Below, piece by piece: positions 1 through 64,000 of a stretch of 64,000 nt of DNA. The notes under the pieces are model-generated. The model saw only the letters and a list, made by a program, of their open reading frames with translations, was not told the origin of the DNA and made no database searches. The stretch covers positions 1 to 64,000 of the forward strand of contig JALWSS010000099.1 in NCBI GenBank assembly GCA_026993525.1, read 5' to 3'. The position numbers and the translations under genes are program-made. How positions within the stretch are numbered: the stretch's first letter is position 1; each line of letters starts with the position of its first letter. The stretch comes from Saprospiraceae bacterium. GTDB lineage: Bacteria; Bacteroidota; Bacteroidia; Chitinophagales; Saprospiraceae.

Positions 1-42
1 ACTGAGGAATTGAGGAACTGAGGAACTGAGGAACTGAGGAAT
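1..42. repeat. Tandem octamer repeat, RCTGAGGA/ATTGAGGA type
   Basis: Five consecutive copies of an 8-bp unit (ACTGAGGA with an ATTGAGGA variant) run from the window edge to the end of the first MITE-like element. The same octamer recurs at about 290-305, 340-355, 5205-5280 and, inverted, 5528-5575, always beside or near the 247-bp elements. Confidence 0.85.
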
Positions 43-289
43 GAGTCCACTGCAAAAACCCCCAATTCATTAAATCCAATTGAAATTTGAATAATTATAT
101 GCCGGACAGAGTCCGGCTGGATGAGGCACCGGACGTCCCGAAGGATTTCGGGAGGCGCCAGCAACCACGCTGGTTCCGTCCCGAAATTTCTTCGGGATGT
201 CCGGGACCATATCTTGTCGGACTCTGTCCGACATTTTTCCAGAAGGAATAACCTCTTTTGACGAGAATACCACTTTTTGCAGTGCACTC
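43..289. mobile_element. MITE-like 247-bp element, copy A
   Basis: The ends are 16-bp terminal inverted repeats differing at one base: GAGTCCACTGCAAAAA at 43-58 and, read from the other strand, GAGTGCACTGCAAAAA at 274-289. The inside is a chain of palindromes (GCCGGACAGAGTCCGGC near 102, GTCGGACTCTGTCCGAC near 217, and a TCCCGAAATTTCTTCGGGA stem). Copy B at 5281-5527 has exactly the same length, lies in opposite orientation and has a closely similar interior. No transposase is encoded, so it would need one in trans. Short reading frames inside it are by-products of the palindromes. Confidence 0.75.
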
Positions 290-615
290 AGGAATTGAGG
301 AATTGAGCCCCGTGCCGATAGTTATCGGCATCGGGGGAGGAACTGAGGAACTGATTCCACGTTTGCCAATCCTTTCCCTGGATTGGTAATCGTGGCACTC
401 AACCCCTCTCAACCCTTGAATGCCTCACACGGACCACAGTGCCCACGAGGGTTTTTCTCTGTGCCCGCTGTGGGCTCTGTGAGAGAAAAAAAACCGTGTG
501 ATGAATTCAGGCCGCAACTGAAAGTTGCAACCTGATATGGAATCAACTTCTCTCATCCTCTCTCAACTTCTCTCAACTTCTCCAACCCCTCTCAACCTCC
601 CGTGAACAATCCGCG
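290..615. repeat. Composite intergenic repeat block
   Basis: No gene is seen here. After copy A come more octamer units, a palindrome GCCGATAGTTATCGGC (314-329) that recurs near 31640, a degenerate stretch at about 424-512 of short CTCTGTG/CTGTGGG words bounded by inverted CACACGG...CCGTGTG, a small hairpin GCAACTGAAAGTTGC near 513, and finally CTCTCAACTT decamers at about 547-597. The decamer family recurs at 25351, 30150, 31690, 41727 and 58343. Confidence 0.7.
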
Positions 616-651
616 ATGAAATCACCTGGTGAGGAAGGTATATTTGCAGCA

Positions 652-2637
652 ATGAACAACATCCGGTTTATCCTTCTCATCGTCACAATTGCGCTGGGCA
701 ATTCCCTTTACAGCCAGGACAGCGATTGCAACAATCCGACACCCATTGCGCTGCCATTCGGCATTCAAAGTGCAAGTACCTGCAACACCGGCAACGACCT
801 CACTACCAGCCCCTGTTCCAACAGCCTTTTCCTCGCAACTGAAGACCTGTTCTTTGCTTACCAATCAGACGGACAGGAATGTATCTCCATTGCCTTGACC
901 AATGTCATGGAGGGCACGGGCATGGGGGTCTATTACGGATGCCCGGATACCGCCAACACTTGCCTGGCACAGGCCGGTGGAGTTCCGGGAACAAGCGACG
1001 TCAGCATCGAATCGGTGTTTTTGCCCTGGCCGGGAACCTATTACCTGGTGGTTGACAACGCCATTGCCTGTACCGATTTTGACCTCGCTGTTGAAAGGCT
1101 TGACTGCCCCGTTGTTTTTCCTCCTTCGGCAAACTGCGGACAGGCCATTTCTATGAACGGTTGTTCTGAAATCATCAACGACCTGCGCATTGCCGCAGGC
1201 GAAGGCGATCCGGGTTTCATCCAGAACGGTGTAAACAATGGCTGCTGGGATGGCTCCTTTCCGCTCAATTACACCTGGTTTTCTTTCAGGGCAGCCAGTG
1301 CCGGGCAATTCGCCTTCACCCTCTCTGCACAAAACGCCCAGGCTGCCACGGACCTCGATTTCCAGATATGGGGCCCGGTTTCCACAGAAGACTCTCTCTG
1401 CATAATTGCTGCTGGCTCTCAGCCTGTCCGGAGTTCATTTGCCGCAGGCGAAGAACCCACAGGGCTTGCTGCAATACACCCCGTTTTGAACATTCCCGTA
1501 ACGGACTTTTGCGAGGACGCCAGCGGGGATGATTTCGTGGCCCCCCTGGAGGTGCAGCCCGGCGAATGGTACCTGGTGCTGGTGAATGACTGGGGCGGTG
1601 GGCTGGCCAATGGCGCGGTGTCCATTGATTTTTCAGCAACCGGCAACGGCGTTCTTGGTGAATCCATGATGGAGCCCTCGGCTATCCAGGATACGCTCAT
1701 CTGTCCGGGCGACAGCGTCCGGCTATGGGCCTCCGGTGGCTTGTATTACCAGTGGATTTCCGAAGATGTCCTGTCGTGCATTTACTGCCCCAAGGCAATT
1801 GCGGAACCCGACAGCAGTCAGACTTTTTCGGTGGTGATCACATCCCTGTGCCGAACCGATACCTTGTTTGCCACGGTTGGTTTTTACGAAGAACCGCTCG
1901 TTTCTGCCGGCCCGGATACACTGGTATGTGGGCTCAATCCGGTGGCGCTAACGGCCTCCGCAAACAGCAATGGGAATTTCCTCTGGCTACCTGATTCGAT
2001 AACCGGCAACTCGTACAGTCCGGTGCCACAAGCCGGAACCAACATCTTTGTTGCAACTTTTCAGGATGACACAGGCTGTTTCGAGGTGAGAGATACGGTG
2101 ATGGTGGAGTGGCTGGGTGAGTTGCCGGTCCAGGGGATTGAACTGGTGCCGGATGACACGGTTTACCTGGGAATGGAACTGCTCATAAAACCTGACACAT
2201 TGCCCGGAGGGCTCGAATTCAACTGGAATGAGCCGCTGATCTCGAACGAAGATTCCATCCTGTTTATCCCGGATTCGGAAGGCAGCTATGAGGTTGCATT
2301 GACAGTTGCCGACAGCAACGGCTGCGAAAAGACCATCAACTCGGTTTTCGTGGTGCTGCCCATAAGGATTGACATCCCCAATGTCTTCACGCCCAATTCC
2401 GACGAATACAACCAAACTTTTGGGCCGGTAATAGCCGGTGACGGGGTTGAACTGCTTTCATTAAAAATATGGAACCGTTGGGGTGAACTGGTGCACCGTT
2501 CCACCGGCGCCACCGGGTGGGATGGCAGACATAGCGGCGAGCCGGCCGCTGCTGACACCTACATTTACAGAATGGAACTCAAATTGCCTTCGGGCAAAAT
2601 CATCGTAAGGACCGGGGCAGTGACCCTTCTCCGTTGA
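652..2637 (+). CDS. T9SS type B sorting-domain surface protein
   Basis: A secreted surface protein of about 661 residues. The ATG at 652 opens a clear signal peptide (MNNIRFILLIVTIALG..., cleaved near LYSQ), so the upstream in-frame ATG at 616 is less likely. The middle consists of beta-rich, Cys-containing modules and Ig/PKD-like repeats with the VSAGPDTLVCG type of motif common in Bacteroidota adhesins. The last ~85 residues (from IPNVFTPNSDEYNQTFGP, then KIWNRWGELVHRS and TYIYRMEL) are a gliding-motility type B C-terminal domain, which directs T9SS export and usually needs a PorP/SprF partner. No such partner is adjacent; the nearest is at 13833. It ends directly against the converging gene at 2638 with no gap. 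The ligand is unknown. Confidence 0.85.
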   Translation: MNNIRFILLIVTIALGNSLYSQDSDCNNPTPIALPFGIQSASTCNTGNDLTTSPCSNSLFLATEDLFFAYQSDGQECISIALTNVMEGTGMGVYYGCPDTANTCLAQAGGVPGTSDVSIESVFLPWPGTYYLVVDNAIACTDFDLAVERLDCPVVFPPSANCGQAISMNGCSEIINDLRIAAGEGDPGFIQNGVNNGCWDGSFPLNYTWFSFRAASAGQFAFTLSAQNAQAATDLDFQIWGPVSTEDSLCIIAAGSQPVRSSFAAGEEPTGLAAIHPVLNIPVTDFCEDASGDDFVAPLEVQPGEWYLVLVNDWGGGLANGAVSIDFSATGNGVLGESMMEPSAIQDTLICPGDSVRLWASGGLYYQWISEDVLSCIYCPKAIAEPDSSQTFSVVITSLCRTDTLFATVGFYEEPLVSAGPDTLVCGLNPVALTASANSNGNFLWLPDSITGNSYSPVPQAGTNIFVATFQDDTGCFEVRDTVMVEWLGELPVQGIELVPDDTVYLGMELLIKPDTLPGGLEFNWNEPLISNEDSILFIPDSEGSYEVALTVADSNGCEKTINSVFVVLPIRIDIPNVFTPNSDEYNQTFGPVIAGDGVELLSLKIWNRWGELVHRSTGATGWDGRHSGEPAAADTYIYRMELKLPSGKIIVRTGAVTLLR

Positions 2638-4224
2638 TCAAAACCACGAGCTCCTCTTCCGGCGTCGGGAGCGGCGCCGGCGGGTAGTGGTTTTGATTCC
2701 CAGGGCTCCGAGCAATCCCCGGGTAAGTTCCCTGGCGATGGTGCGGCCGATCTGCCGGGTGGTCGGGCTGTCAAACACCTTTTGAATGGTGGATTTTTCC
2801 CGGCGGCTGCTCACTTTGCGGGCTTTTTGTTGCTGCTCCTCCAGCACCTTCTGGTTTTCTTCTTCCTGGGCAGCCTCTATTTTTTCCTGGAGTATTTCGT
2901 AAGCGCTCTCACGATCGATTTCCTCATTGTATTTCTTGACCAGTCTGGAGCGCCGGACGATGTCGTCAATCTCCTGGTCCGTCAGCACATCCATCCGGGA
3001 TTGCGGAGCCCGCAGCAGGGTATGCACCAATGGCGTGGGAATTCCTTTTTCATTCAAAGCGGTGATGAGTGCTTCTCCAATACCCAGTTCGGTCAGCAAC
3101 TGATCAACGTCGTAAAATTCCGTGAGCGGGTAATTTTCAGAGGCCAGTTTGATGGCCCTGCGGTCTTTGGCCGTAAAAGCCCTCAGTGCATGCTGTACTT
3201 TGAGGCCAAGCTGACTGAGCACTTCGGAAGGAATGTCTGCCGGATTCTGCGTTACGAAGAAAATGCCGACACCTTTCGAGCGGATCAGCTTAATTATGGC
3301 CTCGATCTGATCCAGCAGTGCATCGGAAGCTTCGTCAAAAACGAGGTGTGCCTCGTCAATGAACATCACCAGTTTGGGTTGGTCGGAATCACCTTCTTCG
3401 GGGAAGGTGGCGTAGATCTCTGCCAGCATCTGTAGCATGAAGGTCGAGAACAGCTTCGGCCGGTCCTGGATGTCGGTCAAACGGACGATGGATACGATGC
3501 CCCGGCCCTCTTCGTCAAAACGGCAAAGGTCGTTCACGTCGAAAGACCGTTCGCCGAAAAACAGCTCTGCTCCCTGCTGCTCCAGTTCCACCACTTTGCG
3601 CATGATGGAGCCGAGCGATGAGGTGGAAATCAGTCCGTACTCTTTTTCAAATTCTTCTTTTCCTTCGTCAGCAACGTATTGCAGCACCTTTTTGAAATCT
3701 GCCAGATCGAGCAATGGCAGTTGTCTGTCGTCACAATATTTGAACACCACTGCTACCACCCCACCCTGCGTGTCATTCAGGCCAAGGATTTTGGAGAACA
3801 GAACGGGGCCAAATTCAGATACGGTGGCCCGGAGCCTGGCTCCCTTTTCATTGCTCAGGGTCAGAAACTCCACCGGGCTGCCGGATGGCGAGAACGGTAT
3901 TCCGATCTTTTCGTGGCGCTCATCAATCTTTGGGTGGCCGGGGCTGGGCATGGCAATGCCGCTGAGGTCCCCTTTCACGTCCATGAGCAAGGTCGGAACG
4001 CTGGCCGCAGAGAGTTGCTCAGCGATGATCTGGAGGGTTTTGGTCTTACCGGTACCGGTGGCCCCTGCAATGAGTCCGTGCCGGTTGAAGGTCTTCAGCG
4101 GCACTTTTACCAGTAAATTGGTGATGGCCTCTTTATCCAGCATTGCCCCGCCAAGGGTAATGCTGGGCCCTTTGAAGGTGTAACCATTTGTGATTTCTTC
4201 GATGAACTTTTCTCGCTTATCCAT
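2638..4224 (-). CDS. DUF853/YjgR-type HerA-like ATPase
   Basis: A predicted cytosolic P-loop ATPase of 528 residues in the HerA/VirD4-related DUF853 (YjgR) family. The Walker A motif GATGTGKT follows an N-terminal segment typical of the family, and MFIDEAHLVFDEAS is the Walker B region, followed by FFVTQNPADIPSEVLSQLG. A charged segment precedes an Arg/Lys/Ser-rich tail. The cellular role of the family is not established; a DNA- or protein-pumping role is assumed by analogy with HerA. The start at 4224 (MDKREKFIEEI) gives a 20-bp gap to the nuclease gene; the longer frame to 4302 would overlap it by 58 bp. It probably forms a two-gene operon with that nuclease, an intriguing pairing because HerA-like ATPases often work with nucleases, though this nuclease appears to be exported. 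Confidence 0.85.
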   Translation of the reverse strand: MDKREKFIEEITNGYTFKGPSITLGGAMLDKEAITNLLVKVPLKTFNRHGLIAGATGTGKTKTLQIIAEQLSAASVPTLLMDVKGDLSGIAMPSPGHPKIDERHEKIGIPFSPSGSPVEFLTLSNEKGARLRATVSEFGPVLFSKILGLNDTQGGVVAVVFKYCDDRQLPLLDLADFKKVLQYVADEGKEEFEKEYGLISTSSLGSIMRKVVELEQQGAELFFGERSFDVNDLCRFDEEGRGIVSIVRLTDIQDRPKLFSTFMLQMLAEIYATFPEEGDSDQPKLVMFIDEAHLVFDEASDALLDQIEAIIKLIRSKGVGIFFVTQNPADIPSEVLSQLGLKVQHALRAFTAKDRRAIKLASENYPLTEFYDVDQLLTELGIGEALITALNEKGIPTPLVHTLLRAPQSRMDVLTDQEIDDIVRRSRLVKKYNEEIDRESAYEILQEKIEAAQEEENQKVLEEQQQKARKVSSRREKSTIQKVFDSPTTRQIGRTIARELTRGLLGALGIKTTTRRRRSRRRKRSSWF

Positions 4225-4244
4225 TGGTTCTGAGTTGTGTTGTG

Positions 4245-5159
4245 CTACTGTCTGTTCCAGGAATTTACCCTTACCCGGTACTTTTTGGGGTTGGTGGGCC
4301 AAAGATCGGTATCAAAGCGGCTCTCCAGTGCTTTTTCCAGCCTTGGATCCAACAAGTTGTAAAAAAAGTCAATTCCCGTGACGGATTCAACTGAATCTAT
4401 AGACGTGGCAAATTCTTCAAGGGGTACGTCCGTGGTTTTATTCGGAATGAGGAAGGCAATGCCTTTCAGTTCGGGCTCCGTTAAATCCAGCAAGACCTTG
4501 TAAAACGCATCGGGTACTGAAACTTCGTTCTTGCCAAGCTGCCTGGTACTCCGGGAAGTAAAAACCGGCCCTGAAACCACATACAGGTGGTCATATTTTT
4601 TGGCCCAGTCACGGGTCAACTCTTCCAGTTCTCTCCACACGCCCTTGTTGAATCCCGACCGCTGAGGAGAGATGTTGCTCATGAAAAAGGTCTGCGACAT
4701 GGCGGTGTCGTTGAAAGCCATATCAGCGGCAGGAACCAGGTGCCCCCGATCGAATTCCGGGCCTCGGAAATCCCCGGAGTCCGATGTTCCGGTCTTGATT
4801 TTTGGGTCCTCACGAAAATTATTGGTACGCCTGACCCAGGGTTGCCGCAGGCGATCACCCAACAATTCATAGGCCACCCATTCGGCCAATTCGTGTTCTT
4901 CACAATAGCTGAGGGCATAGTAGCGGTGGGTTACTATTTCCCCGCATTTTACCGAAGGAAGAAAGAAAATGCTGTCAACGGGAAATGCTTCGAGGTTTTC
5001 GTAGTCCGGGATGACCGGTTCAGGATCGCCCCCGGTCAGTTCCGAAAATTTTTTGAAGGAAAACAGAAAGACGATCACAATGAGTGCGAAAAAGCCAATC
5101 CGTACGATGGTTCCACCGGCTGCGTTCTTGCGACGGTGACTGGTTCGGAATTTTGCCAT
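4245..5159 (-). CDS. DNA/RNA non-specific endonuclease (NUC family), membrane-anchored
   Basis: A 304-residue sugar-non-specific nuclease. The catalytic motif DRGH lies in the segment EFDRGHLVPAADMAF, and NISPQRSGFNKGVW...LE carries the Asn that binds the metal in this beta-beta-alpha-Me family. The start at 5159 (MAKFRTSHRRKN) gives a basic N-terminus followed by one hydrophobic helix (IGFFALIVIVFLF), so the catalytic part should lie outside the cytoplasm, either anchored or after signal cleavage. Likely jobs are nutrient scavenging from extracellular nucleic acid or biofilm DNA turnover. It sits just upstream of the HerA-like ATPase gene and just inside MITE-like copy B. Confidence 0.88.
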   Translation of the reverse strand: MAKFRTSHRRKNAAGGTIVRIGFFALIVIVFLFSFKKFSELTGGDPEPVIPDYENLEAFPVDSIFFLPSVKCGEIVTHRYYALSYCEEHELAEWVAYELLGDRLRQPWVRRTNNFREDPKIKTGTSDSGDFRGPEFDRGHLVPAADMAFNDTAMSQTFFMSNISPQRSGFNKGVWRELEELTRDWAKKYDHLYVVSGPVFTSRSTRQLGKNEVSVPDAFYKVLLDLTEPELKGIAFLIPNKTTDVPLEEFATSIDSVESVTGIDFFYNLLDPRLEKALESRFDTDLWPTNPKKYRVRVNSWNRQ

Positions 5160-5280
5160 TGAACAATTCTGATCTTTGGTGAGTGCCGCAAAAGTAGGCA
5201 TCGGGAGGAACTGAGGAATTGAGGAATTGAGCCTGTCCGGCTGGCGCCAGGCCAGACGGGGAACTGAGGAACTGAGGAAT
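5160..5280. repeat. Octamer repeats flanking MITE-like copy B
   Basis: From about 5205 the sequence consists of ACTGAGGA/ATTGAGGA octamers, interrupted by a small palindrome (CTGTCCGGCTGGCGCCAGGC). It abuts the left end of copy B. The stretch just upstream of the nuclease gene should hold its promoter, but no clear box was found. Confidence 0.6.
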
Positions 5281-5527
5281 GAGTCCCCTGCAAAAAGTTA
5301 CATCCTCGTCGAAAGATGTAACTTCATCTGAACATAAGTCGGACAGAGTCCGACAAGATATGGTCCCGGACATCCCGAAGAAATTTCGGGACGGAACCAG
5401 CGTCACTGCTGGCGCCTCCCGAGATGGACTCGGGATGTCCGGTGCCTCTTCCAGCCGGACTCCGTCCGGCATGTGAGCATTCAAATTTCCGTCGGAATTA
5501 ATGAATTGGGGTTTTTGCAGTGCACTC
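5281..5527. mobile_element. MITE-like 247-bp element, copy B (inverted relative to copy A)
   Basis: Terminal repeats are GAGTCCCCTGCAAAAA (5281-5296) and, on the other strand, GAGTGCACTGCAAAAA (5512-5527). The length is exactly 247 bp, as in copy A, and about four fifths of the interior matches copy A when inverted. The least alike part is the end next to 5281, where this copy has its own hairpin (GTTACATC...GATGTAAC). Octamer repeats flank it on both sides, in inverted orientation (5205-5280 and 5528-5575). Confidence 0.75.
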
Positions 5528-5580
5528 ATTCCTCGATTCCTCAATTCCACGATTCTTCAATTCCTCAACTCCTCAACACA

Positions 5581-6633
5581 TCACACATCGTACTGCAACT
5601 CGTAATACTTTTGGTAAGCCCCTGAGGTGACGTTGTTGAGCCACTGTTCGTTGGCAAGGTACCACTGGGCGGTGAGCCTGAGACCTTCTTCGGGTGAAAT
5701 GGTAGGTTCCCACCCGAGTTCATTTTTGAGTTTGGCAGCGTCAATGGCATAGCGCCGGTCGTGACCCGGGCGGTCTTTTACGAAGCTGATGAGTTGGCGG
5801 GAAGTACCAGCAGGGCGCCCGAGCAAGTCATCCATGATATCGCACAGTGTATGGACCAATTCGATGTTTTTTCGCTCGTTGTTTCCGCCGATGTTGTAGG
5901 TCTCACCGTTTTTTCCTTTGTGGAAAATGAGTTCGATGGCTTCTGCGTGGTCTATTACCCAGAGCCAGTCACGGGTGTACTTTCCGTCGCCGTAGATCGG
6001 GAGTGGCTTGTTGTGTTTGATGTTGTTGATGACCAGCGGAATCAGCTTTTCCGGGAACTGATTGGGCCCGTAGTTATTGGAACAATTGGATATCACAACG
6101 GGCAGCCCGTAAGTGTGGTGATAGGCCCTGACGAGGTGGTCAGAGGAGGCCTTGGAAGCAGAGTAAGGCGAGCGCGGGTCGTAGGGTGTCGTTTCGACGA
6201 AAAATCCCTCCTCACCCAGCGAGCCGTACACTTCGTCGGTTGAAACGTGGTAAAACAACTTCCCTTCGCCATCGCCCTGCCAGGTGTCTTTGGCAGCATT
6301 GAGCAGGTTCAGGGTACCAATGATATTGGTGTTGATAAAAGCCAGCGGATCGGCAATGGAACGGTCAACGTGTGACTCTGCTGCAAGGTGAATGACCCCG
6401 TCAAATCTGTGGGTCGCAAAAAGTTCATCGAGGAAGGCAGCGTCGTTGATGTCGCCTTTGATGAAAGTGTAGTTTGGCCGGTCTTCTACATCTTTCAGGT
6501 TTTCGAGGTTGCCGGCATAGGTGAGCTTGTCGAGGTTGTAAATGCGGTAATCCGGATATTTGTTGACGAACAACCTAACGACGTGCGAGCCGATAAATCC
6601 GGCCCCTCCGGTTATCAAGATTTTTTTTCCCAT
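5581..6633 (-). CDS. rfbB: dTDP-glucose 4,6-dehydratase
   Basis: This extended SDR enzyme of 350 residues converts dTDP-glucose to dTDP-4-keto-6-deoxyglucose, feeding rhamnose and other deoxysugars of surface polysaccharide. It has the N-terminal Rossmann motif [12 protein letters not shown], the active-site DEVYGS segment, the catalytic pair YSASKA, and [14 protein letters not shown]. The start at 6633 ([10 protein letters not shown]) fits the family; the longer frame to 6666 adds residues with no match. It lies 36 bp after the stop of the decarboxylase-like gene on the same strand, so the two are probably one operon. No rfbA, rfbC or rfbD is visible nearby. Confidence 0.93.
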
Positions 6634-6669
6634 TGTGTTGTTTTTTAATTCCGTGAACGATTGCACTGC

Positions 6670-7635
6670 TCAGGCAGTCACTTCTTCTTTGTCGGTTTTG
6701 ACCACCTGTTTGAAGTACTCATAGGTGCGGGCAAGGCCTTCTTCCCGGTTCACCTTTGGCTCCCAACCGAGAATGGTTCTCGCTTTGGTGATGTCCGGCT
6801 TGCGTTGTTTCGGATCGTCAACCGGCAGTTCTTTGAATACAATGTGTGCCTCAGGATTGTTGACGAGTTTCAGTATCTCACTGGCAAATTCCAGTACGGT
6901 TATTTCCTGTGGGTTGCCCATGTTCACCGGCTGGTCGTAGTCGCTCAGCAGCAGGCGGTATATGCCATCCACGAGGTCGTCCACATAGCAGAAGCTGCGG
7001 GTTTGACTACCGTCGCCAAACACGGTAAGTCCTTCGCCCCGAATGGCCTGTGAGAAGAACGCCGGCAATACCCGTCCGTCGTTGACGCGCATGCGGGGCC
7101 CGTAGGTGTTGAATATCCGTACAATGCGGGTTTCCACTTTGTGGTAGGTATGGTAGGCCATGGTGATGGCCTCCAGAAACCTCTTTGCTTCGTCATAAAC
7201 GCCCCGGGGGCCTACGGGATTCACGTTGCCCCAGTATTCCTCCACCTGCGGATGAACGAGCGGGTCACCATACACCTCTGATGTCGAAGCCACCAGAATT
7301 CTGGCACCTTTGGCTTTGGCAAGTCCCAACAGGTTGTGGGTTCCCAACGCACCCACCTTCAGCGTCTGAATGGGCATTTGAAGGTAATCGATCGGACTGG
7401 CCGGTGAAGCAAAATGCAGGATGTATTTGATCTCACCGGGAACGTGAACGAATTTGGTAACGTCGTGGTGGTAAAATTCAAAGTCTTCGCGTGGGAACAA
7501 ATGCTCAATATTGGAAAGGCTGCCGGTGAGCAGATTGTCCATTCCAATGACGTGATATCCTTCATTCAGGAAGCGGTCGCAGAGGTGAGATCCGATAAAA
7601 CCTGCGGCGCCGGTGATAAGTACTCTTTCTTTCAA
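6670..7635 (-). CDS. UDP-glucuronate decarboxylase-like NAD-dependent epimerase/dehydratase
   Basis: A 321-residue extended SDR closely resembling UDP-glucuronate decarboxylase (UDP-xylose synthase). It has the motif [14 protein letters not shown], the signature [16 protein letters not shown], the active-site TSEVYGDP, and YDEAKR as the YxxxK pair. [16 protein letters not shown] is also typical of UXS. It would make UDP-xylose for a surface glycan together with rfbB downstream. The start is a TTG at 7635, since no ATG precedes the Rossmann strand. A relative acting on another UDP-sugar cannot be excluded. Confidence 0.88.
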
Positions 7636-7816
7636 AATTCTGGAGTTTAAAGGGTTGAAAGTTTGGTTATTTCAGGTTGCAACATCATGCTATTTATTCT
7701 GACACAGTTGCAACAACAAAGATACTGGGATGCTACCCACGAGGAATGTTTTCATGAAACTTTCCGGAAAAGCATCCGGGGTTCCATTTTCCACATTGTC
7801 CTCTTAGGATAACGAA

Positions 7817-7840
7817 AAGGCTGCCAAAATTGGCAGCCTT
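7817..7840 (-). terminator. Rho-independent terminator of the SprB-repeat protein gene
   Basis: A perfect 10-bp stem (AAGGCTGCCA/TGGCAGCCTT, 4-nt loop) lies about 50 bp after the stop of the 1668-residue protein gene and is followed on the minus strand by TTTTCGTTAT. Confidence 0.75.
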
Positions 7841-7888
7841 GCTCAAATGTTCTATGTAATGAAAAAGTATATGCTTGCCCGGAATGGA

Positions 7889-10800
7889 TCACCGATCCAT
7901 TTTTACGATCCGGTGGGTAAAATCGCGAAATCCTCTTTGCTTCACCCTGATCAGATACACCCCTTCGGGTAAATCGTTGAGGTCCAGTTGGTGTTTGTCC
8001 ACGGAGCCGGGGCACATGATGCGCTTCATCACCTGTCCGTAGGGCGTGGTGATCTCAACCAACACCTGATCTTCGTTGGGTTCCAGCAGTTCAACCACCA
8101 GGTTGCCCTTCGTCGGGTTTGGATAAGCCGTCACAATGGAAACCCCATCCGGCTGGTAGTGTACCAAGGCCGTTTCGGAATAGCCTTCGAATTCATCTTC
8201 GGTCAATGATTCATATTTGATCCGGTAGATATTGTCGCCGAGTTTCGGATTAAGGTCTGTGAACTCAAATCCACCTCCCGGCAGCGCATGCAGTGGAGAC
8301 AATGCACCAATGTTTTCAAATTGAACACCGTCTTCGGAACGTTGTACGAAATAGATCACTTCGTCAAAATTGGCGTCTGCCCTCCAACTCAGCTCGATGC
8401 GCGCTCCATTGATTACGGCTTCCAGGTCTTCCACCACGATGAGCGGCTGGAAACAGTTGTTCACCGTCACGGTGGTTGAGGCAGACAAAGAACAATCGAA
8501 ACGGGTTACTGTCAGCGTCACGGTTTTTACACCCTGAACAGCCCAGCTTACGCCGTCCACCACCCTTGTGTTGGCGCTCTGAGGTGTAGCTCCGGGGCCG
8601 AAATCCCACTCGTAGGTGGCGCCCCCACCAGCGATGGCAGCTTCAAAACGGCCGCCTTCATTTTCGCACAAGGTGCCGGGTTCGTCAATGATCTGGGTCA
8701 ATGGGTACGGCTGAACGACCTTGGAAATGATGTTGCTTTCTCCGGGATATTCCGTACATCCAAGCCGCCTCGAGCAACGGATGTAGTAAGTTGACTGCAA
8801 CAGCGGCCCGGGATCATAGGATGGATTGTTGGAGTTTGGAATGGGCGTCCAATTCGGGTCGCCGGGGCCATTGTAAATCGGAATGTAGCTGTAAAGCCAG
8901 AGGTATTCTATATCGCCAAAACCGCCCGTTGGAGGAGCAAGGCTTACTATTTCGGAAGGATCAGCTCCCAACCCGCACAGGTCTTCATCATAACCTACCA
9001 GCCCACCATCGGTAACATTGTCGCAATCCTTGTAGGCGCCCATGTCGTAGCCCAGCAGGTCCAGGGTGTAGGGCTGCACGCTGAATACATCAGTGCGGCC
9101 GGTGATCTGATCGGCATCGCTGTCGAGCTTGTCGTCAGCACCCTGGTTTTTGGGTGAAACGCTGTAACCGTTCGGCAGGCTGTTCAACGCAAACTCCAGG
9201 AAATAATCACCGGCAGGAACATCTTCAAAAAGATAGTGGCCGAGAAAATCCGTCACCCGGCTACCCTGGTAAACCTCGCCAGGCATGGAATACAACTTGA
9301 CAGTTACCCCCTGAATGCCGTACTCGTCGGAATCCTGGATGCCATCCCTGTTGGTGTCCAGCCAGACGTAATCACCCACATTGACCACTTCGTCCAGTAC
9401 GATCAACCCGCAATCCATGGTCTGTTTGAAGTAGCCTGAAGCCAACGGGAATCCTCCAGTTTCACCTGTTGCAGGATCAACGTCACTGTCAAGGGCATCA
9501 TCCCCGACATTTTGCCAGGTATAAACCGAGTTGGGCACCAGGCCGAACTGGAGGTAGTAAAAGCCCGGCTCGAGCCCGTCAAAAGCGTAATATCCACTGG
9601 AATCAGAAGTGGTGGTTTCATCTACCGGCACACTGCCGAAAGTATTACCGGTAAGGTGTACAGACACACCGGAAAGGCCAGGTTCTCCAGGGTCCTGAAT
9701 GCCGTTCTGGTTCAGGTCATTCCAAATGAAATCACCGATTTTGGATGGGTTTGTCAGTGAAATGTGCGTGACACAGGTACAACCATTGGCATCGGTAACG
9801 CTTACGGAATGTGTGCCTGCTGCCAGGTTGATTGCGGTGTCCGTCACACTGCCGCTGTCCCAGGCGTAGGAATAGGGAGCTGTGCCGCCCGTCGTTGCCA
9901 CTGTTGCCACTCCGTCGTTGCCACCGAAGGTGGTGATGGAGGAAACAACCTCCGCAACACAACTCATCAACGGCGGCTCAGCAAGGGTCACCGAGTCAAC
10001 AAGAATGCAGCCCTGGGCATCAACAACGGTAACGGTGTAGGTGCCGGCGCTGAGGTTTGCGGTAATGCTCGTCGAATCGCCGTTGCTCCAGGCAAAGGCA
10101 TAGGGAGCCGCACCACCGGTGGCACCCGCCGTTGCGGAACCATCAGAAGCGGCATAACAATTCACGTCATTTCCGACGACAGAAACAGCAAAATCAGAAG
10201 TGTAATTCACGACCGTAGTGGCACTGCTCTGGCAGCCGTGTGCGTCGGTGACAGTAACACTGTAGGAACCCGGAGCAAGGCCACTGGCAGATTGTGAGGA
10301 TTGACCATCAGACCAGTTGAAACCGTATGGGGCGGTGCCGCCCTGCGGATTGGCAGTGGCCACTCCGCTGGCATCGCTCTGGCACAAAACATCTTCTGCT
10401 TCGGTCAGTACAATAAGTGGGTCGGGTTCTGTTATTTCAATTGTTTTATTCGCCGCGCAACCATTGGCATCGGTCACTGTGAGTGAATAAGAACCGGGGG
10501 CAAGGTTGGCCACGGAACTTGTATCTGAGGCACCCGCAATACTCCATACAAAACTGAAGGGTGCCTGGCCGCCTGTTAGCTCTGCCGTTAACGAAGCGTC
10601 TTCGGCGCCAAAACAAGAAACAGGCGCAAGCAGGAAATTGATGTTGACAGAGTCGGGTGCGTCAATGGTGCCGGCACCCACTGCCGTACAGCCATTGTCA
10701 TCGGTAACGGTCACCGAATAGGTTCCGGGGCTTACATCATCCAGTACGGCAACTGCAGGGTTGCCGGGGGCATCCCAGACGTACTGGTAAACACCGGGCG

Positions 10801-12895
10801 TGCCGGTGGTGCCGCCGCTGGCGCTTACCTCCAGCGAGCCGTCGCTGCTGTTGAAGCAACTCGCTGGTTGCGAAGCGAAGGAAAGCACGATGGGAGCAGG
10901 TTCTGTCACCTCTACCGACCCCGTCGCTGCGCAACCCATGGTATCGGAAACGATGACGAAATAGGTGCCAGCCGGCAGGCCGTTCACAACATTGCCAGTA
11001 GAGTTGCCGGGGTCATTCCATTGAATGATAAACGGTCCGTTTATCCCGGAAACGATGGAAACGCTCACAGCGCCATCGGAGCCACCGGCACAGGAAGCAG
11101 GTGTGGCACTCAATTCGATTTCAATTGGTGCCGGCGATTGGATCATGGCCGTGTCAACTACCGAGCAGCCGGTTGAGTCTGTGACGGTAACCTCATAGGT
11201 TCCGGGAGCGAGGTTCACTGCTGTGGCGGTGGTTTGCGCCAGCACATCACTCCACTGGTAGGTATAAGGTTCTGCGCCTCCGGTTGCTGATACGGTGGCA
11301 GAGCCGTTTGGACTGTTGAAACAAAGGGCATCACTGGAAACTACCGTGGTTTCGATCAACACACCCTCGGGTACATTGACGGTTGCGGAACCTGTACACC
11401 CAAGTGTATCGGTGACGGTCACATTGTAGTCTCCGGCACTCAGCCCGGTGGCTGTTTTCGTGGTTTGTGCCTGTGGGTCGTTCCAGGCAAACTGGAATGG
11501 GGAAAGCCCTCCACTTACCGTAACCACTGTGGCCGAACCGTTTGCTTCGCCAAAACAACCGGGAGCGGTTGCCTCTACCGTCACTTGCAAAGCATTGCCG
11601 AAGGGAACTAATGCTGTCTGGGCTGTGGTACAGCCATTGGCATCGGTCACTGTAACGGTATAGTTTCCCGGTGGCAGGTCGTTGAGGTACTGGCTGGTTT
11701 GCGCCAGCGAGTCCGACCAAACATAGCTGAATGGCCCCACACCCAGGCCCACACTGTCAACTCCTATGGCGCCGTCATTGGCGCCGAGGCAACTTTCCGC
11801 TACCACTGAGAAAAACACCTCCATCTCTGGCGCATTGTCCACTTCTATGCTATCGCTTATGGAACAGCCCAGGGGGTCCATGATGGTGACGTAGTAGGTG
11901 CCGGGGCTGAGCCCCTGGGGGTCTTCTACATCGCCAATGCCGTTGGACCAGAAATAGGCATACGGTGTGGCGCCCCCGGAAACAGCCATCGAGATAGCGC
12001 CGTCATCACCGTTGAAACAGGTTGGCGAGAATGAAATCAGGGTATCAATACTGAGGGTGTTGGACAGTGTGACAGAGACCATGTTGGACACTCCGGGGTA
12101 ATCGGTGCACCCGTGCCGGCGGCTCAGGCGAATGAAATAAGTATTCTGAAAAACGGTATCAGGATCCAGAATGGATGAATCAGCTCCGGGAATTTCAACC
12201 CAGTCGGGATTTGAGGGATCGTAGGCACTGGGTGTATTGCTCATGACCCACTGGTATTCCAGGTCGCCACTTCCTCCGCCCGGGGCTGAAACGGAAGTGA
12301 ACGGAGCCGGGTCGAATGGGAAATTGCACGAAGATTGGGAACCGGCAATTTCTCCTCCGTCGGTAACATTGTCACAGCAGATGGCCTCCTTCACAATGAT
12401 GTTGCTCTCGCCAACATAGTCGGTGCAGCCAGCGCGGCGGGCACATCGCCGGTAATAGGTAGTAACGGAGATGGGGTCGGGATCCAACTCCGGTGAATTG
12501 GAGTTGGGAATGTGGTCCCACTGCGCAAAAGGCTCGGTCGGGTCATCGGTGGTGTAAATCCACACGAACTCGAGGTCGCCGGTGCCGCCAACAGGTAGTG
12601 CAACATTGGTGATGGGAGATGGGTCCCATTCGGGGCTTGGGCAGCCGAATTCATCGCCTTCCACCACCCCGCCGTTGATCACATTGTCGCAGGCAAGGCA
12701 AATCCTGAAGGTTTCGCCATTGTCGCCTTCCAGGGTGATCACCGGCTCCCCGTTGTTGGCCCGGAGGGCCGAAGGGAACACCAAAAACAGGAGAATAACA
12801 ATGGACAGGCTGTTTGCGGCCTTTGGGAAAAATACCACCGGGTTGAGCGCCCGGAATCGAACGGAAGGTAATACTCTCATAGTCGTCTTTTTCAA
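7889..12895 (-). CDS. Giant SprB-repeat adhesin with T9SS type A sorting domain
   Basis: A 1668-residue secreted protein with an N-terminal signal region (basic, then a hydrophobic helix ending near FPSALRA). Three Cys-containing modules beginning CDNV(T/I)(D/N)GG occur, two near the N-terminus and one at about 1360-1470. Between them are ten SprB repeats (of the CFNGDDGAISMAVSGGATPY type), then two SdrD-B-like modules (IGDFIWNDLNQNGIQDPGE and VGDYVWLDTNRDGIQDSDE) that probably bind calcium. A PKD-like unit precedes the type A T9SS domain (VTAYPNPTKGNLVVELLEP to the end), usually linked to outer-membrane attachment or release. SprB is the mobile gliding adhesin of Flavobacterium, but it uses a type B domain, so gliding is only one option. 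A terminator follows. Confidence 0.88.
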   Translation of the reverse strand: MKKTTMRVLPSVRFRALNPVVFFPKAANSLSIVILLFLVFPSALRANNGEPVITLEGDNGETFRICLACDNVINGGVVEGDEFGCPSPEWDPSPITNVALPVGGTGDLEFVWIYTTDDPTEPFAQWDHIPNSNSPELDPDPISVTTYYRRCARRAGCTDYVGESNIIVKEAICCDNVTDGGEIAGSQSSCNFPFDPAPFTSVSAPGGGSGDLEYQWVMSNTPSAYDPSNPDWVEIPGADSSILDPDTVFQNTYFIRLSRRHGCTDYPGVSNMVSVTLSNTLSIDTLISFSPTCFNGDDGAISMAVSGGATPYAYFWSNGIGDVEDPQGLSPGTYYVTIMDPLGCSISDSIEVDNAPEMEVFFSVVAESCLGANDGAIGVDSVGLGVGPFSYVWSDSLAQTSQYLNDLPPGNYTVTVTDANGCTTAQTALVPFGNALQVTVEATAPGCFGEANGSATVVTVSGGLSPFQFAWNDPQAQTTKTATGLSAGDYNVTVTDTLGCTGSATVNVPEGVLIETTVVSSDALCFNSPNGSATVSATGGAEPYTYQWSDVLAQTTATAVNLAPGTYEVTVTDSTGCSVVDTAMIQSPAPIEIELSATPASCAGGSDGAVSVSIVSGINGPFIIQWNDPGNSTGNVVNGLPAGTYFVIVSDTMGCAATGSVEVTEPAPIVLSFASQPASCFNSSDGSLEVSASGGTTGTPGVYQYVWDAPGNPAVAVLDDVSPGTYSVTVTDDNGCTAVGAGTIDAPDSVNINFLLAPVSCFGAEDASLTAELTGGQAPFSFVWSIAGASDTSSVANLAPGSYSLTVTDANGCAANKTIEITEPDPLIVLTEAEDVLCQSDASGVATANPQGGTAPYGFNWSDGQSSQSASGLAPGSYSVTVTDAHGCQSSATTVVNYTSDFAVSVVGNDVNCYAASDGSATAGATGGAAPYAFAWSNGDSTSITANLSAGTYTVTVVDAQGCILVDSVTLAEPPLMSCVAEVVSSITTFGGNDGVATVATTGGTAPYSYAWDSGSVTDTAINLAAGTHSVSVTDANGCTCVTHISLTNPSKIGDFIWNDLNQNGIQDPGEPGLSGVSVHLTGNTFGSVPVDETTTSDSSGYYAFDGLEPGFYYLQFGLVPNSVYTWQNVGDDALDSDVDPATGETGGFPLASGYFKQTMDCGLIVLDEVVNVGDYVWLDTNRDGIQDSDEYGIQGVTVKLYSMPGEVYQGSRVTDFLGHYLFEDVPAGDYFLEFALNSLPNGYSVSPKNQGADDKLDSDADQITGRTDVFSVQPYTLDLLGYDMGAYKDCDNVTDGGLVGYDEDLCGLGADPSEIVSLAPPTGGFGDIEYLWLYSYIPIYNGPGDPNWTPIPNSNNPSYDPGPLLQSTYYIRCSRRLGCTEYPGESNIISKVVQPYPLTQIIDEPGTLCENEGGRFEAAIAGGGATYEWDFGPGATPQSANTRVVDGVSWAVQGVKTVTLTVTRFDCSLSASTTVTVNNCFQPLIVVEDLEAVINGARIELSWRADANFDEVIYFVQRSEDGVQFENIGALSPLHALPGGGFEFTDLNPKLGDNIYRIKYESLTEDEFEGYSETALVHYQPDGVSIVTAYPNPTKGNLVVELLEPNEDQVLVEITTPYGQVMKRIMCPGSVDKHQLDLNDLPEGVYLIRVKQRGFRDFTHRIVKMDR

Positions 12896-13125
12896 AACAT
12901 AGAATTAGCGCAAGCTTGTCCACATCCGGCATACAGATGCACACAAGCCAATAGCAAATGTGGAGGGGGTTGGGTTCCGGAAATGTTCCGGCAGTTTTTC
13001 AACCAGGGTTTCGGTGAGTCTTCTTATCCAAAATGACGAGACAACTGACGCGAACGTGTTTGATCAGAAGAGTTGTAAAACAATATCAGCGGAAGGTCAA
13101 AAACTATACCATTTAAAAAAAATAC

Positions 13126-13725
13126 TCATACGTTATTCTTTGTGACCGAGCATAAGCGCTGGTGTAGCTTGTGAACTTGTTTTATGACAGACAGGGTGTT
13201 ATCGTTGATTATTACGTGATCGCTCAGGGCAATTTTATCTTCTTCCGGCCATTGATTCCTGACCCTGGCCAAGACATCTTCCCGTTGGACTTTGTCCCGC
13301 TCCATCACCCGTTTTATGCGGGTTTCCAATGGCGCATAGACATAAATGACCCGGTCGAGCTGCCGGTAACTGCCGCTTTCAAAAATGAGAGCGGCCTCTT
13401 TGAGGGTGTACGGCACATGCCTTTGCCGGGAATGCCAGGCCCTGGCATCTTTTTCCACTGCCGGGTGGACGAGCGAATTCAGGAATTTCAGTTTTTCCGA
13501 ATTGTTGAAGACGATCTTCGCAAGATATGGCCTGTTGAGTTCGCCGGCAGGTGTATAGGCCTCTTCACCAAAAGTGTTTTTGATCTGGTGGATCAAATGT
13601 TGGTCTGTGACCATCAATTTCCTGGCGGCCGCATCTGCGTAATAAACCGGAATGCCAAGGGTCTCGAATAGCTTGCAAACGGTGGTTTTGCCGGAGCCTA
13701 TACCCCCGGTTATTCCTATTCGCAT
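13126..13725 (-). CDS. coaE: Dephospho-CoA kinase
   Basis: This enzyme catalyses the last step of coenzyme A synthesis, phosphorylating dephospho-CoA with ATP. Its 199 residues begin MRIGITGGIGSGKTTVCKLF, where GGIGSGKTT is the P-loop. The substrate segment PVYYADAAAR follows, then LVHPAVEKDARAW and RVMERDKVQREDVLARVRNQWP, all typical of CoaE. An in-frame ATG at 13752 would add nine residues, but the family normally starts next to the P-loop strand. It is alone on its strand here, reading away from the PorP/SprF gene at 13833. Confidence 0.92.
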   Translation of the reverse strand: MRIGITGGIGSGKTTVCKLFETLGIPVYYADAAARKLMVTDQHLIHQIKNTFGEEAYTPAGELNRPYLAKIVFNNSEKLKFLNSLVHPAVEKDARAWHSRQRHVPYTLKEAALIFESGSYRQLDRVIYVYAPLETRIKRVMERDKVQREDVLARVRNQWPEEDKIALSDHVIINDNTLSVIKQVHKLHQRLCSVTKNNV

Positions 13726-13772
13726 CGGTCTGTTTTTCGGTGCTGTTTGCATTTTGGCTGACGATGGTTCAA

Positions 13773-13808
13773 TTCTGGTTTGAAAGAATGAAATCTATCA
13801 GTACATTA
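13773..13808 (+). promoter_or_regulatory. Candidate promoter of the PorP/SprF gene
   Basis: A TTG (in GGTTTGAAAG) and TACATTAG, one mismatch from the TAnnTTTG -7 box, are about 19 bp apart shortly upstream of the ATG at 13833. Confidence 0.45.
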
Positions 13809-13832
13809 GACCCGGTTCCAATTTGAAAACTT

Positions 13833-14882
13833 ATGAAAAAACATTACATCAATTTCTTCTCCCGGATCGCAAAGGTATTGGTAATTGCCCTCAGCTCGTT
13901 GTTGGGCACCAATTTGCTTTGGGGCCAGGATGTGCATTTTTCCAATTTCACTCATGCACCGGCAATGATCAATCCGGCCCGGGCCGGTTTTTTCCCGGGG
14001 CATTATCGCTGGACAGGATTGTTTCGCTCTCAATGGCATTCAGTGCCGGTTGATTATCAAACCTTTGCCGGAGGCTTTGACATGAAGCTCAAACCTGCAT
14101 TTCTTTCCGGCGATGACAATTTGTTCGGAGCAGGGATTTTTCTGTACAAAGATCAGGCTGGTGATGCTGCCCTGGCCAACACCATGGTTGCCATTCAGGG
14201 TGCTTACCACAAATTGCTCAACGACAACCTGTCGCTGAGCGCCGGATTTCACGCTGCCCTTCATCAAAGAAAGGCCGACCCCAATGCTGTCACATGGGAA
14301 TCGCAATACAATGGGGATCAATTTGATCCGGCCCTGTTTTCAGGAGAGGCATTTTCTTCGCAAAACGGGAATTATTTCTCTGTGGGTGCCGGTGTTTACC
14401 TGAGTTATCAAAGTACAGAAACAAGAAGCAACTACGAAGTGGGGTTGAGTGCCTACCACCTGAACAACCCGCAATTCTCATTTTACGACGACACCAATGT
14501 CCGGTTGAAACAACGGATCAGCTTTTCCCTCCAATTGACCCGGCAACTGAATGCCTCGCTCGATGCACACCTGAACCTGCTGTTTAGCAATCAGGGTCCC
14601 TACCGGGAAATGCTGTCCGAAGGCCTTTTGAGAAAGCACCTCCGGCAATCCGGCGCCATGACACTGCAACTCTTTTGCGGGCTCGGGATTCGATGGCAGG
14701 ATGCCGTCTATCCAAAAATCGGTATGCGCATCAACAACACCGAGGCCGGGTTCAGCTACGACATCAATGTTTCAGAATGGAAAAAAGCAAGCCTTCGAAG
14801 AGGAGGCCCGGAATTTTTTGTTCACCATACCTTGTGGAAGGTGGAGCCACCCGCAGAATTCAAGCCCTGCCCGATCTTCTGA
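13833..14882 (+). CDS. PorP/SprF family T9SS-associated outer-membrane protein
   Basis: A 349-residue beta-barrel protein with a signal region ending near LLWGQDVHFSNF and the family hallmark THAPAMINPARAGFFPGHYR, equivalent to the Q-x-x-LNPA segment of PorP/SprF. Repeated amphipathic strands (FSAGFHAALHQRKAD, YFSVGAGVYLSYQS, IGMRINNTEAGFSYDINV) complete the barrel. Family members assist export or anchoring of type B T9SS cargo. No type B protein lies directly next to it; the nearest are at 652 and 49946. The following gene at 14999 is on the same strand after 116 bp. Confidence 0.88.
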   Translation: MKKHYINFFSRIAKVLVIALSSLLGTNLLWGQDVHFSNFTHAPAMINPARAGFFPGHYRWTGLFRSQWHSVPVDYQTFAGGFDMKLKPAFLSGDDNLFGAGIFLYKDQAGDAALANTMVAIQGAYHKLLNDNLSLSAGFHAALHQRKADPNAVTWESQYNGDQFDPALFSGEAFSSQNGNYFSVGAGVYLSYQSTETRSNYEVGLSAYHLNNPQFSFYDDTNVRLKQRISFSLQLTRQLNASLDAHLNLLFSNQGPYREMLSEGLLRKHLRQSGAMTLQLFCGLGIRWQDAVYPKIGMRINNTEAGFSYDINVSEWKKASLRRGGPEFFVHHTLWKVEPPAEFKPCPIF

Positions 14883-14998
14883 TATGGGCCGGTTCACTGT
14901 GGCGTAGATTTTGTTTTGGAGAAAACGCACCGGAACCATGTATTTCCGGTCAAAGGAACAAACACACTAAAACGCGACTCCCCGCCAGTGAACAAACC

Positions 14999-15520
14999 AT
15001 GAAAAGTGAAATCAAGCTTCTTCTGTCCACCATTGACAATGGTGGTCGCTCTTTGAAACGTGTCAATGCCCATTACTACTGGAGGGGAGGAACCCCCGGG
15101 TTTGAAAATGACTGGAACATCGCTTCCAACTGGTACAACAGGAACGTTCCCGGCTGGTTTGACACCGTAATCATCTCGCCTGAATATACCCGCAAACAGC
15201 ATTATCCCATCATCAACAGTTTTGTAAATGACATCGCCTGCCTGCTCATCGAACAAAAGGCCCGGCTGATCATTTCCAAATCGGGCCGTTTGTGTATTGA
15301 TGGGCTGGAAAGGGCCGAATGGGGCATCAACAATTTTGGGCAGGTCACCATTTGGGGAGAACTGACCATCCAGCGAACGCTCTTCGCCAATTTCTACAAC
15401 CACGGTACACTCGTGAACTTTGGCTCCATCGCCGTTGACCTTCCGGAAAACGATGCGATTGTGCAAGCTGAGTGCTCGAAGGTGCAGAACCACGGTGAAA
15501 TATTACACCTTTCAATCTGA
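14999..15520 (+). CDS. Hypothetical protein with a WRGG...ASNW segment
   Basis: A 173-residue protein of unknown function. The longer frame from 14675 overlaps the barrel gene and is not believed; the ATG at 14999 (MKSEIKLLLS) precedes all recognisable sequence. The segment YYWRGGTPGFENDWNIASNW followed by VPGWFDTVIISP resembles the WxGG...W..A.NW...VP..D..... motif that opens beta-helical modules in many large Bacteroidota surface proteins. The rest (RLIISKSGRLCIDG, GQVTIWGELTIQRTLF, GTLVNFGSIAVDLP) reads like rungs of a small beta-helix. There is no signal peptide or sorting domain, so it may be an orphaned piece of a larger adhesin or work inside the cell. Confidence 0.7.
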   Translation: MKSEIKLLLSTIDNGGRSLKRVNAHYYWRGGTPGFENDWNIASNWYNRNVPGWFDTVIISPEYTRKQHYPIINSFVNDIACLLIEQKARLIISKSGRLCIDGLERAEWGINNFGQVTIWGELTIQRTLFANFYNHGTLVNFGSIAVDLPENDAIVQAECSKVQNHGEILHLSI

Positions 15521-15646
15521 TCTTTTGCAGTGTCAGGTTTTCCAATGTGACCTGGCCTTCCTTCATCCGTCGGGAGGAGGCATTTTACGCCATTTGCAAG
15601 GAAGACGAAACAAAAACCTTTGATACTCAGCAGCTTAAAACTGGTA

Positions 15647-15677
15647 TTGTATTAAAGAATTCGGTTTTATACATTTG
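15647..15677 (+). promoter_or_regulatory. Promoter upstream of the DUF2795 gene
   Basis: A perfect -7 box TACATTTG (15670-15677) lies 20 bp after a TTG (15647-15649). This gives a leader of about 100 nt before the ATG at 15788. Confidence 0.55.
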
Positions 15678-15787
15678 CAGCCAATTTCAGCGGGCTTTGA
15701 TTAAACCAAACTGAGTTTCGGGCTTTTTTGAAATGGCATACAAAGTGCGCTCGAATAGATGAACTAGTAAACCAAAAATTCCAACCT

Positions 15788-16009
15788 ATGTATTGGACAC
15801 TAGAACTGGCGTCACACCTTGAAGACGCACCATGGCCAGCCACCAAAGATGAACTGATCGACTATGCCATTCGATCGGGTGCGCCAATGGAAGTGATTGA
15901 AAACCTCCAGGAGATGGAAGATGAAGGCGAGATGTATGAAGGCATAGAGGACATCTGGCCCGATTATCCAAGGAAAGACGATTTCCTCTTTAACGAAGAT
16001 GAGTACTGA
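15788..16009 (+). CDS. DUF2795 domain small acidic protein
   Basis: A 73-residue acidic protein of the DUF2795 type, starting MYWTLELASHLEDAPW, with the core PATKDELIDYAIRSGAPMEV and an acidic tail ending FNEDEY. The family is short and widely conserved in Bacteroidota, but its role is not known. The core resembles a small winged or helical DNA- or protein-binding fold. The upstream in-frame ATG at 15728 adds residues that do not match the family. It has its own promoter, and a terminator follows at 16051. Confidence 0.88.
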   Translation: MYWTLELASHLEDAPWPATKDELIDYAIRSGAPMEVIENLQEMEDEGEMYEGIEDIWPDYPRKDDFLFNEDEY

Positions 16010-16050
16010 TGGCTTTGGGGTTTTCACCCCTTATGGTCACTGAAGATATG

Positions 16051-16077
16051 GGTTTTGCCGATGGCAAAACCTTTTTT
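16051..16077 (+). terminator. Rho-independent terminator after the DUF2795 gene
   Basis: Stem GGTTTTGCC/GGCAAAACC with a 3-nt loop is followed by TTTTTT. It overlaps the longest possible frame of pbpC, which supports a downstream start for that gene. Confidence 0.85.
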
Positions 16078-16102
16078 ATTTTGGCACAAAAGCAGCCGTT
16101 TC

Positions 16103-18487
16103 ATGCACCCTGGATCGTTGTTGAACCGCTTCAAATCAAATGCAATGCTATGGTGCACGGCGGCTTACGTCCTTTTCCTTGTCTATCTGTTCAGCCTTCC
16201 GGCCAACCTGTTTGACAAACCCCTATCCACAGTTCTGGTAGCCCGGGAGGGGCAATTGCTCAGTGCGCAAATTGCCGAAGATGAACAGTGGAGACTCCCA
16301 CCACCGGACACCCTTCCCCAAAAGTATGTTCAATGCCTTTTGCAGTTCGAGGACAAGCGTTTCTTCCATCACCCCGGTGTTGATCCGGTGGCCGTGCTCC
16401 GGGCTGTCTGGCTCAATGTGAAGCACCGGAGAATTGTCAGTGGAGGAAGCACCATTTCCATGCAGGTCATCAGACTCAGCCGTGGTAACAGGCGAAGAAC
16501 CATTGCCGAAAAGCTCAAAGAGATGGTGCTGGCCACCCGATTGGAGTTGAGATTTTCCAAAGCTGAAATCCTGAAAATGTACGCCACCCACGCCCCTTAT
16601 GGCGGCAATGTGGTTGGCATTGAATCCGCTTCCTGGCGTTACTTCAACAAACCCTCTTCACTGCTGAGCTGGGGTGAGGCAGCCACACTGGCTGTTTTGC
16701 CCAACAGCCCCGCCCTGATACATCCGGGCCGAAACAGGAGTGCATTGCGGTCGAAGCGCAACGCATTGTTGCACGTGCTTCTGAAAAAGAAGATCATTGA
16801 CCAACAGGAGTTTGAGCTTGCCAGCGCGGAGCCAATTCCGGATTCCCCGGTCAGCCTGCCCGTCAACGCGCCCCACCTGCTCGATTTTCTTCGCAAACAG
16901 GGCAAGTCGGGCAGGTTGAAAACAACGATTGATTATTCCCTTCAAAAGCAACTTATTGAACTGGCCAATAACCATTGGTCCCATTTGAAATACCAGGGAA
17001 CCCACAACCTGGCCATTCTGGTTCTCAACCTTGAAACAAATCAGGTGTTGGCCTATGTGGGCAACAGCCCAAATGCCGGCCCCCGGCATGGGCAATTTGT
17101 GGACATTGTCCAGGCACCGAGAAGCTCAGGCAGCATTCTGAAGCCCTTCCTTTACGCATCGGCACTGGGTTCGGGAGAAATCCTGCCCAAAGCTTTTCTG
17201 ACAGACATTCCACTGTCAATTGCAGGATACAGACCGGAAAATTACCTCCGCACCTATGACGGGGTTGTACCTGCCAACAAGGCTTTATCCCGTTCATTGA
17301 ATGTGCCATTCGTCAAACTTTTGCAGCAATACGGCGTGTCCAGATTCTACAATAAGTTGAAAGCGGCAGGCATCAACAGCCTCCACCATCCGCCGGATCA
17401 CTATGGCCTCAGCTTGATTCTCGGTGGCGCTGAATGTACGCTCTGGGATGTCACCAACGCCTATGCGGGTATGGCAAAAAGCCTGAACAATTATTACGAC
17501 CAGTCACAAAAGGAATGGGTGACCGACCCATTTGTGCCGGCAACACCGCTAATGGCCGGTGCCGGAAATGTTTCATCGAAAAAAGTCAGGCAAGAAAAAC
17601 TTCCGTTCACCTCAGATGCTATTTACTTCACCTTTCAGGCAATGACCGAAGTGGTCAGGCCGGGCGTTGAAGGTGATTGGAAAAGATTTCAGGCCAGCCG
17701 GCGCATTGCCTGGAAAACGGGCACCAGCTTCGGCTTTCGGGATGCATGGGCCATAGGCGTTGATACCAGGTACGCCGTGGGTGTTTGGGCAGGCAATGCA
17801 GATGGTGAAGGCCGCCCCGGCCTGATTGGTGTTTATGCAGCTGCACCGCTTCTTTTTGATGTATTCAAGAAACTGCCTGTTTCCGGTAATTGGTTCGAAG
17901 TGCCTTATGATGAAATGGAAAACGCTGTGGTTTGCAGGGAAAGTGGTTTTCTGGCCACGGAGTATTGCCCTGCCGACACAACATTGACCACCAACAAGGC
18001 TTTCAGGTCTCCAGCCTGCCCTTATCACAAACCGGTTCACCTTTCAGAAGACGGGAAATACCGCGTTACCAGAGATTGCCAGTTAAATGGCAAAATAAAA
18101 GATGCCACCTGGCTGATCTTGTCACCAACGGAAGAATACTACTACCGGAAGAAACACCCGGAATACCAACCCCCTCCCCCCTTGCACCCGGATTGCGTTG
18201 CCCCAGGTTCACAAACCGACAAACCACTGGAGTTGATTTACCCCAATACTACCACGATCCTGGTTCCACCCATTGACCTCAATGGAAAACTAAACACCAT
18301 TGTTCTTAAAGCAAGCCACCGAAATGCCGATGCTGTAGTCTTCTGGCACCTCGACAACAGGTACCTGGGAAGCACCAAAGGCCTTCACACCATGGAAGTG
18401 CTTCCTTCGGCAGGGAAGCACCATGTGGTGGTGGTTGACGAACTCGGGAATGTGGCAGAAAGGTGGATTGAGATCAAAATGGAATAA
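16103..18487 (+). CDS. pbpC: Penicillin-binding protein 1C
   Basis: A bifunctional peptidoglycan synthase of about 794 residues. One N-terminal membrane helix (AAYVLFLVYLFSLPANLF) precedes a GT51 glycosyltransferase domain with QFEDKRFFHHPGVD (catalytic Glu) and GGSTISMQVIRLSR. The transpeptidase domain has SILK (Ser344), SLN and KTGTS, the three classical motifs, and the tail is a PBP1C-type C-terminal domain. The frame opens at a TTG at 16055, but the hairpin at 16051-16077 occupies that point. ATG 16103 or ATG 16145 is the likely start, and 16103 is used here. In many bacteria pbpC pairs with an alpha-2-macroglobulin gene, which is absent here. Confidence 0.92.
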   Translation: MHPGSLLNRFKSNAMLWCTAAYVLFLVYLFSLPANLFDKPLSTVLVAREGQLLSAQIAEDEQWRLPPPDTLPQKYVQCLLQFEDKRFFHHPGVDPVAVLRAVWLNVKHRRIVSGGSTISMQVIRLSRGNRRRTIAEKLKEMVLATRLELRFSKAEILKMYATHAPYGGNVVGIESASWRYFNKPSSLLSWGEAATLAVLPNSPALIHPGRNRSALRSKRNALLHVLLKKKIIDQQEFELASAEPIPDSPVSLPVNAPHLLDFLRKQGKSGRLKTTIDYSLQKQLIELANNHWSHLKYQGTHNLAILVLNLETNQVLAYVGNSPNAGPRHGQFVDIVQAPRSSGSILKPFLYASALGSGEILPKAFLTDIPLSIAGYRPENYLRTYDGVVPANKALSRSLNVPFVKLLQQYGVSRFYNKLKAAGINSLHHPPDHYGLSLILGGAECTLWDVTNAYAGMAKSLNNYYDQSQKEWVTDPFVPATPLMAGAGNVSSKKVRQEKLPFTSDAIYFTFQAMTEVVRPGVEGDWKRFQASRRIAWKTGTSFGFRDAWAIGVDTRYAVGVWAGNADGEGRPGLIGVYAAAPLLFDVFKKLPVSGNWFEVPYDEMENAVVCRESGFLATEYCPADTTLTTNKAFRSPACPYHKPVHLSEDGKYRVTRDCQLNGKIKDATWLILSPTEEYYYRKKHPEYQPPPPLHPDCVAPGSQTDKPLELIYPNTTTILVPPIDLNGKLNTIVLKASHRNADAVVFWHLDNRYLGSTKGLHTMEVLPSAGKHHVVVVDELGNVAERWIEIKME

Positions 18488-18554
18488 AAAAAACTCCTAC
18501 ATCGGGGAGGCTTGGCTGATGTAGGAGCACTAAACATACTATGAGAAAACTACA
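18486..18554 (-). ncRNA. Candidate small RNA, cassette 1
   Basis: Read on the minus strand, this is a short transcript unit of about 69 nt. It starts near the reverse complement of AAACATACTATGAGAAAACT (18532-18551) and ends in a 10-bp hairpin (CTCCTACATC/GATGTAGGAG, 18494-18527) followed by eight T. The hairpin loop is C-rich (CCTCCCC). A full promoter sits just upstream. The same 20-mer plus hairpin occurs at 18684 and 19022. The alternative is that these are only repeated terminators, or, on the plus strand, leaders of tiny MRKL-type frames. Confidence 0.55.
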
Positions 18555-18559
18555 CGGTG

Positions 18560-18588
18560 CAAATTTAACGGCACACGGACCTACCCAA
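18560..18588 (-). promoter_or_regulatory. Promoter of cassette 1
   Basis: Minus-strand TTG (18586-18588), 18 bp, then TAAATTTG (18560-18567), a perfect Bacteroidota -33/-7 pair with the same spacing as the tRNA-Glu promoter at 31339. Initiation would fall at the start of the conserved 20-mer. Confidence 0.65.
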
Positions 18589-18599
18589 AAGCGCCTTTT

Positions 18600-18669
18600 A
18601 GGGAACGGGCACTTTCATCAGGAAACGGAACCAGTTATTTAGAAAAGGGAAAACCGCGTTGGAAACGGG
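18600..18669 (-). promoter_or_regulatory. LytTR-like direct-repeat array A
   Basis: Four related decamers start at 18600 (AGGGAACGGG), 18620 (AGGAAACGGA), 18641 (AGAAAAGGGA) and 18660 (TGGAAACGGG), so the period is 19-21 bp, about two helical turns. On the minus strand they read CCCGTTCCCT and variants, sharing the CCGTTC core of AlgR sites. The nearest one lies 11 bp upstream of the -33 TTG of cassette 1. Confidence 0.55.
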
Positions 18670-18683
18670 AGCAAAAACCCCAT

Positions 18684-18752
18684 AAAAAAAAATTCCTACA
18701 CCCCAGAAGGGACAAAGGTGTAGGAGAATTAAACATACTATGAGAAAACTTG
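18684..18752 (-). ncRNA. Candidate small RNA, cassette 2
   Basis: Second copy: the identical 20-mer at 18731-18750, then on the minus strand a 9-bp hairpin (TCCTACACC/GGTGTAGGA, 18694-18725) with a loop containing TCCCTTCT, then nine T. The -7 box candidate TATCTTAG (18756-18763) has one mismatch and no matching -33 TTG, so activation would be needed. Confidence 0.5.
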
Positions 18753-18795
18753 GCGCTAAGATATAACCACAAGTTGCGTTTGGAAAGCACCATTT

Positions 18796-18846
18796 AGGGA
18801 ACGGGCACTTTCATCAGGGAACGGGCACTTTTTTTTAGGGAACGGG
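18796..18846 (-). promoter_or_regulatory. LytTR-like direct-repeat array B
   Basis: Three identical decamers AGGGAACGGG at 18796, 18816 and 18837 (spacing 20 and 21). The nearest begins 40 bp from the start of the cassette 2 -7 box, exactly the same offset as array A to the cassette 1 box. Confidence 0.6.
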
Positions 18847-18866
18847 AATTTTTTGCCGGAAATGAT

Positions 18867-18998
18867 TATGTTTGCCCCCGAAATGATGAAAAATCATCAT
18901 GTGATTTAGCGCCTGAAAAGACTGAGCACTAAACTCACTTGAGAACTACACAACTTGAAACTTTCAAATGGCCCTGATCGTTTGGGGCCTTTTTTTAA
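18867..18998 (+). ncRNA. Candidate plus-strand small transcript
   Basis: A perfect -7 box TATGTTTG (18867-18874) without a clear -33 element is followed about 95 nt later by a plus-strand terminator (GGCCC/GGGCC stem, 18970-18989, then T7). Inside, 18924-18950 resembles the start of the minus-strand cassettes in degenerate form. A 13-codon frame is present but has no support. Confidence 0.3.
18970..18996 (+). terminator. Plus-strand Rho-independent terminator
   Basis: GGCCC/GGGCC stem with a 10-nt loop, then TTTTTTT. No annotated plus-strand gene lies within 480 bp upstream, so it suggests a separate short transcript. Confidence 0.7.
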
Positions 18999-19021
18999 TG
19001 ACCGGGTCAAATGTGGCCCAT

Positions 19022-19092
19022 AAAAAAATCCTGCACCCCAGGAGGGAAACACAAGGTGCAGGAAGATCAAACAAACATACTATGAGAAAACT
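19022..19092 (-). ncRNA. Cassette 3 / terminator after the histidine kinase gene
   Basis: Third copy: the 20-mer AAACATACTATGAGAAAACT at 19073-19092 and a 9-bp hairpin (TCCTGCACC/GGTGCAGGA, 19029-19063) whose minus-strand loop contains CCCTCCTGG, then seven T. A perfect -7 box TATATTTG (19096-19103) lies just upstream, but there are no decamer repeats. It also lies in line with the kinase transcript and can act as its terminator. Confidence 0.5.
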
Positions 19093-19161
19093 TGACAAAT
19101 ATATTCAAATCTCTTATTATTTGTAATACATAAGAGTTTTTATTTGAATACAAGTTTTCTC
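19084..19161 (-). repeat. Long imperfect inverted repeat after the kinase stop codon
   Basis: Arms pair in three blocks: GAGAAAACTTG with CAAGTTTTCTC, ATTCAAAT with ATTTGAAT, and CTCTTAT with ATAAGAG, with a 12-nt apex. It begins 4 bp after the kinase stop and uses part of the cassette 3 20-mer as one arm, so folding could compete with cassette 3 initiation or read-through. Confidence 0.7.
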
Positions 19162-19165
19162 TCAA

Positions 19166-21097
19166 CTAAAACTCCTTGTGGCTTTTGCGAATAGGTACGT
19201 CCAGTATCGGCAATCGGATCTCCACTCTGGTGCCACAAGGGGTTCCCTCCTGGTCTTTCAGATCAATGATTCGCACTGGCTGTTCTTCGCGTTCATTTCT
19301 CGTCTTAAACAAGACTTTCAATCGCTCCCGGGTGATTTTGGTTCCGAAAGAGATGTGCTTCTTATAGCCCGTCTTTTGCTGTTGCTCACGGGCTTTTTCC
19401 CTTCCCAACCCGTTGTCTTCCACTACGCACAGTATGGTATCTTCGTCTTCCAATGAAAAGTGAATTCTGATGAACCCATCTTTCCGTGAACGAATGCCGT
19501 GTTCGATGGCATTCTCTACGTACGGCTGTATGATCATTGTGGGAATTCCACAGATATCTTCGTCAATCTCCTCGTCAACCAGGATTTCATAAGACATTCG
19601 GTTTTCAAAGCGCAACTTCTCATTGATCTCCAGGTAGTCCTGAAGAAACTCTCTTTCTTTTTCCACTGAAATGATTTCGAGTTCTGAAAAGTCAAGGCTT
19701 TTCCGAACGAGGGTGGCAAACTTCGACAGGTAAACAGAGGCCTTTTGGGGGTCTTGGGAGGTAATGTAAGACTGAACTGAATTGAGACAATTGAATAAGA
19801 AGTGAGGATTCATTTGCGCCCGTAAAGCTTTCAATTGCAAGCCAATTGCTTGTAAACGGAACATCTCGGCTTCCTTCTCCTTTTTCTCAGCTTCATACTT
19901 GATTTCCAGTTCCTGTAGTTCGGAGGCCTTTTCTTCGGCAAAATAGGCTTCAATCACCTCTTCGTATTGCTTCTGGAATTCATAGGCCTTTTCAAACTCA
20001 TATTCATCCGCATACCATTTGGCCAAAAGCTTGAGCACCAGGGCGAGCTGCTTTTTCTCCCCGGATTTTCTTGCCAGGTTCCGGGCCAGATTGAGGTGTT
20101 TGAGCCCTTTCTTCCTTCTGTCAACTGTCAGGTATATCTGTGCCCGCCAAAGCTCGATGTTCGCCAGGTTCTTTTCCCTGTCATCCCTGAACAAAATTTC
20201 GGCCCTTCGGAACAGCTCGAGTGCCTCCGGAAACTTGTCGCGTTGCAAAAAGCAGTAGCCAAGATTTGCATAGGCCATTGCCCGTGCTTGCTGAGTCACA
20301 TCATAGGTGGCCTGAATTGCGTCGGTAAAAAAGACTGCGGCCTGTTCAAATTCTCCCATTGCCATGTAGGCATTTCCCACGTTCAGTAGATGCCATGCCA
20401 TGCGGGACTTCATGCCGTATTCCTTGCACAAATCAAGCACTTCAGTGTAGGCCTTCGCACTTTTTGAGTACTCCTGTGTCCGTTTGTAGATATCTCCAAT
20501 GCCGCTTTTGATGAGAGAGATAAAATAGTAGTCTTTCAAACCCAGGTGTTCCTTCGGCACCCCATCAATTTTGTCCTGTGCCTTTACTAATGACTCCAGC
20601 GCCTTGGTTGGATTGGACCCGAAATACAGGTGAACATAGGCCTCCCGACACAGCAACCTGGATTCCAACCTTTGGTCCGGGAATGAATTCAGCAACCTTT
20701 TGACTTCCGTCAGTACCTGGCGGGCCTCCTCTTCCTCCCGCATGTTGATCAACGTGGCAACATAGTCAAGGTAAGTTTCTGCCAGAGAAGAAGGGTTTCC
20801 GTGCTCTTCAAGGATTGCGAGGGCCTGCTTGAAATAGTCCGCTGAAAGCGTGTAATTATATACCTGGTTTTCCAGCAAAGCCCTGTTCATGTAGTAGCTC
20901 AGGGTTATTTCCTCGTCTTCCTCGTTGTGGTAATCAAGGGAAACTTTCACCCTGGCCAATAGCTCATGAGCTTTGCTTGCATCGGTATAGACCAGCGTTT
21001 CAACCTCATCCAAATGATGTATTATTTCCGCTGGTGTGAGGTACTTTTTGGCTTCGCTTTTCGGATGGCCAGATTCAGCAACAGAACTGGTTTTCAT
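19166..21097 (-). CDS. Cytosolic TPR histidine kinase (LytS/His_kinase type)
   Basis: A 643-residue sensor kinase with no signal peptide or membrane segment. Residues ~20-390 are tetratricopeptide helices (e.g. AWHLLNVGNAYMAMGEFEQA, AMAYANLGYCFLQRDKFPEA), followed by a coiled coil (~385-425), the His_kinase motif LRAQMNPHFLFNCLNSVQSY with phospho-acceptor His432, and a HATPase domain with IIQPYVENAIEHGI and VVEDNGLGR. It should phosphorylate a LytTR regulator, and the one at 21726 is the obvious candidate. Most Bacteroidota relatives carry TPRs outside the membrane; here the TPRs are in the cytosol, where they could bind a small ligand or peptide, as in RRNPP regulators (inference). It lies on the same strand as, and 231 bp after, the GG-leader peptide gene. 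Confidence 0.9.
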   Translation of the reverse strand: MKTSSVAESGHPKSEAKKYLTPAEIIHHLDEVETLVYTDASKAHELLARVKVSLDYHNEEDEEITLSYYMNRALLENQVYNYTLSADYFKQALAILEEHGNPSSLAETYLDYVATLINMREEEEARQVLTEVKRLLNSFPDQRLESRLLCREAYVHLYFGSNPTKALESLVKAQDKIDGVPKEHLGLKDYYFISLIKSGIGDIYKRTQEYSKSAKAYTEVLDLCKEYGMKSRMAWHLLNVGNAYMAMGEFEQAAVFFTDAIQATYDVTQQARAMAYANLGYCFLQRDKFPEALELFRRAEILFRDDREKNLANIELWRAQIYLTVDRRKKGLKHLNLARNLARKSGEKKQLALVLKLLAKWYADEYEFEKAYEFQKQYEEVIEAYFAEEKASELQELEIKYEAEKKEKEAEMFRLQAIGLQLKALRAQMNPHFLFNCLNSVQSYITSQDPQKASVYLSKFATLVRKSLDFSELEIISVEKEREFLQDYLEINEKLRFENRMSYEILVDEEIDEDICGIPTMIIQPYVENAIEHGIRSRKDGFIRIHFSLEDEDTILCVVEDNGLGREKAREQQQKTGYKKHISFGTKITRERLKVLFKTRNEREEQPVRIIDLKDQEGTPCGTRVEIRLPILDVPIRKSHKEF

Positions 21098-21210
21098 GGT
21101 TGTTTTCGTTAATTATCTTTTCCCGATCAATGATTCGTACCCAAAACAAAGAAATCAGAGACCACTCAGTTCCAAATCCACTTCACCTTGAACAGGGAAT
21201 GATTAAAATA

Positions 21211-21250
21211 CAAAAAGAGATTGCTACCCATTCCGGACAATCTCTTTTTG
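21211..21250 (-). terminator. Bidirectional terminator after the GG-leader peptide gene
   Basis: A perfect stem of 12-13 bp (AAAAAGAGATTG/CAATCTCTTTTT, 14-nt loop) ends in T on either strand. It separates the peptide gene from the kinase gene, so the kinase probably has its own promoter or depends on read-through. Confidence 0.75.
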
Positions 21251-21328
21251 AGGGGCTCGCGGCCCGATCACACGATAGCACTTATCATGTGAAGAAGGAA
21301 GAAATACGTGCTAGTAAGGTGTGACAGA

Positions 21329-21496
21329 TCAATGTGGCATTTTGCCATCGCAGGGGTTGGGTCCGAATGAGAATTGGAACCAACGATTCTTGGAAGGTTT
21401 GATATCGCCACCCTTTGTCCGTTTCATTTCTTCACGCGTCAGTTCTTGCGTTTTGCCAAGCTTGTCAAGCCTGGAAGATTTGGTAGTTTCCTTCAT
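21329..21496 (-). CDS. GG-leader peptide precursor (RiPP/bacteriocin or signal type)
   Basis: A 55-residue precursor when started at ATG 21496. The leader (residues 1-30) ends LGKTQELTREEMKRTKGG, very close to the LGKxLTREEMKxIKGG double-glycine leaders of Bacteroidota natural-product and bacteriocin-like precursors. The expected 25-residue core is DIKPSKNRWFQF followed by SFGPNPCDGKMPH, with aromatic residues, one Cys and one Gly-Pro-Asn turn. In-frame ATGs at 21526 and 21595 would extend the leader to 40 or 63 residues; the typical leader length favours 21496. No C39 peptidase-transporter or modification enzyme is in the window. It lies between the LytTR regulator and the TPR kinase on the same strand, which suggests a signalling role rather than a toxin, but this is inference. 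Confidence 0.65.
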   Translation of the reverse strand: MKETTKSSRLDKLGKTQELTREEMKRTKGGDIKPSKNRWFQFSFGPNPCDGKMPH

Positions 21497-21725
21497 AGTC
21501 CTCGACTTTTTGAACAAGTGTAACATAGTGTTTCTCAATTTGTGGGCTGCCACAATTTCATTGCCTCCGGCGACCAAAGGTAGTGCATTACTCATTTCAA
21601 AAAAATTTTCTTGAAAAAAAATCTTAAAGTGTAATGCTGGTCAAAGAATTGATTTGGCTTTGCCTCCCGCAAATCAATCTTCAAATTGTCCGGAAATCAT
21701 CTTCCTTGTGTAGCCCTGTTTAAAG

Positions 21726-22538
21726 TCAAAAACCCAAACCACGGCGCTTCAGTTGCTCCATGAAATAGGCCCGTCTTCGCTTTGCGATTTCGATCTTCTC
21801 GCCATCAGACATGATCACATAACCTCCATCTTTCTTTACCACTTTGAGCATGTAGTTCATGTTGATGACGTGGCTCTTATGAACCCGGATGAAGTTCTTG
21901 TCCTCGAGTAATTCTTCGTAGAATTTGATTGTTTTGGGAACGATGATGGGGTCGCCGTTCTGCAGGTGGATGTTGGTGTAGCTGTCGTCAGCAGAAAAAC
22001 GAACGATGTCGGTTATTTTGATGAAGTGGATCCCGTCAACAGCAGAAACGCTGATTTTGTCAAAGGCATTCGCATTGGCATTGTTCAACTGGCTGGAGAA
22101 CAAGTCCAAACGCTGCTCGATCATGCGCTTGTTGCTTATCCTGATCCGGTTGATGGCATGGACCAGGTCATCGGGGTTGATGGGTTTGAGGATGTAGCCT
22201 ATCGAACTGTACTCGCAGGCTTTGATCGCATGCTGGTCATAGGCTGTGATGAAGATGATTTCAAAGTCGAGGGGTCTTAGGCTGTCGAGAAGTGAGAATA
22301 CCAAACCATCCGGCAGGGCGATGTCCAAAAACGCAACGTCCGGTTTAAAGTCAGGACTTTTGAACAAGGTCTTTCCTTCTTCAATGCTGGCAGCTTCTCC
22401 AATAACTTTTACGGTGGGACAATGGGCGGCCAGGAGATTTTTCAGGTTGGCCATTCCTCTGGGTTCGTCTTCCACAATGAAGGCATTAACGATCCCGGTT
22501 GCGCTCTGGGTTGTCTTGGACAGTTCTGTAGTGATCAT
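21726..22538 (-). CDS. LytTR response regulator
   Basis: A 270-residue two-component regulator. The receiver domain carries the acidic pocket EDE (23-25), phospho-acceptor Asp72 in FLDIALPDG, and Lys118 in ILKPINP. A linker leads to a LytTR DNA-binding domain (~165-265: DIVRFSADDSYTNIHLQNG, FIRVHKSHVINMNYM). LytTR proteins bind two ~9-bp direct repeats about 21 bp apart, a pattern present at 18600-18846. It is the probable partner of the TPR kinase at 19166. The gene lies 81 bp after the MptE-like gene on the same strand, with a palindrome in its upstream region. Confidence 0.93.
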   Translation of the reverse strand: MITTELSKTTQSATGIVNAFIVEDEPRGMANLKNLLAAHCPTVKVIGEAASIEEGKTLFKSPDFKPDVAFLDIALPDGLVFSLLDSLRPLDFEIIFITAYDQHAIKACEYSSIGYILKPINPDDLVHAINRIRISNKRMIEQRLDLFSSQLNNANANAFDKISVSAVDGIHFIKITDIVRFSADDSYTNIHLQNGDPIIVPKTIKFYEELLEDKNFIRVHKSHVINMNYMLKVVKKDGGYVIMSDGEKIEIAKRRRAYFMEQLKRRGLGF

Positions 22539-22573
22539 GGCGAAGTGTGGATTTGTTCATGGTTCCAATGTCA

Positions 22574-22594
22574 CAAAGAAATATGATTTCTTTG
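22574..22594. promoter_or_regulatory. Palindrome upstream of the LytTR regulator gene
   Basis: Perfect 9-bp arms CAAAGAAAT/ATTTCTTTG around ATG, 36 bp upstream of the start codon. The minus-strand segment TTTCTTTG inside it is one mismatch from a -7 box, with a TTG 21 bp further upstream, so it may be an operator over the promoter. It has no T-run suited to termination. Confidence 0.5.
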
Positions 22595-22619
22595 ACACAT
22601 ACAAATGAAATGTAATTTA

Positions 22620-23459
22620 CTACCTGTTTTTTTTCTTCACCTTACCCAACACATCTCTAAAATTAACCTTTGGAAATACCTCCAGTTTTCCCCCTTCGGT
22701 TGCATCAAAAATCTGACGCTTGTCTTTGAGGTAGAAGTAATTGGCGAGGTGATAAGACACCTCCGAACCATACACATCTGCCAATTGCCATTTTTGGCCC
22801 TTGAAGTAATCAGGGTGAAAGTGATTCTCATCATCGCCCTCGTAAACCTGTACTTCGTGGGAGGCGCCCTTTTGTTTGAAACTGTGATCCACACCGATGA
22901 GAAACACCCGCCTGAACCCCATGAAGTACGCCAATTGCAACGACACATAGGTAACTGTATGCCCTTCGCAAATCGGCTGGGTGATGTCGTCGTAAAAACT
23001 CCAGACGTTCAGGGTATGAAGGCGGTGGATGTGGGGTTTGTCGGTCACAATTTTTCGCGAAGCGGTATGGGAGAGAAACACAGGGCAGTACATCTGCTCA
23101 AACTCCCTTTTACTTTGTTCGATGACGTAAGGATTGACAGAAACGAGGTAGGAGAGATTCAGGTCCACCTTGTCGAAAAGGAGAAATATCTTGTTTTGGC
23201 CGAAGGTGTGATAATCAGCCAGGCCACTGAGATCCATCTTGTTCAGAGAAGGGCCGTTTCCAAGGATGAAACAATCCTCGCCGGCGTGCCTGTTTTTGAA
23301 CTTCCTCAGCCGGGGGGCGTACTTCCATTTCCACTCCAAAAAAGCCCAGGCTTCTTCCAACTTACTCCGTTTGGCAGTTTCATCGGAGAGAGAGCCCCCT
23401 TCCAATTTTTTTCTTCCCAACAGATTGATCCCGAAAAGCGCACCTTGTGGTCTGGCCAT
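22620..23459 (-). CDS. MptE-like (DUF115) protein
   Basis: A 279-residue protein with the DUF115/MptE-like Rossmann pattern. CFILGNGPSLNKMDLSGLAD is the glycine-rich nucleotide loop also found in GT42 sialyltransferases and flagellin Maf proteins, and FLIGVDHSFKQKG is the second family signature. It is cytosolic, with a basic tail (KVKKKNR). Bacterial relatives are linked to nonulosonic-acid or other surface sugar transfer, so a glycosyltransferase-like role is likely, but the substrate cannot be read from sequence. It is the third gene of a tight operon (9-bp gap to the SDR gene). The C-terminal segment may act in membrane or partner contact. Confidence 0.75.
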   Translation of the reverse strand: MARPQGALFGINLLGRKKLEGGSLSDETAKRSKLEEAWAFLEWKWKYAPRLRKFKNRHAGEDCFILGNGPSLNKMDLSGLADYHTFGQNKIFLLFDKVDLNLSYLVSVNPYVIEQSKREFEQMYCPVFLSHTASRKIVTDKPHIHRLHTLNVWSFYDDITQPICEGHTVTYVSLQLAYFMGFRRVFLIGVDHSFKQKGASHEVQVYEGDDENHFHPDYFKGQKWQLADVYGSEVSYHLANYFYLKDKRQIFDATEGGKLEVFPKVNFRDVLGKVKKKNR

Positions 23460-23468
23460 GTCTAAGAT

Positions 23469-24197
23469 TTAAAGATCCTTCAAAACTGAACTGATGCCGC
23501 CATCCAGCAGGATGTTGGCACCGTGGATGAAACCGTCGTTTTCCGAAGCGAGAAAAAGGGCCAGTTTGGCCACATCCGCCGGATACCCGATCCGCTTTAC
23601 GGGGTGGATTTTTCTCAGTTCCTCAATGGCAGATTCATCGTTGTTGAAGCCTGCCCTCAGCATGTCCGTTTCAATGGCAGCCGGACTGATGGCATTCACT
23701 CGCACCCGGCCTTCCAGGTCAACGGCAAGGGCTTTTGTCAGGCCCACCAATGCGCTCTTTGTGGTGGCATAGGTGACGAAGGCAGGCTTGGTTAGTTGCT
23801 GGTGGATACTTCCAATGTTGATGATGCAGCCCTGACTTTCTTCCAGCCGCTCGATGAACAATTTGCTGAGCAACATGGGACCAGTCAGATTCACATCCAG
23901 GGATTCTTTCCAATCTTCGAGTTTGATGTTCTCCAGACGGTCCAGCTTTTGAACCGCTGCATTGTTGATCAACACATCCAGCTTTGGAATCACTTCATCA
24001 AAGATTTCAGTAAACCGTATCCTGTATGTTGCATCGTTGACAAACCTTTGAATGTCGAAACGGATGAAGCGGTCACAGTTGTTGTCTGATTTCTCTTTGA
24101 CATCCAATCCGTAAACGTAATACCTGGCGCTTCTGAATGCCTTGGCCATTTCGGCGCCGATGCCGCCTAAAACCCCTGTAATGAGTACGTTTTTCAT
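23469..24197 (-). CDS. SDR family oxidoreductase
   Basis: A classical short-chain dehydrogenase of 242 residues. It has TGVLGGIGAEMAKAF for cofactor binding, NNAA, the catalytic Ser in IINIGSIHQ and the YATTK pair. NAISPAAIETDML follows, and the C-terminus (LLDGGISSVLKDL) is family-typical. The sequence VYGLDVKEKSDN at the end of beta-strand 2, with Asp, suggests NAD rather than NADP. The substrate is unknown. It lies 26 bp after the dehydrogenase at 24224 and 9 bp before the MptE-like gene, so it probably works on the same sugar or hydroxy acid. Confidence 0.9.
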   Translation of the reverse strand: MKNVLITGVLGGIGAEMAKAFRSARYYVYGLDVKEKSDNNCDRFIRFDIQRFVNDATYRIRFTEIFDEVIPKLDVLINNAAVQKLDRLENIKLEDWKESLDVNLTGPMLLSKLFIERLEESQGCIINIGSIHQQLTKPAFVTYATTKSALVGLTKALAVDLEGRVRVNAISPAAIETDMLRAGFNNDESAIEELRKIHPVKRIGYPADVAKLALFLASENDGFIHGANILLDGGISSVLKDL

Positions 24198-24223
24198 GAA
24201 TGGAATTGTATCGTCGTAAAATC

Positions 24224-25156
24224 CTATACCGCTAAAAAGTCAAAAAGTTTCCGCATGGCCTCCGCACTTGCCCGCCTGACGGCATCAACTGTGTTGGATC
24301 CGTTGTGGGTGCCCAAAATGCACTTTTCAAACTTTCGGAGAGGAGAAGACACGGGCAAGGGCTCCACCTCAAAGACATCCAGCGCAGCTGCATACACTTT
24401 CCCTGAGGCCAATGCGGTGATCAGTGCTTTTTCATCAATGACAGGCCCTCGTGAAACATTGACGATTCTCACTCCCTGCTTCATCATGCCCAGGGCTTTT
24501 TCGTCCACCATGTGGTAAGTTCCTTCGTTCAAAGCACAGGTCACGACGAGGAAGTCAGCTTCGTCAATTCCGGCAGGGTAGTTTCTGAAGCTGTACTCTT
24601 TTTTTTCTGTTTCTGTGGGCTGGGCATAGGGGTCGTAAATAATGAGCTCCACCCCAAAGGGCTTCAGGTACTTTGCCGTGTGCTTACCGATATCCCCAAA
24701 ACCGATGACCGCGGCCGTTTTCCCTTCCAGTGAAATGCCGGCCGGTTTGGGCCAGTTGCCCTTTCTGACCTCCCGGTCAATGAAATAAGAATCCCGGGCC
24801 AGGGCAAGAACGTATTGCACAGCCAGTGCTCCTACCTCGTGACCGAACATTTGTGGCGTGTTGGTGACGAGAATACCCAGCTTTTCACAGGCATCGAAAT
24901 CAACATTATCCACCCCAACGCCCCATTTTACGGCAGCCTTGAGCCGGCCTTTCTTGCCAGCGGTGAATACTTTTTCACTGGCCGGGTCATCGCCAATGAT
25001 CCAGCCGTCAACCTCGGGTACGAGCTTGACCAATTCCTCTTCAGACAGGGTTTGAACCACGTTGGGGGCAATGACCTCTATCCCTTTTTCTTCGAAATGG
25101 GGTTTGAATTCATCAATCAGCCGGAGCATGGGCGGGCAGGTGACCAGGACTTTCAT
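24224..25156 (-). CDS. D-isomer 2-hydroxyacid dehydrogenase
   Basis: A 310-residue NAD-dependent enzyme of the phosphoglycerate dehydrogenase-like family. VIGFGDIGKHTAKYL is the NAD loop, VNVSRGPVIDEKALI carries the active-site Arg region, and LGTHNGSNTVDAV contains the C-terminal catalytic His in the usual position. Lacking an ACT domain, it is shorter than typical SerA, so it may use another 2-hydroxyacid. As first gene of the 25156-22620 operon, it suggests a small pathway making or recycling a hydroxy-acid or sugar-acid building block for a surface structure. Confidence 0.9.
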   Translation of the reverse strand: MKVLVTCPPMLRLIDEFKPHFEEKGIEVIAPNVVQTLSEEELVKLVPEVDGWIIGDDPASEKVFTAGKKGRLKAAVKWGVGVDNVDFDACEKLGILVTNTPQMFGHEVGALAVQYVLALARDSYFIDREVRKGNWPKPAGISLEGKTAAVIGFGDIGKHTAKYLKPFGVELIIYDPYAQPTETEKKEYSFRNYPAGIDEADFLVVTCALNEGTYHMVDEKALGMMKQGVRIVNVSRGPVIDEKALITALASGKVYAAALDVFEVEPLPVSSPLRKFEKCILGTHNGSNTVDAVRRASAEAMRKLFDFLAV

Positions 25157-25493
25157 TTACCGAAGGAAGTTTTTTAAATGAACTTTAGCGATTTTTACCA
25201 TGCGTGCAAAGGTGTACGGAAAATCGGAAAAGTGGAAATGACTGCCCTGTGGTGTGGCAGTATCTGTTACACACTGAAGGGCAATGGCAAGATTTCCCCC
25301 TCCGTGTTTGGTTCTTTCAAAGATGCTTTCGTTCTTGGCCTCGTGATAAGGTTGAGAGGGGTTGATCCCGGGACAAGCCCGGGAGGTTGAGAGGGGTTGA
25401 GAGGGGTTGATCCCGACATAATTGCAGAAGAATATTTCAGGATAATGACTTTTTTCAGTGGACTCATGATTTAGAAAATACAGGATTCAGGGC
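25157..25493. repeat. Intergenic region with TTGAGAGGGG decamers and a MITE-type end
   Basis: No gene is believed here; a 70-codon frame at 25178 runs into the repeats. From about 25351 the sequence is TTGAGAGGGG units with a CCCGGGACAAGCCCGGG palindrome, and 25450-25465 is a lone inverted-repeat end (GAGTCCACTGAAAAAA on the minus strand) matching the ends of the 247-bp elements. Promoters for the diverging genes must lie here but none is clear. Confidence 0.6.
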
Positions 25494-28400
25494 ATGCACA
25501 GCAAAAGGCTCATCCAGAACAGATTGTCAAACTCCCGCTGCCGGCACAGGGTAGTTTTACCTGTTGGATTGTATTTCATCATCCTTGCTCTGTTTCTGTT
25601 TTCTTTCACTTACTCCCGGGCACAATCCGATCTGTTGCAACAGGCCCTCACTGAACAAAGTACAGCCGATTCATTGGCCGGCAAGGCCGAATTCAAAGAA
25701 GCCATCCGGTATTCAAAAAAGGGCATCAACCTCCTGCAGAAATTGCAGCCTGTGCCCTACCCTGAATTGGTAAGGGCCCACCGGATGGTTGGGTATTATT
25801 ACCGGCAACTCGGCAATTACCGCAAAAGTGAAAGTTTTCAGAAGAAAGCCATTGAACTGGCGGATAAAGGCTTGCCTGAGAACCATTCAGAAAGAATGCG
25901 GGCCTACAACGCCATGGGGGTCTTCCACCTGGGTAACGGCAACTACCAGGCTGCAAAAGAAAACTTCCTGACTGCCCTGTCTGTTTCCCGAATGCATTTC
26001 CCTGACCAGGCTGCCCAGCACCTCAACAACCTGGGCATTGCCAATGAAAGACTGGGACTGTATGAAGAGGCAGCCAGTAACTACACGGAATCTCTCCGCT
26101 TCAACAAGCAGGAATATGGCCTGTACAGTGTGCAGACCACCAACAATTTTTTCAACCTCGGAACACTGTCCTACAACACCGGCAACATCAACGAAGCAAT
26201 CAGCTATTTCGATTCCACACTCATGGTTTACGACAGTATTCTGCCGGAAAACGACGTGGAATTTGCCAGCCTGTACAACAACATCGGAACCACCTACCAC
26301 CGCAAAGGAGACCTGCGCAAAGCTTTGGAATACCTCTACAAGGCCCAGGCCATGATGGAGGCCAATTACGGAACCCGGCACCCGGAACTGGCTCATACTT
26401 ACACCAACATTGGCTTGCTGCATTTTGAAAGAGGAGACCTTGGACAGGCACTTTCCTACCTGAACCGGGCTCTTCAGATCAGGAAAGATAATTTCTCTGC
26501 CAACCACCCGCTGATTGCCCGTACCAACTACTACATCAGCCTTGTGTTGCTCGAGAAAGGCGACCTGGATGGCGCGTATGACAGGTTGCTGAGCGCAAAG
26601 TCCGTTTATGACCGGATCAACAGCTACGACCCGAAAGAATACGCACAGGTTTTGAGTGAACTCGGGACGTATTTTGAAAAGAAAAACAACGCCAAACTGG
26701 CCATCCAATACTACCAGAAAGCGCTGGCAATCGTCCGGAAACTTGGCCAAACCGATCCGACGGAAATTGCCATTTTCCATCGGAAAATAGGCGCACTGTA
26801 TGCCAGGCAAAACCGGACAAAAGAAGCGCTGAAATACCTCAACCAAAGCCTGGAAGTTTTTAAGACCGCCTTCGGCGAAATACATCCGGAGGTCGGTGTA
26901 ACCTGGGAACATCTTGCCCTTGCTTACAACAAAGCCCCTGACGTCTCCACAAAATGTCTCAGCCGGGCAGCCAGGGCCTTCGGTTACCAGCCGGGCTCCG
27001 GGGATTTCCAGAATCTGAATGCTCCCATAGCATTGACCAAAACACTGCAACATTGGGTGGAAACGGAGTTGAAGCGCTTTGAACAAACAGGTGGCCTTGA
27101 ATATTTGCATAACGCACAGGCAAAATCAGCCGAAGCGCTGGCACTGATCAGGCACATCACCTCCTATCTGGAAGAGGCAGCCTCCCGTCAAACCCTGCTC
27201 GACAACTTCTTCAGGGTTTACGAAAAAGCCATCCTCACCGAATTCTACCTGTGGCAAAAAAGTGGGATGAAAGCTGAATTCCTCGAATCGGCATTCAGCA
27301 TTTCGGAACAAAGCAATGCAACCCTGCTGGTGGAGGCCCTGAGGGCAGTGGATGCCCGGTATTTTGCCGGGATTCCGGACAGCATTCTGCAAAAGGAGAG
27401 GCAACTCAAAATTGACATCGCTTACTTGGAGAAAAGGCAGTTTGAAGAACGATTGAAAAGTAATGACACAAATTCTAAAAGATTGGGCAACCTGGCAGAA
27501 GAGCTGTTTGAGAAAAAACGGGCCTACAACTCCCTTCAGAATGAAATTGTCAGACTGTACCCCACCTATTACAAATTGCGGTACGAGGCGCCCACTGTTA
27601 GCATTTCCGACTTGCAATCCGACATCCTCGATGAGGGCGAGAATCTCGTCTCCTTTTTTACCGGCGAAGACAATCTTTTTGTTTTTGTCGTAAACAAGGA
27701 CTCTGCGTCATTCCTAAGGATCGCCAAGGACTTTCCGCTCGAAAACTGGGTGGAGGAGTTTTGCAACAGTATTTACCGTTTCAATCCCGGCAGTGAAGAA
27801 TACGGTTTTCTGGTCCAGAAATTCAACAACATCGGGAATGAACTTTACGAACTGGTTTTCAAGCCTTTGGAGCCGGCCCTGACCGGCAACAAGCTGGTCA
27901 TCATCCCCTCGGGAATTCTGGGGTATCTGCCTTTTGAGGCCCTGCTCACCAGCTTCCCTGACAACTACGATGACTTCGGAGGTCAATCCTATCTGATCCA
28001 GGATTACCAGATCTGCTACAATTATTCTGCAACTCAACTTTACGAAACAGAACTGAAAGAAGCTTCGGGAAGGGGCAAGGTGCAGTTTGCACCATCCTAC
28101 AATGGAGACACCCTGAATCTGAGCAGGGAGTCATGGAACATGGTTTTGAGCCAATTGAAGTACAACCGCCAGGAAGCCGCAGCGGTCAACGAACTCATTG
28201 GCGGAAGGCTTTTCCTGGACAGCCTGGCCACCAAAGAAGCATTCCTGCGCTATGGGCTCAGCTCAAAGCTGATCCACCTGGCAACCCACGGTAAGGCGAA
28301 CGATGAAAACGGGGAGTTTTCCTACCTCGCTTTCTACCCTACCGCCAACGATGAAAATGATGAACTCCTCTTCGTAAAAGACCTTTACAACCTGCAACTC

Positions 28401-28808
28401 GGAGCGGACATGGTGGTACTGAGTGCCTGCGAAACAGGTATTGGAGAATACCAGCGGGGAGAAGGGATATTGAGCCTGGCCCGGGGGTTCCTCTTTGCCG
28501 GTGCCAGCAGCATCGTTACCACCCTCTGGAGCATTGATGACCGGGCTTCGTCGCAAATTGTGGAAGCATTCTACACCAATCTGAAAGCCGGTCAAAAAAA
28601 AGACGAAGCACTGCGAAACGCCAAACTTGCCTACCTGGAAAAGTACAAAGGCAGCAACCGGTCGCATCCCCTGTTCTGGGCTGCTTTTGTACCCGTCGGT
28701 AAAATGGAGGCCATCCAGGTGGCAAACCACCACTTGTGGTATTGGCTGGCAGGGCTGGCCCTGCTCATCACCGCCGTCCTGATTTACCGAAGGAAAAGAT
28801 CAATCTAA
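25494..28808 (+). CDS. Membrane-anchored TPR-CHAT domain protein
   Basis: An 1104-residue protein with an N-terminal hydrophobic helix ([17 protein letters not shown]) ahead of AQS, best read as a signal peptide. About ten tetratricopeptide repeats follow (residues ~45-500; e.g. [37 protein letters not shown]), a helical linker, and a C-terminal CHAT domain with the caspase-like dyad His932 ([12 protein letters not shown]) and Cys979 ([11 protein letters not shown]). A final membrane helix ([18 protein letters not shown]) ends in RRKRSI. CHAT domains are caspase-related cysteine proteases; TPRs probably sense or hold substrates. The topology puts both outside the inner membrane. It lies alone; the stop overlaps the converging pgk end by 9 bp. 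Confidence 0.9.
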
Positions 28809-30005
28809 AATCGCCTTGACACCGGGCAATTGCTTTCCTTCCAGCAGTTCCAGCATGGCCCCGCCGCCGGTACTCACAAAGCTCACCTTATCCGCCAGGC
28901 CCAGTTGGTTGACCGCCGCAACGGAATCTCCGCCGCCAATCAGGGAATAGGCTCCATTTTGCGTAGCCTCTGCCACGGCTTGTGCAATGGCTTTGGTTCC
29001 TTCGGCAAAATTGCTCATCTCAAAAACCCCCATCGGCCCGTTCCACACAATGGTTTTTGATTGCAGTATCACAGCCCGGAAAGCAGCCCTGGCTTTTTCT
29101 CCGATATCAAGCCCCATGTATCCATCCGGAATTTCATCACTGGGAACAACCCTGATGTCGGCCTCATTCGAAAATTCCGAGGCAACTACACTGTCCTCCG
29201 GCAGGTGGATATTCACACCTTTTTCCCCGGCTTTTTTCAACAATTCTCTGGCGTTTTCCAGCCGGTCTTCTTCACAAAGTGAATTGCCGATCCTGCCGCC
29301 TTGTGCCTTGACAAAAGTGTAAGCCATTCCACCACCGATGATGATGTGATCAACGAGGTTGAGGAATCGCTCCAGCAAGAGGATTTTGTCAGAGACCTTG
29401 GCGCCTCCAACCACTGCAGTGAATGGGTGTTCCGGAGCATCGAGCAGTTTCCTGGCATTGTTCAATTCATTCTCCATCAGAAGTCCAAAACTTCTGGCTT
29501 CCTTCGGAAAAAAGCGAGCTACGATAGCGGTAGAAGCATGGGCACGGTGGGCAGCCCCAAAGGCATCGTTGATGTAGATATCACCCAGCCGGGCCATTTT
29601 CTTTGCCAGGTGTTCGTCGCCCTTTTCTTCGCCTGGCTCAAAACGGGTATTCTCCACCATCAGCACTTCGCCCGGTTTGAGCGCATTGGCCATGGCCTCA
29701 GCTTTTTCACCTACCGTTTCGGGGCAAAACTTAACCGCTCTGCCCAGCAGCTGGCCGAGGTGCTGCGCCACAGGTTTCAGGCTGAACTTGTTTACATCGA
29801 TGCTACCGTCAGGCAGGCGTTTTTTCCGGGGGCGCCCAAGGTGCGCCATGAGCACAACGGAGGCTCCGCCATCCAGCACTTTCCTGATGGTTGGCAGGGC
29901 CAGCCGGATGCGGGTATCGTCGGTAACGTGACCTTCGGAATCGAGTGGTACGTTGAAATCCACCCTCATCAAAACCCTTTTATTCTTGAAATCGAGACTT
30001 TTCAT
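28800..30005 (-). CDS. pgk: Phosphoglycerate kinase
   Basis: This glycolytic enzyme transfers phosphate between 1,3-bisphosphoglycerate and ADP. Its 401 residues start [22 protein letters not shown], with the signature RVDFNVPLD, substrate residues in [11 protein letters not shown] and the C-terminal nucleotide loop [13 protein letters not shown]. The frame continues upstream to 30029, but 30005 is the family start. It follows gapA on the same strand; a hairpin with T-run between them (30031-30070) suggests partly independent expression. The final codons overlap the converging TPR-CHAT gene. Confidence 0.96.
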
Positions 30006-30030
30006 ATTTGGGAAATATTTGGTGAACAAT

Positions 30031-30070
30031 AAAAAAAGACACTACCACAGCAACACGGCCGGATAGTGCC
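30031..30070 (-). terminator. Terminator between gapA and pgk
   Basis: On the minus strand a 9-bp stem (two G-U pairs; 30038-30046 with 30061-30069) is followed by seven T. It lies 104 bp after gapA and 33 bp before the pgk start. Confidence 0.7.
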
Positions 30071-30173
30071 TCCTTTCATACTAATTCAATCTTGTGTCTC
30101 CTGCAGAAATCATTGTCCTGAGAATTCCTCTGCAAATCTGCCGGGATCAACCCCTCTCAACCAGCAAAGGCCT

Positions 30174-31175
30174 TTATTGATTGGCAACCATGGCCGCCAG
30201 ATCCGCCAGGCGGGCTGAGTAACCGGATTCATTGTCGTACCATCCGACCACACGAACCAGGTTGCCATTGACCTGGGTCAGTTTAGCGTCGAAAATGCAG
30301 GAGTGCGGATTTCTGACGATGTCGGAAGAAACGATGGGGTCGGTCGTGTATTCAAGAATGTTTTTCCAGTGCCCCTCAGCAGCTTCTTTGAATTTGGCGT
30401 TTACCTGCTCCTCAGTGAGGCCGTCGGTTTTCAGAACACAGGTCAGGTCAGTCAAAGAGCCGGTTGCAACCGGAACGCGGATGGCCTGTGCCTGGATGCG
30501 GCCTTTGAGGTGCGGAGCCACCAGAACCACGGCCTTGGCAGCACCGGTTGAAGTAGGGATGATGTTTTCAGCGGCAGCACGTGCACGGCGCAGGTCCCGG
30601 TGCGGACCGTCCTGGATATTTTGGTCAGAAGTATATGCGTGGATGGTACTCATCATGAAACGGTCAACGCCGAATGCTTTGTCGAGGACCAAAACCAACG
30701 GAGTCAGGCAGTTGGTGGTACAGGATGCGTTTGAGAGGATTTTGTGTTCCGGTTTGATTTCATCGTCATTGGCACCGATGACAAAGGTTGGTATGTCAGC
30801 ACTTTTCGGAGGAGCCGAAAGCACTACCCTGCCGGCACCGGCATCCAGGTGGAGCTGAGCTTTGTCGCTGCTCAGAAAGCGACCCGTACATTCAAGAACC
30901 ACGTCAACGCCCAGGTCCTTCCAGGGCAATTCAGCCGGATTGGCAATGGCGGAACAGATAATCTTTTTTCCGTCAATGTACAGGTATTCGTCATCGGCAG
31001 ATACCTCTCCTTCGTACTTGCCCTGCATGGTGTCGTACTTGAAGAGGTGCGCCAGGGTTTGATTGTCGGTCAAATCGTTGATGGCAACGACTTCAACATC
31101 AGGTCTTTTTAACAAATTGCGAAAGGTCAGACGACCAATTCTGCCAAAACCATTGATAGCAATTTTCTTAGCCAT
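30174..31175 (-). CDS. gapA: Type I glyceraldehyde-3-phosphate dehydrogenase
   Basis: A 333-residue glycolytic enzyme oxidising glyceraldehyde 3-phosphate with NAD and phosphate. It has the N-terminal loop INGFGRIGRLTFR, the active-site SNASCTTNCLTPL with catalytic Cys, and the segment TVHAYT as STIHAYTSDQ with the catalytic His. VAINDLTD, with Asp at the end of strand 2, indicates NAD. The C-terminal WYDNESGYSARLADL is family-typical. A -7 box TACATTTG lies at 31271-31278 on the minus strand, giving a leader of roughly 90 nt. Confidence 0.96.
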   Translation of the reverse strand: MAKKIAINGFGRIGRLTFRNLLKRPDVEVVAINDLTDNQTLAHLFKYDTMQGKYEGEVSADDEYLYIDGKKIICSAIANPAELPWKDLGVDVVLECTGRFLSSDKAQLHLDAGAGRVVLSAPPKSADIPTFVIGANDDEIKPEHKILSNASCTTNCLTPLVLVLDKAFGVDRFMMSTIHAYTSDQNIQDGPHRDLRRARAAAENIIPTSTGAAKAVVLVAPHLKGRIQAQAIRVPVATGSLTDLTCVLKTDGLTEEQVNAKFKEAAEGHWKNILEYTTDPIVSSDIVRNPHSCIFDAKLTQVNGNLVRVVGWYDNESGYSARLADLAAMVANQ

Positions 31176-31338
31176 GTCGTTTGAAGTGGTTTATTAAGGT
31201 GAAAGATTGGAATCCAGGTTGAGTGAAATACAGGTAAACCCAATTGACAGGGGCCGCTCAGGAAGCGGCGCAAATGTAAGGATTTAACACATCAATTCAT
31301 GTTGAGAATTATTCTGAAAAAAAATGTGAACCCGCTCT

Positions 31339-31367
31339 TTGGTTTTTTGTTGAAGATTCTATCTTTG
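31339..31367 (+). promoter_or_regulatory. Promoter of tRNA-Glu
   Basis: TTG (31339-31341), 18 bp, TATCTTTG (31360-31367), a perfect Bacteroidota promoter about 30 bp before the tRNA. Confidence 0.75.
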
Positions 31368-31397
31368 CCCCCGCTTTGAAAAAGCACGCCACAAGAT

Positions 31398-31472
31398 GGC
31401 CCGTTCGTCTAGGGGTTAGGACATCACTCTTTCAAGGTGAAGACACGGGTTCGATTCCCGTACGGGCTACCA
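31398..31472 (+). tRNA. tRNA-Glu (anticodon TTC)
   Basis: Cloverleaf with acceptor stem GGCCCGT/ACGGGCT (one G-U pair), anticodon loop CTCTTTCAA with TTC, T-loop GGTTCGATTCC and an encoded CCA (31470-31472). It has its own promoter and terminator. Confidence 0.97.
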
Positions 31473-31474
31473 AA

Positions 31475-31500
31475 GCCGCCTGAATCAGGCGGCTTTTTTT
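31475..31500 (+). terminator. tRNA-Glu terminator
   Basis: Stem AGCCGCCTGA/TCAGGCGGCT followed by eight T starts two bases after the tRNA. Confidence 0.92.
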
Positions 31501-31571
31501 TATTCCCCTCCCGCCATTTGGGACTAAAAAATGGCCAACCGAAACAGTTTCCGGTTGGCCATTTGATTTTT

Positions 31572-31745
31572 GAGCGCACTGCAAAAAATCGTTTTCCTGA
31601 GAACCCACTGAACCTCCCGGCCCCGATCCCGAAGCCGATGCCGATAGTTGTCGGCATCGGCTTTCGGGATTCGGGATTTGGGATCAACTTCTCTAAACTC
31701 CTCTAAACTTCTCTCAAGCTCTCTAAACTTCTCTCAAGCTCCCAC
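31572..31745. repeat. Modular intergenic repeat with a MITE-type end
   Basis: GAGCGCACTGCAAAAA at 31572-31587 matches the 247-bp element ends at most positions. It is followed by palindromes (GCCGATGCCGATAGTTGTCG type, near 31635) and CTCTCAAGCT/CTCTAAACTT decamers to 31740, ending at the sucC stop codon. This is a shortened or rearranged relative of the blocks at 43-600. Confidence 0.6.
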
Positions 31746-32963
31746 TCAGGCATTTACCTCTTCCTCCAGTACCTTTTTCACCAGGTCTGCTGCTTCCTGC
31801 AGCAAGATTGCAGAATACACCTGGAGGCCAGATTCATCAATGATTTTCTTTGCGATGTCGGCATTGGTTCCCTGGAGGCGCACGATGATGGGTACATCAA
31901 CACCGCCAAGGTTCTTGTAGGCGTCAACAATGCCCTGCGCCACCCGGTCACAACGCACGATGCCACCAAAGATGTTGATGAGGATGGCTTTCACTGCGGG
32001 GTCCTTGAGTATGATTCGGAAAGCATGTTCTACCCTGGTGGCATCTGCCGTGCCACCGACATCCAGAAAGTTTGCCGGTTCGCCACCGGAGAGTTTTATG
32101 ATATCCATGGTGGCCATGGCCAGGCCGGCACCGTTCACCATGCAACCCACATTGCCATCGAGTTTTACATAATTCAGGTCGTGTTTTCTGGCTTCCACTT
32201 CAGTGGGGTCTTCCTCGTCGGTATCGCGCCATGCTTCCAGGTCTTTGTGACGAAAAAGTGCATTGTCATCCAAAGACACTTTGCAATCAACAGCGATTAT
32301 GCGATCATCAGGAGTCTTCAGGCAGGGGTTAATCTCGAAAAGTGTGGCATCAGAGGTCGTGAAAGCTTTGTACAGTGCCGCCACAAATTTGGTCATGTTC
32401 TTGAATGCCTGACCGCTGAGCCCGAGGTTAAAAGCCACTTTGCGGGTCTGGAATGCTTGCAAGCCCAGTTCGGGGTCAACGTACTCTTTGTGAACAAGGT
32501 GAGGGGTTTCTTCGGCAACTTTTTCTATTTCCATCCCACCTTCGGTGGAATAAATGATCACATTGCATTTTTTCTCACGGTCGGTCAGAATGGAGACGTA
32601 GTATTCTTCACAGGCATCAAAATCCGGGCGGTAGCTGTCTTCTGCAATCAGAATCTTCCGAACCAGTTTGCCCGGGCCGTTGAGTCCTCCGGGCGTTTGC
32701 GGGGTTTTCAGCATCATGCCCAGAATATTGCCGGCGTGTTCTTTCAGTTCATCCAGGTTTTTGGCCAGTTTCACTCCACCTCCTTTGCCCCGGCCTCCGG
32801 CGTGGATCTGGGCCTTCACCACAACGACATCAGTACCGGTTTCTTCCCGGATGGTCTTCCAGGCCTCAACCGCTTCCTCAACAGAAGTGGCCACGATGCC
32901 CTCCTGTACGGGTACTCCGAATTGTTTCAAAAGTTCTTTGCCTTGGTATTCGTGCAGATTCAT
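31746..32963 (-). CDS. sucC: Succinyl-CoA synthetase subunit beta
   Basis: The beta subunit (405 residues) of the TCA-cycle succinate-CoA ligase. It has the ATP-grasp N-terminus [18 protein letters not shown], the glycine-rich loop [15 protein letters not shown], metal and nucleotide residues in FEINPC, and the C-terminal CoA-ligase part with [15 protein letters not shown]. The start at 32963 matches the family exactly; the longer frame to 33029 does not. The alpha subunit sucD is not in the window, so the subunits are encoded apart here. Confidence 0.95.
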
Positions 32964-33099
32964 TGCGTTTTGATTTGATTTGAAAAAAGCGCGGCGAAGG
33001 TAAGTATTACCGAAGGATTTGAGGAACATGAAAATGGCACCGGCCGGACAGCAGCGGCAATGCTCAAAAGCTTCTCTGAATCACATTCTTTCTCTACCG

Positions 33100-35418
33100 T
33101 CAGAAATTCAGCGTCAGGCCGAGGCTTGGCAGGATCGGCAATTGATCTACCCTCTTGTTTCGGAAACGATCAAAATAAAAAATGTTGTCCCTGCTGTAGG
33201 CATTGGTAGCACTGGCCACAGCTTCCAGGCTGGTGTACCGTCCGAATTTCATGGTTTTTTTCAACGAAACATCCAGGCGGTGGTAAGAGGGAAGCCTGCC
33301 TGCATTCCTGTCATCGTCGAGCACCACTCCCAGCGTGCCGTTTTCGGTGGTGGGGTCTGTGCCCAGGCCATTGCCAAAATCTATTTTGTTGTAAAAGCCC
33401 TGGGTCAGGGTAAATGGAAGTCCGGAGCCAAAATTCCAGCGAACGGCTGCTTCCCATGATTTGTCTTCACCAAGTTGATACACCGCCAGCAGGTTCACAT
33501 TGTGACGACGGTCAAAAATCGTCGGATAGGTCTGTTCCCCATCGAAACGGGTCACCTTGGCCAGCGAGTAAGTTGCCCAGGCAAAGAAGTCTCCTTTTTC
33601 ATACCGGAGAGAGAGGTCAATTCCGTAGGCATCACCGGTTTCGGTAACGAAATTGGGATCCGACAACTCGAGCTTGTTGCGGTTGAGCTGAATGAGTTGA
33701 TTGTAGCGCTTGTAGTATGGCTCCACGTTCAGCTCGAGGCTGTTGGTAAGATCAACTTCTACTCCCACCACCCCGTGCATTGATTTCTGAAGGCGGTGAG
33801 CAGCTTCAGTGGTTTGATCCGGTTCTTTGACCGCTTCATCTGTGCCGGCCAGAAAGCCGACGAACAAGTTGACTACATCCAATTCGTTTACGGAACTGAT
33901 CAGGTTTTGAGAGTACAATCCGCCTGCAAGCTTGAATCGCACGTTGTCGCTCATGTTGTATTTGGCACCAAAGCGCGGCTCCAGCGATGTTGCCGGTACG
34001 GAAGGATACAATTGAATGCGGAGGCTGGGCTCGAGAATCCAGTCCCCGAGTTTTTGCTTCACCCTGACAAATCCGCCCAACTCGTTGGTATTGATGTCTT
34101 TGTTGGTGGTAATACCTGCAAAGTTTCTGAAGCTGAACCGGGAGTCCAGTCCATTGACTTCAAAGCCGTATTTCACCTCGCTGTTGAGCCCGAAATAGGT
34201 AAAGTCGAGCAAGACGTTGTAGCTGAATATGCCACTGGAACGGGGGTCTTCGCCGGCCTCACGGAGTTCAATGTCGTAATTGGAAAAGGCAAAGGTTCCA
34301 CCGATGACGAGGTTGGAATTCGGAGGGATCACTGAGAAGTTGAATCCGCCGCCGTAAGAATCCCAACCGAGTTTGGCCACTCCTACGTAATTCACATCAT
34401 CGGTAAAGTTGAATCCAAACAGGTTGAATTTGCTGCCGTTGGAGGTGATGAAAGAGAGCTTTCCGTAAAGGTCCGTGAAGCTGAATGGCAGCCTGTTCAC
34501 ATCGTCGCCACTCAGGGTGTCGTTGTTGAACTTGTAAAAGGAAGTATCAATGGCGTAAGAATAAAGGTGGGGTGAGGTCTTGTCAATGTAAGAGTGCTTC
34601 GCCGTAAACATAAAAGAGGTGCTGCCTCCTCCTTCCCGGAATTTTTTCAGGGGGCCCTCCACCAGCGCTTTGGCCTGGAAAGGGTTGGCGCTGACCAGGC
34701 CTGCCAGCCGCTTTTTGTTTCCTTCCCTGGTCTTCAGGTCAATGACGGCCGAGATGCGACCACCGTATTCGGCATTGAATCCTGCGGTGAGCACATCAAC
34801 CGTTTTGATGGTTTCCGTCTCAAAAACCGAGAAAAAGCCAATGCTGTGAAAGGGGTTGTAGATGGTCATCCCATCCAGCAGGATCTTGTTCTGAATCGGA
34901 GAACCGCCCCTGATGTAAATCTGCCCCCCCTGATCGCCGGTAGAGATGATACCGGGAAGAACCGGCAGGTACTGTGCAATATCGGTTTGGCCGCCGGTAC
35001 TTGGCAGGGCCTTGATCTGTTTTGAAGTCACTGTCACCTTTGATATCTGAACATCCGACCGCGCTTTTTCCTTCCGGGCTGACACATCAACGGTAGTAAG
35101 TTGGACGGAGCTTTCCTCCATGAGGAGGTTGGCTGTTGTGATCCTGCCCTCCTGCACTTCCACCTCTACCGTAACACTGTCATACCCTACATAAGTAGCT
35201 ACGACGGTGTATTTCCCGACGGGAACTCCACCAATGCTGTAAAAACCATCTTCGTTGGTGTTGGTGCCAATGGTAGTTCCACGAAGGAAGACCGTTCCGT
35301 AAATTATGGGTTCGCCGGTATTCTTGTCGTAAACATTCCCCCTGACGGTGCCACCTTTTTGGGCAAAGAGAGAAACACTGAAAAGCAGCAGGGAAAGAAG
35401 CAGGAGTTGTTTTTTCAT
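33100..35418 (-). CDS. TonB-dependent receptor with carboxypeptidase-like regulatory domain
   Basis: An outer-membrane transporter of 772 residues. The start at 35418 gives a classical signal peptide (MKKQLLLLSLLLFSVSLFAQ); the 71-codon upstream extension covers a repeat relic. A CarboxypepD_reg-like beta-sandwich follows (GGTVRGNVYDKNTGEPIIYG, to ~110), then the plug (~125-240; DGMTIYNPFHSIGFF) and a 22-strand barrel (SFRNFAGITTNKDIN, YPTIFDRRHNVNLLAVYQLG). A SusD partner is absent, so it is not a typical SusC; the substrate could be a siderophore, peptide or other nutrient. No regulator is adjacent. Confidence 0.92.
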   Translation of the reverse strand: MKKQLLLLSLLLFSVSLFAQKGGTVRGNVYDKNTGEPIIYGTVFLRGTTIGTNTNEDGFYSIGGVPVGKYTVVATYVGYDSVTVEVEVQEGRITTANLLMEESSVQLTTVDVSARKEKARSDVQISKVTVTSKQIKALPSTGGQTDIAQYLPVLPGIISTGDQGGQIYIRGGSPIQNKILLDGMTIYNPFHSIGFFSVFETETIKTVDVLTAGFNAEYGGRISAVIDLKTREGNKKRLAGLVSANPFQAKALVEGPLKKFREGGGSTSFMFTAKHSYIDKTSPHLYSYAIDTSFYKFNNDTLSGDDVNRLPFSFTDLYGKLSFITSNGSKFNLFGFNFTDDVNYVGVAKLGWDSYGGGFNFSVIPPNSNLVIGGTFAFSNYDIELREAGEDPRSSGIFSYNVLLDFTYFGLNSEVKYGFEVNGLDSRFSFRNFAGITTNKDINTNELGGFVRVKQKLGDWILEPSLRIQLYPSVPATSLEPRFGAKYNMSDNVRFKLAGGLYSQNLISSVNELDVVNLFVGFLAGTDEAVKEPDQTTEAAHRLQKSMHGVVGVEVDLTNSLELNVEPYYKRYNQLIQLNRNKLELSDPNFVTETGDAYGIDLSLRYEKGDFFAWATYSLAKVTRFDGEQTYPTIFDRRHNVNLLAVYQLGEDKSWEAAVRWNFGSGLPFTLTQGFYNKIDFGNGLGTDPTTENGTLGVVLDDDRNAGRLPSYHRLDVSLKKTMKFGRYTSLEAVASATNAYSRDNIFYFDRFRNKRVDQLPILPSLGLTLNF

Positions 35419-35713
35419 ACGATTCAATTGTGGTGGGCAGGTTTGCGGGGTTGTGGAAACGGCGGCAAATATAAACGACTCGACCTGCAACCAGGTGCGG
35501 GCCTTTGTCAAATTGCCAACAAAGCTGGCAAGCCCGAATGTATACTCAAAACGAAGTGGTTTGGGCGGCGATCCCGTCCCGAAGGCTTTCGGGATTCGGG
35601 ACCCAAACTCCCAGCCCCTCCTGAAGTTCAAAGCTGAAATTTTCCCAAACTACTTCGACTTGGGTATATCCTGGATTGCAGGTCGGATGTAAATTGCAGA
35701 AAGGTGACTAAAA

Positions 35714-36220
35714 TCAGTGCTCTACGCCGCCTTCGCCGTGTACATGCCCGTGAGACAGCTCTTCGGAAGTTGCTTCACGAACTGATTCGATTTTTCCTGT
35801 AAAGTAGAGGTTCTGCCCGGCCATCGGGTGGTTGAAGTCCATGGTGACTCCATCATCGGACACTTCCTGAACGACCCCTGTCAGCCTGTTGCCGTTTGCA
35901 TCAGCCATCGGAACGGTCATTCCTTTTTCCATCCATTCTTTGGCGGTTTTGCCATTCATGTTGAAAGTTTCCAGGGGCAGTTTTACAATGGCTTCCGGAT
36001 TGTACTCACCGTAGGCATTTTTGCTTTCAATGCCAAAGGCAAAGTCATCGCCAGGAGCTTTACCCTCCAGGTTCTTTTCAAAATCCGGAATCATCTGGCC
36101 TATTCCATAAAGAAAAACCAAGGGCTCTCCTCCGAATGTTTCTTCAACGAGTTCCCCTTCCGCATTATCAATTTGTAAACGATAGTGCAGGGAAACTACC
36201 TTGTTATTACCAACTTGCAT
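35714..36220 (-). CDS. FKBP-type peptidyl-prolyl isomerase (SlyD-like)
   Basis: A 168-residue cytosolic prolyl isomerase and folding helper. VSLHYRLQIDNAEGELVEETF and PLVFLYGIGQMIPDFEKNLEG are the FKBP halves, and the insert-in-flap domain (NAYGEYNPEAIVKLPLETF...VPMADANGNRLTG...MDFNHPMAGQNLYF) marks the SlyD type. The tail GHVHGEGGVEH carries three His and can bind metal, like the SlyD tail. The start is set at 36220, since the family begins close to the first strand; 36244 would add eight residues. Confidence 0.92.
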   Translation of the reverse strand: MQVGNNKVVSLHYRLQIDNAEGELVEETFGGEPLVFLYGIGQMIPDFEKNLEGKAPGDDFAFGIESKNAYGEYNPEAIVKLPLETFNMNGKTAKEWMEKGMTVPMADANGNRLTGVVQEVSDDGVTMDFNHPMAGQNLYFTGKIESVREATSEELSHGHVHGEGGVEH

Positions 36221-36320
36221 TTTAAATGATTTGTGTTCCGGCAATCGAAGCGTACCTCACAATGGCCGGAAACCTAATTAGAAATGAGTTTTAATACACC
36301 TTAAAACCACTGAGGTGGGC

Positions 36321-37601
36321 TTAAGTTTTGCAAAGTTCGGCAATTCCAGCCACCAACGTATCGAGGTTTTTGGTTGTGGTGTAAACATTGGGGGTGATTC
36401 TTACCCCGTGGATGTTTTCCCAGTTGATGGCAACGGTGTGGACCCTGTAGTTATGAAACAAAAAATTGCTGACCTCACCAGGTGTTTTTCCCTCCACCCG
36501 GAGCAATGCAATGGCACATGAAAATTCAGGATGCAAAGAGGTTCCAATGCTCACTCCCTCGAAATCCATCACCTTTTTGGTCCAGTATTCTTTCAGGAAC
36601 TGAAGCCGTTTCTGCTTTCTTTCCGACCCGATCATGTTGTGAAAATCCACTGCCTGGCCAATGGCTTGCTCGATGGCAAAGGAGCGCGTACCGAGGTTTT
36701 CAAATTTCCGGATATTGTCAGACTCCGGGTCGCCTGCGGCAAACAAGGGATACAGCCTGGCTATCTTCTCCTTTCGGACATACAGCAAGCCACTGCCGAA
36801 AGGCGCACAGAGCCATTTGTGAAGGCTGGTTCCGAAATAGTCACAATTCAGGTCGGGAATCTTGTAATCGAGGTGGGCAAAACTGTGGGCTGCATCCACC
36901 ACCACTTCAATGCCCCGCTTGTGGGCCTCATCGGCAATTTCCCTGACGGGAAGCACCTGCCCCATCCAGTTGATGATGTGTGTCAGGTGAACGATCCGGG
37001 TATTTTCAGAAAATGCGTTCACGAAAGTGTCCACGATTTGCTGCTTGTCAGCGATGGGGAAATCAAAATTCAGCCACTTCAACTTAATGTCATCCCGGTG
37101 TTCCCGTTGCTTCCAGGCATTGATCATGTTGGGGTAATCCTGTTTGGTAAGCACCACTTCGTCGCCGGCATTGAGGCGCAGCCCGAAAATGATGGTCTCC
37201 AGGGCTTCCGACGAATTCCGGTTGATGGCCAGTTCTTCCGGTGAGCACCCCGCCAGGTCGGCGAGTTTAGCGCGGAGGGGCTCCCGGCCCATGTCCAGTA
37301 CCCGCCACATGTAATAGCTGGGCGCTTCATTGCTCAGGCGATTGTAGCGCTCCACGGCCTCCTGCACCACCCTGGGCTGCGGTGAAACACCACCGTTGTT
37401 CAGGTTGACCACATTGGCCGAAACGGTGTACGCCTGCTGGATATAATACCAGAATTCTTCTTCGCTGGCGCAATCTTCAGGGGTGATGCCTGAATATTGT
37501 TCTATTGCATTCAGAAAACTCTTTCCTTGCAATGATTCAAAAAACGGGAGCATTACTGCTGCCCCGGCAAGCTTCCGGATAAACGTTCGCCTTTCTTTCA
37601 T
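36321..37601 (-). CDS. Class V aminotransferase-fold PLP enzyme with Tat-type signal
   Basis: A 426-residue PLP enzyme related to isopenicillin-N epimerase and cysteine desulfurases. The PLP lysine lies in TSLHKWLCAPFGSGLLYV, the cofactor Asp/His segment in VVDAAHSFAHLDY, and NLNNGGVSPQPRVV is the substrate loop. The start at 37601 exposes RRTFIRKLAGAAVMLPFFE, a Tat-like twin-arginine signal, so the enzyme is probably exported already folded with its cofactor. The precise reaction cannot be told from sequence. It reads away from the FadJ gene at 37760. Confidence 0.85.
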   Translation of the reverse strand: MKERRTFIRKLAGAAVMLPFFESLQGKSFLNAIEQYSGITPEDCASEEEFWYYIQQAYTVSANVVNLNNGGVSPQPRVVQEAVERYNRLSNEAPSYYMWRVLDMGREPLRAKLADLAGCSPEELAINRNSSEALETIIFGLRLNAGDEVVLTKQDYPNMINAWKQREHRDDIKLKWLNFDFPIADKQQIVDTFVNAFSENTRIVHLTHIINWMGQVLPVREIADEAHKRGIEVVVDAAHSFAHLDYKIPDLNCDYFGTSLHKWLCAPFGSGLLYVRKEKIARLYPLFAAGDPESDNIRKFENLGTRSFAIEQAIGQAVDFHNMIGSERKQKRLQFLKEYWTKKVMDFEGVSIGTSLHPEFSCAIALLRVEGKTPGEVSNFLFHNYRVHTVAINWENIHGVRITPNVYTTTKNLDTLVAGIAELCKT

Positions 37602-37725
37602 GATGGCAGGTTTGATAAAGTATGTGAACAATCCAAGCCCTAAGCTATAAACTTCCCGGAGACTTTCCCGGATATTCACCTTAAAGCATCCCGCAATAAG
37701 TTCCAACGATGGTTATGCTCTTTTC

Positions 37726-37733
37726 TACCTTTG
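37726..37733 (+). promoter_or_regulatory. -7 box of the FadJ/UbiD operon
   Basis: TACCTTTG, a perfect TAnnTTTG match 27 bp before the start codon at 37760; no clear -33 TTG at the usual distance. Confidence 0.45.
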
Positions 37734-37759
37734 CCCGCACCAATACAGACTGATCCCGG

Positions 37760-39877
37760 ATGATTACCTATACCAAAGATACCGACCTCATCGCCACGCT
37801 CACCCTTGACATGAAAGGCAGGGATGCCAATATCCTGAACCATGAAATTGTGGATGCCTTTGTCCCCGTACTGGATCATTTGAAGAATGAAAAAGAAAAA
37901 GGACAACTGCGGGGAGTGATCATCACCTCGGCCAAAAGTTCCTTTCTTGCCGGAGGTGACATTGAATACCTCTACAATGCTGAAAACCCCGGAGCTGTCT
38001 TTGCTTACACCCAAAAGCTTAAAGGCTTTTTCCGGGATCTGGAACGGCCGGGAGTGCCGGTAGTGGCCGCCATCAACGGCAATGCCATCGGTACCGGATT
38101 TGAGTTGGCCCTGGCCTGCCACCACCGCATCGTGGTAAACAGGCCGGATATTCAACTGGGCCTGCCGGAAATCCATTTCGGCATCATGCCCGGCAACGGC
38201 GGAGTCATCAGATTGATGTGGCTGCAGGGGATTGAAAAAGCCTACGATTACCTCATCAGTGGGGAGCGAATGAGCCCGGAGAAAGCCCTTGATCACCAGT
38301 TGATTGACGACCTGGCAGCAGATGAGAACGAGTTGATGTACAAGGCAAAAAAATGGCTGTTGAAGGTAAAAGAAGCTTCTCGCCCCTGGGACCGTGATAA
38401 CTGCTCCATCCCGGGAGGCACCGCCAGGAATCCTCAAATGGCCCGGAGAATTGCAAAACTGGCGGCTGAACTGTCGGCCAGGTGGAAGAACAACTTCCCC
38501 GCTCCACAGGCCATACTCAACACCCTGTACGAAGGAAGCAGGGTTGATTTCGACACCGCCTGCCGGATCGAATCCCGGTACTACACAAAATTGCTGACGA
38601 GCCCGGAGTGCAAAAACATGATCAAGGCGCTTTGGTTTGACCTGAACGCCATCCACAACGGATTGAACAGGCCCAAAGGTTTCGGAAGGTTCCGGCCCCG
38701 CAAAATAGGCATCATCGGGGCCGGCACCATGGGCTCGGCCATCGCTGCGGTTTGCGTCGCAAACAACATCAGGGTGGTCTTGAAGGATGTTTCGAAGATG
38801 ATTGCTGAACAAGGCCGGGAACGGGCCGCAGGGGTTCTTCAAAACGTGGATGGGCAAAATTTTGACGAAAAACAAATCAAGGCATTCCTGAAAAAAATTG
38901 AGACGACAGAGCATTCCGAAGATTTCAGTGATTGCGACCTGGTCATTGAATCGGTCTTTGAAAACCAGACGGTCAAAAACAAGGTAACCAGGGATGCAGC
39001 ACAACACCTCGACGAATACGCCATCATCGGCAGCAACACGCTCAGCATCCCAATATCAAAACTGGGAAGGGAGGTGGCCCACCCGGAAAAATTCGTCGGG
39101 CTTCATTTTCTGAAACCGGCCGAAACAAAGCGCCTCGTTGAAGTGGTGAGGGGTGAATCCACCTCCGATGAAACCATTGCCAGGGCTTTTGATTTTGTGA
39201 GGGCCATTGGCAAAACCCCCATTGTGGTCAATGACACCTGGGGCTTTTATGTGTCAAGGGTGCTGAACACCTACATTCTGGAGGGAATCACCATGTTGCA
39301 GGAGGGGGTCCCGGCAAGTGTCATCGAGAACCTGGGCAAAAGGGCAGGCATGCCGGTGGGGCCGCTCCGGTGGGCAGATGAGCGCTCGCTGGACCTGGTG
39401 TGGCGCTATGAAAAACAGGCTGCTGAACACTATGGTAAAAAGTATGTTGAACACCCTGCCGTTGCTGTTCTTGAAAAAATGACCCAGGCGCTTTCCAGAA
39501 AAGGCAAAGCCCGTGGAAAAGGATTTTACGACTGGAAAGGAAACGAAGCCCAAATCTGGGAAGAACTTTCAGCACACTTTCCGGGCACGCCCGATGCACA
39601 ACCCTGGCAACAAATCATCGAGCGCCTGCAATTTGCGCAGATCATCGAAGCGGTCTGGTGCATTCAGGAAAAAGTGATCAACTCCGAAGAAGAAGCCAAC
39701 ATCGGAAGTATCTTCGGTTGGGGTTTCCCGGATTTCAAAGGAGGGGTGATCCAGTACATCTCGAGCTATGGCATTGAAAATTTCCTCGAAAAATGCAGTG
39801 AACTGGAAGCCATTCACGGCCAGCGTTTCAGGGCGCCTTCCTGGCTTCGGAAAAAACGGGCTGCCAAACCAATTTGA
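37760..39877 (+). CDS. Fatty-acid oxidation multienzyme (enoyl-CoA hydratase/3-hydroxyacyl-CoA dehydrogenase)
   Basis: A 705-residue FadJ/FadB-type fusion. The N-terminal hydratase (~1-200) has the oxyanion segments LAGGDIEYLY and NGNAIGTGFELALAC plus EIHFGIMPGNGGVIRL with the catalytic Glu. The dehydrogenase begins near residue 316 with the NAD loop IGIIGAGTMGSAIAA, followed by VESVFEN, SNTLSIPISKL and GLHFLKP with the catalytic His. The C-terminal domain follows (RAGMPVGPLRWADE, then GKARGKGFYDW). It would carry two steps of beta-oxidation on acyl-CoA. A thiolase is not in the window. The UbiD-like gene begins 6 bp later. Confidence 0.93.
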   Translation: MITYTKDTDLIATLTLDMKGRDANILNHEIVDAFVPVLDHLKNEKEKGQLRGVIITSAKSSFLAGGDIEYLYNAENPGAVFAYTQKLKGFFRDLERPGVPVVAAINGNAIGTGFELALACHHRIVVNRPDIQLGLPEIHFGIMPGNGGVIRLMWLQGIEKAYDYLISGERMSPEKALDHQLIDDLAADENELMYKAKKWLLKVKEASRPWDRDNCSIPGGTARNPQMARRIAKLAAELSARWKNNFPAPQAILNTLYEGSRVDFDTACRIESRYYTKLLTSPECKNMIKALWFDLNAIHNGLNRPKGFGRFRPRKIGIIGAGTMGSAIAAVCVANNIRVVLKDVSKMIAEQGRERAAGVLQNVDGQNFDEKQIKAFLKKIETTEHSEDFSDCDLVIESVFENQTVKNKVTRDAAQHLDEYAIIGSNTLSIPISKLGREVAHPEKFVGLHFLKPAETKRLVEVVRGESTSDETIARAFDFVRAIGKTPIVVNDTWGFYVSRVLNTYILEGITMLQEGVPASVIENLGKRAGMPVGPLRWADERSLDLVWRYEKQAAEHYGKKYVEHPAVAVLEKMTQALSRKGKARGKGFYDWKGNEAQIWEELSAHFPGTPDAQPWQQIIERLQFAQIIEAVWCIQEKVINSEEEANIGSIFGWGFPDFKGGVIQYISSYGIENFLEKCSELEAIHGQRFRAPSWLRKKRAAKPI

Positions 39878-39883
39878 TCATCC

Positions 39884-41710
39884 ATGAGCTACAAAAGCCT
39901 CGAACAATGCCTGCTGGACCTGGAAAAACACGGCCAACTGCTCCGCATCAAACAGGAGGTTGACCCTAACCTTGAAATGGCTGAAATACAAAGGCAGGTT
40001 TATGCCGGGCAAGGGCCTGCCCTGCTTTTTGAGAAAGTAAAAGGCAGCCCCTTTCGGGCAGCGTCAAATGTTTACGGAACCTTTGAGCGAACGGCCTACC
40101 TCTTCAGAAATACCCTGGACCAGTTGAAGAAAGTCATTCAATTGAAAAAGGATCCGACCCGGGCGCTGAAATCACCACTGAAATTCGCAACAGCCCCATT
40201 CACAGCACTCAAAGCCTTGCCGATGCGGGCATTGAGTGCTCCCGTCCTCAAAAACAACACAAGCATTGACCGGCTTCCTCAAATTGTATCCTGGCCGATG
40301 GATGGCGGAGCCTTTGTCACCCTGCCCCAGGTGATGACCCTGCCGCCCGGTGACCGGAACATGATGCACAGCAACCTGGGCATGTACCGCATCCAGTTGT
40401 CCGGCAACGACTATGAACGGAATCAGGAAGCAGGCCTGCACTACCAGTTGCACCGAGGCATTGGCATTCACCATACCCTGTACAACCATTCCGACGAGCC
40501 TTTCCGGGTTTCAATTTTTATCGGTGGGCCGCCTTCCCACGCCTTTGCGGCCATCATGCCCATGCCGGAAGGCCTGAGCGAACTGACTTTTGCCGGAATG
40601 CTGGGAGGGCGAAGGTTCCGGTACCTGTGGAAAAATGGCTTCCCGATTTCTGCCGATGCAGATTTCGTCATTACCGGAACGGTGAAAAAAAATGTAAAGA
40701 AACCCGAAGGCCCGTTTGGCGACCACCTCGGTTACTATTCGCTCAAACACGACTTTCCGGTGCTGGAAGTGCAGAACGTTTACCACCGCAACAACCCGGT
40801 CTGGCAATTCACCGTAGTTGGAAGGCCCCCACAGGAAGACACTTCATTCGGCTGGTTGATCCACGAATTGGTGGAACCGCTCACCGAACAGGAGTTCCCG
40901 GGTATCCGGGAGATTCATGCGGTTGACGAAGCCGGGGTTCATCCACTGTTGCTGGCCATTGGGAGCGAGCGTTACATGCCCTTCCGGGAAAAGAAACCGG
41001 AGGAAATCCTTACCCAGGCCAACCACCTGCTCGGCAAAGGGCAAACTTCATTGGCCAAATTCCTCTTCATCGCCGACGGCAATGAGCATCCGGAACTCAA
41101 CACCCACAAAGTGCCGGAATTCTTCAAACACATTCTGGAACGGATAGACCTGGCCCGTGACCTCCACTTCCACACCCGCACCACCATTGACACCCTGGAT
41201 TATTCGGGCTCCGGCTGGAACGAAGGCAGCAAGTTGGTGGTCGCCTGTTGCGGAGCGAAGAGAAGAGAACTGAAAGCTGAACTGCCGGTTGATTTCCAAT
41301 TGCCTTCGCAATTCAACCATCCGAAATTCGTGATGCCGGGCATCCTGGCCATCACCGGTCCGGCGTTCAACGATCAAAGAGGTTATGATGATCCGCCCAA
41401 ACTTGCTGCCAGCCTGGGCATATACACAGAACACTTTGAAAACCACATACCCCTGATACTGGTCGTAAACGATTCCGGCTTTACCTCTGAACGCTTTGCC
41501 AATTTTCTGTGGGAGGTGTTCACACGCACCAATCCCAGCCACGACATTTACGGAATCAAGGAATGGGTGGAACACAAACATTGGGGCTGCACCGGTGCCA
41601 TGATTTTCGATGCCCGCACAAAACCGCACCATGCCCCGGAACTGAAGGAAGACCGTGAAATCGCCTCCAAAGTGAAAGGATTGCTGGATGAAGTGCTGAG
41701 TGAATTGTAA
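39884..41710 (+). CDS. UbiD family decarboxylase
   Basis: A 608-residue member of the UbiD family, reversible (de)carboxylases using prenylated FMN supplied by a UbiX partner. Typical segments are PALLFEKVKGSPFRAASNVY, the flavin-binding part near SGNDYERNQEAGLHYQLHRG, and PEGPFGDHLGYYSLKHDFPV with the catalytic Glu. VVNDSGF and GCTGAMIFDARTKPHH lie near the end. Bacteroidota members serve ubiquinone- or menaquinone-like pathways or aromatic acids; the substrate is undecided. It follows the FadJ gene by 6 bp, which implies co-translation; how the two reactions connect is not clear. Confidence 0.9.
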   Translation: MSYKSLEQCLLDLEKHGQLLRIKQEVDPNLEMAEIQRQVYAGQGPALLFEKVKGSPFRAASNVYGTFERTAYLFRNTLDQLKKVIQLKKDPTRALKSPLKFATAPFTALKALPMRALSAPVLKNNTSIDRLPQIVSWPMDGGAFVTLPQVMTLPPGDRNMMHSNLGMYRIQLSGNDYERNQEAGLHYQLHRGIGIHHTLYNHSDEPFRVSIFIGGPPSHAFAAIMPMPEGLSELTFAGMLGGRRFRYLWKNGFPISADADFVITGTVKKNVKKPEGPFGDHLGYYSLKHDFPVLEVQNVYHRNNPVWQFTVVGRPPQEDTSFGWLIHELVEPLTEQEFPGIREIHAVDEAGVHPLLLAIGSERYMPFREKKPEEILTQANHLLGKGQTSLAKFLFIADGNEHPELNTHKVPEFFKHILERIDLARDLHFHTRTTIDTLDYSGSGWNEGSKLVVACCGAKRRELKAELPVDFQLPSQFNHPKFVMPGILAITGPAFNDQRGYDDPPKLAASLGIYTEHFENHIPLILVVNDSGFTSERFANFLWEVFTRTNPSHDIYGIKEWVEHKHWGCTGAMIFDARTKPHHAPELKEDREIASKVKGLLDEVLSEL

Positions 41711-41726
41711 AAAGTGCCCTTGGTGG

Positions 41727-41809
41727 TTGAGAGGGGTTGAGAGGGGTTAGAGGATCAACCAACTTCATTTGCAGTCAACTCAAGGTAAAATGACTTTTTG
41801 CAGGGGACT
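41727..41809. repeat. TTGAGAGGGG decamers with a MITE-type end
   Basis: Decamer units at 41727-41752, then unique sequence and a lone end TTTTTGCAGGGGACT (41795-41809), the complement of the GAGTCCCCTGCAAAAA end of copy B. Confidence 0.6.
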
Positions 41810-41823
41810 TTGCTGAAATAAAA

Positions 41824-41859
41824 AAAACGGGCCGCTCACTTCACTGACCGACCCGTTTT
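41824..41859 (-). terminator. Terminator of the M23 peptidase gene
   Basis: Stem AAAACGGG/CCCGTTTT with an inner CG pair and, on the minus strand, a T-run; it lies just after the gene end at 41878. Confidence 0.8.
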
Positions 41860-41877
41860 CCCCGATACCCTGGAGAA

Positions 41878-43224
41878 TCAGGGTGCCGTTTCATCTTGCC
41901 AAGTCAACGAATCAACGGCTTTTAGTTTTTCCATGTACACATCCCGCACTTTGAAAAACTGAGGCAGGAGTTCATCAGGCAGTGGTTTTGAGGGTGGGAA
42001 ATACTCACGAAGGTGATTGACCTGCCTGCCGTTTTTCCAGAAACGGAAACATACGTGCGGCCCCGTTGCAAGACCGGTGCTGCCCACGTAGCCTATGACC
42101 TGCCCCTGGCTCACATGGCTTCCTTTTTTTATGCCCTTCGCAAAACGGGACATGTGCAGGTATTGGGTCTGATACACCCTGTCGTGCTTGATCTTGATGT
42201 AATTTCCATTTCCCCGTGTATATCCTCTGGCAACCACTACCCCGTTTCCAACGGCATAAATCGGCGTGCCGGTGGGGGCGGCATAATCCGTTCCGAGGTG
42301 CGGCCGTACGCGCTTGAGTACGGGGTGAAAGCGGCGGGGATTGTAGCGGGAAGAAATTCGGGTGTATTTCACGGGAGCCTTCAAGAAACGTCCTTTCATG
42401 GGGCGGCCTTCCTGGTCGTAATATCCGACGTGATCACCACCGCCGTCAAACCAGAAAACGTAATGTTCCTTACCGCTGTCGGCTTGTTTGTAATAGGCAG
42501 CGTGAACGTTGCCAACCCCTACCCTCTTTCCGGCGATGTATTTTTCGTCGTAAACGAGTTTGAACTCATCGCCTACCTTCACGTGGGAGAAGTCAACGGA
42601 GGTTTCGAGTGCGTCTTCCATTTTTGCAGCCACTTCCATGCTGGCGCCGGTTTCTTCAATGGCCACCCAGAGTGAAGAGTTGATTTGTCCGTGAAGCACG
42701 GATTCTTTGACCTCTACCGGTCTTTCGGTCTTGCGCACCTCGAGGCCATTTTCCAGATTCACCGTCACATATTCAAAAACATTCGGTTCGTACACAAAAT
42801 AGCATGGTTTTTCTTCGCCCCTTCGGGTCAAAAACAGGTAATTCCTGCCCACCCTGAAGTTGCGGACCAGGTCGTAAACTTCTTTGCTTTTTTCAGCCAG
42901 GGTCACCACGTCGTTTCCTGAAAAGCCATTGGCCAGCAGGAGTTCCCCTATCGTTTCGTTGGGTTTCACCTCGCCTTCCTGCACCTGGAATGTGTCCAGC
43001 ACGAAACCATACTTGATGGTTGGCTCCACAATGGGAAAAGCTCCGAGCTGCACCTTGCGAAGCAGGTCGGAAGGTACTACCGCACTTTGGTTGACAAGGG
43101 AATTTTTCTCTGAGAGGAATACTGATGAAGCCACAATGGCCAAAAAAAGTACAGAAATGAGATACTTCCTGTTTTTCTGAAGAAACAGGGTCGTTTTGCG
43201 TTTCACGAAATCAAACTTGTCCAC
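41878..43224 (-). CDS. M23 family metallopeptidase with a Cys in place of the last zinc ligand
   Basis: A 448-residue cell-wall peptidase-like protein. A basic start and one hydrophobic helix (YLISVLFLAIVASSVFL) anchor it. A long N-terminal region includes a LysM-like/Csd3-type domain (FVLDTFQVQEGEVKPNETIG). The LytM core has HLGTD (His309, Asp313), but the usual HxH near the end reads GPHVCF (His390, Cys392). Cys could still bind zinc, and Bacteroidota relatives probably share this. It is a DD-endopeptidase candidate for peptidoglycan remodelling, or an inactive activator such as an EnvC type. No operon partner. Confidence 0.88.
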   Translation of the reverse strand: MDKFDFVKRKTTLFLQKNRKYLISVLFLAIVASSVFLSEKNSLVNQSAVVPSDLLRKVQLGAFPIVEPTIKYGFVLDTFQVQEGEVKPNETIGELLLANGFSGNDVVTLAEKSKEVYDLVRNFRVGRNYLFLTRRGEEKPCYFVYEPNVFEYVTVNLENGLEVRKTERPVEVKESVLHGQINSSLWVAIEETGASMEVAAKMEDALETSVDFSHVKVGDEFKLVYDEKYIAGKRVGVGNVHAAYYKQADSGKEHYVFWFDGGGDHVGYYDQEGRPMKGRFLKAPVKYTRISSRYNPRRFHPVLKRVRPHLGTDYAAPTGTPIYAVGNGVVVARGYTRGNGNYIKIKHDRVYQTQYLHMSRFAKGIKKGSHVSQGQVIGYVGSTGLATGPHVCFRFWKNGRQVNHLREYFPPSKPLPDELLPQFFKVRDVYMEKLKAVDSLTWQDETAP

Positions 43225-43519
43225 TGGTTCAAAGTTTTTGTCTCCAGGTTTGCCTGGTCAATGAATATTCAATCTGCCCTGTCCGGGCCAGCATGCATCA
43301 TCGGTTAATAAATGTGAGCAAGGGATACGTGTAAAGACCAGAAAGAAAATTGCCTACCCCGGATTTTGATAGTTGGAGTGATTGCGCTGGTGCAGTTTTT
43401 CATAGGGACAGATGCAGTTCTCAAACGAAGGCAAAGATAAAACCCCTTGGTCAAGCAAAAGAAATACGTCTGTTAAATTTAAGCCCGAACAGTTCCAAAT
43501 CAGTATAATAAGTTGCTTT

Positions 43520-44104
43520 TCAGCGTTTTACGAAGTGAATTTCAAACTCATTTTTACGGCGGGGAGGGATGGAATTCTCACATATTTCCAACTTCCGGAC
43601 TTCAAACAAGGGTTCGAACAGTTGCAGGTACTCCTTCCTGCTTCCTCCATGTGGTGGGCCTTCGGTTGGAAATTCCGACGAAAACAACACGCCACGGAGT
43701 GCTCCGCCCGGCGCCAACAATTCATGGATCTTTCCTGCATAGGCCTTTCGTTGGATTCGGGGAATCGCACAAAAAAAGGTCTGTTCCAAAATGAGGTCAA
43801 ATTCACCGGTCAGTTGAAAAAAATCTTCGATTCTCACATGATGCCCGGGAAGTTGAGGCACCCTTGACAGCAGGAGGCTGGCAGCAGCGGGGGCCCATTC
43901 ACAGACGGTCACATTGCCAAATCCCTTTTCAATCAGATAAGCCACCTCGTGGCCGGAACCGGCACCGGGAACCAGGATTCGCAGGTTTTTATCCCCGAGG
44001 CTGTCAACGATGGCTTTGACCGGACCGGTAACGGCACCTGCATCCCAGGGTATGTTGCTGTCAAGGTAACGCTGGTTCCAGTAGTCAGGGCTTTGTTCTT
44101 TCAT
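43520..44104 (-). CDS. TPMT-type SAM-dependent methyltransferase
   Basis: A 194-residue class I methyltransferase of the thiopurine/TPMT-related group. PDYWNQRYLDSNIPWDAGA opens the domain, and RILVPGAGSGHEVAYL is the SAM-binding motif I. FDLILEQTFFCAIP gives motif IV in a form with EQTFFCAI typical of the family, and LAPGGALRGVLFS follows. The TPMT group methylates small thiols, halides or metalloids; the true substrate is unknown. Its start overlaps the stop of the LysM gene as ATGA, so the two are co-translated. Confidence 0.85.
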   Translation of the reverse strand: MKEQSPDYWNQRYLDSNIPWDAGAVTGPVKAIVDSLGDKNLRILVPGAGSGHEVAYLIEKGFGNVTVCEWAPAAASLLLSRVPQLPGHHVRIEDFFQLTGEFDLILEQTFFCAIPRIQRKAYAGKIHELLAPGGALRGVLFSSEFPTEGPPHGGSRKEYLQLFEPLFEVRKLEICENSIPPRRKNEFEIHFVKR

Positions 44105-45606
44105 TGAACGTAAAGTCTTTGGCCCGGGCGGATTTTGTCACCTTTGCGCAAGCCATTCAACTCCATGATCCGTTCCGGAGTGGTGTCATACTGTTTGGCA
44201 ATGCCGTACAAGGTATCTGTTTTCTGCACGACGTGAACACGGATGGGTTTGAAGAACACATCGTTCTTGTCAACTTCGGATTCCGCTTGCGTTCCGGAAT
44301 CCTCAGCTCCGGCAGATTTGACAGTTTTAGATGCGTCTCCACCAGTTGGGCAGACACAATCGCTGGTGCGCAATTTCTGGCCGGGGATAATTTCCTCAGC
44401 ACCACTGAGGCCATTCATTTTTCTGAATCGCTCTTCCGTATAGCCATACATATAAGCCAGCATGGCAACCGTTTCACCCGGCCGCACGGTATGGTACTCA
44501 GGTGCATTTTGCCAGGCAGCTTTTGGGATGTTCCCGGGCTGAGAAAAAACGGATCCCGCCGGTTTGCTGCCCCCGCTTTCATTTTCGGCAACCTCATTCC
44601 GGGGAGGCACCAGCGCAGGGTCAGCAACCACGAGACGCTGGCAAATACTGATCACATCCGTTCCTTCCAGCCCATTCCATTTGCGAAGGTCCTGGAGCGA
44701 TATGCCATAGCGCCGCGAGAGGCTGTACAGGGTTTCACCTTTCTGGACAATGTGAATCCCCGGCTCTTTGGAAGGTGCACATGGGTCCTCATCCGGGGCA
44801 CCGGTTTTATTTCCTTCGGCAGGCTGGTCAACCAGGTCTTTGTAATTCCCTGTTGATGTTGGATTTTTCCCGTCGTAATAGGATGCCTGAATTTCATCGC
44901 ACCATTGGGTCAGAAAATCAAAATAGGGTTGATCTCCCACTTTGTTTAACCGAAGGGAAGACTTTTTGACATCACTCAAAAAACCACTACCCTGTACGGA
45001 TGATTTTTCAACGATCCCAATCTCCGGGATGATGACCCATTCTTTGTAGGCACTGGCGTCCGCGTTTTCTTTTTTCCTGAATATGTACCCTTCGGCGCAT
45101 TGGGACTTAACGATACCTTCCAGGTACACTTGCATTTTCGAATTATCCGCCGCCAGGTTTTTGCCTGACTCCAGACTGTCGGGGTTGAAGGCAAACACGG
45201 CATCCTTCGCATATACATTGATGCCATGAGAGGTCTGTTGCATCAGTGTTACCTTGTCAACACGATATGCCCTCAACCTGGAGTTGTCACCCATGTAAAT
45301 GGAAAGTTTGATGCCTCCGTTATTGATCTGATCAATGTCGGCCAGGGTGAGATTGAAATTCTGGCATTTGTACAACCTCGATGGCTTGTTTCGAAGGATG
45401 GACGGTCTTTTAACCCCGACATCCATGATCAACATACTTCCGTTGGGGAGAAGCGCAGAATAAGAAAGATAAGGCTGGCTGGTTTTCGCTCCTTTGTACT
45501 CAAGTCGCATCATGCAGGACGTATCAAATTCAAGATATGCATCCTGGGCCAAAACAACAGAAGAAAGAAAAACCAGCAGGAGAAGAGAAGTAACTCGATG
45601 TAACAT
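44101..45606 (-). CDS. Secreted protein with three LysM domains
   Basis: A 501-residue exported protein. The signal peptide MLHRVTSLLLLVFLSSVVLA precedes a beta-rich N-terminal domain of about 230 residues with no known match. Then come three LysM domains: IHIVQKGETLYSLSRRYG (~295-340), YHTVRPGETVAMLAYMYG (~380-425) and VHVVQKTDTLYGIAKQYD (~455-500). LysM binds N-acetylglucosamine chains, so the protein holds to peptidoglycan and may scaffold or sense it. There is no catalytic domain and no T9SS sorting domain. The methyltransferase gene overlaps its stop. Confidence 0.87.
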   Translation of the reverse strand: MLHRVTSLLLLVFLSSVVLAQDAYLEFDTSCMMRLEYKGAKTSQPYLSYSALLPNGSMLIMDVGVKRPSILRNKPSRLYKCQNFNLTLADIDQINNGGIKLSIYMGDNSRLRAYRVDKVTLMQQTSHGINVYAKDAVFAFNPDSLESGKNLAADNSKMQVYLEGIVKSQCAEGYIFRKKENADASAYKEWVIIPEIGIVEKSSVQGSGFLSDVKKSSLRLNKVGDQPYFDFLTQWCDEIQASYYDGKNPTSTGNYKDLVDQPAEGNKTGAPDEDPCAPSKEPGIHIVQKGETLYSLSRRYGISLQDLRKWNGLEGTDVISICQRLVVADPALVPPRNEVAENESGGSKPAGSVFSQPGNIPKAAWQNAPEYHTVRPGETVAMLAYMYGYTEERFRKMNGLSGAEEIIPGQKLRTSDCVCPTGGDASKTVKSAGAEDSGTQAESEVDKNDVFFKPIRVHVVQKTDTLYGIAKQYDTTPERIMELNGLRKGDKIRPGQRLYVQ

Positions 45607-45877
45607 TGTTTTTGGTTTTGTTCACAGCCAACCGGGTGATGATCAACCAGTTTGAGATAACGAAACAAAGAAAAGAAATCTGACCATTTCTGAACGGAAT
45701 AATCCCAATTGACCACACAACAGCCGATGACTTCGGTCAGTCCTGGTACCCGTTCAGGTCAGAAAGATACCATTTAACAATCTTTTAATCTCAAAACTGC
45801 AACACTGCGCACTAAATTGGAGTTTAGAGACTATTCCCCGAACAACATCCCCCAACCGGTTTTTAAACATAATCTCT

Positions 45878-46168
45878 ATGAACACCCGACAGATCAAACT
45901 TGCCCTCACCGTTGAATTGCTGAATACTGCTGCTCAGGCCGACCCACTGGATGGTGTCAAAAAAGTGATGCAACAATTCCAGTCGGAAGCCGGCAAATTC
46001 ACGGGACTGCTACTATCCTCCAAAGAACTTCTGAACAACGCTTTTGAAAGCCAGATAGCGGCACTTCAGTTTGAGAAATGCACCCTGAACCTCGAAATGG
46101 TTACGAATCTGAAGAGCCGCCAGAAATACGTTCAAAATTTCAGCCTGGAAACCCACCAGGCAGCTTGA
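45878..46168 (+). CDS. Small helical protein of unknown function
   Basis: A 96-residue acidic-to-neutral protein with no recognisable family and no signal or membrane segment. The sequence is predicted helical throughout (IKLALTVELLNTAAQADPLDG, KVMQQFQSEAGKFTGLLLSS). It is backed by a strong terminator at 46259 and by a start codon in a long, otherwise empty plus-strand region. It could be a small regulator or structural factor, but nothing near it gives a clue. Confidence 0.55.
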   Translation: MNTRQIKLALTVELLNTAAQADPLDGVKKVMQQFQSEAGKFTGLLLSSKELLNNAFESQIAALQFEKCTLNLEMVTNLKSRQKYVQNFSLETHQAA

Positions 46169-46258
46169 AGAATAACCCCCAAAGCTACCTCGATCCCGAA
46201 CCAATAAAGTGGAAACACTTTAACCTCCCAATCCCCCCGTTTTGTCCTAAAGACCAGC

Positions 46259-46298
46259 GCCGGATATGCCGATAAAGCATATCCGGCCATTTTTTTTA
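46259..46298 (+). terminator. Rho-independent terminator of the small gene at 45878
   Basis: Stem GCCGGATATGC/GCATATCCGGC, 7-nt loop, then a run of T at 46290-46297. Confidence 0.85.
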
Positions 46299-49200
46299 CT
46301 GATCTGGCAAAGCACTCAGGTTTACATCCCCCACCTTAATGGCCACGAAATGGGCATCCAGAATGGCTTGATTGAAATCATTGATGCTGATCACCTCAGG
46401 AAAGTCCTCCTGGAAGGGATTCAACGGGTCTGGAAATACGTAATCCTTCGGAACAAAACGCCAGGAGGGAACCCCCTCCGGGAATTTGTTGGTCACCTGA
46501 AGGATCAGTTTCCTGATCTCCACCATATCTGCGGTAGTGATCGTTTTGGAATTGTTGGCATCAGCCGCAATGATCTTGTAGGGGCTGTCGAGGGTGTCTA
46601 TGGCAAGGATGTGCTTGCTGATAAGCACGAGGTCGTAGGTGGTGACACCATTCAGGGGGTAAATGTCTTTTTGCGCAGCTACGGTATAATCATTCCCAAA
46701 TTCAGCTTCGAAGGAGTATATACCATCAACTCCGGTGATTTCGGGAGCCTGTCCGGAGCCGTTTAGAGTCAGCGTGACATCCTTGATCGGAACGTCATTT
46801 TCCTTTCTCACCTTTCCGCCAATGAGCGGCGGCCCCTGGCAAACACCCTGATTGTCATCTACGAATACAAATGTTTCACAGAAGCTCTGATTGCCTGCGT
46901 CATCAGTCACATAAACATCTACGATCACGAACCCGAGTGAATAACAATCGAAAGTCATCCCGGTATCGTTCACGTCCGGCGAGAAGGAGAATTGAAGGTT
47001 GTTGTCGCAGTTGTCAAAACTGCCGGCATCGAAGTTATTGGCATGGACGGTGACAGAGGTGTCTTGTTCCAGCGTTACGCTAAGGCCGTTCACACAATAG
47101 GGCGTTGGCGCCTTGCAGTCCTCCACAACCAGGATCACTTCGCAATGTGATGTGTTGTTGCAATTGTCACTGGCGTAAAAATTCATGGCATAAATGCCGG
47201 GGGGAACTCCCTCAAAAGGCCCGAACCCAGTGCCCAATTCACCTGATGCGTCCAATGCAATGTCGCTGGCACAATCATCTACCAGGGGAGGTTCGAGCGT
47301 AATGCTGGCAAAGCATTCCGTTCCGGAAACACAGTAATTGACAACACCCGGGCAAGTAATGCCGGGAGCAATGTTGTCAATGACTTTTATGAGTTGGTCA
47401 AACTCAATGATCCCATCCGGTTCTGCACCCGACAAAGTATCTCCCGTCATGTAATTGGATAAATTGAGACCATCCTGAAACACGCGGTCACTCAATTGGC
47501 CATCGCCGTTCAGGTCAGTGCCCAATTCCAATTCTGAAGATTCAAGCACCACATTCTCAATGGGATTTCCGACGACACACCAATTAATCACTGTCCACTT
47601 TCGCTGAATTTTATAGCAGGCATCCGGCACAACGGTAAACACATCGTCGTTGAAGGAGACGGCTACCAGCTCACAATTTTCGAAGAAAACTGAAGGTTCG
47701 CCGGAAGGCGGCAAGGTATCACCACACTCAAGGGTAACATCTGCCGGAAACTCGACGACCCAATCGGAAACATGCTCCACGTCAATGGTGAACTGGCAGC
47801 TCAGGGTGTCGTTGTGTCCGGGATCCGTTACGGTCCAGGCCCGCCAGATCGTTCCCTGAAGACATTGGTCAATGTCCTGCCAGACGGTATCAGTCAGCCA
47901 TACGATGCCGCAATTGTCAAACAACTCCGGCAACCCGAAGGTGTCGAGTACAGAATAGTCACCGTTGCTGAGAGGCAAATCGAGGTAGTCGGAATAATAG
48001 CCGCAGCTCGTGGTTGCCGTTGGCGGGCAAGACAGAAAGACAGGCGGCTCTTTTTCCTCAACATTGACGGTAACCTGGCAGTCGTTGAAGTTGCCGAAGC
48101 AATCGTAAACCCGGACAAGGACCTCCTGAGACTGGCCGGCATCGGAGCAACAAAATGTTGTAGAGGCAGCGAAGATAGTATCATCCGGGCTGCACCAGGC
48201 ATCCAGTCTTTTTATTGCGAAGCTATCCAGGCAGCAATCATCGTGAGAGCCATCATCCAGGTCGGCAGCGAACAGCTCAGCCTGGCCGTCACTGCTGAGG
48301 GCCACAGAAGTAATTTCGTCGCAAACAGCTACCGGCGCAGTGTTGTCAACGACATCCAGTTGCACGTGCAGCGTGTCTTTGTTGCCGCAGGCATCAGTGG
48401 CTTCGTAAACAATGGTGTGTGTGCCCAGGGGCAAACCAGGCTGAGGAATCAGACCGCCATTGTTGCCGTTGCTTCCATTCAGGTATTCCGCCTCTCCGAT
48501 CGGGGTGAAGATCCTTTGGGTGTACCCGTTGCAATTATCGGCAACTGCCGCCGGTGGCAAAAAGCTGATGGAACGGCATTCATTGGCCCCGGCGGCAGGC
48601 ACATTTGCCCCTACTTCAAAGGGCGCCATGACAATCTGGGGCGGTGTTGAATCCTCCACTTTAATTAGTTGAATATTGTCTCCACCATTTGCCCCTTCGG
48701 TAAAAATCTCACCCGTACACCAGTTCATGACCGTCCAGGTTCGCAGGATGGTAAAACCCTCTTCACAGCCGGAGATGGTAAAATCGGTGTGTCCAACCGT
48801 GAAAGGGCAAAACAGACCAACGGCCACATCCGGAGTTCCGGAACCGGTGGTGGCCAGATCGCCGGTTAGTTTGGTTGCGCCGGTCACATTCGGATACGCA
48901 TTGTAAATGTCACATTCCCAGGTGGTATCGGCAGGAAAAACGGGTTCACCGGGAACATAGGTTGTCAACACCTGTACACAGGTGTCTGAGAAGTTGTTCT
49001 GATTGTCAAATGCAATGAAGGTGCGATAAATGGTAACCTGCCCGCATGGGTCGCTGTTGTCCACCAGAAAATCAACCAGGTTGACGGCTGGGTTGGGGTC
49101 GCAGTTGTCCACGGCGGTGGGGTACAATTGATTGTCCAGTTCCTGGTAACAGGGAATCTCAAGATTCTGACATTGCAAAACGGGGGGCAGTTTGTCTTCC

Positions 49201-49547
49201 ACCAGGATGTGGCCGGTGCAGTTATTTCCCGAAGGCACATGGGTAACTACCACGATCAACTCTTCTCCCACCCACTCCCCGGTAACCGGATTGTCAATGA
49301 CGGAGCCGATGGTATCGGTGATAGCCACCTCAACGTCGTTCCAGTTGCCGTTGTATCCTTCCAGGATGTCGTCAGGCTCGATCAGGGCTTCGCAATTCTG
49401 ATCCAGTGAGACCTGTACCAGGTTATTACAAACGAGGGTGGTATCAGTAAGCGAAGTGGATGCAACGGACAGGCAAGGAAAGCATAGCCCCAGGCACAGG
49501 GCTAAGGGTATCAGTAAGGGGTGTAAAGTTTGGTCTTTTAACATCAT
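46296..49547 (-). CDS. Secreted HYR-repeat protein with a dockerin-like C-terminus
   Basis: A 1083-residue secreted protein. The start at 49547 (or 49544) opens a signal region (LLIPLALCLGLCFPCLSVAS). Several HYR/Ig-like units rich in paired Cys follow (DKLPPVLQCQNLEIPC, DDCASDIALDASG, DNTAPVAVCDEITSVALS). Near the end there is a carboxypeptidase-type beta-sandwich (KVRKENDVPIKDVTLTLNG), then a dockerin-like helix-loop region (ADANNSKTITTADMVEIRKL, and FVAIKVGDVN). It stops at SALPDQ with no T9SS sorting domain, unlike relatives that continue into one. The neighbouring upstream gene on the same strand is a cohesin-repeat protein, so this tail may be the partner (inference). A terminator lies between them. 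Confidence 0.8.
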   Translation of the reverse strand: MMLKDQTLHPLLIPLALCLGLCFPCLSVASTSLTDTTLVCNNLVQVSLDQNCEALIEPDDILEGYNGNWNDVEVAITDTIGSVIDNPVTGEWVGEELIVVVTHVPSGNNCTGHILVEDKLPPVLQCQNLEIPCYQELDNQLYPTAVDNCDPNPAVNLVDFLVDNSDPCGQVTIYRTFIAFDNQNNFSDTCVQVLTTYVPGEPVFPADTTWECDIYNAYPNVTGATKLTGDLATTGSGTPDVAVGLFCPFTVGHTDFTISGCEEGFTILRTWTVMNWCTGEIFTEGANGGDNIQLIKVEDSTPPQIVMAPFEVGANVPAAGANECRSISFLPPAAVADNCNGYTQRIFTPIGEAEYLNGSNGNNGGLIPQPGLPLGTHTIVYEATDACGNKDTLHVQLDVVDNTAPVAVCDEITSVALSSDGQAELFAADLDDGSHDDCCLDSFAIKRLDAWCSPDDTIFAASTTFCCSDAGQSQEVLVRVYDCFGNFNDCQVTVNVEEKEPPVFLSCPPTATTSCGYYSDYLDLPLSNGDYSVLDTFGLPELFDNCGIVWLTDTVWQDIDQCLQGTIWRAWTVTDPGHNDTLSCQFTIDVEHVSDWVVEFPADVTLECGDTLPPSGEPSVFFENCELVAVSFNDDVFTVVPDACYKIQRKWTVINWCVVGNPIENVVLESSELELGTDLNGDGQLSDRVFQDGLNLSNYMTGDTLSGAEPDGIIEFDQLIKVIDNIAPGITCPGVVNYCVSGTECFASITLEPPLVDDCASDIALDASGELGTGFGPFEGVPPGIYAMNFYASDNCNNTSHCEVILVVEDCKAPTPYCVNGLSVTLEQDTSVTVHANNFDAGSFDNCDNNLQFSFSPDVNDTGMTFDCYSLGFVIVDVYVTDDAGNQSFCETFVFVDDNQGVCQGPPLIGGKVRKENDVPIKDVTLTLNGSGQAPEITGVDGIYSFEAEFGNDYTVAAQKDIYPLNGVTTYDLVLISKHILAIDTLDSPYKIIAADANNSKTITTADMVEIRKLILQVTNKFPEGVPSWRFVPKDYVFPDPLNPFQEDFPEVISINDFNQAILDAHFVAIKVGDVNLSALPDQ

Positions 49548-49905
49548 GTGCTTGCAATCCTTGGTCGCCGGTATCATTTATTTGCGTAACCGGTGGGGGT
49601 TGATCCTTGTTGCCCAATCTTCCAATTCGTGCAACCAAAACCAAAGATAACAAGGTGATTGCGAAGAGGTCAGTAATCAGAACAACGTATTGGATCCTTG
49701 CAAGCGGTCAATGGGATAGATGGCTGAGAGATGTTTGTTAATTACAATGCTTTAAAAATTGAAAATCAGCCGGCAATATGCCTTTTCATGGTTATTCGAT
49801 CTTTTCAGACCGGGGGCCAAGTTAAGGCGAGAAATTTTTATTTTTCAATTTCTTCCTGGAAAGCTGAAGATAATTTCAAACTTTCACTGAATAAGGGGAT
49901 GAGAA
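49548..49905. other. Intergenic region with the -7 box of the dockerin-like gene
   Basis: No gene is supported. On the minus strand TATCTTTG (49642-49649) is a perfect -7 box, about 95 bp before the start at 49547; no matching -33 TTG is seen. The 70-codon plus-strand frames here have no family resemblance. Confidence 0.5.
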
Positions 49906-49943
49906 TTAAACGGGCCGGCTGCAAACGCAACCGGCCCGTTTAA
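49906..49943 (-). terminator. Terminator after the cohesin-repeat protein gene
   Basis: A perfect 13-bp stem (TTAAACGGGCCGG/CCGGCCCGTTTAA, 12-nt loop) immediately after the stop codon at 49946. Confidence 0.85.
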
Positions 49944-49945
49944 TT

Positions 49946-52900
49946 TTACCGAAGGATGGTAACATCTCCCCGGATGATTTCACTTTCGGCAATGTTCAGT
50001 TTCAGAATGTAATAGTAAGTGCCCTGCGGCAGGTCCTGGCCACTGTTGTTGGTGCCTCTCCAGTCGTTCTGGTAAGGTCTGGCCTGATAGACCACGTCTC
50101 CCCACCGGTTAAAGATGATGATCTCATTGTTGGGATACTCGTTCGGGTTGTTCAAAAGCAGGTCGAAAATGAGGGCATCATTTACGCCGTCGCCATTGGG
50201 TGTGATGCCGTTGGCCACATCGTTGCAATCTTCTGAATCGTCATTCTCGACGATGATCCTCACGGTGGTGGTGTCACAAACATCCGGGCAACCGACACTG
50301 CAAATGAAATAGTCAAATTCAACAGTTCCGGCAAAGCACTTCGGCTTCACATAGGTCATCAGTCCTTTGTCATCAACATTCAGGCCTCCAATGGGTGTAT
50401 TGGGATCGAGCAATGAGAAGAAAACACCTTCTGAAGGAAATACGTCATTCTGCAACAAGTCCAGGGTGATGGAATCTTCTACCGCAGGCACAATGGTTAC
50501 CTGGTCAAAATTGGCGGACACACTTGCCTGGTCAACCGCAACAGTGACAGAAGCCGAGCTGTAATTTTCACAATGCCCAAGGGAAAGCGTCCAGGTGAAC
50601 ACGTTGTCACCTGCCCCCAGATTGGTAGCGAGGGTGGTGGCCGCATTTGGGTCCTCGATGACGGCACCGGACAGGGTGGTCCAGATTCCTGTTGTGCCAC
50701 CGGGCTGGTTGCCCAGCAACATTGCCTCAGTGGAACAGGGATCACCGTCGGCCATGGCAGTTGCAGGTTCGCCATCCACAACCGCAAGCACTTCAATGGT
50801 GATGCTGTCGGAACAACCATTGTCATTGTCGAAGACGGTCAGCGTAAAGAGGCCGGTTGTATCAACGGTTTCAATCAGATTACTGCCAATGAGATTGCCC
50901 TGGGCGTCGGTCCATCTGTAAGCGATATTGGGCCCGGTTTCCGAACCGGTTCCGTCCAATTGCACGCTTTCATCGAGACAACCAAAAGGCACCTGATCGG
51001 CAGCTGCCACGGTTGGCAGGTCGCCGTTCTCTACCACACTTACCGTGTCCTTCGCTTCGCAACCATTTTCCAGTGAAACCACCGTCAGTTCGTACACACC
51101 CGCTCCCACATTGACAACAGTATTGTGGATGTCCGCCGGATCAATGGACCCCGAAATTGCCGTCCAGGTAATTTCAGTATTGGTCAGGTCTGAGCCACCG
51201 GCATCCAGGGTTCCGAGGGTGTTGATACAGTCAGTGGTATCGTTCACTCCGGCATCCGCAAGAGGTGCCGTGTCATTCAATGCGATGGTGACCAGGTCAG
51301 AGCTGCTGCAACCATTATCTTGTGACACCACGGTCATTGCATAGGTTCCGGGGTCGGTTACTGTGGGGTTGAAAGTGTCCGGATTCAAGATGGGCAAACC
51401 AACCGGTACAGATTCCCAGCTGACGGTTACATTTCCCGTAGTGGAACTGCCCTGCAAGGTGATTTCAGTAATGGCGCAGGTAAGTGTATCCGGAGCGCCG
51501 GCTTCGGCGTCTGGGGGCGTCATGTCATCGGTGACGAAAGTGGTATCTTTTGCCACACAGCCGGTCAGGGTATCAAGCACCGTCATGATGTACATTCCGG
51601 TGCAGCCGACAGTCGGCGTTGGTGAGTTGCCATTTTGAATGCAATTGCCAACAGGGCCCGACCACTGTATGACCAGGTTCGGGTTGTTGGCGTCCACTGA
51701 GCCAACAAGGGTCGGTTGATCTATGATACAGGTAATGCTGGAAGTGTCGCCGGCATCTATCGCGGGTGGAATTGTCAGGTCATCAACAAGCACCTCCACC
51801 GAATCTTTGCAGCCGTTTTGCAGGTTTTCAACAACAAGTTTGTAAGTGCCGGGGATTGTGACGGTGGTGGTTGTGTCGCTGGCTATCAAGGTCGCTGATC
51901 CATCGTACCAGTTGTGTACGATGTTGCTGCCCGTTGCGGAACCGGTATAAGTCAATACGACGTCCGGATCGGCACAACTGATGGCTCCATCTGCAGTGGC
52001 CGAAGCATCCGGAACATCCGTGTCGGCAGTTACGCTCACTTCCGAGAATGCCATGCAACCGTTGCTGTTATCGGTGACCTCCAGGGTGTATGTAGCCGGT
52101 GCATCCACAACCGGCCCCAGGGTGCCCTGGCCACTGACGATGTTTCCACCGCCGTCCTGCCAGTTGATGGTGTAATCACCGCTGCCGGCTGTGATGACAC
52201 CTTGCAATTGAATGGTGGTGACCAGGCAGGTAAGTGCAGTATCCAGGCCGGCATCTATGACGGGTTTCAGCGTGTCACCTTCAACCATTACGGTATCCAT
52301 TGCGGTGCAACCGTTGGTGGTATCCGTAACCAGCAACTGGTACATGCCCGGTGAACAAACCTGCACTGAATCCAGGTTGGCATCTCCGCATATTTCGCCT
52401 CCGGCAATGACTGACCATTCGTAGGTGAATTCAGTTCCTATGCTTACAGAGTCTCCGGAAAGAACCACAGAATTGTCGTTGCATCCCAATTCAGAATCGG
52501 CTCCACCGTCAGCCATTGGGAGCACCTTGTCGCTGGCTACAAAAACGCTGTCGGTGTCAGAACAACCGGTTTCAGGGTTGCTCAGGGTGAGGTAGTACCA
52601 GCCTTCTTCAGTCACCTTCGGCGTCAGCAGGGTTTCCGTTCCGGGAACGAATTGCCCGTCGGTGGTGGTCCAGATGTATTCAAAGCCAAAGCTGGAGAAG
52701 GTTCCGTCCAGTTCAACGGTATCCCTGGTGCAATCAAGTTGTGGTACCGGGGCTGGTTCTGCTACGGCCACTGGCTTTTGCGGTGCTGCAATGCACACTT
52801 CGTCCACCGCCACACAGCCTGTGGACTGGTTGGTGACGGTGAGCTGGTAGCACTGGCCGCCGATCACCTGGGGGAACTGGCTGGTCTGCTGACCCGGCAA

Positions 52901-55546
52901 AACGAGTCCCCCACCAACAGATGGTTCCCACAAATAGGAAATGTCCGGGCCAGTGGATGATCCGCCCCCATTCAAGGTAAGGAAGAAGTTGCCGCAGGCG
53001 AAGGTGGTGTCGGCGCCCGCATTGGCAATGGTGGCATTGGCGGAAAAGCCCACCTCGTATTCAAGGTTCAGGAACAAGCCGGGATTAGAAACATCGGTAA
53101 CGGTAACATTGTAGGTGCCGGGAAGCAGCCCGGTCTGATCTTCGGAAACCGGATTCACCCCATTGCCTGTCCAGTTGTAGGTGTAATTGCCGCTGCCACC
53201 AGACACAGTAATATCTATGGCACCGGTTGCCTGGTCGGGACAATCAACATCGGTCACTACCGCATCTACCAGTGTCAGCACGGCGCTGATACACACCGAA
53301 CCGACGTTGGCCGTGAGGCCGAGGTTGGCATCAGCAGTGGTGGCCGAAGTCACATTGATGGTTGCCGTAGGCGAAGGCACCACAAAAAATGAGGAGCAGT
53401 CTCCGGGGTTGCCTGCTACATTGAAACAAACCTGGAAAGCGGTTTCTCCATCCGGTAGCGAGGCACCCAGTATCTGGTTGGGTGCCATCCAGTTGACGGG
53501 CAATTGCCCCCCATTTACCTGCCCAGGACTGTCGTCATAACTGCCGGGGCCAAAGCCTGGCAGGTTGGCAGTAGAAAGCACCGTGTCAAATTGAAGAATG
53601 GAAGGATCCCAGGCCAGGGTGAATTCCATCTGGGTCAATTGGATGAAGCTGTTGACATCCACATCGAGGCATACGTTGTTGCCCGGTCCGGTAATGACAT
53701 CGGGCAGGGTCAACTCAAAGCTGAGCGGGTTCTCGATACAGACTGTTCCGGGCTGACCGTTCAGGCCCACATCGGTATTGTTGGAGGTGATGGTCTCCAC
53801 CTGAATGGGAAACGGCTGATCGGCAAATATTACGGATGCACACTCACCCGGATCGCCCAGAACCCTGAAACAAAGCTCGAATATGACGGTCTCATCAGGA
53901 ATGTCAAGTCCGTTGTTGTCGAGCCACTCGAAGCCAATGATACCCAATGACCCGGCCTGTGCCGTATTGAAATTGGCCTGTGTGAGGCCCGCCATGTTCA
54001 GGTTTTTGACTTCGAGAAACTGAATAATGTTGTACTCCCAACTGAGGGTATATTCCATGCGGGTGATCTCTTCGAAATCCTTCACCGTAACAGGGAGGCA
54101 AATTGTATCGCCCGGATCCGCATTGATGGAACCCACGACCAGTGTCGGGCTGTTGATGTTGCAGATGGTGACGAGGCCGTTGTTATTGTTGATGCCGATG
54201 TCTTCTACGAGGCCACCCCACTTGTCCACCAGAATGGGATTAACGACTGAAATGGTGCTGTTGGAGTTCACGGGGCCAACGGCCTGGAAATGAAGCCGGA
54301 ACAAAATAAAATTATCAGGCAAGGTGCAGCCCAGACCACTTGAATTCCAGTTCACTTTTACAAGGCCGGGCGTTGCAACGTTGACGGAACCGTTGTTGAA
54401 GCCAAAACATCCTCCCGTTTGCGGAAAGCTGACTTTGGGATTGATGAGTGCAATTACGTTTTCGTTGTATTTGAGGTTGAATTGCAGCTTTCCGATGTCG
54501 TCGAAATTGGAGACTGTCACATCAATGGTGAAAGTTTCGCCAGGGCACACTTCTTTGTCTTCGATGTCAACGTTGATGCCGTTGGGGTCAAAGCAATTTA
54601 CCGTAACGGACCCTTCCTGCTGGAGCAGTCCGATATCATTACCTCCTACCTCACCGGCGGTGTAATTCACCACCTCGATGGGCGCAGGATCATCGGACAT
54701 GTACACCTGTGTGGCCTGGCCGCAATCCCCGATGATGTCAAAGCAGACCTGCATGATTTGAGTTCCGTCAGAAATGGTTTCTCCAACGGGAGCCAGGGTA
54801 TTCCAGGAAACCGTGAGAATGCCACTGCTCACAAACTCAAAACCGAAGTTGGCCTGGGAAAAACTGGGCAGGTTCATGGGCTCCACGCCCTGAAAGGCCA
54901 GCACCGAAGAATCCCACCTGATCGAATTCTGAAAGGAAAGAATGGAGTCAAAATTCTCCACATTGAAATCGAGACAGACCACGTCGCCGTTGAAACCGTC
55001 GCCGGAACTGATATTGACCTGAAGGGGTGGCGTGCCGATGGAAATGTAGCCGGGCTGTATGAATTCTCCGATGTCGTTGCAATTGGCATTCAGCCGGGTG
55101 ACATAGCCCTCCAGTGGGTCATCGGTTATATCAACCCAGGTGTGGTTGCCATATTCTCCCGTAGCCAGGAAACAGATGGTAAACAGTATTTCGTCGTCAG
55201 GCAGTGTAACCCCTGAGATGGCCCCGAGGCAGGGTTGGCCGTTGGACCAGTCAAAAGTGATGACCCCCATTCCCGACTGGTTGGTGTCAAAATCCGCCAG
55301 ATCGAGCCCGGTAACGTTGGGGTGCAGGTTCTGGATACTCTGGTACATGACCACTCCCGGGTCAAAGTTGATGGAAAAGCGAATGCCAAGTATGTCAGTG
55401 AAGTCCTCTACCCTGAGATCCAGGCAGACCAGTTCACCTTCATCTGCCACCACCTGTTGGGGGCTGAAAGAGAAGGTCGGCTGGGCAGCAACTCTAAAGG
55501 CACCTAAGACCAGGACAAACAAAAAAAGGAGGGTCGTTCTTTTCAT
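49946..55546 (-). CDS. Cohesin-repeat T9SS type B surface protein
   Basis: An 1866-residue secreted protein with signal peptide MKRTTLLFLFVLVLGAFRVA. Five cohesin-like modules follow (residues ~22-800), each with a pattern like GELVCLDLRVEDFTDILGIRF then FDPGVV and DFDTNQSGMGVITFDW. A SprB-like repeat comes next, then about nine Ig/PKD repeats with D/N-A-G-x-D-T motifs (~870-1650). A terminal T9SS type B domain (NGITPNGDGVNDALIF, IFNRWGDVVYQARPYQNDW) completes it. Cohesins bind dockerins in cellulosomes; this is one of the repeat types that can hold several partners on the surface. A PorP/SprF gene lies 120 bp upstream on the same strand, which fits a type B cargo. Confidence 0.9.
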   Translation of the reverse strand: MKRTTLLFLFVLVLGAFRVAAQPTFSFSPQQVVADEGELVCLDLRVEDFTDILGIRFSINFDPGVVMYQSIQNLHPNVTGLDLADFDTNQSGMGVITFDWSNGQPCLGAISGVTLPDDEILFTICFLATGEYGNHTWVDITDDPLEGYVTRLNANCNDIGEFIQPGYISIGTPPLQVNISSGDGFNGDVVCLDFNVENFDSILSFQNSIRWDSSVLAFQGVEPMNLPSFSQANFGFEFVSSGILTVSWNTLAPVGETISDGTQIMQVCFDIIGDCGQATQVYMSDDPAPIEVVNYTAGEVGGNDIGLLQQEGSVTVNCFDPNGINVDIEDKEVCPGETFTIDVTVSNFDDIGKLQFNLKYNENVIALINPKVSFPQTGGCFGFNNGSVNVATPGLVKVNWNSSGLGCTLPDNFILFRLHFQAVGPVNSNSTISVVNPILVDKWGGLVEDIGINNNNGLVTICNINSPTLVVGSINADPGDTICLPVTVKDFEEITRMEYTLSWEYNIIQFLEVKNLNMAGLTQANFNTAQAGSLGIIGFEWLDNNGLDIPDETVIFELCFRVLGDPGECASVIFADQPFPIQVETITSNNTDVGLNGQPGTVCIENPLSFELTLPDVITGPGNNVCLDVDVNSFIQLTQMEFTLAWDPSILQFDTVLSTANLPGFGPGSYDDSPGQVNGGQLPVNWMAPNQILGASLPDGETAFQVCFNVAGNPGDCSSFFVVPSPTATINVTSATTADANLGLTANVGSVCISAVLTLVDAVVTDVDCPDQATGAIDITVSGGSGNYTYNWTGNGVNPVSEDQTGLLPGTYNVTVTDVSNPGLFLNLEYEVGFSANATIANAGADTTFACGNFFLTLNGGGSSTGPDISYLWEPSVGGGLVLPGQQTSQFPQVIGGQCYQLTVTNQSTGCVAVDEVCIAAPQKPVAVAEPAPVPQLDCTRDTVELDGTFSSFGFEYIWTTTDGQFVPGTETLLTPKVTEEGWYYLTLSNPETGCSDTDSVFVASDKVLPMADGGADSELGCNDNSVVLSGDSVSIGTEFTYEWSVIAGGEICGDANLDSVQVCSPGMYQLLVTDTTNGCTAMDTVMVEGDTLKPVIDAGLDTALTCLVTTIQLQGVITAGSGDYTINWQDGGGNIVSGQGTLGPVVDAPATYTLEVTDNSNGCMAFSEVSVTADTDVPDASATADGAISCADPDVVLTYTGSATGSNIVHNWYDGSATLIASDTTTTVTIPGTYKLVVENLQNGCKDSVEVLVDDLTIPPAIDAGDTSSITCIIDQPTLVGSVDANNPNLVIQWSGPVGNCIQNGNSPTPTVGCTGMYIMTVLDTLTGCVAKDTTFVTDDMTPPDAEAGAPDTLTCAITEITLQGSSTTGNVTVSWESVPVGLPILNPDTFNPTVTDPGTYAMTVVSQDNGCSSSDLVTIALNDTAPLADAGVNDTTDCINTLGTLDAGGSDLTNTEITWTAISGSIDPADIHNTVVNVGAGVYELTVVSLENGCEAKDTVSVVENGDLPTVAAADQVPFGCLDESVQLDGTGSETGPNIAYRWTDAQGNLIGSNLIETVDTTGLFTLTVFDNDNGCSDSITIEVLAVVDGEPATAMADGDPCSTEAMLLGNQPGGTTGIWTTLSGAVIEDPNAATTLATNLGAGDNVFTWTLSLGHCENYSSASVTVAVDQASVSANFDQVTIVPAVEDSITLDLLQNDVFPSEGVFFSLLDPNTPIGGLNVDDKGLMTYVKPKCFAGTVEFDYFICSVGCPDVCDTTTVRIIVENDDSEDCNDVANGITPNGDGVNDALIFDLLLNNPNEYPNNEIIIFNRWGDVVYQARPYQNDWRGTNNSGQDLPQGTYYYILKLNIAESEIIRGDVTILR

Positions 55547-55666
55547 TTCGTGTGTTGTGTAACTGATTTTGGGACGTTTTCATGCTATGCGGTACGCAGG
55601 GCCAACGGAAGGGTTGCAGCAACGGCGTTCAACCGGCATAGTGGTGAAGGGCAAAGGGGTAGTTGG

Positions 55667-56629
55667 TCACTTTTCCAAAGAAAATGAAACGTTCAATTCA
55701 TGTGCCCCGCCGGTGTAGGGGCCAAATTCTGTGAATGAATAATCGTAGCCATAGCCAATGCGGAGGCTGTTGTCAAGGCCGAGATTGTTGCCGAGGATAA
55801 AACCGGCTTCGAGGTGCATGGTTTGGGAGGTGGCACCACCCAGACCAATCCAAAAGTTCTCAGCCATCTGATAGCGCAGGTTGAAGTCGAGATTTACCGG
55901 AGCATTGGGGGCGTATTTCACCCAGAGCGATGGTTCCAGGAAGCTTTCGTCTCTGAGAAACTTGTAAAGCCCCACCACGGCGTACATGTGTTGAACTCGT
56001 TGGGTGAAGAACTCGCCATTCTGGCCGGTAAAAGTCAGGTCGAGGCCAAAAACCTGTGGGATGGAAATACCCCCATAGAGGTAATCGTCGTCGAAAAAAC
56101 CGCCATCGAGGAGGGTGTAGGCAAAAACGCCAACTCCCACATCGGGGTAAATGGTGGTTTGGTCATCAGCACCAATTATGTCCCCTTCATCCCGCAAACG
56201 GATTTCTGAAGCATTGACCCGGTATTGCACCATTCCGAAGGTCAAACCCAATGAGATTCCGCCGTAAACCGGATCATCGCTGAGCAGGCCCCCTACCCTT
56301 CCGTAAAGGCCGGTGAAGCCCGTCGGGCCGGTTTGGTCGTTGATCAGGTAGCCGCCAGTGAGCAGGCTGACCGAGCTTCCGCTTTCAAAAAGGTAATCAC
56401 CCCGCAGAGTGGAGGTGGTCGGTGAGCCGTCAATGCCCTGCCATTGCACCCGGTGCGTGGCACCGAATGTTAAATTTTCTTCATTGGTCAGGTAATTGCT
56501 CCCAACGGCTGCCGGATTGAGAATGGTCAGATTCTCACGGTATTGTGTAAACAGCGAAAGTTGTTGAGCGAAAAGGTTGATTGTCAACCCAATAAGGAGG
56601 AAGGTTAAAACAGTGCGTAATCCGTTCAT
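55667..56629 (-). CDS. PorP/SprF family T9SS-associated outer-membrane protein
   Basis: A 320-residue beta-barrel protein. The start at 56629 opens the signal peptide MNGLRTVLTFLLIGLTINLF, cleaved near AQQ; the frame to 56782 adds 51 unlikely residues. LSLFTQYRENLTILNPAAVG is the PorP/SprF signature, and the rest consists of amphipathic strands (ISLGLTFGMVQYRVNASE, SLRIGYGYDYSFTEFGPYTG). In Flavobacterium, SprF-like proteins are needed for type B cargo. Its place just before the cohesin-repeat type B gene suggests a dedicated export partner. A -7 box TACTTTTG lies at 56653-56660 on the minus strand. Confidence 0.92.
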   Translation of the reverse strand: MNGLRTVLTFLLIGLTINLFAQQLSLFTQYRENLTILNPAAVGSNYLTNEENLTFGATHRVQWQGIDGSPTTSTLRGDYLFESGSSVSLLTGGYLINDQTGPTGFTGLYGRVGGLLSDDPVYGGISLGLTFGMVQYRVNASEIRLRDEGDIIGADDQTTIYPDVGVGVFAYTLLDGGFFDDDYLYGGISIPQVFGLDLTFTGQNGEFFTQRVQHMYAVVGLYKFLRDESFLEPSLWVKYAPNAPVNLDFNLRYQMAENFWIGLGGATSQTMHLEAGFILGNNLGLDNSLRIGYGYDYSFTEFGPYTGGAHELNVSFSLEK

Positions 56630-56996
56630 GGGACATGATTTTAAAGCCGGGCCAAAAGTACAAAAATTCCGTTCAGAGCACCGATTCAAAGAAAAAAAAT
56701 CATAATTTGTATCTTCGGTTGCGCCTCCGGAAAATCTTGTTCTCCTGCCCTGCACTTTTATCTCGTCAGGTGGGTGTTTCACATTACAATTTTTCTTACG
56801 CTATGATTATGCCAAAGGCATGAGCAGCAAAACGGATGAAAGAAAATCCCTGGTCTGTCAACCATACTTATTAATGTGGCTTTTCCACGATCAAACGCAC
56901 AGATGGCTGCTGCCGGTTAACCAATTCAGGGTATTTTCCCGTTTCCAAATCATTTAGCTTTGCGCACCTGCTAATTAACTCAAGCCCTTAAGCATC
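56630..56996. promoter_or_regulatory. Divergent promoter region of PorP/SprF and purB
   Basis: No gene is seen. Perfect -7 boxes face both ways: TACTTTTG on the minus strand (56653-56660) and TAGCTTTG on the plus strand (56955-56962), the latter 34 bp before the purB ATG. The -33 elements are weak. Confidence 0.5.
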
Positions 56997-58337
56997 ATGC
57001 TCAACGCCATTTCGCCGGTTGACGGCCGCTACGCCGCAAAAACCTCAGAACTTTCGGAGTACTTTTCAGAATACGCCCTGATCAGATACAGGCTGCTGGT
57101 AGAAGTAGCCTATTTTAAAAAACTGGTTTCCATTCCCCTGCCTCAGCTAAGTGGTTTCCCGAAGGAAAAATTGACTGCCCTCGATGAAATCGTGGAAAAA
57201 TTCAGCCTGCGTGATGCAGAGCGGATCAAGACCATAGAGCGCACCACCAACCACGATGTGAAGGCCGTTGAATACTTTCTGAAAGAGGTATTCGACAACC
57301 TGCAACTGGCTGAATTTAAAGAGTTTATACACTTTGGGTTGACCTCTCAGGACATCAACAACACGGCTACGCCTCTGATGCTGAAGGACGCCATCGAAAA
57401 AGTGTTCAACCCCTTGCTGGATCGGGTACTCGCGGCCATTCATAAAAAATCAGTGGATTGGAAGAACATCCCCATGCTTGCTCGCACACACGGCCAGCCG
57501 GCTTCGCCGACCCGGCTTGGGAAAGAGTTCGCCGTTTTCGAAGAAAGACTGGCAGAGCAACGCAAACAACTGAACACAATTGAACACAAAGGAAAATTCG
57601 GCGGAGCCACCGGCAACTTCAACGCCCACCTGGTCAGCTATCCCGACCTCAACTGGCGGAAGTTTGCCGATGAACTCCTGGCTGAACTCGGACTCGTACG
57701 CTCACAACTCACTACACAAATTGAACACTACGACAACCTTGCGGCCATTTTCCACGCCTTCAGCCGAATCAATACCATCTTCATTGACTTCTGCCGGGAT
57801 ATCTGGACCTACATCAGCATGGACTATTTCAAACAGCGGGTGGTAAAAGGTGAAGTGGGCTCGTCGGCCATGCCCCACAAGGTGAATCCCATTGATTTTG
57901 AAAATGCGGAGGGCAACCTCGGAATTGCCAATGCCTTTTACGGACACCTCGCCGGGAAACTCCCCATTTCAAGGCTGCAACGAGACCTGACCGACAGTAC
58001 CGTACTCCGAAACATCGGAGTGCCAATGGCTCACACCGTCATTGCCTTCAAGAGCATTCTGAAAGGAATGGACAAACTACTGCTGAACGAATCGAAACTC
58101 CAGAAGGACCTGGAACAAAACTGGATGGTGGTTGCCGAAGGTATTCAAAACATTCTCCGAAGGGAAGGCTACCCGCAGCCTTACGAAGCCTTGAAAGAAC
58201 TGACCCGAGGCGCTGAAAACATTACCAGCCTGCGCATCCGGCAATTCATCGAGAACCTCGATGTGTCCGAAGAGGTAAAAAAGGAACTCAATGCGCTGAC
58301 ACCCCACAGCTATACGGGTGTGGGGTTGGTTCCCTAA
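56997..58337 (+). CDS. purB: Adenylosuccinate lyase
   Basis: This 446-residue enzyme of purine synthesis cleaves both SAICAR and adenylosuccinate to release fumarate. The family signature GSSAMPHKVNPIDFENAEGN carries the flexible catalytic loop with Ser. TTNHDVKAVEYFL and GLTSQDINNTA are the substrate-binding segments, and ARTHGQPASPTRLGKE holds the catalytic His. It lies alone on the plus strand and converges on rtcB. Confidence 0.96.
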   Translation: MLNAISPVDGRYAAKTSELSEYFSEYALIRYRLLVEVAYFKKLVSIPLPQLSGFPKEKLTALDEIVEKFSLRDAERIKTIERTTNHDVKAVEYFLKEVFDNLQLAEFKEFIHFGLTSQDINNTATPLMLKDAIEKVFNPLLDRVLAAIHKKSVDWKNIPMLARTHGQPASPTRLGKEFAVFEERLAEQRKQLNTIEHKGKFGGATGNFNAHLVSYPDLNWRKFADELLAELGLVRSQLTTQIEHYDNLAAIFHAFSRINTIFIDFCRDIWTYISMDYFKQRVVKGEVGSSAMPHKVNPIDFENAEGNLGIANAFYGHLAGKLPISRLQRDLTDSTVLRNIGVPMAHTVIAFKSILKGMDKLLLNESKLQKDLEQNWMVVAEGIQNILRREGYPQPYEALKELTRGAENITSLRIRQFIENLDVSEEVKKELNALTPHSYTGVGLVP

Positions 58338-58374
58338 TCCCGGGTGGTTGAGAGGGGAAAGGCAGGAGTGTCAT

Positions 58375-59784
58375 TCATTTGTCCATTCTGACGATCTTCG
58401 GGTGAAACAAACCCAACACCTCCACAAGGTCTTTTTGATAATCCATTACCTGGTGGATGTCTTTGTAGGCAATGGGGGCTTCATCCAGTCCTCCGCCCAT
58501 CAATTGGACGCCGTGTTCGGCCAGCACTTTCTCCAATGCGTGGCGGGTGATGCTGCCGGCCGCCTGGCGCCGGGACATCTGCCGGCCGGCGCCGTGCGAT
58601 GCCGATTGCAGACTTTCAACCCGCCCTTTTCCCCTGACGATGAATCCTGGATGGATCATGGACCCTGGAATGATGCCCAGATCACCTTTTTTCGCCGGCG
58701 TGGCTCCCTTCCTGTGTACGATGACTTCTTTTCCATCGGGCAAATTCTCCTTCCATGCGAAGTTATGATGGTTTTCCACCCTCATCATGGGCTGCTCGGC
58801 CAGTGCCCTTGCAATGCGTTTGTGAATGTGGTGGTGGCAGGCCGAGGCATAGTCGCCGGCCAGGGTCATGGCCTTCCAGTATTCCTGTCCTTCCTGGGTG
58901 TTGAGGTCGAGCCAGGCCAGTTGAGAGGCGCCTTTTGGCAACTTGCACAAGGTGCGGGCCAGGCGGGTGTAATGGCGGGCAACGTTCGCCCCCAGGTTGC
59001 GGGAACCGGAATGCGAAAGCAGCCCCAGGTACCGGCCGGGTGCTACTCCCCAGGGGTTGTCTTCTTCCAGAATTTCGACAATGCCGAATTCGACGAAGTG
59101 ATTGCCTGAACCGGAGGAACCTATTTGCCGGGAAGCCTTGTGTTTCAAGTCTTTGAGGATTGGAATTTCAGAAAACTCACGCCGCTCAAAGATGGGATCG
59201 TCCATGGGCCGGTCCACCTCCTGCCACCCGAAAGCGGTATTTTCGAAGAGGGTTTTTCCAAGTTTGTCTTTGTTCTTCGTCAAAAACTGAGGGCCCAGAT
59301 CGAAAACACTCAGACACATCCTGCAACCGATGTCAACACCCACACCGTAGGGAATCACGGCATTTTCGGTGGCCAGCACTCCACCGATCGGAAGTCCATA
59401 GCCCTGGTGGGCATCGGGCATCAACGCACCGTCAACCGTGATGGGGAGTCGCATGGCCGTTTCCATCTGATCTATGGCTCCCTGCTCTATGCTCTCCAGG
59501 CCGTATGCCCGGTAGGGCTTTGGAACCGCCCCGAGAGATTGAAAAGAGCTGCCAGTCTCTACCTGCGACGGTGGTGTTTCGAGCGCCTGCAACAGTTTCT
59601 GAAAGCGCTCATCGTTTTTGTAATTACCAGGATTTTCCAGCACATCTGCAAAGAGCTGAAGCACTTCAGATTTCACCCCTCTTTTGAAATACTGCCTTGC
59701 TGTGTTCACGGCAATGGAAAGACTCCGGGCATCCGGAAACGGAAGCCCGCGCAAGTCTTTGCCTCTGATTTTTTGCTTTCTCAT
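58375..59784 (-). CDS. rtcB: RNA-splicing ligase RtcB
   Basis: A 469-residue GTP-dependent RNA ligase joining 2',3'-cyclic phosphate or 3'-phosphate to 5'-OH ends, used in RNA repair. The metal Cys is in GVDIGCRM, the His ligands are in SGNHFVEFG and HHHIHKRIA, and HGAGRQMSRRQA contains the guanylated His. The start at 59784 (MRKQKIRGKDL) avoids a 41-codon extension that begins in the upstream gene end and crosses a 7-bp tandem repeat. It lies 112 bp after the GH65 gene on the same strand. Archease, its usual helper, is not seen nearby. Confidence 0.94.
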   Translation of the reverse strand: MRKQKIRGKDLRGLPFPDARSLSIAVNTARQYFKRGVKSEVLQLFADVLENPGNYKNDERFQKLLQALETPPSQVETGSSFQSLGAVPKPYRAYGLESIEQGAIDQMETAMRLPITVDGALMPDAHQGYGLPIGGVLATENAVIPYGVGVDIGCRMCLSVFDLGPQFLTKNKDKLGKTLFENTAFGWQEVDRPMDDPIFERREFSEIPILKDLKHKASRQIGSSGSGNHFVEFGIVEILEEDNPWGVAPGRYLGLLSHSGSRNLGANVARHYTRLARTLCKLPKGASQLAWLDLNTQEGQEYWKAMTLAGDYASACHHHIHKRIARALAEQPMMRVENHHNFAWKENLPDGKEVIVHRKGATPAKKGDLGIIPGSMIHPGFIVRGKGRVESLQSASHGAGRQMSRRQAAGSITRHALEKVLAEHGVQLMGGGLDEAPIAYKDIHQVMDYQKDLVEVLGLFHPKIVRMDK

Positions 59785-59787
59785 TGG

Positions 59788-59815
59788 AGTAGGGAGTAGG
59801 GAGTAGGGAGTGGGG
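59788..59815. repeat. Heptanucleotide tandem repeat before rtcB
   Basis: Four units of AGTAGGG, the last varied, sit 4-30 bp upstream of the rtcB start codon. As seven is not a multiple of three, changes in copy number would alter any longer reading frame or the leader length. Confidence 0.7.
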
Positions 59816-59896
59816 GTAACCAGATCACTTCTGACAGGCTCCGGATACCGATGGCACTGCCAAACACGATCCGGAACGCCCAGAGCCCCGAAACCC

Positions 59897-62197
59897 TCAA
59901 AACCCAACCTCGCCGTTTGCCGGTACTTCGACCGGGTTGCCTCTGAGTTTTACCCGAAGGGGTTGCCCGGAATTGTTTTTCAGAACAGCCCCATCCCTGC
60001 CAACAAGGATGTGCAGAAAGTGGTTGCGCCAGCGAAGGTGAAAACCGTAGCTTTTCCATTTGTCAGGCAGGTGTGGGTCAAAGGCGAGCATATCAGCCGC
60101 TGCCCGCAGGCCCCCAAAGCCCTCTACCAGGGCCATCCAGGTGCCGGCCATGCTGGTGATGTGCAGGCCGTCTTCGGTGTCGTTGTTGTAGTCGTCGAGG
60201 TCGAGGCGAGCGGTGCGCAGGTACATTTCGTAGGCCTTGTCGTGCATGCCGAGGCGGGAGGCCAGAATGGCGTGCACACAGGCAGATAGCGAGCTTTCGT
60301 GCACCGTCAATGGCTCATAGAATTCGAAGTTGCGACGGTGTGTGGCCTCATCAAACTGTTCCTCAAAGAAATAAAGGCCCTGCAGTACATCGGCCTGCTT
60401 GATGAAACAGGAACGCAGGATGCGGTCCCAGGACCAGTTCTGATTCAGTGGTCTGTCTTCCGGTCGCAGGGTGTCCACCGTCCTGATCTCCTTGTCGGGG
60501 AAGCCCTCCTGTTGCAAGAAAATGCCCCGCTCCTGATCTTCGGGGTAATACATGTTATCAATGATGTGCTTCCACTTTTTACTTTCTTCTTCGTCAAAAT
60601 TCAGCTTGCCGAGGAGTTCTCCGAATCGCTCCGGTTTTGAAGATTGCACAAAGTCCATGGCCTCCAGCGCATATTTCAGGCACCAGGTGGCAATGTAGTT
60701 GGTGTACCAGTTGTTGTTGACGTTGTTTTCGTATTCGTTGGGGCCGGTGACGCCGTGCATGACGAACTGTTGCTTCGGCTCCGACCAGTGTACCCGCTGT
60801 GCCCAGAACCGCGCAATACCCACGAGCACTTCCAGACCGTACTCCTGAAGATAATCCCAATCGCCGGTATAGCGGATATAGTCGAAAATGGCGTAGGCGA
60901 TGGCCCCGTTCCGGTGTATTTCCTCGAAGGTGATCTCCCATTCGTTGTGGCATTCCTCCCCGTTCATGGTCACCATCGGATAAAGGGCTGCCCCACCGGT
61001 AAAGCCCAGTTTTTCAGCGTTTTCAATTGCCTTCGGTAAATGGCGGTACCGGTACACCAGCAGGTTTCGGGCAACGTTTTGCCCGGCCGTACCCAGGTAG
61101 AACGGCAGGCAATAGGCCTCCGTGTCCCAGTAGGTGCTGCCACCGTATTTCTCTCCCGTAAACCCCTTCGGGCCGATGTTCAGGCGGGGGTCATCGCCGG
61201 TGTAGGTTTGGTAGAGCTGAAATATGTTGAAGCGGATGCCCTGTTGCGCAGCGACATCACCCTCGATCACAATATCGGCCTCTTTCCACTTGTCAGTCCA
61301 AACCTGTTCGTGCGCTTTCAGCAGTTTTTTGAAGCCCGTGTTACAAGCTTCGTTCACCACTTCCACACAGCGGTCCATCAACTGTTCCTTGTCGTAATAC
61401 CTAGATGAAATGATGCCTGCGTACTTGTGCAGCACCAGGTGATCCCCTTTTTCGCAATTGACCGCAACGCTCAGCCCGATGTATTTTTCTTCGATGCCTT
61501 GAACCGCCTCCTGCTTTACCTTTTCGCCGTTCTTACTGAGGCTGAATTTCATGCCGGTGCAAACCTGGAAGGCGGTTTTTTTGGTTTCGGCGGTGATGTA
61601 GGCAGAGCGGCGTTTGGCCGCTTTTGCAATCCCGATCCAGAACTTTTCATCCCAATTGGCATCCTGGTTCACCACATCGGCATCAATGTAAGGGGTAAAT
61701 TGTATCAGACCACTGAAATTCAAAGGTTTGACTTCGTATTGGATGGCTCCTACCTCGTTGTTGGCCATGCTGCAAAAGCGGGTGCCGGTCACTTCCAGTT
61801 CTTTGCCGCTCAGCATCCGCACGATGAAGTGGCGATACAACACGCCTCGTTTCATGTCCAGTTCCCTTCGAAATGAAAGCACTTTGGCAGTTGCCAGGTC
61901 CAGCACTTCGCCGTCCACCTGCACATCAATGCCGATCCAGTTGGGCGCGTTCAGCACTTTGGCGAAGTATTCGGGATAGCCGATTTTCCACCAGCCCACA
62001 CGGGTCTTGTCGGGGTAATAAACACCGGCCACATAGGAGCCTTGCAGGCTTTTGCCACTGTATTGTTCCTCAAAATTGGCCCGCTGGCCGAAACGGCCGT
62101 TGCCAATGCTGAAGCAGCTTTCGCTGATCTCGTTGTATTCCGGGTTGAATCCTTCCTCGATGATCTTCCACTCGTCGTGCAGGAGGTATTTCTTCAT
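59897..62197 (-). CDS. GH65 family disaccharide phosphorylase (maltose phosphorylase-like)
   Basis: A 766-residue inverting phosphorylase of glycoside hydrolase family 65. TGPNEYENNVNNNWYTN holds the catalytic Glu, and WDTEAYCLPFYLGTAGQNVA and ECHNEWEITFEEIHRNGAIA are subsite segments typical of maltose phosphorylase. A C-terminal beta-sandwich (LHILVGRDGAVLKN) ends it. It would cleave maltose with phosphate to glucose and beta-glucose-1-phosphate; kojibiose or trehalose specificity cannot be ruled out. pgmB is 30 bp upstream on the same strand and converts the beta-G1P product. Confidence 0.9.
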   Translation of the reverse strand: MKKYLLHDEWKIIEEGFNPEYNEISESCFSIGNGRFGQRANFEEQYSGKSLQGSYVAGVYYPDKTRVGWWKIGYPEYFAKVLNAPNWIGIDVQVDGEVLDLATAKVLSFRRELDMKRGVLYRHFIVRMLSGKELEVTGTRFCSMANNEVGAIQYEVKPLNFSGLIQFTPYIDADVVNQDANWDEKFWIGIAKAAKRRSAYITAETKKTAFQVCTGMKFSLSKNGEKVKQEAVQGIEEKYIGLSVAVNCEKGDHLVLHKYAGIISSRYYDKEQLMDRCVEVVNEACNTGFKKLLKAHEQVWTDKWKEADIVIEGDVAAQQGIRFNIFQLYQTYTGDDPRLNIGPKGFTGEKYGGSTYWDTEAYCLPFYLGTAGQNVARNLLVYRYRHLPKAIENAEKLGFTGGAALYPMVTMNGEECHNEWEITFEEIHRNGAIAYAIFDYIRYTGDWDYLQEYGLEVLVGIARFWAQRVHWSEPKQQFVMHGVTGPNEYENNVNNNWYTNYIATWCLKYALEAMDFVQSSKPERFGELLGKLNFDEEESKKWKHIIDNMYYPEDQERGIFLQQEGFPDKEIRTVDTLRPEDRPLNQNWSWDRILRSCFIKQADVLQGLYFFEEQFDEATHRRNFEFYEPLTVHESSLSACVHAILASRLGMHDKAYEMYLRTARLDLDDYNNDTEDGLHITSMAGTWMALVEGFGGLRAAADMLAFDPHLPDKWKSYGFHLRWRNHFLHILVGRDGAVLKNNSGQPLRVKLRGNPVEVPANGEVGF

Positions 62198-62227
62198 ACT
62201 GTCTGAATCTGTTTAATGGGTTTGGCC

Positions 62228-62887
62228 TCAGGGTTTTACAGGAAGGGCTTCCGTCAATTTGTCGAAGGTGAAATTTTGAAAACCGGGGATGACCAGGTGC
62301 GCACTGCCGAGGGTGGCCGGATCACCAACCCCCACGGCCAGAAACCCGCCGTTCAGGGCAGCTTCAATCCCCTTTTCCGCATCTTCGAAAACAACCGTTT
62401 CAGCCGGGTGCAGGCCGAGTGCTTCGGCTCCCAGCAGAAACACCTGTGGATCGGGTTTGCTGCGGGTGGTTTTCGTTCCGTCAATGATGGCATCGAAATA
62501 ATCCGTCAGCCCTACCCGGTCCAGGATGGCAGGAGCGTTTTTACTGGCTGATCCGAGCGCTATTTTGACGTTCCGGCTTTTCAGTTCTTCGAGAAATTCC
62601 TTCACGCCCGGCAAAATTTCATCGGGTGTCATGTTGGAAATGAGTTCAACGTACCAGTCGTTTTTCCGGGCGGCAAGTTCGGCTTGCTCTTCCGGGCTTT
62701 TTTCCACCCCGCCCCAGTTGAGGATCAGCTTCAGGGATTCCACCCGGCTGACGCCCTTCAGTTTTTCATTTTCCGCTTCTGTAAAATCGAAACCCAGCTC
62801 ATTGGCCAGCCGGCGCCAGGCCTGAAAATGGTACCTGGCCGTATCCACGATGACCCCGTCGAGGTCGAATATGCAGCCTTTGATCAT
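62228..62887 (-). CDS. pgmB: Beta-phosphoglucomutase
   Basis: A 219-residue HAD-superfamily mutase converting beta-glucose-1-phosphate to glucose-6-phosphate. The catalytic loop FDLDGVIVDT holds both Asp residues, LGSASKN is motif II, KPDPQVFLLGAEALG is motif III, and VFEDAEKGIEAALN is motif IV. The cap has ELGFDFTEAENEKLKGVSR, typical of beta-PGM. The start at 62887 is the family start; the frame to 63049 is an unsupported extension. Together with the GH65 gene 30 bp downstream it forms a complete phosphorolytic route for maltose. Confidence 0.94.
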   Translation of the reverse strand: MIKGCIFDLDGVIVDTARYHFQAWRRLANELGFDFTEAENEKLKGVSRVESLKLILNWGGVEKSPEEQAELAARKNDWYVELISNMTPDEILPGVKEFLEELKSRNVKIALGSASKNAPAILDRVGLTDYFDAIIDGTKTTRSKPDPQVFLLGAEALGLHPAETVVFEDAEKGIEAALNGGFLAVGVGDPATLGSAHLVIPGFQNFTFDKLTEALPVKP

Positions 62888-63063
62888 GGTGAAATGTTGT
62901 AATGTTTCCCAGGGAGCGGCGAAATTAGGAATATCCCCAGTGCAAAAGACAACCGCAAGGATAATTACCGCTTTGAAATCAATGCCCGGCAGCTCGGCCA
63001 ACCGAAAGCTTTTTCTATCTTGGCCTTGCGGCAATGAAATGCCTCTCACAGCGCTTCCGTACT

Positions 63064-64000
63064 ATGGTAACTGACTTAACCGAATTCCTCTTCAACAAAC
63101 TGCAAGTCGAAAAAAACGACTCCGTTCTGCTGGCAGTCAGCGGCGGGCTCGACTCCACGGTTATGTCCCACCTGTTTCACGAAGCAGGGTTGAATTTTGG
63201 AATTGCCCATTGCAATTTCCAACTGCGCGGGAAAGATTCAGATGCTGACGAAGCGTTTGTCAGAGCATTGGCCAAGAACCTCGATGCGCCTATTTTTGCC
63301 ACCCGTTTTGACACCGTTCATTTTGCCGAAGGAAATAAAATATCCATTCAGGAGGCCGCCCGGGAGTTGCGTTACCGATGGCTGCGTGAGGTTGCTGAAA
63401 GCAAAGACTATCAATGGATTGCCACCGCCCACCACCAGGACGACGCTGTGGAGACCATGCTCTTCAACCTGATCAAAGGCTGCGGGGTCAGGGGCCTGCA
63501 CGGCATTTTGCCGAAGCAAAACAAAATTATCCGGCCCCTGATGTTTACCGGCCGGGAAGCCCTGGAGTATTGGGCAAAAAGCCGGGGCATCCACTGGCGG
63601 GAAGATGTGTCGAACGCAGCCGACAAATACGACCGGAATAAGATCAGGCTCCACGTCGTTCCGGAAATGGAAAAAATCAACCCTTCCTTCAAGAAAACGG
63701 CCCTGCGCTCTATCCGGCGTTTTACCGAAGCGCAGGAGATCATTGACCTGTTTGTTTCCCGGTTCAGGGATGAGGCATTTGAAATCGTGGACGGCAAGCT
63801 ATGCATCAAAAAATCTTCGTTCACCTTCGGCAATGCCAACAAAACCATTCTTTACGAGTTGCTGGCACCCTATGGATTCAACAACCACCAGACCCGGCAG
63901 CTACTCAGCAGATTCGATGCAACTCCGGGCGGCATTTTTTACAGTCCGACCCACCGGGTGCTGAACGACAGGGAGCATCTCATCCTCCTTCCAAATGACA
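63064..64000 (+). CDS. tilS: tRNA(Ile)-lysidine synthetase (3' end beyond window)
   Basis: The partial gene covers about 312 codons and runs off the window edge. It converts the wobble cytidine of tRNA-Ile(CAU) to lysidine, which makes it read AUA. The PP-loop SGGLDS (in LLAVSGGLDSTVMSHLF), HCNFQLRGKDSDADE and ATAHHQDDAVETMLFNLIKG are all family signatures. ATG 63064 fits; an in-frame ATG at 63034 would add ten residues. It reads away from pgmB; the gap of 176 bp should carry both promoters. Confidence 0.93.
   Translation, partial: MVTDLTEFLFNKLQVEKNDSVLLAVSGGLDSTVMSHLFHEAGLNFGIAHCNFQLRGKDSDADEAFVRALAKNLDAPIFATRFDTVHFAEGNKISIQEAARELRYRWLREVAESKDYQWIATAHHQDDAVETMLFNLIKGCGVRGLHGILPKQNKIIRPLMFTGREALEYWAKSRGIHWREDVSNAADKYDRNKIRLHVVPEMEKINPSFKKTALRSIRRFTEAQEIIDLFVSRFRDEAFEIVDGKLCIKKSSFTFGNANKTILYELLAPYGFNNHQTRQLLSRFDATPGGIFYSPTHRVLNDREHLILLPND

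Follow-up and report, generated by a model that had tools for sequence, protein, structure and literature searches.

A candidate peptide, two-component and small-RNA feedback module conserved in Saprospiraceae

The window analysed here, 64,000 nucleotides of contig JALWSS010000099.1 from a Saprospiraceae bacterium, carries a LytTR regulator gene, a small double-glycine peptide gene, a histidine kinase gene and three short terminator-ended cassettes on one strand (Table 1). Do these neighbours work together, and on what would the cassettes act? A sequence-only reading had proposed a single peptide-controlled circuit resembling agr/RNAIII. We think it probable that they form a peptide, two-component and small-RNA feedback module, conserved in Saprospiraceae and working as a self-limiting loop. 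No published account of such a module was found in literature searches covering titles and abstract starts of open-licence papers, and the conserved gene set looks like a self-limiting signalling circuit that is undescribed so far.

Table 1. Features of the locus in the window
Feature	Position	Strand	Basis
LytTR response regulator, 270 aa	21726..22538	-	Pfam Response_reg 5.4e-13, LytTR 1.1e-17; orthologue upstream of kinase in relatives
Proposed RNA target, start codon region of peptide gene	21496 end	-	pairs with consensus seed at -15.4 kcal/mol
Double-glycine leader peptide gene, 55 aa, MKETT...KGG / DIKPSKNRWFQFSFGPNPCDGKMPH	21329..21496	-	small ORF kept at same place in relatives
Soluble TPR histidine kinase, 643 aa	19166..21097	-	Pfam, hydropathy, alignment A2, AlphaFold2 model
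TATATTTG, -7-type element of cassette A	19096..19103	-	read from sequence
Small-RNA cassette, class A (seed, hairpin, T-run); start near 19092	19022..19092	-	same class in relatives; fold z -2.9
Three LytTR-type direct repeats of cassette B, 16-mers at 18848, 18827, 18807	18792..18848	-	position-weight matrix scan
Small-RNA cassette, class B; start near 18750	18684..18750	-	sequence, fold z -3.7, class in relatives
LytTR-type direct repeats of cassette C at 18671, 18652, 18631, 18611	18596..18671	-	position-weight matrix scan
TAAATTTG, -7-type element of cassette C	18560..18567	-	read from sequence
Small-RNA cassette, class C, GTGTAG extension before seed; start near 18555	18486..18555	-	sequence, fold z -3.9, class in relatives

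Gene order and protein components

The sequence-only reading had named conservation of the gene order in relatives as its own test, and the order regulator, peptide, kinase and cassettes on one strand was conserved there. We hand-chose 40 Saprospiraceae regions from seed matches, favouring arrays; they come from 38 genomes out of the 64 that have the seed. In 26 regions the cassettes directly follow the kinase. The LytTR regulator preceded the kinase in 23 of these 26, and a double-glycine peptide gene was present between them at 22 of the 23 loci with both. Regulator and peptide were not found upstream of the kinase in L057 and L063, and the region of L054 is truncated by the contig start. 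In 14 of the 40 regions the cassettes were away from the kinase, some of these being contig ends. Locus L051 additionally has an 809-residue ORF between peptide and kinase.

The 17-nt cassette tip (seed) was detected in 64 and the TPR kinase (E <= 1e-100) in 62 of 120 genomes, which were assigned to Saprospiraceae by inference from named contigs. Both were present in 57 genomes and neither in 51 (Fisher p 3.5e-20), with seven genomes carrying the seed without the kinase and five the kinase without the seed; the sequences are related, so counts here and below are not independent. The 19-nt form of the seed had no match in the 389 other Bacteroidota genomes drawn.

The proposed LytTR response regulator has both expected domains (Table 1) and is one of 13 LytTR matches in its own genome. 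The proposed TPR histidine kinase was likewise confirmed, with TPRs and a C-terminal His_kinase domain (PF06580, 7.5e-22) and no DNA-binding family among the Pfam families listed. It has no membrane segment, as had been claimed (best 19-residue hydropathy 0.83). In 63 orthologue sequences the hydropathy maximum was 1.71, a value found within the ATPase part (residue 543) and reached only by L090 and L175, which are identical in this; the kinase, regulator and PBP1C sets, used here and as start-pairing controls below, include some genomes twice. The AlphaFold2 model (mean pLDDT 85.9, pTM 0.61) contains a TPR superhelix at about residues 22-364, a long helix (368-445) with His432, and an ATPase domain. 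Its TPR fold was similar to RapI (Z 24.6) and NprR (Z 23.6), a likeness equalled by LGN (Z 26.9) and APC/C subunits.

The small ORF read earlier at 21329-21595 (minus strand) is real, but comparison with relatives makes a start at 21496 more likely than one at 21595. The peptide then has GG at residues 29-30, followed by a 25-residue core. Our 39 peptides were selected for GG together with a C-terminal P[QH] or NQ; loci without these features are outside the set, such as L052, whose peptide keeps the C-terminus and lacks GG; a spurious ORF (L142) was removed before counting. In the 27 of them that were aligned (A1), GG was invariant, all having been picked for it, and the C-terminus was conserved across genera as CGGI/LxPQ.

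Small-RNA cassettes and LytTR-type repeats

The three cassettes look like small-RNA genes by their sequence. They share AGTTTTCTCATAGTATGTTT and end in a hairpin and T-run on the minus strand, in agreement with the earlier description. The exact 18-mer core is found four times in the genome (5.16 Mb), with three copies in the window, which is above chance, and it recurs across the family. The elements before cassettes A and C were named after TAnnTTTG, which we take to be the -7-type motif. Because the cassettes contain ATGAGAAAACT, we also considered plus-strand genes; this was ruled out, since the succession of hairpin and T-run suits the minus strand, on which the repeats are upstream.

Each cassette is built of a conserved 5' seed and a covarying terminator hairpin. 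In an alignment of 28 hand-chosen cassettes (A3), 92.6% of stem cells were paired, and the covariation score of the stem was 0.348 versus 0.180 for shuffled alignments (0 of 500 reached 0.348) and at most 0.162 when slid. Six of 11 stem pairs changed on both sides, which was equalled by 66 of 500 shuffles. No Rfam 15 family reached its gathering score on the cassettes.

Repeats of LytTR period had been claimed for two of the three cassettes, and the matrix scan of the window found them at exactly two, B and C, with no LytTR-type repeat scoring above 8.5 upstream of cassette A. At least two repeats (consensus taCCGtTtcCTAAa), mostly 20-21 bp apart, stood before 153 of 214 cassettes. Their spacings peaked at 20-21, with 140 pairs, and again at 41-42, with 94. 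In the 214 upstream stretches, 425 matches were on the forward strand and 17 on the reverse strand; paired sites numbered 79 near seeds and 7 elsewhere in the regions covered (1.03 Mb of strand). Since the matrix had been trained on these very stretches, counts made with it are partly circular. A less circular count with a fixed motif gave 84 of 214 upstream stretches, versus 0 for the reverse complement and 1 for the reversed motif.

Seed pairing with the peptide start and other candidate targets

Judged by complementarity, the best-supported target of the RNAs is the peptide gene itself. All start energies were computed with one consensus seed and not with each genome's own RNA. Of the 39 peptide genes, 28 gave an energy of -14 or lower, against 9 of 694 ORF starts, and [AG]CT preceded ATG at 33 of 39 versus 32 of 694; the control starts were the first ATG of long ORFs, whereas leader length and the second residue decided which peptide starts were used. 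The mean energy was -15.1, compared with -10.4 after shuffling the upstream 15 nt. With the best of the first three ATGs, -14 was reached by 1 of 67 kinase, 0 of 39 regulator and 0 of 35 PBP1C starts. In the five kinase-bearing genomes without the seed, the candidate peptide start was unpaired in four (-2.3 to -8.6) and gave -12.6 in one. The peptides of L051, L084, L086, L089 and G066 showed no start pairing despite the presence of cassettes.

It is possible, though we doubt it, that the RNAs act chiefly on other mRNAs, with the peptide gene as just one part of a wider regulon. In favour, TACTATGRGAAAA occurs at 15 other ORF starts in 25 genomes, a raw count without chance expectation (a 16th match, L342, was excluded because it is inside a longer frame), and DUF6089 proteins are among the seed-matching ORFs both of G015 and, with one mismatch, of the own genome. 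But beyond the common TPR family no Pfam family joins the 15 proteins, five of which match none, and the seed matches at the dprA and comF starts of the own genome, which had pointed to a competence regulon, were not conserved. The first dprA start reached -14 in 2 of 29 further loci (L260, L263) and that of comF in 0 of 14 further loci, in a scan which covered 15 loci for comF and picked a wrong ORF at some loci, the own two included.

Proposed loop, rival roles of the peptide and known systems

In the loop that we propose, the soluble TPR histidine kinase would phosphorylate the LytTR regulator, which would bind direct repeats in twos or threes at 20-21 bp spacing and presumably activate, rather than repress, the tandem cassettes, each giving a predicted RNA of about 70 nt. 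The unpaired 5' seed of these RNAs (AGUUUUCUCAUAGUAUGUUU) would base-pair with the peptide mRNA over its start codon and block its translation. The peptide would probably leave the cell through a C39-type transporter whose gene is elsewhere, and it may be the signal, or part of the signal, read by the kinase; the outcome would be a self-limiting loop. What sequence and conservation show of this are the parts, their order, the repeats at the RNA promoters and the match between seed and start codon.

A more specific version, which we put forward only tentatively, is that a GG pheromone is sensed intracellularly by the soluble TPR kinase, that the LytTR partner drives the RNA array and that the RNAs set the pheromone level via the start codon. 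If true, this would be a receptor class uniting RRNPP-like sensing with phosphorelay, plus an RNA homeostat. A re-imported peptide might bind the TPR domain, but the fold is as much like LGN and APC/C subunits as like Rap and NprR, and in a mirror-tree test the peptide cores showed no covariation with the TPR part over and above that with the kinase part (partial r 0.06, p 0.28), so co-evolution of TPR part and core gained no support. The conserved CGGI/LxPQ C-terminus differs from pheromones that vary between strains, which counts against the proposed loop.

The peptide might rather be an effector, bacteriocin-like or otherwise secreted, with the kinase sensing another cue and the RNAs restraining peptide production; we regard this as somewhat unlikely. 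The conserved C-terminus and the mirror-tree result are in its favour, as is a weak likeness to the bacteriocin-type leader TIGR01847 (5 of 27 peptides, best E 0.0069). However, the position between regulator and kinase at nearly all loci is as for a cognate signal, and no C39-type transporter was detected beside the 57 loci and the window searched, except one partial match (L067) confined to the C-terminal part, probably any ABC transporter. Two ComC models weakly matched 1 and 2 of the 27 peptides (best E 0.03 and 0.095), and the match shown with its cut-off was below it (12.9 versus 20.4). The window peptide also did not reach the cut-off of TIGR04149 (rSAM-modified peptides), with 14.8 bits versus 25.

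We find it rather improbable that the peptide is never exported and, as a small intracellular protein, directly binds the kinase as inhibitor or activator. The soluble kinase, the lack of a locus-linked exporter and the L052 peptide without GG are consistent with this, whereas the GG invariant in the 27 aligned peptides, though picked for it, and two C39-peptidase proteins in the own genome (778 and 746 residues, a size fitting ABC exporters) argue for export. Unrelated neighbours are common in genomes, but a locus without functional connection is contradicted by gene order, co-occurrence and seed complementarity, and is extremely improbable here.

Among known systems, ComCDE and agr have a small peptide precursor, a histidine kinase and a LytTR regulator, with a regulatory RNA in agr, and their receptor kinases are membrane proteins. 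The module that we propose shares these three parts, the direct-repeat sites (for AgrA, see the excerpts of PMC4227749) and, with agr, the regulatory RNA, but its kinase is soluble with TPRs. The single-circuit reading is strengthened by the conserved order and the repeats upstream of the cassettes, and the RNAIII likeness did not stand, since the RNAs are not a single RNAIII-like effector but a multi-copy seed-plus-terminator family directed, by the best-supported pairing, at the peptide gene. RRNPPA receptors have a DNA-binding or Rap-type partner domain and are not known to carry a kinase, unlike the Saprospiraceae protein, in which the TPRs are joined to a histidine kinase and the leader of the adjacent peptide is of GG type. 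These receptors (Rap, Rgg, NprR, PlcR, PrgX, AimR), described from Firmicutes in the excerpts of PMC9765709, are similar to the present kinase in that they have a cytosolic TPR superhelix and are encoded next to a small peptide gene.

The closest analogues of the RNAs are the pneumococcal csRNAs acting on comC and Bacteroides FopS. CiaR is a regulator of another type, at another locus, than the LytTR regulator here. For Streptococcus pneumoniae, the excerpts of PMC4507080 and PMC8186281 describe csRNAs acting on comC and the CiaRH system; in contrast to these CiaR-controlled RNAs, those of Saprospiraceae, in another phylum, adjoin peptide, kinase and regulator, the adjacent regulator is a LytTR protein and LytTR-type repeats precede them. 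The csRNA family was absent among the Rfam matches listed for the window and the cassettes. FopS of Bacteroides thetaiotaomicron has 14 members acting on SusC-like genes according to the excerpts of PMC11697453. Like FopS, also from Bacteroidota, the RNAs predicted here are multi-copy with a 5' single-stranded seed, a terminator hairpin and pairing near the start codon; a difference is that those excerpts describe neither a two-component system nor a peptide linked to FopS.

Saprospiraceae are abundant in wastewater plants (excerpts of PMC9304909). The module gives a concrete candidate for their cell-cell signalling, in which each part is named. It also offers a small-RNA family that has no Rfam 15 match but for which both regulator and target are predicted, as well as a soluble TPR kinase that might represent a new type of peptide receptor. 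It is present in named isolates and therefore testable: Phaeodactylibacter xiamenensis has peptide, kinase and seed in an available sequence that stops short of the regulator, and P. luteus has regulator, peptide, kinase and seed.

Gene content of the locus and its putative small-RNA cassettes

The sequence-only reading had placed a LytTR response regulator, a small double-glycine (GG) ORF, a TPR histidine kinase and three terminator-ended cassettes on one strand of the window, and all were found, in this transcription order, on the minus strand. The regulator has the receiver residues expected when read from the sequence: acidic VEDE, FLD, T of FITA and K of LKP. The QMNPHF box of the kinase was invariant across 30 aligned sequences, and the suggested lack of a membrane segment was borne out by hydropathy. 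The proposed GG ORF was present; its start is most likely further inside the frame than proposed. ORFs at the equivalent place in relatives were mostly 45-60 aa, with GG present and a C-terminus near CGGI/LxPQ.

Coordinates of the protein-coding features in the window
Feature	Position	Strand	Remarks
LytTR response regulator	21726-22538	-	first gene in transcription order
Small double-glycine ORF	21329-21595; likelier start 21496	-	start from comparison with relatives
TPR histidine kinase	19166-21097	-	TPRs plus PF06580 kinase domain (Pfam)

AGTTTTCTCATAGTATGTTT opens all three window cassettes, and a hairpin with T-run closes each. The exact 18-mer core has four copies in the 5.16-Mb genome, three in the window and one on contig C26, which is also followed by a hairpin and then a T-run. 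Three paralogous classes were recurrent: A adjoins the kinase and is followed by B and last by C, which carries a GTGTAG extension. In the cassette alignment 92.6% of stem cells were paired, and the stem covariation score was 0.348 versus 0.180 for shuffled (0/500 reached 0.348) and at most 0.162 for slid alignments. Six of 11 stem pairs were changed on both sides, which was equalled by 66/500 shuffles. Scored against Rfam, the cassettes stayed below the gathering threshold of every family.

The terminator loops (e.g. 19022-19092, minus strand) are C-rich and differ by class (CUCCCUCC, CCCUUC, GCCUCC); they are perhaps a second pairing site. A fourth, unlinked class (TTGTTTTCTCATAGTATGTTTG plus hairpin) was seen at L009 (own contig C26), L392 (genome G061), L376 (G015) and L385 (G091). 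Between cassettes A and B lies an apparent decayed class C copy (18924-18996, minus strand), whose plus strand folds into a terminator-like hairpin at 18970-18996; a plus-strand RNA from there could be antisense to cassette C. A comparable decayed copy in G061 lacks the plus-strand terminator.

Complementarity between seed and peptide start

The peptide start, usually in the context (T)(A/G)CT-ATG-GGA-AAA, is complementary to the seed, the 5' stretch common to the cassettes that is predicted to be unpaired. Energies of -14 kcal/mol or below with one consensus seed were found at 28/39 peptide genes versus 9/694 control ORF starts of the same regions, and [AG]CT precedes ATG in 33/39 versus 32/694. 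Other starts rarely reached -14 (kinase 1/67, regulator 0/39, PBP1C 0/35). After shuffling of the 15 upstream bases, the mean energy of peptide starts went from -15.1 to -10.4. Upstream columns -4 to -1 and the A-rich -13 to -11 were conserved and -10 to -5 were not; position -3 is A or G, both able to pair with U.

Among genomes with the kinase and without the seed, 4/5 candidate peptide starts lacked pairing, the G111 ORF among these being an uncertain peptide. Five exceptions have the seed and an unpaired peptide start (L051, L084, L086, L089, G066). As for other possible targets, dprA and comF starts in the own genome (L220, L233) match the seed, but the match is not conserved elsewhere. 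At L013 (own contig C145, 35062-35079), a terminator-like hairpin on the plus strand presents the seed complement in its loop, an arrangement that would suit a sponge RNA.

Gene order and distribution in relatives

Conservation of gene order, suggested as a check, was examined in 40 regions from 38 of the 64 seed-bearing genomes. In 26/40 the array is immediately preceded, on its own strand, by an orthologue of the kinase (38-49% identity). The regulator precedes the kinase in 23 of these 26, with a GG peptide gene between them in 22/23; in the remaining one (L052) the intervening ORF keeps the conserved C-terminus, without GG. In G061, of the same genus, cassettes A, B and C adjoin the kinase. 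The array is away from the kinase in 14/40 regions, some of these at contig ends. A PBP1C-type gene (16055-18487, plus strand) is convergent with the window array and has an orthologue in 16/40 regions.

The 17-nt core, with one mismatch allowed, occurred in 64/120 family genomes, often in arrays of two to four, compared with five matches in total for the reversed pattern. Of the 120 genomes, 57 had both seed and kinase (E cut-off 1e-100 for the kinase), 7 only the seed, 5 only the kinase and 51 neither. The exact 19-mer was in 2/6 family members and 0/389 other Bacteroidota genomes drawn. A species-genome scan gave at least 119 stretches with the seed; the 80 listed were mostly labelled Saprospiraceae, so we infer that this is the family of the 120-genome search, and the remainder had mainly other Bacteroidota names. 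Other labels among the matches listed included Phaeodactylibacter xiamenensis, P. luteus, Lewinella bins and one Thalassovita MAG.

Upstream repeats and comparison with known systems

In 214 distinct cassette upstreams, the candidate regulator-site motif taCCGtTtcCTAAa recurs about 101, 80 and 59 bases ahead of the seed, its copies lying 20-21 and 41-42 bp apart. A matrix trained on the same 214 stretches that it scored matched 425 times forward versus 17 on the opposite strand, and 153/214 upstreams had two or more copies. A fixed motif was found in 84/214 upstreams; the controls gave 0 (reverse complement), 1 (reversed) and 0.6 (shuffled). Paired sites numbered 79 near seeds versus 7 elsewhere in 1.03 Mb of strand, and only 1/39 peptide genes had one within 400 bases upstream. 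A TAnnTTTG-like element, which we take to be a promoter motif, ends a few bases ahead of the seed; the seed should therefore be the RNA 5' end. AgrA is described as binding a pair of direct repeats, those closest to the promoter having their centre at about -60 (PMC4227749), and direct repeats are likewise present upstream of the cassettes.

Among the systems compared, the csRNAs of Streptococcus pneumoniae act on comC (PMC8186281). FopS RNAs of Bacteroidota are described as acting through a 5' seed in the vicinity of start codons (PMC11697453), as is likely here. The RRNPPA receptors described in PMC9765709 are those of Firmicutes. In the present system a kinase takes the place of the DNA-binding or Rap partner, and, unlike in ComCDE, there is no membrane receptor. 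The Saprospiraceae system combines features of the compared systems yet differs from RRNPPA and ComCDE, and it would therefore be a variant that behaves as a peptide-based circuit with feedback by RNA. We infer whether each step is positive or negative, as well as phosphotransfer, export and sensing; the genome has two C39-peptidase proteins, both unlinked to the locus.

The kinase structure model (pLDDT 85.9) resembles Rap and NprR, and LGN and APC/C subunits fit as well or better, so the ligand cannot be read from the fold. The TPR domain had been suggested to bind the re-imported peptide. In mirror-tree comparison, peptide cores tracked the kinase half (partial r 0.41) and not the TPR half (0.06, p 0.28), which makes binding of the core by the TPRs less likely.
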